A stretch of DNA of 12,358 nucleotides from Candidatus Avacholeplasma faecigallinarum (GTDB lineage: Bacteria; Bacillota_I; Bacilli_A; Acholeplasmatales; Anaeroplasmataceae): contig DVKU01000147.1 of NCBI GenBank assembly GCA_018715825.1, forward strand, positions 1 to 12,358, read 5' to 3'. Below are positions 1-12,358 of the stretch, in pieces. How positions within the stretch are numbered: position 1 is the stretch's first letter; each line of letters begins with the position of its first letter. The notes under the pieces are model-generated. The model was not told the DNA's origin. It searched no databases and saw only the letters and a list, made by a program, of their open reading frames with translations. The position numbers were made by a program, and so were the translations under genes.

Positions 1-33
1 TTAATTCTTTTAGTTAAGAATACAATATGTGTT

Positions 34-822
34 TTAGCATGTTACTTTATGTGCTAATCTTAATTTATCAGCAATCATAGCTATAAATTCAGAATTGGTA
101 GGTTTACTCTTATTATAACTAATTGTATAGGCAAATATTTGAGATATAGCCTCAACATTTCCTCTATTCCATGCGACCTCTATAGAATGTCTAATAGCTC
201 TTTCAACACGTGATGATGTAGTGTTAAATTTTTTGGCTATTGAAGGATATAATATTTTTGTTATACCTCCTAGAATATCAACATTGTTATAAACCATTGT
301 TATTGCTTCTCTAAGATACATATATCCTTTAATATGAGCTGGTACACCTATTTCGTGTAAAAGTTCAGTTATTTCACTATCTAGTGTTTTCTCTTCATTA
401 TCTATAGAAAGAGTTGTTTTCAAACTAAAACCTGATCCCTTTTTATTTTCTTCACTTAGTAGTGATTGAATTGTTTTTTGTAGGTTTGTTAAATCAATTG
501 GCTTAACTATAAAATAGTCAGCTCCTAATTGAGATACCTTAGATATTATAGATTCTGTGTTAAATGCTGTAAGCATTACGATTTTTTTGGGGCGATGATA
601 TTTTTTATTTGAATTGATTTCTGATAATACATTTACACCATCCATTTCTGGCATAAAAACATCTAAAAGAAGTATATCACAAGATTCAGACTCTAAATGT
701 TGTAATAGATCCATTCCTGTATTAAATGTTTTTACAATTTCAATATTTGGTTGCATTTTTAGAAATTCAGAAACCATACATAATAATTCTTTATTGTCAT
801 CAGCCACTATAATTTTTGCCAT
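34..822 (-). CDS. spo0A: Spo0A, sporulation master response regulator
   Basis: This 262-residue protein is a full-length Spo0A, the cytoplasmic phosphorelay-controlled DNA-binding regulator that commits the cell to sporulation. The N-terminal receiver domain (about 1-122) has the acidic pair D8/D9, the phospho-acceptor D54 in [12 protein letters not shown], the switch T85 and the conserved K107 in IVKPID. After a linker, the effector domain (about 148-262) carries hallmark Spo0A stretches: [12 protein letters not shown] (156-167), YLREAI (169-174), the recognition segment [16 protein letters not shown] (203-218) and [17 protein letters not shown] near the end. The ATG follows AGGGAGGA (829-836) at a good distance. 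Length is typical and no key residue is missing. In many Bacillota spo0A follows spoIVB; here the gene upstream on the same strand is instead a pectin methylesterase. Spo0A boxes upstream suggest autoregulation. Identity is essentially certain. Confidence 0.97.
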
Positions 823-854
823 TTTTATTCCTCCCTATTGTTTATACATTCGCT

Positions 855-883
855 ATCATATTGTAAAAAAAACCTTAATGCAA
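855..883 (-). promoter_or_regulatory. Candidate sigmaA promoter of spo0A
   Basis: On the minus strand a -10 hexamer TATGAT (855-860) lies 17 bp from a weak -35 TTGCAT (878-883). The -10 matches consensus at five of six positions and the -35 at three of six, so activation by a bound regulator would fit. Transcription would start near 848 and give a leader of about 25 nt that includes the AGGGAGGA ribosome-binding site. No convincing SigH promoter with correct spacing was found by eye. Confidence 0.45.
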
Positions 884-925
884 GGCATTTTATTAAAATA
901 CTTTCAATATTTTTTTGATACAAAA

Positions 926-954
926 TAATTCGACAAACATCGCTTGTCGAATTA
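926..954 (-). terminator. Perfect 11-bp inverted repeat, possible terminator of the methylesterase gene
   Basis: The arms TAATTCGACAA (926-936) and TTGTCGAATTA (944-954) are exact complements around a 7-nt loop. Read on the minus strand, the hairpin lies about 50 nt past the methylesterase stop and is followed by TTTTG, a short U-tract, so it could end that transcript. The stem is AT-rich and the U-tract short. The same repeat also contains two inverted Spo0A boxes, so it may be mainly a binding site, or serve both roles. Confidence 0.45.
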
Positions 955-990
955 TAGTATACAATATCGCAAATGTCGAAAAAAGTCGAA
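929..990. promoter_or_regulatory. Cluster of four Spo0A boxes upstream of spo0A
   Basis: The Spo0A-box core TGTCGAA occurs exactly at 945-951 and 974-980, and as its complement TTCGACA at 929-935. A one-mismatch copy, AGTCGAA, lies at 984-990. The last two are direct repeats starting exactly 10 bp apart, the one-helical-turn arrangement known for tandem Spo0A boxes. The cluster lies about 45-105 bp upstream of the candidate spo0A -35 element, so the likely role is autoregulation by phosphorylated Spo0A. The motif and the adjacent gene are seen directly; the regulatory role is inferred. Confidence 0.75.
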
Positions 991-1006
991 ATATATACAA
1001 CTGGGC

Positions 1007-1948
1007 TTAAAGGTCAAAATTTCCTAAAAAATCATTGAAGCTTTTTAAATAATCTTTTGCCTCCTGATCATTTAAAACTTTAATCCATGGAGCCCTTTTG
1101 GTCATATCAATATTTAATGAGTATTCATAAAACCTAGCAGTCTTATCTCTATTGGTATTACCCCATTTGTTATAGCCGATAGGATTAATGTGTTCTGCCA
1201 TATTACATAAGATAAATGCGGCACATCCATAGTCACGCCATGGCCTTGCTAAATATACATTTGAACAACCATTTTCACAAATAATATCGCATATATAGAA
1301 TAAAAAACCGTATTGTAGTTCTTTTTTATGAGAAGGAGCACAAATATATCCATTAGGTTCATTAAGAATTTTATCCATTCTAGCTAAACTAACAATCTTA
1401 CACTCATAAAATAATGCTGTTGCTCCACCAAAAATAAAATCCACATCTCCTATGATAGTACAATTTTTATATATTTGTTTTGAACTTTTATCCACTAAAA
1501 AATAATTAGGAAGAAAATCTTTATATCTTTGTATTAAATTTGCAGGAAGTGGACCAGTGAATAGAGTATCCTGCGCACTTTTAATAATACAATTTTCACA
1601 TTGAAAATTATTTCCTTGAACATGTAGAGCAACAGCCTGACCATATTTGTTAGATGGTATAGCTGAATTTTCAATAGTAAGATTCTTTAATCTTACATTA
1701 TTGCCATTGATAAACATTGTGTATGTTCTAAAGGTGTTGCATTCATTATTATCGCTCATAATTTTATGATAGAAATCATGGTTAGTGATAACAGTAGAAG
1801 AAGGTTCTTCACCAATAATAGTAATATCATTAGCTAATATTTCTATTTTTTCTTTATAAATACCAGGTTTTAATAATAAAGTATCACCTGCTTTAAGAAT
1901 TTTTATAGTATCATTAATTGACATATCATTGGTTATAATATATTGCAT
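1007..1948 (-). CDS. Pectin methylesterase (CE8 family), predicted cytoplasmic
   Basis: This 313-residue protein is a carbohydrate-esterase family 8 pectinesterase, which removes methyl groups from methyl-galacturonate residues and releases methanol. The right-handed beta-helix signatures appear in order: GQAVAL with Q104, SAQDTLFTG with the acid/base D127, GDVDFIFGG with the nucleophile D170, GFLFYICDI (214-222), and ARPW with the substrate-binding R235 and W237. The catalytic set is complete; only the usual Gly before RPW is Ala. The protein starts MQYIITNDMS, with no signal peptide or lipobox, so it should act inside the cell on imported oligogalacturonides rather than on polymeric pectin. 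The ATG is preceded by AAGGAG (1954-1959). It is transcribed divergently from the transporter operon. Family assignment is firm; substrate size and location are inferred. Confidence 0.93.
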   Translation of the reverse strand: MQYIITNDMSINDTIKILKAGDTLLLKPGIYKEKIEILANDITIIGEEPSSTVITNHDFYHKIMSDNNECNTFRTYTMFINGNNVRLKNLTIENSAIPSNKYGQAVALHVQGNNFQCENCIIKSAQDTLFTGPLPANLIQRYKDFLPNYFLVDKSSKQIYKNCTIIGDVDFIFGGATALFYECKIVSLARMDKILNEPNGYICAPSHKKELQYGFLFYICDIICENGCSNVYLARPWRDYGCAAFILCNMAEHINPIGYNKWGNTNRDKTARFYEYSLNIDMTKRAPWIKVLNDQEAKDYLKSFNDFLGNFDL

Positions 1949-1983
1949 ATAGACTCCTTATGTATAATATTTATTATGGAATA

Positions 1984-1992
1984 ATTATATCA
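1984..1992 (-). promoter_or_regulatory. Extended -10 promoter of the methylesterase gene
   Basis: The minus strand reads TGATATAAT, a perfect TGnTATAAT extended -10 element, about 35 bp upstream of the methylesterase ATG. No good -35 is present, as is common for extended -10 promoters. The expected start near 1977 gives a leader of about 29 nt carrying AAGGAG. A 7-bp inverted repeat, ATTTACT (1996-2002) and AGTAAAT (2013-2019), lies just upstream where a -35 would sit and could be an operator, although such repeats are cheap in AT-rich DNA. Confidence 0.55.
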
Positions 1993-2062
1993 TATATTTA
2001 CTAAATTAAATAAGTAAATTCTCATTATTTATATGCAATTTAGAAATTTTACGGTCGAAAAA

Positions 2063-2077
2063 AAGTAATCGTTTTCT
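2063..2077 (+). promoter_or_regulatory. cre-like/LacI-family operator abutting the -35
   Basis: This site fits the catabolite-responsive element WTGNAANCGNWNNCW with one mismatch and ends one base before the -35 hexamer. Its core GTAATCGTT closely resembles GTAAGCGTT in the downstream site at 2121-2134. CcpA or a local LacI-family repressor could bind it; the sequence cannot tell which. Confidence 0.5.
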
Positions 2078-2078
2078 A

Positions 2079-2107
2079 TTGACTAATAAGGTCAAGAATG
2101 ATAAAAT
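2079..2107 (+). promoter_or_regulatory. SigmaA promoter of the transporter operon
   Basis: TTGACT (2079-2084) and TAAAAT (2102-2107) each match consensus at five of six positions and are separated by exactly 17 bp. This is the strongest promoter in the window and drives rightward transcription from about 2113. It lies between two related operator-like motifs. No other comparable promoter was noticed further along the plus-strand genes, so it probably serves the whole operon. Confidence 0.75.
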
Positions 2108-2239
2108 AAGTTATGAAATATGTAAGCGTTATACCAATGCTTGTATTTTGTCGGGATGTAGATGCTTGTTTAGCATATTATATTTCTAGAGTCGCTTTAG
2201 ACTTTTTTGCTTGTCTAGGCATAGTTATGAGGTGTTACT
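2108..2239 (+). other. Transcribed leader of the transporter operon
   Basis: About 125 nt separate the predicted transcription start from the first gene. The stretch holds the downstream operator, a small hairpin ATGCT/AGCAT (2162-2166 with 2172-2176), and a weak 6-bp stem AGAGTC/GACTTT (2188-2193 with 2200-2205) that runs into Ts, a poor attenuator candidate. A 43-codon open frame from ATG 2113 to TAG 2244 spans it, with no Shine-Dalgarno site before its ATG. I recognise no riboswitch class. GAGGTG (2229-2234) at the end is the likely ribosome-binding site for the next gene. Confidence 0.4.
2121..2134 (+). promoter_or_regulatory. Second cre-like/LacI-family operator just after the start site
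   Basis: TGTAAGCGTTATAC matches the cre consensus TGWAARCGYTWNCW at 12 of 14 positions. It shares GTAAnCGTTnT with the site at 2063-2077, and the two copies are 57 bp apart. Its place just downstream of the predicted transcription start suits a repressor or roadblock. Confidence 0.5.
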
Positions 2240-3016
2240 ATTAGTGTAAATAAATATAAAATTGTTGATTTAATTATATTAATAGTAATTGGTTGTCTTC
2301 TTGAGGGATTTATCACTAAAATATCAGGCTATGTGCTTATGGCAGCACCAACATTTACTTTTGGAATGTTAATAACTTTTGTTGCTATTGCTAGATGGAA
2401 TCTTTGGGGTATGATTGTTATTCCATTTATGGCAGCGGCTAATGTTGTTGGTGGTATGTTCAATGATATAGACTATCTAAAGGCTATGTACACCGAATTG
2501 CCATGGCAATTATTTATCTCTACAGTAGTTGGATTTTTGCCTATGGGAATTAATGTGATTTTTTATAAAAAATTTACAACAAAGAAAGTATTACATGACT
2601 CATTTGTAATGATTGGATTAGTTTTATTAAATTATGGTTTGTTTTGCCTGTTTCAATTCTTATCTATTAGACTGTTAACTACGGGTAGTATTTTTGAAAT
2701 TGGTGAAATAATAGTCAATCAGCCAATAAAAAATCCAGATACGGGTGTTATGGAGAACATAACACATAATATATGTGTGTTTGCTCAATCTGGTTATATA
2801 TATAATTTATTGGGATTGTTTATTACCATAATTGGTTTATTTATTTTAAGGTCACAAGGAGTTGTTAACAATGTTGTTGACAAGCTTATTGATGATAAAA
2901 AGATGGTTGAATCAAATTTAGAGGATGAAAAGAATTTCTCTATAGCTGAGAGTGAATCTAAAGATGATAAAACCGAACCTGAATCACACGACACAAATGA
3001 TTCAGATGAAAATTAA
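2240..3016 (+). CDS. Six-TM membrane protein of unknown function with acidic tail (probable ATT start)
   Basis: I do not recognise this family. The frame is open from the stop at 2228. Starting at GTG 2333 or ATG 2339 would cut off a clear hydrophobic segment, and neither has a ribosome-binding site. No ATG, GTG or TTG lies in frame between 2231 and 2332, but ATT 2240 follows GAGGTG (2229-2234) with 5 nt between. From there the protein has 258 residues with six likely membrane segments (about 8-24, 32-51, 55-72, 90-109, 119-143, 186-204) and a soluble C-terminal tail (about 214-258) very rich in Asp, Glu, Ser and Lys. Size and six-segment layout resemble ECF-type S-components, which is only a shape similarity. 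It is first in the operon, 16 bp before a permease gene, so a role linked to the importer is likely. Confidence 0.75.
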   Translation: MSVNKYKIVDLIILIVIGCLLEGFITKISGYVLMAAPTFTFGMLITFVAIARWNLWGMIVIPFMAAANVVGGMFNDIDYLKAMYTELPWQLFISTVVGFLPMGINVIFYKKFTTKKVLHDSFVMIGLVLLNYGLFCLFQFLSIRLLTTGSIFEIGEIIVNQPIKNPDTGVMENITHNICVFAQSGYIYNLLGLFITIIGLFILRSQGVVNNVVDKLIDDKKMVESNLEDEKNFSIAESESKDDKTEPESHDTNDSDEN

Positions 3017-3032
3017 GTTTTAAAAGGATGGT

Positions 3033-4061
3033 GTGTTGCGCATGCAAAAAGTTGTTGAGACAGATCAAAATGTTGTTAATTTGGTCGAACTTACAAAATG
3101 GAAACGTACACTTTATACACTTGCTAAAGATTGGCGTTTGTATGTATTGTTAATTCCAATGTTAGCCTTTTTAGTTTGTTTTAAATATCTTCCTATCGGA
3201 GGTATTTTGACAGGTTTTAAATGGGGCGATGATAACTCTTTAGTTTATAATACTCAATGGTGTGGTTTCTATTGGTTACAAAATATATTTGTTGGTTCTA
3301 ATGCTACATTATTCTGGTCTGCCTTTAGAAATACATTCGTTAATAGTATGTATGGATTATTAATAGGATTCCCTATTCCTATTTTCCTAGCACTATTGTT
3401 TAGTGAAATTAAAAATCAAGGCTATAGAAGCTTTTTACAGGTAGCTGCTTATTTACCTCACTTCGTATCATTAGTTGTTGTTACAACAATTATTACATTG
3501 TGGTGTGAGGCTCCAAGAGGAATGCTATATCAATTGATGGTTAAAATAGGAGCAGCAGTAGATGATAAAGGTGATGTATTCACTACTACATTATTAAGAC
3601 AACCTAAATTCTTTAGACCTATATATCAGGTATCAGGAGTTTGGGAAGGCGCTGGTTATGGCTCTATAGTTTATTTTGCCGCTATTATAGCTATATCACC
3701 AACAAGTTATGAAGCTGCAAGAATTGATGGTGCTTCAAAATTACAACAAATCCGTTATGTTACATTGCCTGGTATGGCTCCAACATTAACAATTATGTTG
3801 ATTATGCGTATAGGTCAAATCTTAAATATCGGATATGAAAAAATCATATTATTAGTAAATGATAAACGTGAAGCATGGGAAACTGCAGATGTTATTTCAA
3901 CATTAGTTTATCGTATGAGTGGTAAATCTGGAGCTGAAGGTGTTACCCCTATTCCTCAAGTTGGTATTGTTGCGGATTTATTTAATGCAATTATAGCAAT
4001 GTGCTTGGTATTAGGTGCAAATGCTATTAGTAGACGTGTATCATCTACTTCATTGTTCTAA
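3033..4061 (+). CDS. Sugar ABC transporter permease, LplB type (CUT1)
   Basis: This roughly 342-residue inner-membrane protein is one of the two permease subunits of a CUT1-family carbohydrate importer. About six hydrophobic segments are visible (near 36-51, 104-122, 142-157, 208-222, 250-265, 315-334). The cytoplasmic EAA loop that docks on the ATPase, YEAARIDGASKLQQIRYVTLP, lies around 226-246 and is intact. The region from about residue 100 on matches the binding-protein-dependent transport domain, and the N-terminal KYLPIGGI stretch is typical of LplB/YtcP-like proteins. Start choice is uncertain: AAAAGG (3022-3027) sits 5 nt from GTG 3033 and 8 nt from TTG 3036, while ATG 3042 is rather far, so a non-ATG start is favoured. 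It is followed by its partner permease 18 bp later. An oligogalacturonide substrate is inferred from neighbours. Confidence 0.92.
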   Translation: MLRMQKVVETDQNVVNLVELTKWKRTLYTLAKDWRLYVLLIPMLAFLVCFKYLPIGGILTGFKWGDDNSLVYNTQWCGFYWLQNIFVGSNATLFWSAFRNTFVNSMYGLLIGFPIPIFLALLFSEIKNQGYRSFLQVAAYLPHFVSLVVVTTIITLWCEAPRGMLYQLMVKIGAAVDDKGDVFTTTLLRQPKFFRPIYQVSGVWEGAGYGSIVYFAAIIAISPTSYEAARIDGASKLQQIRYVTLPGMAPTLTIMLIMRIGQILNIGYEKIILLVNDKREAWETADVISTLVYRMSGKSGAEGVTPIPQVGIVADLFNAIIAMCLVLGANAISRRVSSTSLF

Positions 4062-4079
4062 TATTGGGAGGAATTGCAA

Positions 4080-4952
4080 ATGAAAAGACTAGATAGATCT
4101 GAAATAATTTTTAAAATATTATCATATGTATTGTTGACAATTTTTGCACTATGCTGTCTATATCCATTTTTATTTATATTGTCAAACTCAATATCAGGAA
4201 AAGATGCAGTATTACAAGGAAAGGTTTTCTTTTGGCCTATTGATATACAATTCGATACATATAAGTATGTATTAGAATCAAAAGGTTTCTGGTTATCTTA
4301 TTGTAACTCTTTCTTTATCACAATGTATGGTACTTTAGTTTCAATGCTTGTTGCAATAACAGGTGCTTATGCATTATCAAAGACAAGATTGATGTTTGGC
4401 CGTGGATTTAACTTTATGTTAGTATTTACAATGTGGTTCAATGCAGGTATGATTCCTACATTACAAAACTTCTTAAGATTTAATGTTACAAATCGTGAAA
4501 TGTTCATTATAGCTTTAGGTTTTAATGCATTTAACATTGTATTATTAAGAAACTATTTTAGTGGTATTCCAACTGAAATAGAAGAAGCTGCTACAATAGA
4601 TGGTGCAACTGAATTCCAAATTTTAACTAAGGTTTATATTCCAATGTCTAAATCTTCAATTGTAACAGTTGCTATGTTCTATGCTGTATCTCGTTGGAAT
4701 GGTTATCTATGGGCTCAAATGCTATTAGGCCAAGATGATCAGCCATTGACAGTATATATTAAAGTTACATTAAAAACTATTCTTGACCAAATTGAACAAA
4801 GTGGTAGTACAGATCCAAAGTTAGCAAATGTTTCAACATACGCTTTGCAATATGCTTTTATAGTTTGTTCTATCATTCCAGTCATCATTGTATATCCTAA
4901 ATTGCAAAAGTATTTTGCAGCAGGTGTCAATGTTGGTGGAGTTAAAGAATAA
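4080..4952 (+). CDS. Sugar ABC transporter permease, YtcP type (CUT1)
   Basis: This 290-residue protein is the second permease subunit of the CUT1 importer. Six likely membrane segments are seen, with the EAA loop IEEAATIDGATEFQILTKVY at about 167-186 and the C-terminal PKLQKYFAAGVNVGGVKE, a conserved ending in this subfamily. The start is ATG 4080, which is 8 nt after GGGAGG (4066-4071). An in-frame TTG at 4074 is only 2 nt from that site and is rejected. The N-terminus has the usual short cytoplasmic segment, then a first membrane helix with LYPFLFILSNSIS. The gene lies 18 bp after the first permease gene and 33 bp before the binding-protein gene, in the usual permease-permease-binding protein order. 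Assignment is firm; the substrate is inferred. Confidence 0.93.
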   Translation: MKRLDRSEIIFKILSYVLLTIFALCCLYPFLFILSNSISGKDAVLQGKVFFWPIDIQFDTYKYVLESKGFWLSYCNSFFITMYGTLVSMLVAITGAYALSKTRLMFGRGFNFMLVFTMWFNAGMIPTLQNFLRFNVTNREMFIIALGFNAFNIVLLRNYFSGIPTEIEEAATIDGATEFQILTKVYIPMSKSSIVTVAMFYAVSRWNGYLWAQMLLGQDDQPLTVYIKVTLKTILDQIEQSGSTDPKLANVSTYALQYAFIVCSIIPVIIVYPKLQKYFAAGVNVGGVKE

Positions 4953-4985
4953 TAGATAGAAAATAAGAAAAGGAGAAAAGGAAAA

Positions 4986-7211
4986 ATGAAAAAGAAAACA
5001 ATCGCTTTATGCGGACTTGCTGCAGTTGCTGGACTTTCACTAGCAAGCTGTGGTACAGACACAACAGGCCTTGATATTTACATTAATTATCAAGGTGCTT
5101 CAGGAATCACTTACCAAGGCGCAAGTGCATTCACAAACACTATTGAAGAGAAGACATACACTACCGGTGTATTACTTCCAACATGGCAGGCATTTTCTGA
5201 TAATTTAAATATTAAATTTAGAGATGCTTCAGGCTACACAACAGATGCAGATAATGATACTTATAACCTAGTTCAATCAAAAGGCTATGTATCAGATACT
5301 GATGCAAAACAAAAAATTGATTTATTCTACAATACTACTGCAAATATCAATAAAATGGGTAATGCAGGTGATGCTGTAAACTTAGTAGACCATTTAGATG
5401 AAATGCCAAACTTTAAGGCTTTCTTAGAGGCTAACCCTACAATTAGAAAAACTCTAGAGCAATCTGGTGCTATCTACTATACTCCATATTTCGATGGATA
5501 TAACGATATTGAAAGAATGTTCGTTATGGACACACAAATTGCTGAAAAGGTTATTGATACAACAGATTTAAATCAATTTGATACTGGAACAACAAATGGT
5601 GGTTCTAACCCAAGTAAAAATGTTGTTCAAAGTGGTTCTTATCAACCATATATGGGCGATAACAACTATAGAGCTGATGCAATAGGTACTGATGGTAAAG
5701 TTGAAGTTTCAGTTGTTGGTACTGATGGAAAAGCTACAAAAGCTAAACTAAATGTTGTAGAAAATATTATAAAGCAACAAAATGCTTTATTAGCAAATGG
5801 TTGTACAGGTAAACAATTAGCTGAACAATTCCAAAAATATTTAAAAGATGTTTATGGTGATCTTGTTGGTGATGGTAAATTATATTCTAAATATTCAGAA
5901 GTATTTACAAGTATTTCTGCAATTTACACACCAGATGATTTAATTGCTTTAATGCGTGTTGTTAAGGCAAATCCTAAATTAATCACTGGTGATGGTACAA
6001 AAGAAATTGAAACATTCTTCCCTCGTGGTCAAGCTAATAACCGTGTTGATAACATTGCTGATATGTTACAATTATGGGGAATTCAAGGTATGGTTTCTGA
6101 AAAGGAAATGCTTTATTTCTCTGCTGATGGTAAATTAAGAGATGCTGCAACTACTCAAGCTACATATGATGGATTAGAGTATTTAAAGGCTATTTATAAG
6201 GAAGGATTAATTCTAGATAAATTCTGGGATAAACCAGCTTCTACATCTGGTACAGCATACCTAGATAAGTATTTTAAGAAAACTACTAATGATGCTGAAT
6301 ATGGATTTATGATGTACGACTATGCTGCAGCAACTACAGCTTCAAATGATATGGTTGATGGTGTTGGTACTGATCCAACTTCTCGTAAGATTCCTTATTC
6401 TTCAAAAGGTATTATGCCAATTTTACCTCCTCTTGCTTACTGGAATACAGGCGTAAACCAAGATAGCACATTAAAAGCTACTTTAGTTCGTCATGCTGAT
6501 GAAAACAGAACATTAAAGAGTAACTCTTGGTGTATTCCTACTACTTCAGATAATATTGCTGATGCTATAAAATTAATGGATTATATGTTCTCTGAAGAAG
6601 GAGCTAGAATCCAAGATTTCGGTCCTGAACAATATTGGGAAGATGATTTAAAAGTTATTGCTGGTGAAGAATCACCTGTATTAAATGAAAAAACTAGACA
6701 AATGTTAGCTGAATCTGGTAAAGATTTCTGGACATTTATGCGTGAAAATATCGGTTCAACTCATGGTATCGGATGTGAGCGTTCAAAAGCATTAGACGTT
6801 CAAGCAACTAACTCTTATGGTCAAATAGGTTTAAATAACTTAAAGACTGCTATTGCAGTAGGTGTAGTTAATTCTTCATTAGTTGATAAAGTTATTGGTA
6901 CAAATACATGGGATACATCAGTTCCTACTGCTGGATATCCTTCAATTTCAGCTGATAATCAAGCTAAATATGCTGGTTTAACTGCATTCTGGTCTTCTGA
7001 TAAGTGCTCTGATAAACCTGCTGGTTGGGTTATGTGGATTTCTCAAGATTGTGATGATACTACAGTATTAGGTACTGATGCTAATAAGGCAAGCTATACT
7101 ATGGCTACTGTAAAAGAGCAAATGTCAATAAAGAATGAAATCTACTTATATCAATATGCTAAGAGTATTGGTGATAGTGCTATTCCTTCTGAATTGCAAC
7201 CTACAAATTAA
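4986..7211 (+). CDS. Extracellular solute-binding lipoprotein of the importer (unusually long)
   Basis: This 741-residue protein is the substrate-binding lipoprotein of the importer. Residues 1-22 form a lipoprotein signal: MKKK, a hydrophobic core, then lipobox LASC with C22 as the lipid-anchored residue. The mature part has features of the LplA/YtcQ-like group: VNLVDHLDEMPNF (131-143), YYTPYFDG (164-171), GIMPILPPLAYW (475-486), KSNSWCIPTT (511-520) and LMDYMFSEEGARIQDFGPEQYW (530-551). It is clearly longer than the 400-560 residues usual for the family. A polar Gly/Asp/Asn-rich stretch about 200-335, with two copies of GTDGK (234-238, 245-249), looks like an insertion, and YQGAS occurs twice near the mature N-terminus. 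AAGGAG (4970-4975) precedes the ATG by 10 nt. A strong hairpin follows the gene, which fits higher expression of this subunit. Confidence 0.92.
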   Translation: MKKKTIALCGLAAVAGLSLASCGTDTTGLDIYINYQGASGITYQGASAFTNTIEEKTYTTGVLLPTWQAFSDNLNIKFRDASGYTTDADNDTYNLVQSKGYVSDTDAKQKIDLFYNTTANINKMGNAGDAVNLVDHLDEMPNFKAFLEANPTIRKTLEQSGAIYYTPYFDGYNDIERMFVMDTQIAEKVIDTTDLNQFDTGTTNGGSNPSKNVVQSGSYQPYMGDNNYRADAIGTDGKVEVSVVGTDGKATKAKLNVVENIIKQQNALLANGCTGKQLAEQFQKYLKDVYGDLVGDGKLYSKYSEVFTSISAIYTPDDLIALMRVVKANPKLITGDGTKEIETFFPRGQANNRVDNIADMLQLWGIQGMVSEKEMLYFSADGKLRDAATTQATYDGLEYLKAIYKEGLILDKFWDKPASTSGTAYLDKYFKKTTNDAEYGFMMYDYAAATTASNDMVDGVGTDPTSRKIPYSSKGIMPILPPLAYWNTGVNQDSTLKATLVRHADENRTLKSNSWCIPTTSDNIADAIKLMDYMFSEEGARIQDFGPEQYWEDDLKVIAGEESPVLNEKTRQMLAESGKDFWTFMRENIGSTHGIGCERSKALDVQATNSYGQIGLNNLKTAIAVGVVNSSLVDKVIGTNTWDTSVPTAGYPSISADNQAKYAGLTAFWSSDKCSDKPAGWVMWISQDCDDTTVLGTDANKASYTMATVKEQMSIKNEIYLYQYAKSIGDSAIPSELQPTN

Positions 7212-7240
7212 TAATTTATTTTAAAATAATACTTTAGTGT

Positions 7241-7282
7241 GACCTTTGTGTATAGACCGAAAAGGTCTATACACATAAGGTT
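7241..7282 (+). other. Strong intercistronic hairpin after the binding-protein gene
   Basis: TGTGTATAGACC (7247-7258) pairs perfectly with GGTCTATACACA (7264-7275) around the loop GAAAA. GACCTT (7241-7246) extends the stem with AAGGTT (7277-7282) across a single bulged T (7276), giving about 18 bp. No U-run follows, so it is not a standard terminator. Its place between the binding-protein gene and later genes, ending 8 nt before a GGAGG site, suggests 3'-end protection of the upstream message, partial termination, or control of the next gene's translation. Confidence 0.8.
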
Positions 7283-7302
7283 TATAATTAGGAGGTTAAA
7301 AA

Positions 7303-8049
7303 ATGTCTAAATTTTTAACAAGTAAGGCGAAATATTTTTATTTTGCTTTTGGAATTTTAATGTTTGTTACATTAATAGCATCATTGTTTTATATGTCACA
7401 GTACGCACATATTCATGTGTATTATGTTCAATCACCTACAGGTTCACATGTAATAGCTAGAGATACAGAAGATGCATTGGGAAATACTAACCAATTAATG
7501 TGGGATTTCTTTGAGGAAACAAGTGATACTACATTTGCAAAAGATTTTAATCAATATAAAGAAATAGTATTTGATTATCAACAATCTATGAGTTCTTTTA
7601 ATAACATAATACTTTATTATGCTCTTACTGGAATAGTTTGTTTTGCAATATTGTTAGTGTTATCAAATCACAATAGAAGAATTTATTATAAAAGTAATTT
7701 ATATGGTGGTATAATTTTACCAGGAATCGTTTCAATTTTTTCAATTGTAATGATTATTATGAATACAATGTTAATGGGAACTTTTAACAATAATTTTGAA
7801 TTATTCAATCGTGTATCAGTATTACAAAATCCAGATACAAAGGTTGAAGCATCTAAACAAATTAATAATATCCAATATTTAAAAGATTTGTATAGCTGTG
7901 ATTCAACTACATACATTATTTATGATGTATTATTCTTATTAGTTTGCCTATATTCAATATTCCTAATTGCCACTGCTATTATTAAATATAAAGCAACTGG
8001 AAAGGAAAGAAAAGAAATTATTGAAAAGGTGGTAATGAGCAATGATTAA
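7303..8049 (+). CDS. Four-TM membrane protein of unknown function
   Basis: I do not recognise this 248-residue protein. It has four likely membrane segments (about 12-30, 101-120, 134-157, 203-227). A long polar loop of roughly 70 residues (31-100), rich in Tyr, His, Asp and Thr and starting SQYAHIHVYYVQSPTG, lies between the first two segments and is predicted to face outside. A second loop (158-202) is also predicted external, and the C-terminus is charged and cytoplasmic. There is no lipobox or cleavable signal. ATG 7303 follows GGAGG (7291-7295) at 7 nt. Its stop overlaps the next gene by 8 nt, so the two are probably translationally coupled. Lying between the binding-protein and ATPase genes, it could be an accessory subunit facing the binding lipoprotein; that is inference. 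Confidence 0.85.
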   Translation: MSKFLTSKAKYFYFAFGILMFVTLIASLFYMSQYAHIHVYYVQSPTGSHVIARDTEDALGNTNQLMWDFFEETSDTTFAKDFNQYKEIVFDYQQSMSSFNNIILYYALTGIVCFAILLVLSNHNRRIYYKSNLYGGIILPGIVSIFSIVMIIMNTMLMGTFNNNFELFNRVSVLQNPDTKVEASKQINNIQYLKDLYSCDSTTYIIYDVLFLLVCLYSIFLIATAIIKYKATGKERKEIIEKVVMSND

Positions 8050-8653
8050 TAATGAAATGGAAAATAAGGGTTCGCTTAATACAATGTCAGATTTAGAATT
8101 TGATAAAAATTCAGTTGAAATGATGCGCTATAGAGCGAATAGTTTATCATATACTTTAGGTTTTGTTGCTATTTTATGTAGTTTATTTGCTGCATTCATT
8201 TGTTTAAATAGTACACAACCTATCACTTTTGCAATTATTTTAAAAATTATATTAAATATAATTATTTTACTAGGTGGCTTTTTATGCTGTGAAAAAGCTA
8301 AAGCGTATTCAAAAAATGCCTCAATTGGCTTAATGGTTTTTGGTGGTATTTGTATTGCTAGAATTTTTTGGATACCTTTGCAGTTAATCATCTATTATTC
8401 AAAATATTTAACAGCACTAAGTACACAAGATAAGGCTTTAGAAAATGAAGCTTTAAAATATTTAGGTTTACCAATTACTGGTGTAAATACAGGTGGAGCT
8501 AACGCATGGTTACCATCTAGTGGTTATGTTAGAGCTACTATTGCTATTGTTTTACTTTGTTTAGCTGGTTTATTCTTTATTTTATCTGGTATAATAGGTT
8601 ATGCTAGATCTAAAAAGTTGAATACATATTTAGATAGCCTTAAGAAAAATTAG
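8042..8653 (+). CDS. Four-TM membrane protein of unknown function, coupled to the previous gene
   Basis: I do not recognise this 203-residue protein. A polar, probably cytoplasmic N-terminus (1-35) ends with MMRYRANSLSY, followed by segments at about 36-55, 61-83, 94-119 and 163-187. The first three are close together, and a loop of about 45 residues (120-162) containing GVNTGGANAWLPSSG precedes the last. The C-terminus is short and Lys-rich. ATG 8042 is 9 nt after AAAAGGTGG (8024-8032), which lies inside the previous gene; a second in-frame ATG at 8057 is too far from that site. The 8-nt overlap with the upstream gene implies coupled translation and roughly equal amounts of the two proteins. 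The AGGAGG of the ATPase gene follows within a few bases. Confidence 0.85.
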   Translation: MINNEMENKGSLNTMSDLEFDKNSVEMMRYRANSLSYTLGFVAILCSLFAAFICLNSTQPITFAIILKIILNIIILLGGFLCCEKAKAYSKNASIGLMVFGGICIARIFWIPLQLIIYYSKYLTALSTQDKALENEALKYLGLPITGVNTGGANAWLPSSGYVRATIAIVLLCLAGLFFILSGIIGYARSKKLNTYLDSLKKN

Positions 8654-8670
8654 GATAGGAGGATTATGAG

Positions 8671-9771
8671 ATGTCTGCAGATGTAATTTTAAAGGATGTC
8701 AATAAGGTATATCCTAATGGCTTCCATGCTGTATATGATTTTAACATAGAAATTGAAAAAGGTGAGTTCATTGTACTAGCTGGTCCTTCTGGATGTGGAA
8801 AGTCTACCACTTTACGTATGATAGCTGGTCTTGAGGAAATTTCTTCAGGTGATTTGATTATCAATGGTAAACGTGTAAACAATGTTGCACCTAAGGATAG
8901 AGATATAGCTATGGTTTTCCAAAACTATGCCCTATATGCACATATGACAGTTTATCACAATATGGCCTTTTCTCTAACTATTAGAAAAGTTGATCCAGTT
9001 GAAATTCATGCTCGAGTAATGAAAGCAGCTGAGATTTTAGGATTAGTTCCATATCTAAATCGTAAGCCAAAACAACTTTCTGGTGGTCAACGTCAACGTG
9101 TTGCTTGTGGTCGTGCTATAGTACGTGACCCAGTAGTTTTCTTATTAGATGAACCTCTATCTAACTTGGATGCTAAATTACGTGGTTCAATGCGTAAAGA
9201 GTTGATGCAATTACATGAAAGATTAAATGCTACATTCGTATATGTAACTCACGATCAAATTGAAGCTTTAACTTTAGCTACAAGAATTGTAGTTATGAAA
9301 GATGGTTATGTTCAACAAATTGCTACTCCTAAGGAAATGTTTGATAAGCCTGAGAATCTATTTGTTGCAGGATTTATTGGTACTCCACCAATGAATATGG
9401 CTGATGGAACTATTAGCAATGATTGTCAATATTTTGAGCATGTTTCTGGCTTAAAGCTTAAGTTGACAGAACATCAAAGTGAAATTTTACAAAACTATGC
9501 TGGAAAAGCTGTTAAGATGGCTTCTCGTTCTGAGTATGTTTATATTGATGATGCTTCTCTTGCAAAACATAAGGATTCACAATTTGATATCCATGTTGAT
9601 TATACTGAATTTTTAGGTGCCTATAATTTAATTTACGGTACATTTGGTGGTCAAGATATCATCGCTAAAGTTTATAGTAGGGATGAAATTTCTGCTGATG
9701 TTATTCGTTCATGTTTTGATATGGAAAAGGTACATTTCTTTGATATTGAAACAACAAAGAGAATTAGATAA
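8671..9771 (+). CDS. ugpC: ABC transporter ATPase, UgpC/MsmX/MalK type
   Basis: This 366-residue protein is the nucleotide-binding subunit that powers CUT1 sugar importers; the symbol reflects the family name, not glycerol-phosphate transport. All motifs are intact: Walker A GPSGCGKST (38-46), Q-loop Q84, signature LSGGQ (136-140), Walker B VVFLLDEP (155-162) with D160 and catalytic E161, D-loop SNLD (164-167) and switch H194. The C-terminal part, from FIGTPPMNM (235-243) onward, is the MalK-like regulatory domain. ATG 8671 lies 8 nt after AGGAGG (8657-8662). Many Bacillota importers of the LplB/YtcP type lack their own ATPase and share MsmX, so a dedicated copy inside the operon makes this a self-contained transporter. 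It lies between two pairs of small membrane-protein genes. Confidence 0.95.
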   Translation: MSADVILKDVNKVYPNGFHAVYDFNIEIEKGEFIVLAGPSGCGKSTTLRMIAGLEEISSGDLIINGKRVNNVAPKDRDIAMVFQNYALYAHMTVYHNMAFSLTIRKVDPVEIHARVMKAAEILGLVPYLNRKPKQLSGGQRQRVACGRAIVRDPVVFLLDEPLSNLDAKLRGSMRKELMQLHERLNATFVYVTHDQIEALTLATRIVVMKDGYVQQIATPKEMFDKPENLFVAGFIGTPPMNMADGTISNDCQYFEHVSGLKLKLTEHQSEILQNYAGKAVKMASRSEYVYIDDASLAKHKDSQFDIHVDYTEFLGAYNLIYGTFGGQDIIAKVYSRDEISADVIRSCFDMEKVHFFDIETTKRIR

Positions 9772-9785
9772 GGGGGTAATTGACA

Positions 9786-10385
9786 GTGGAAAATAATAAT
9801 AATAATGTTGAAAAGAAGTCTACATTTAAGAAAATATTAAAAGTTTTGGGTACATATTTTAAAAATTTAGGTAGGGATATTGCTGCAAGTTTTAAGTATA
9901 ACAATATGAAATTACCTGGATTATTAGTATGTGTTCCTGGTGTATTTTTAGGATTCTTCCTAGTTTTCCATGCCCCTGTTGTTAAAGGTTTGTCATATCA
10001 AAGCTTAACATATGAAGGCGGTTATTATCTTGGTATTTCATTTGATCCAACAGCAATATTGTTATTTATATTAGTACTTTCTGGTATTTTAAATATTTTT
10101 GCTGGTGTAACTATGATGGGAAAGAAAAATTTAGGTTCTGTGGTTAGAGCTTGTATTACATCTTCTGTTGTAGTTTTAAGTGGAATTGCTTACATTGTAT
10201 TTTTATTCCTATTTGTTATTGGTGTAAATAGTGGTTACATTTCTGTTGCTTCTATGAATAATGTTGTTAATTTTAACTTTATTATGTCTCTTGCTTCAGT
10301 AATAGTTTCAATTGTAACTTGTATAGTAGGAATTGTTATAGGTTTCATTCGTTATGATAGAACATACGAAAAGGTTGATAGATAA
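9786..10385 (+). CDS. Four-TM membrane protein of unknown function
   Basis: I do not recognise this 199-residue protein. The start is probably GTG 9786, 9 nt after AGGGGG (9771-9776); TTG 9780 is in frame but only 3 nt from that site. The N-terminus has five Asn encoded by five AAT codons, then a Lys-rich cytoplasmic stretch. Membrane segments are seen at about 43-64, 87-111, 120-148 and 163-188. A loop of about 22 residues rich in Tyr and Gly (65-86) lies between the first two. The C-terminus is short and charged. Its stop and the next ATG share one base (TAATG), so the pair is probably translationally coupled. It follows the ATPase gene by 14 bp. Residues suggesting an enzyme were not seen. 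Confidence 0.82.
   Translation: MENNNNNVEKKSTFKKILKVLGTYFKNLGRDIAASFKYNNMKLPGLLVCVPGVFLGFFLVFHAPVVKGLSYQSLTYEGGYYLGISFDPTAILLFILVLSGILNIFAGVTMMGKKNLGSVVRACITSSVVVLSGIAYIVFLFLFVIGVNSGYISVASMNNVVNFNFIMSLASVIVSIVTCIVGIVIGFIRYDRTYEKVDR
9792..9806 (+). repeat. Five tandem AAT codons at the N-terminus
   Basis: Two codons after the likely GTG start, AAT is repeated five times and encodes five Asn. Changes in copy number would keep the frame, so any slippage would alter only the length of the Asn tract. It is short and may have no role. Confidence 0.5.
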
Positions 10386-10972
10386 TGAGTAAAAAAGTAA
10401 AAGATGTTTCTAACGAAGATATTAATCCTTATGAACTTGATAAATTATCTAAAGTTCCGTCTTGGTTGATCATTCTTATACTAAAGTATTGGGCAGCTGC
10501 GGCTGCCGTTTTCTTTATAGCAATTGGTGGTATAGATATTGGTTTTGATTTCTCCCAAAATCAATTTACTGACTATGCATCTATTATGGCTGAAAGTTTT
10601 ATTCTAGTAGTATTAATAGCTTTATTTACAGCTATCTTTATAAATTATATAGTAAGACCTTTGACACGATTGATGTACAATAGAAGAAATAATACATTTA
10701 GATATAACATGATAAATATGAAGGGCTTTAAATCATTTATATTGGCTCTAATATATTCTTTTGCTATTACAATTATATTGTTTTTTATAACAATGCTATT
10801 AAGTTATAAAGGATGGGTTTTAAATGTATTTGGTAGATCTGATGGTGGTATAGAACCATTTACATATGCTTTATGCTTTATTGTAGTTGATGCTATATTT
10901 TTATTAATTAAAAATCTAATTATAATGTTATATCAACGTATTAAATATAAAATGCAGATTAGAGGTGAATAA
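10385..10972 (+). CDS. Four-TM membrane protein of unknown function, coupled to the previous gene
   Basis: I do not recognise this 195-residue protein. A charged cytoplasmic N-terminus (1-26) is followed by membrane segments at about 27-50, 68-90, 115-139 and 157-181. The cytoplasmic loop between the second and third (91-114) is strongly basic (RPLTRLMYNRRNNTFRYN), and the C-terminus is also basic, which sets the orientation. The ATG overlaps the previous stop by one base (TAATG), and no separate strong ribosome-binding site is seen, so it probably depends on translation of the upstream gene. It lies between the transporter genes and the polygalacturonase gene, whose ATG is 2 nt past this stop. 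General layout resembles the other three small four-TM proteins, but I see no convincing sequence identity by eye. Confidence 0.84.
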   Translation: MSKKVKDVSNEDINPYELDKLSKVPSWLIILILKYWAAAAAVFFIAIGGIDIGFDFSQNQFTDYASIMAESFILVVLIALFTAIFINYIVRPLTRLMYNRRNNTFRYNMINMKGFKSFILALIYSFAITIILFFITMLLSYKGWVLNVFGRSDGGIEPFTYALCFIVVDAIFLLIKNLIIMLYQRIKYKMQIRGE

Positions 10973-10974
10973 TT

Positions 10975-12358
10975 ATGGATTTTAATACTATTTTTATTAG
11001 TTCTAGAAGTGTTACCATAGAACTTGTTAATGATGATATTTTTGAAACTACTGCCTATAGTATTTTTCTTAATGATCAATTATATTTAGAAAATCAAACT
11101 AAAAATGTATTTTCAATTTTTAATTTGTCTCCCAATACTGAATATAAAATTGAAATTAAAAATAATAACAGTTCACTTCATAAAAATTTTGTTACAAAAG
11201 ATGAATATGTTACACTTAATGTAAAAAAATTTGGTGCTAAAGGTGATGGTGTTACCTTAGATACAAATGCTATTCAGGCATGTATTTTGTCATGTCCTAA
11301 TAATGGTAGGGTCTTTTTTCCAAAAGGCAATTATTATACTGGGCCTATTTTCCTAAAGAGTAATATTACCATTGAACTAGATAAAGATGCTAAATTATTA
11401 GGTGATATTAATCGAGAGCATTATCCAGTTTTACCAGGCGTAGTATATACTACTGACGAACAGGATGAATATAATCTTGGTTCATGGGAAGGTAATCCTT
11501 TGGATTGTTTTGCAAGTATAATTACGGGTATTAATGTTGAAAATGTATCTATAATAGGACAAGGAGTTATTGATGGGAATGCCCAAAACAGTGATTGGTG
11601 GGTAGACGTTAGAACAAAAAGAATTGCATGGAGACCTCGTGGTGTATTTTTAAATCATTGTAAAAATATAACCCTACAAGGAGTTACAGTTATGAATACC
11701 CCATCATGGAATTTACATCCATATTTTTCCGAAGATTTGAAGTTTTTGGATTTGAAATTAATAAATCCTAAAAATTCACCTAACACAGATGGTTGTGATC
11801 CTGAATCATGTAAAAATGTCGATATAATAGGTGTTTATTTTTCAGTTGGTGATGATTGTATAGCTATTAAATCTGGTAAAATTTATATGGGACGCAAGCA
11901 TAAAAAACCATCTGAAAATTTTAATATTCGCAATTGTTCAATGAATTTTGGTCATGGTGCAATCGTTTTAGGTAGTGAAATGTCTGGTGGCATTAAAAAT
12001 ATAGATGTTTGTAGATGCCTTTTTAATCAAACAGATAGAGGATTACGTATAAAGACAAGACGAGGTAGAGGTAAGGATGCTATTATTGATGGTATTACTT
12101 TTGAAAATATAAAAATGTCTGACGTTCTAACTCCATTAGTAATAAATATGTTTTATTATTGTGATCCTGATGGTCATACTGAATATGTATATTCTAAGGA
12201 TAAATTACCTGTTGATGATAGAACACCATATTTAGGTAATTTTGTTTTCAAAAATATTGAATGTAGTAATGTTAATGTAGCAGCTGGAACATTTTATGGA
12301 TTGCCAGAACAACCAATTAAACATATAGAAATAAATAATGTTACCTTCCATTATGCTG
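10975..12358 (+). CDS. GH28 polygalacturonase, predicted cytoplasmic (3' end beyond window)
   Basis: The frame is open from ATG 10975 to the window edge (461 codons, no stop). It encodes a glycoside hydrolase family 28 enzyme, which hydrolyses alpha-1,4-galacturonosyl bonds. All four GH28 signatures are intact: NTDGCDP with D272, GDDC with D293/D294, GHGAIVLGSE with H327, and RGLRIKTRRGRG with R358 and K360. A beta-rich N-terminal region of about 75 residues precedes the helix domain (which begins near VKKFGAKGDG, 83-92) and resembles the FN3-like module of exo-acting bacterial members. There is no signal peptide, so it should act in the cytoplasm on imported oligogalacturonides. AGAGGTG (10961-10967) precedes the ATG by 7 nt and lies inside the previous gene. 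By family length, roughly 50-60 residues are missing. Confidence 0.93.
   Translation, partial: MDFNTIFISSRSVTIELVNDDIFETTAYSIFLNDQLYLENQTKNVFSIFNLSPNTEYKIEIKNNNSSLHKNFVTKDEYVTLNVKKFGAKGDGVTLDTNAIQACILSCPNNGRVFFPKGNYYTGPIFLKSNITIELDKDAKLLGDINREHYPVLPGVVYTTDEQDEYNLGSWEGNPLDCFASIITGINVENVSIIGQGVIDGNAQNSDWWVDVRTKRIAWRPRGVFLNHCKNITLQGVTVMNTPSWNLHPYFSEDLKFLDLKLINPKNSPNTDGCDPESCKNVDIIGVYFSVGDDCIAIKSGKIYMGRKHKKPSENFNIRNCSMNFGHGAIVLGSEMSGGIKNIDVCRCLFNQTDRGLRIKTRRGRGKDAIIDGITFENIKMSDVLTPLVINMFYYCDPDGHTEYVYSKDKLPVDDRTPYLGNFVFKNIECSNVNVAAGTFYGLPEQPIKHIEINNVTFHYA

Follow-up and report, generated by a model that had tools for sequence, protein, structure and literature searches.

The window analysed here, a stretch of 12,358 nucleotides, is the entire contig DVKU01000147.1 from a 1.28 Mb genome of Candidatus Avacholeplasma faecigallinarum that is judged to be 79% complete. 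It can be read from Table 1 that the operon runs in the order M1 - permB - permC - binding protein - M2 - M3 - ATPase - M4 - M5 - GH28, and that five membrane protein genes (M1 to M5) are interleaved with the four genes of a sugar importer, all nine agreeing, to a few codons at most, with the positions given in a preliminary description of this DNA. These nine genes are hereafter termed the unit.

Table 1. Coordinates of the genes and of the RNA feature in the 12,358-nucleotide window.
Feature	Positions	Strand	Assigned by
Pectinesterase, divergent from the operon, no evident signal sequence at its start; substrate context	1007..1948	-	
M1, first gene of the operon, six TM helices, starts with ATT; fold possibly like that of an ECF S component	2240..3016	+	
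permB, AlgM1/LplB-type permease of the unit group	3033..4061	+	
permC, second permease	4074..4952	+	Pfam/NCBIfam
AlgQ-like binding lipoprotein of about 740 aa, with some 110 aa inserted when compared with AlgQ1	4986..7211	+	
RNA hairpin, gap between binding protein gene and M2	7242..7281	+	
M2, four-TM protein, long loops on the outside	7303..8049	+	
M3, four-TM protein; in some relatives fused to M2 or to the ATPase	8042..8653	+	
ATPase, MalK/UgpC type	8671..9771	+	Pfam/NCBIfam
M4, four-TM protein (start 9780 or 9786)	9780..10385	+	
M5, four-TM protein	10385..10972	+	
GH28 polygalacturonase, without N-terminal hydrophobic segment, continues past the contig end; substrate cargo	10975..12357	+	

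Two of the gene starts differ in detail from those described before. The M1 frame opens at 2231 and its plausible start is the ATT 5 nt after GAGGTG, the first ATG, GTG or TTG lying at 2333, and no canonical start retains the first helix; for M4 the alternatives are a TTG at 9780 and a GTG at 9786. The overlaps claimed earlier were recovered exactly, at 8 nt for M2/M3 (ATG at 8042, stop at 8047-8049) and 1 nt for M4/M5 (TAATG at 10383-10387), and prediction of transmembrane (TM) segments returned the expected six for M1 and four for each of M2 to M5. Estimates of TM topology indicate enrichment of lysine and arginine in M1-M5 on the side that holds the N and C termini. Hairpins in the gap between the binding protein gene and M2 are present in most relatives.

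Type I sugar importers are usually presented as a four-part kit. The binding protein, two permeases and ATPase of the CUT1 importer formerly named for this operon are all there, but the assignment is now narrowed to the AlgM1/LplB-AlgQ branch. The best permease found in the PDB with the permB profile was AlgM1, from the alginate importer of Sphingomonas (E 2.4e-99, profile positions 22-336 of 336), the next one reaching only E 8e-8. The binding-protein profile led to AlgQ1 and AlgQ2 (E 1.5e-23 to 6.6e-20) and to further PDB chains, with E-values near 1e-16 to 1e-15, that we take to be a glycosaminoglycan-binding protein. Between its two matched parts this profile has 171 positions as against 55 residues in AlgQ1, which gives the insert of roughly 110, and the binding protein of the unit is the longer one (about 740 aa versus about 490 in the PDB chains of Sphingomonas A1). 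The second permease and the MalK-type ATPase were assigned in the same operon by Pfam and NCBIfam. According to PMC7055323, the importer of Sphingomonas is made up of an AlgM1-AlgM2 heterodimer with an AlgS homodimer and receives its polysaccharide from AlgQ1 and AlgQ2, so a core of this type can, on that description, function without M-like partners. The likeness of the unit to the Sphingomonas A1 system (AlgM1-AlgM2-AlgS2-AlgQ1/2) extends from the nearly full-length homology of permB to AlgM1 and the AlgQ-like binding protein to the implied uronate substrates and the adjoining depolymerase without N-terminal hydrophobic segment, whereas the unit differs in having five extra membrane genes. 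The importer core is of a known kind, and the five M proteins are the addition.

No family had been recognised for M1-M5, and this still holds, as none of them reaches a Pfam or NCBIfam cut-off. The relatives scanned were those of M1, M3 and M5 in Pfam and of M2 in NCBIfam, with M4 represented by the window protein and one relative; the relatives of M1, M2, M3 and M5 gave only weak and scattered matches in these collections. Confident matches of M1-M5 to unrelated families were looked for and none was found, and at cut-off the five families appear to be new to Pfam and NCBIfam while the core is already known. Two candidate memberships were not accepted, namely MSC_0882 for M2 (E 0.01 or better in 2 of 31 members, far below the NCBIfam cut-off) and DUF6057 of Pfam for M5 (3 of 46 members, best 9.7e-5). 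Sequence searches found no PDB relative for M1, M3 or M5.

The structural model of M1 (pLDDT 89.9, pTM 0.81) had two S components as its sole plausible PDB neighbours among the 50 Foldseek matches listed. These were 4huq chain S, presumably an ECF S component, and ThiT 4tkr, at ranks 2 and 3, with TM-scores of 0.54 and 0.44 by target length, probabilities of 0.77 and 0.57, and E-values of 0.78 and 0.90, which are not significant. The Pfam families matched by 29 M1 members, with E-values allowed up to 1, include no ECF family, and EcfT/EcfA-type genes were not seen in the window. The model weakly suggests an S-component-like fold for M1, as a lead and not as a match. The M2-M3 fusion, modelled from an alignment of 5 fusions and 22 M3 rows, consists mainly of long helices (pLDDT 81.7, pTM 0.57), and the fold search returned no PDB match below E 0.001; the highest probabilities among the 50 matches listed were those of synaptogyrin (0.92, E 0.79) and a designed helix bundle (0.90, E 0.69). 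The idea that M2-M5 are copies of one another was set aside after comparison of M2/M3, M2/M4, M3/M4 and M5/M1, which aligned 27-37 columns at a probability of at most 34%. Over three iterations the M1 profile recruited eight M2 sequences and one M4 sequence (best E 5e-12 among the matches listed); this is taken as drift of a hydrophobic profile, a relation between M1 and M2 being possible.

Of the 55 genomes of the family, 48 have a match to M3 and 49 a match to M5, and all 31 good-quality genomes match the two, so the arrangement is more than chance. At the level of the order the M3 profile matched 74 of 160 genomes, and a wider M3 profile matched 43 of the 395 genomes drawn from the class. 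In the draw from the phylum 27 of 392 genomes matched, all from the same class, two of them being marginal (E 1e-4 to 1e-3).

Within the order, 94 M3 places were compared with 96 places of unit-type permeases, taking 8 kb as the distance. A unit-type permease lay within that distance of 79 of the 94 M3 places, and M3 lay near 79 of the 96 permeases; the homologues hence accompany transporters of this kind and are not scattered through genomes without them, scattering being what the preliminary description had named as evidence against its proposal. The remaining 15 M3 places are on contigs without a unit-type permease match, and of the 17 permeases without a nearby M3 match 11 are at contig ends and one (L175 in our numbering of loci) has an M3 by the wider profile. 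M3 was near none of the 48 other LplB-like permeases of the order, the two kinds having been split by the scores of a profile derived from unit members, a choice that favours separation of the groups. As a separate check, 83 unit and 20 other permeases were placed in a tree, where all unit rows group together (support 100/97, recovered in 100% of 200 bootstrap trees); several rows have long branches, and a single origin is compatible with this tree rather than demonstrated by it.

The other LplB-like importers (type-2 loci) belong to the same permease superfamily and occur in the same order of bacteria, but they differ from the unit in that none of M1-M5 was matched at E 0.001 in 20 out of 20 control loci examined out of the 48. 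Eight of these 20 contain a single protein of 187-219 aa with five to six hydrophobic segments, and five examples of it matched no Pfam family at E 0.01. M1 was also considered as a relative of this six-TM protein adjoining type-2 importers, and profile comparison gave no similarity.

Annotation covered 90 loci, comprising the window, 69 picked from M3 or M5 matches and 20 picked from the permease list. All nine genes were detected in 65 of them, 17 are truncated where the contig or the locus stops, and 8 others were flagged. In two of the flagged loci (L204, L205) the contig ends after permC, the last importer gene there; in four (L104, L163, L208, L209) the place of M4 holds a four-TM open reading frame unmatched by the M4 profile, L209 being also without the binding protein, which in its relatives sits further downstream; and in two (L094, L159) M5 is missing though the locus extends past its place. 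As M5 is absent from two loci and the M4 place is unmatched in four, some parts are either not indispensable or not recognisable. Rearrangements were also seen, with the binding protein gene relocated in L051, L055, L103, L104 and L208 and present as a second, upstream copy in L062, M4 preceding the ATPase in L094, and an additional ATPase gene upstream of M1 in L162, L165 and L168.

Two heteromeric pairs, M2 with M3 and M4 with M5, had been proposed from the overlaps in the window. M2 and M3 form one polypeptide in 5 of the 90 loci (L095, L101, L108, L171, L213), three of these fusions having about 130 extra residues between the halves, and M3 and the ATPase form one polypeptide in a single locus (L172). 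With gene starts set by a simple rule, M2 and M3 overlap in 53 of 71 loci (median -8 nt), M4 and M5 in 38 of 68 (median -1) and M1 and permB in 38 of 76. The fusions and the conserved overlap support an M2-M3 pair, and the fusion to the ATPase supports a position of M3 near that subunit, and the frequent 1-nt overlap suggests the second pair.

The genes that accompany the unit vary. Of the 90 loci, 51 combine a GH28 gene with the absence of both other labels, 'heparinase-type' (12 loci) and 'alginate-type' (4 loci). These labels come from a Pfam scan of L105 and L172, which encode DUF4962 and heparinase II/III-like enzymes, and of L103 and L104, which encode alginate-lyase-family enzymes, the other loci being labelled by similar downstream genes. 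L094 has GH43 and GH88, L093 continues with a KDPG/KHG-type aldolase, and the two genes scanned in L160 are an isomerase-like barrel and a regulator. The cargo with a recognised role acts mainly on uronate-containing glycans, which is in line with AlgQ-like binding. Since units carry differing uronate-related enzymes (polygalacturonase, alginate lyase, heparinase II/III-like), M1-M5 appear to be tied to the transporter and not to a single substrate.

In the 12 heparinase-type loci the best relative bore the same label in 12 of 12 cases for permC, the binding protein, M2, the ATPase, M4 and M5, in 11 for permB, in 10 for M3 and in 8 for M1. L211, an edge-cut locus without known cargo, is the best relative in three of the four exceptions seen for M1 and in the one seen for permB. 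In the 4 alginate-type loci the label agrees for every detected protein but M4, the one M4 detected having a heparinase-type best relative. From these labels it follows that the nine genes largely switch type together.

Within their first 40 residues, none of the 52 GH28 proteins has a strongly hydrophobic stretch, whereas 66 of 80 binding proteins do; among pectinesterases 3 of 46 had such a stretch, at least one of them (L064) with an evidently over-extended start. As both enzymes mostly lack it, digestion of the oligomers, which may be methylated, is probably completed inside the cell. Pectate lyase domains were found in 18 of the 20 genomes tested, many of them in open frames that range from several hundred to more than 3000 aa, and extracellular cutting thus probably comes first, so that import of the whole polymer is not required.

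With a probability of roughly 60%, we read the operon as encoding a single ABC importer of nine components that takes up acidic, uronate-rich oligosaccharides or short polymers, with M1-M5 as its obligate accessory subunits or dedicated partners. That M1-M5 belong to the importer is strongly supported, at the level of genes, by the linkage, the permease tree, the cargo and the fusions, and membership in a complex or a dedicated partnership is on balance the better bet. The physical complex, its stoichiometry and the role of M1-M5 we infer from core homology, genomic linkage, co-inheritance, fusions and gene overlaps, all of which are direct observations. In such an importer the AlgQ-like lipoprotein would capture the sugar outside the cell, the AlgM1-like and second permeases would form the channel, the MalK/AlgS-type ATPase would power transport, and GH28 and pectinesterase, both without evident signal, would complete digestion inside. 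M1-M5 would lie in the membrane surrounding the core, M2 and M3 as a pair with M3 near the ATPase, and M4 and M5 as a probable second pair. It can tentatively be pictured that the five new families, with 22 added TM helices, are a membrane annex on an alginate-type importer that admits long acidic chains, M1 being possibly S-component-like. More speculative, and less likely than not, is the specific role within a complex; the likeliest would be that M1-M5 provide a docking site for the enlarged binding protein and keep the channel stable, or gate it, when long substrates of high charge pass.

No description of the nine-gene set was found in titles and abstract openings of the literature, in a search limited to open-licence PMC. 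The whole importer group keeps five extra membrane proteins despite changes of substrate and host genome, which suggests that the importer for acidic plant or algal sugars is unusually large and assigns five protein families without a name to a definite place of work that can be tested. If M1-M5 were subunits, the view of how ABC importers are constructed would be altered and a direct handle gained on how acidic polysaccharide fragments traverse a single membrane; proof of M1-M5 in one particle would establish a new importer architecture.

The preliminary description had left it between accessory subunits and a second membrane machine, and the M2-M3 and M3-ATPase fusions, together with the nine genes largely tracking cargo type jointly, favour importer membership. 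Such a separate machine, produced alongside the importer without being joined to it (say, a platform at the surface for binding polysaccharide or for retaining secreted lyases), is improbable. Five families with 22 predicted TM helices in total could build a device of their own, and some genomes have the very long frames with pectate lyase domains; against this stand the fusions of M3 to the ATPase (one locus) and to M2 (five loci), the fact that M3 was never found adjoining another LplB-like permease, and the largely constant order in which M genes and importer genes are mixed. Still less probable are assembly factors or chaperones that depart after construction of the importer: the linkage evidence would be equal for them, as would the tight spacing and the overlaps between M and core genes, but five distinct proteins to assemble one importer would be unusual, and where a genome contains two or three units (G051, G057, G097, G239), each unit keeps its own set. 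Chance passengers of the operon, that is ordinary small membrane proteins, would account for the fast divergence of M1-M5 (mean column identity 16-40% among the genomes of the family) as expected without constraint, but are very improbable and largely refuted by the M1-M5-free control loci, the M3-permease association and the single permease group, the set being retained over seven family labels (f1, f2, f4, f12, f19, f21, f24) and several cargo types.

A wall-less lifestyle was also considered as the cause of the extra proteins, and was rejected because penicillin-binding transpeptidases are present in 9 of 23 unit-bearing genomes, including that of the window itself.

The intergene separating the binding-protein gene of the importer operon from M2, the first of the four four-helix membrane proteins, can be folded into a strong RNA hairpin (Table). 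The homologous intergenes were folded likewise, 65 in total, of which the 58 of at least 40 nt were counted, and 52 of these reached a z below -3 as against none of the 78 coding controls; the hairpin was absent from the intergenes shorter than 40 nt. Such an element could perhaps protect or trim the message, by which the binding protein would be made in excess over the membrane subunits.

Features in the window
Feature	Position	Strand	Evidence
Spo0A, sporulation master regulator	34-822	minus	PF08769, E 6.9e-44
M1 start region	2231-2245		apparent start ATT (2240), GAGGTG 5 nt upstream
RNA hairpin, binding-protein gene / M2 intergene	7242-7281		MFE z -6.1

Translation of M1, the six-helix protein at the head of the operon, appears to begin at the ATT codon; the first canonical start lies at 2333, and its use would cost helix 1. 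Many relatives of M1 carry a canonical start near the equivalent place.

Two single-contig genomes contain the nine-gene unit of M1-M5 and importer core, namely G148 (1,877,792 bases; locus L093) and G063 (1,554,229 bases; L095). Its M2 and M3 are fused at L171, L101 and L213, in three genomes, with the halves separated by approximately 130 additional residues containing further hydrophobic segments. M3 is extended N-terminally by approximately 100-300 residues in some units (L105, L109, L110, L053, L054 and L070).

Type-2 importer loci, the M1-M5-free controls around other LplB-like permeases, encode in 8 of 20 cases (L176, L180, L182, L184, L188, L189, L191 and L193) one protein of 187-219 aa with five to six hydrophobic segments, the gene of which adjoins the importer genes. 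None of the five members scanned reached a Pfam family at E 0.01.

The genome that carries the Spo0A gene groups with relatives of the Mollicutes, and penicillin-binding transpeptidases gave two matches in it.
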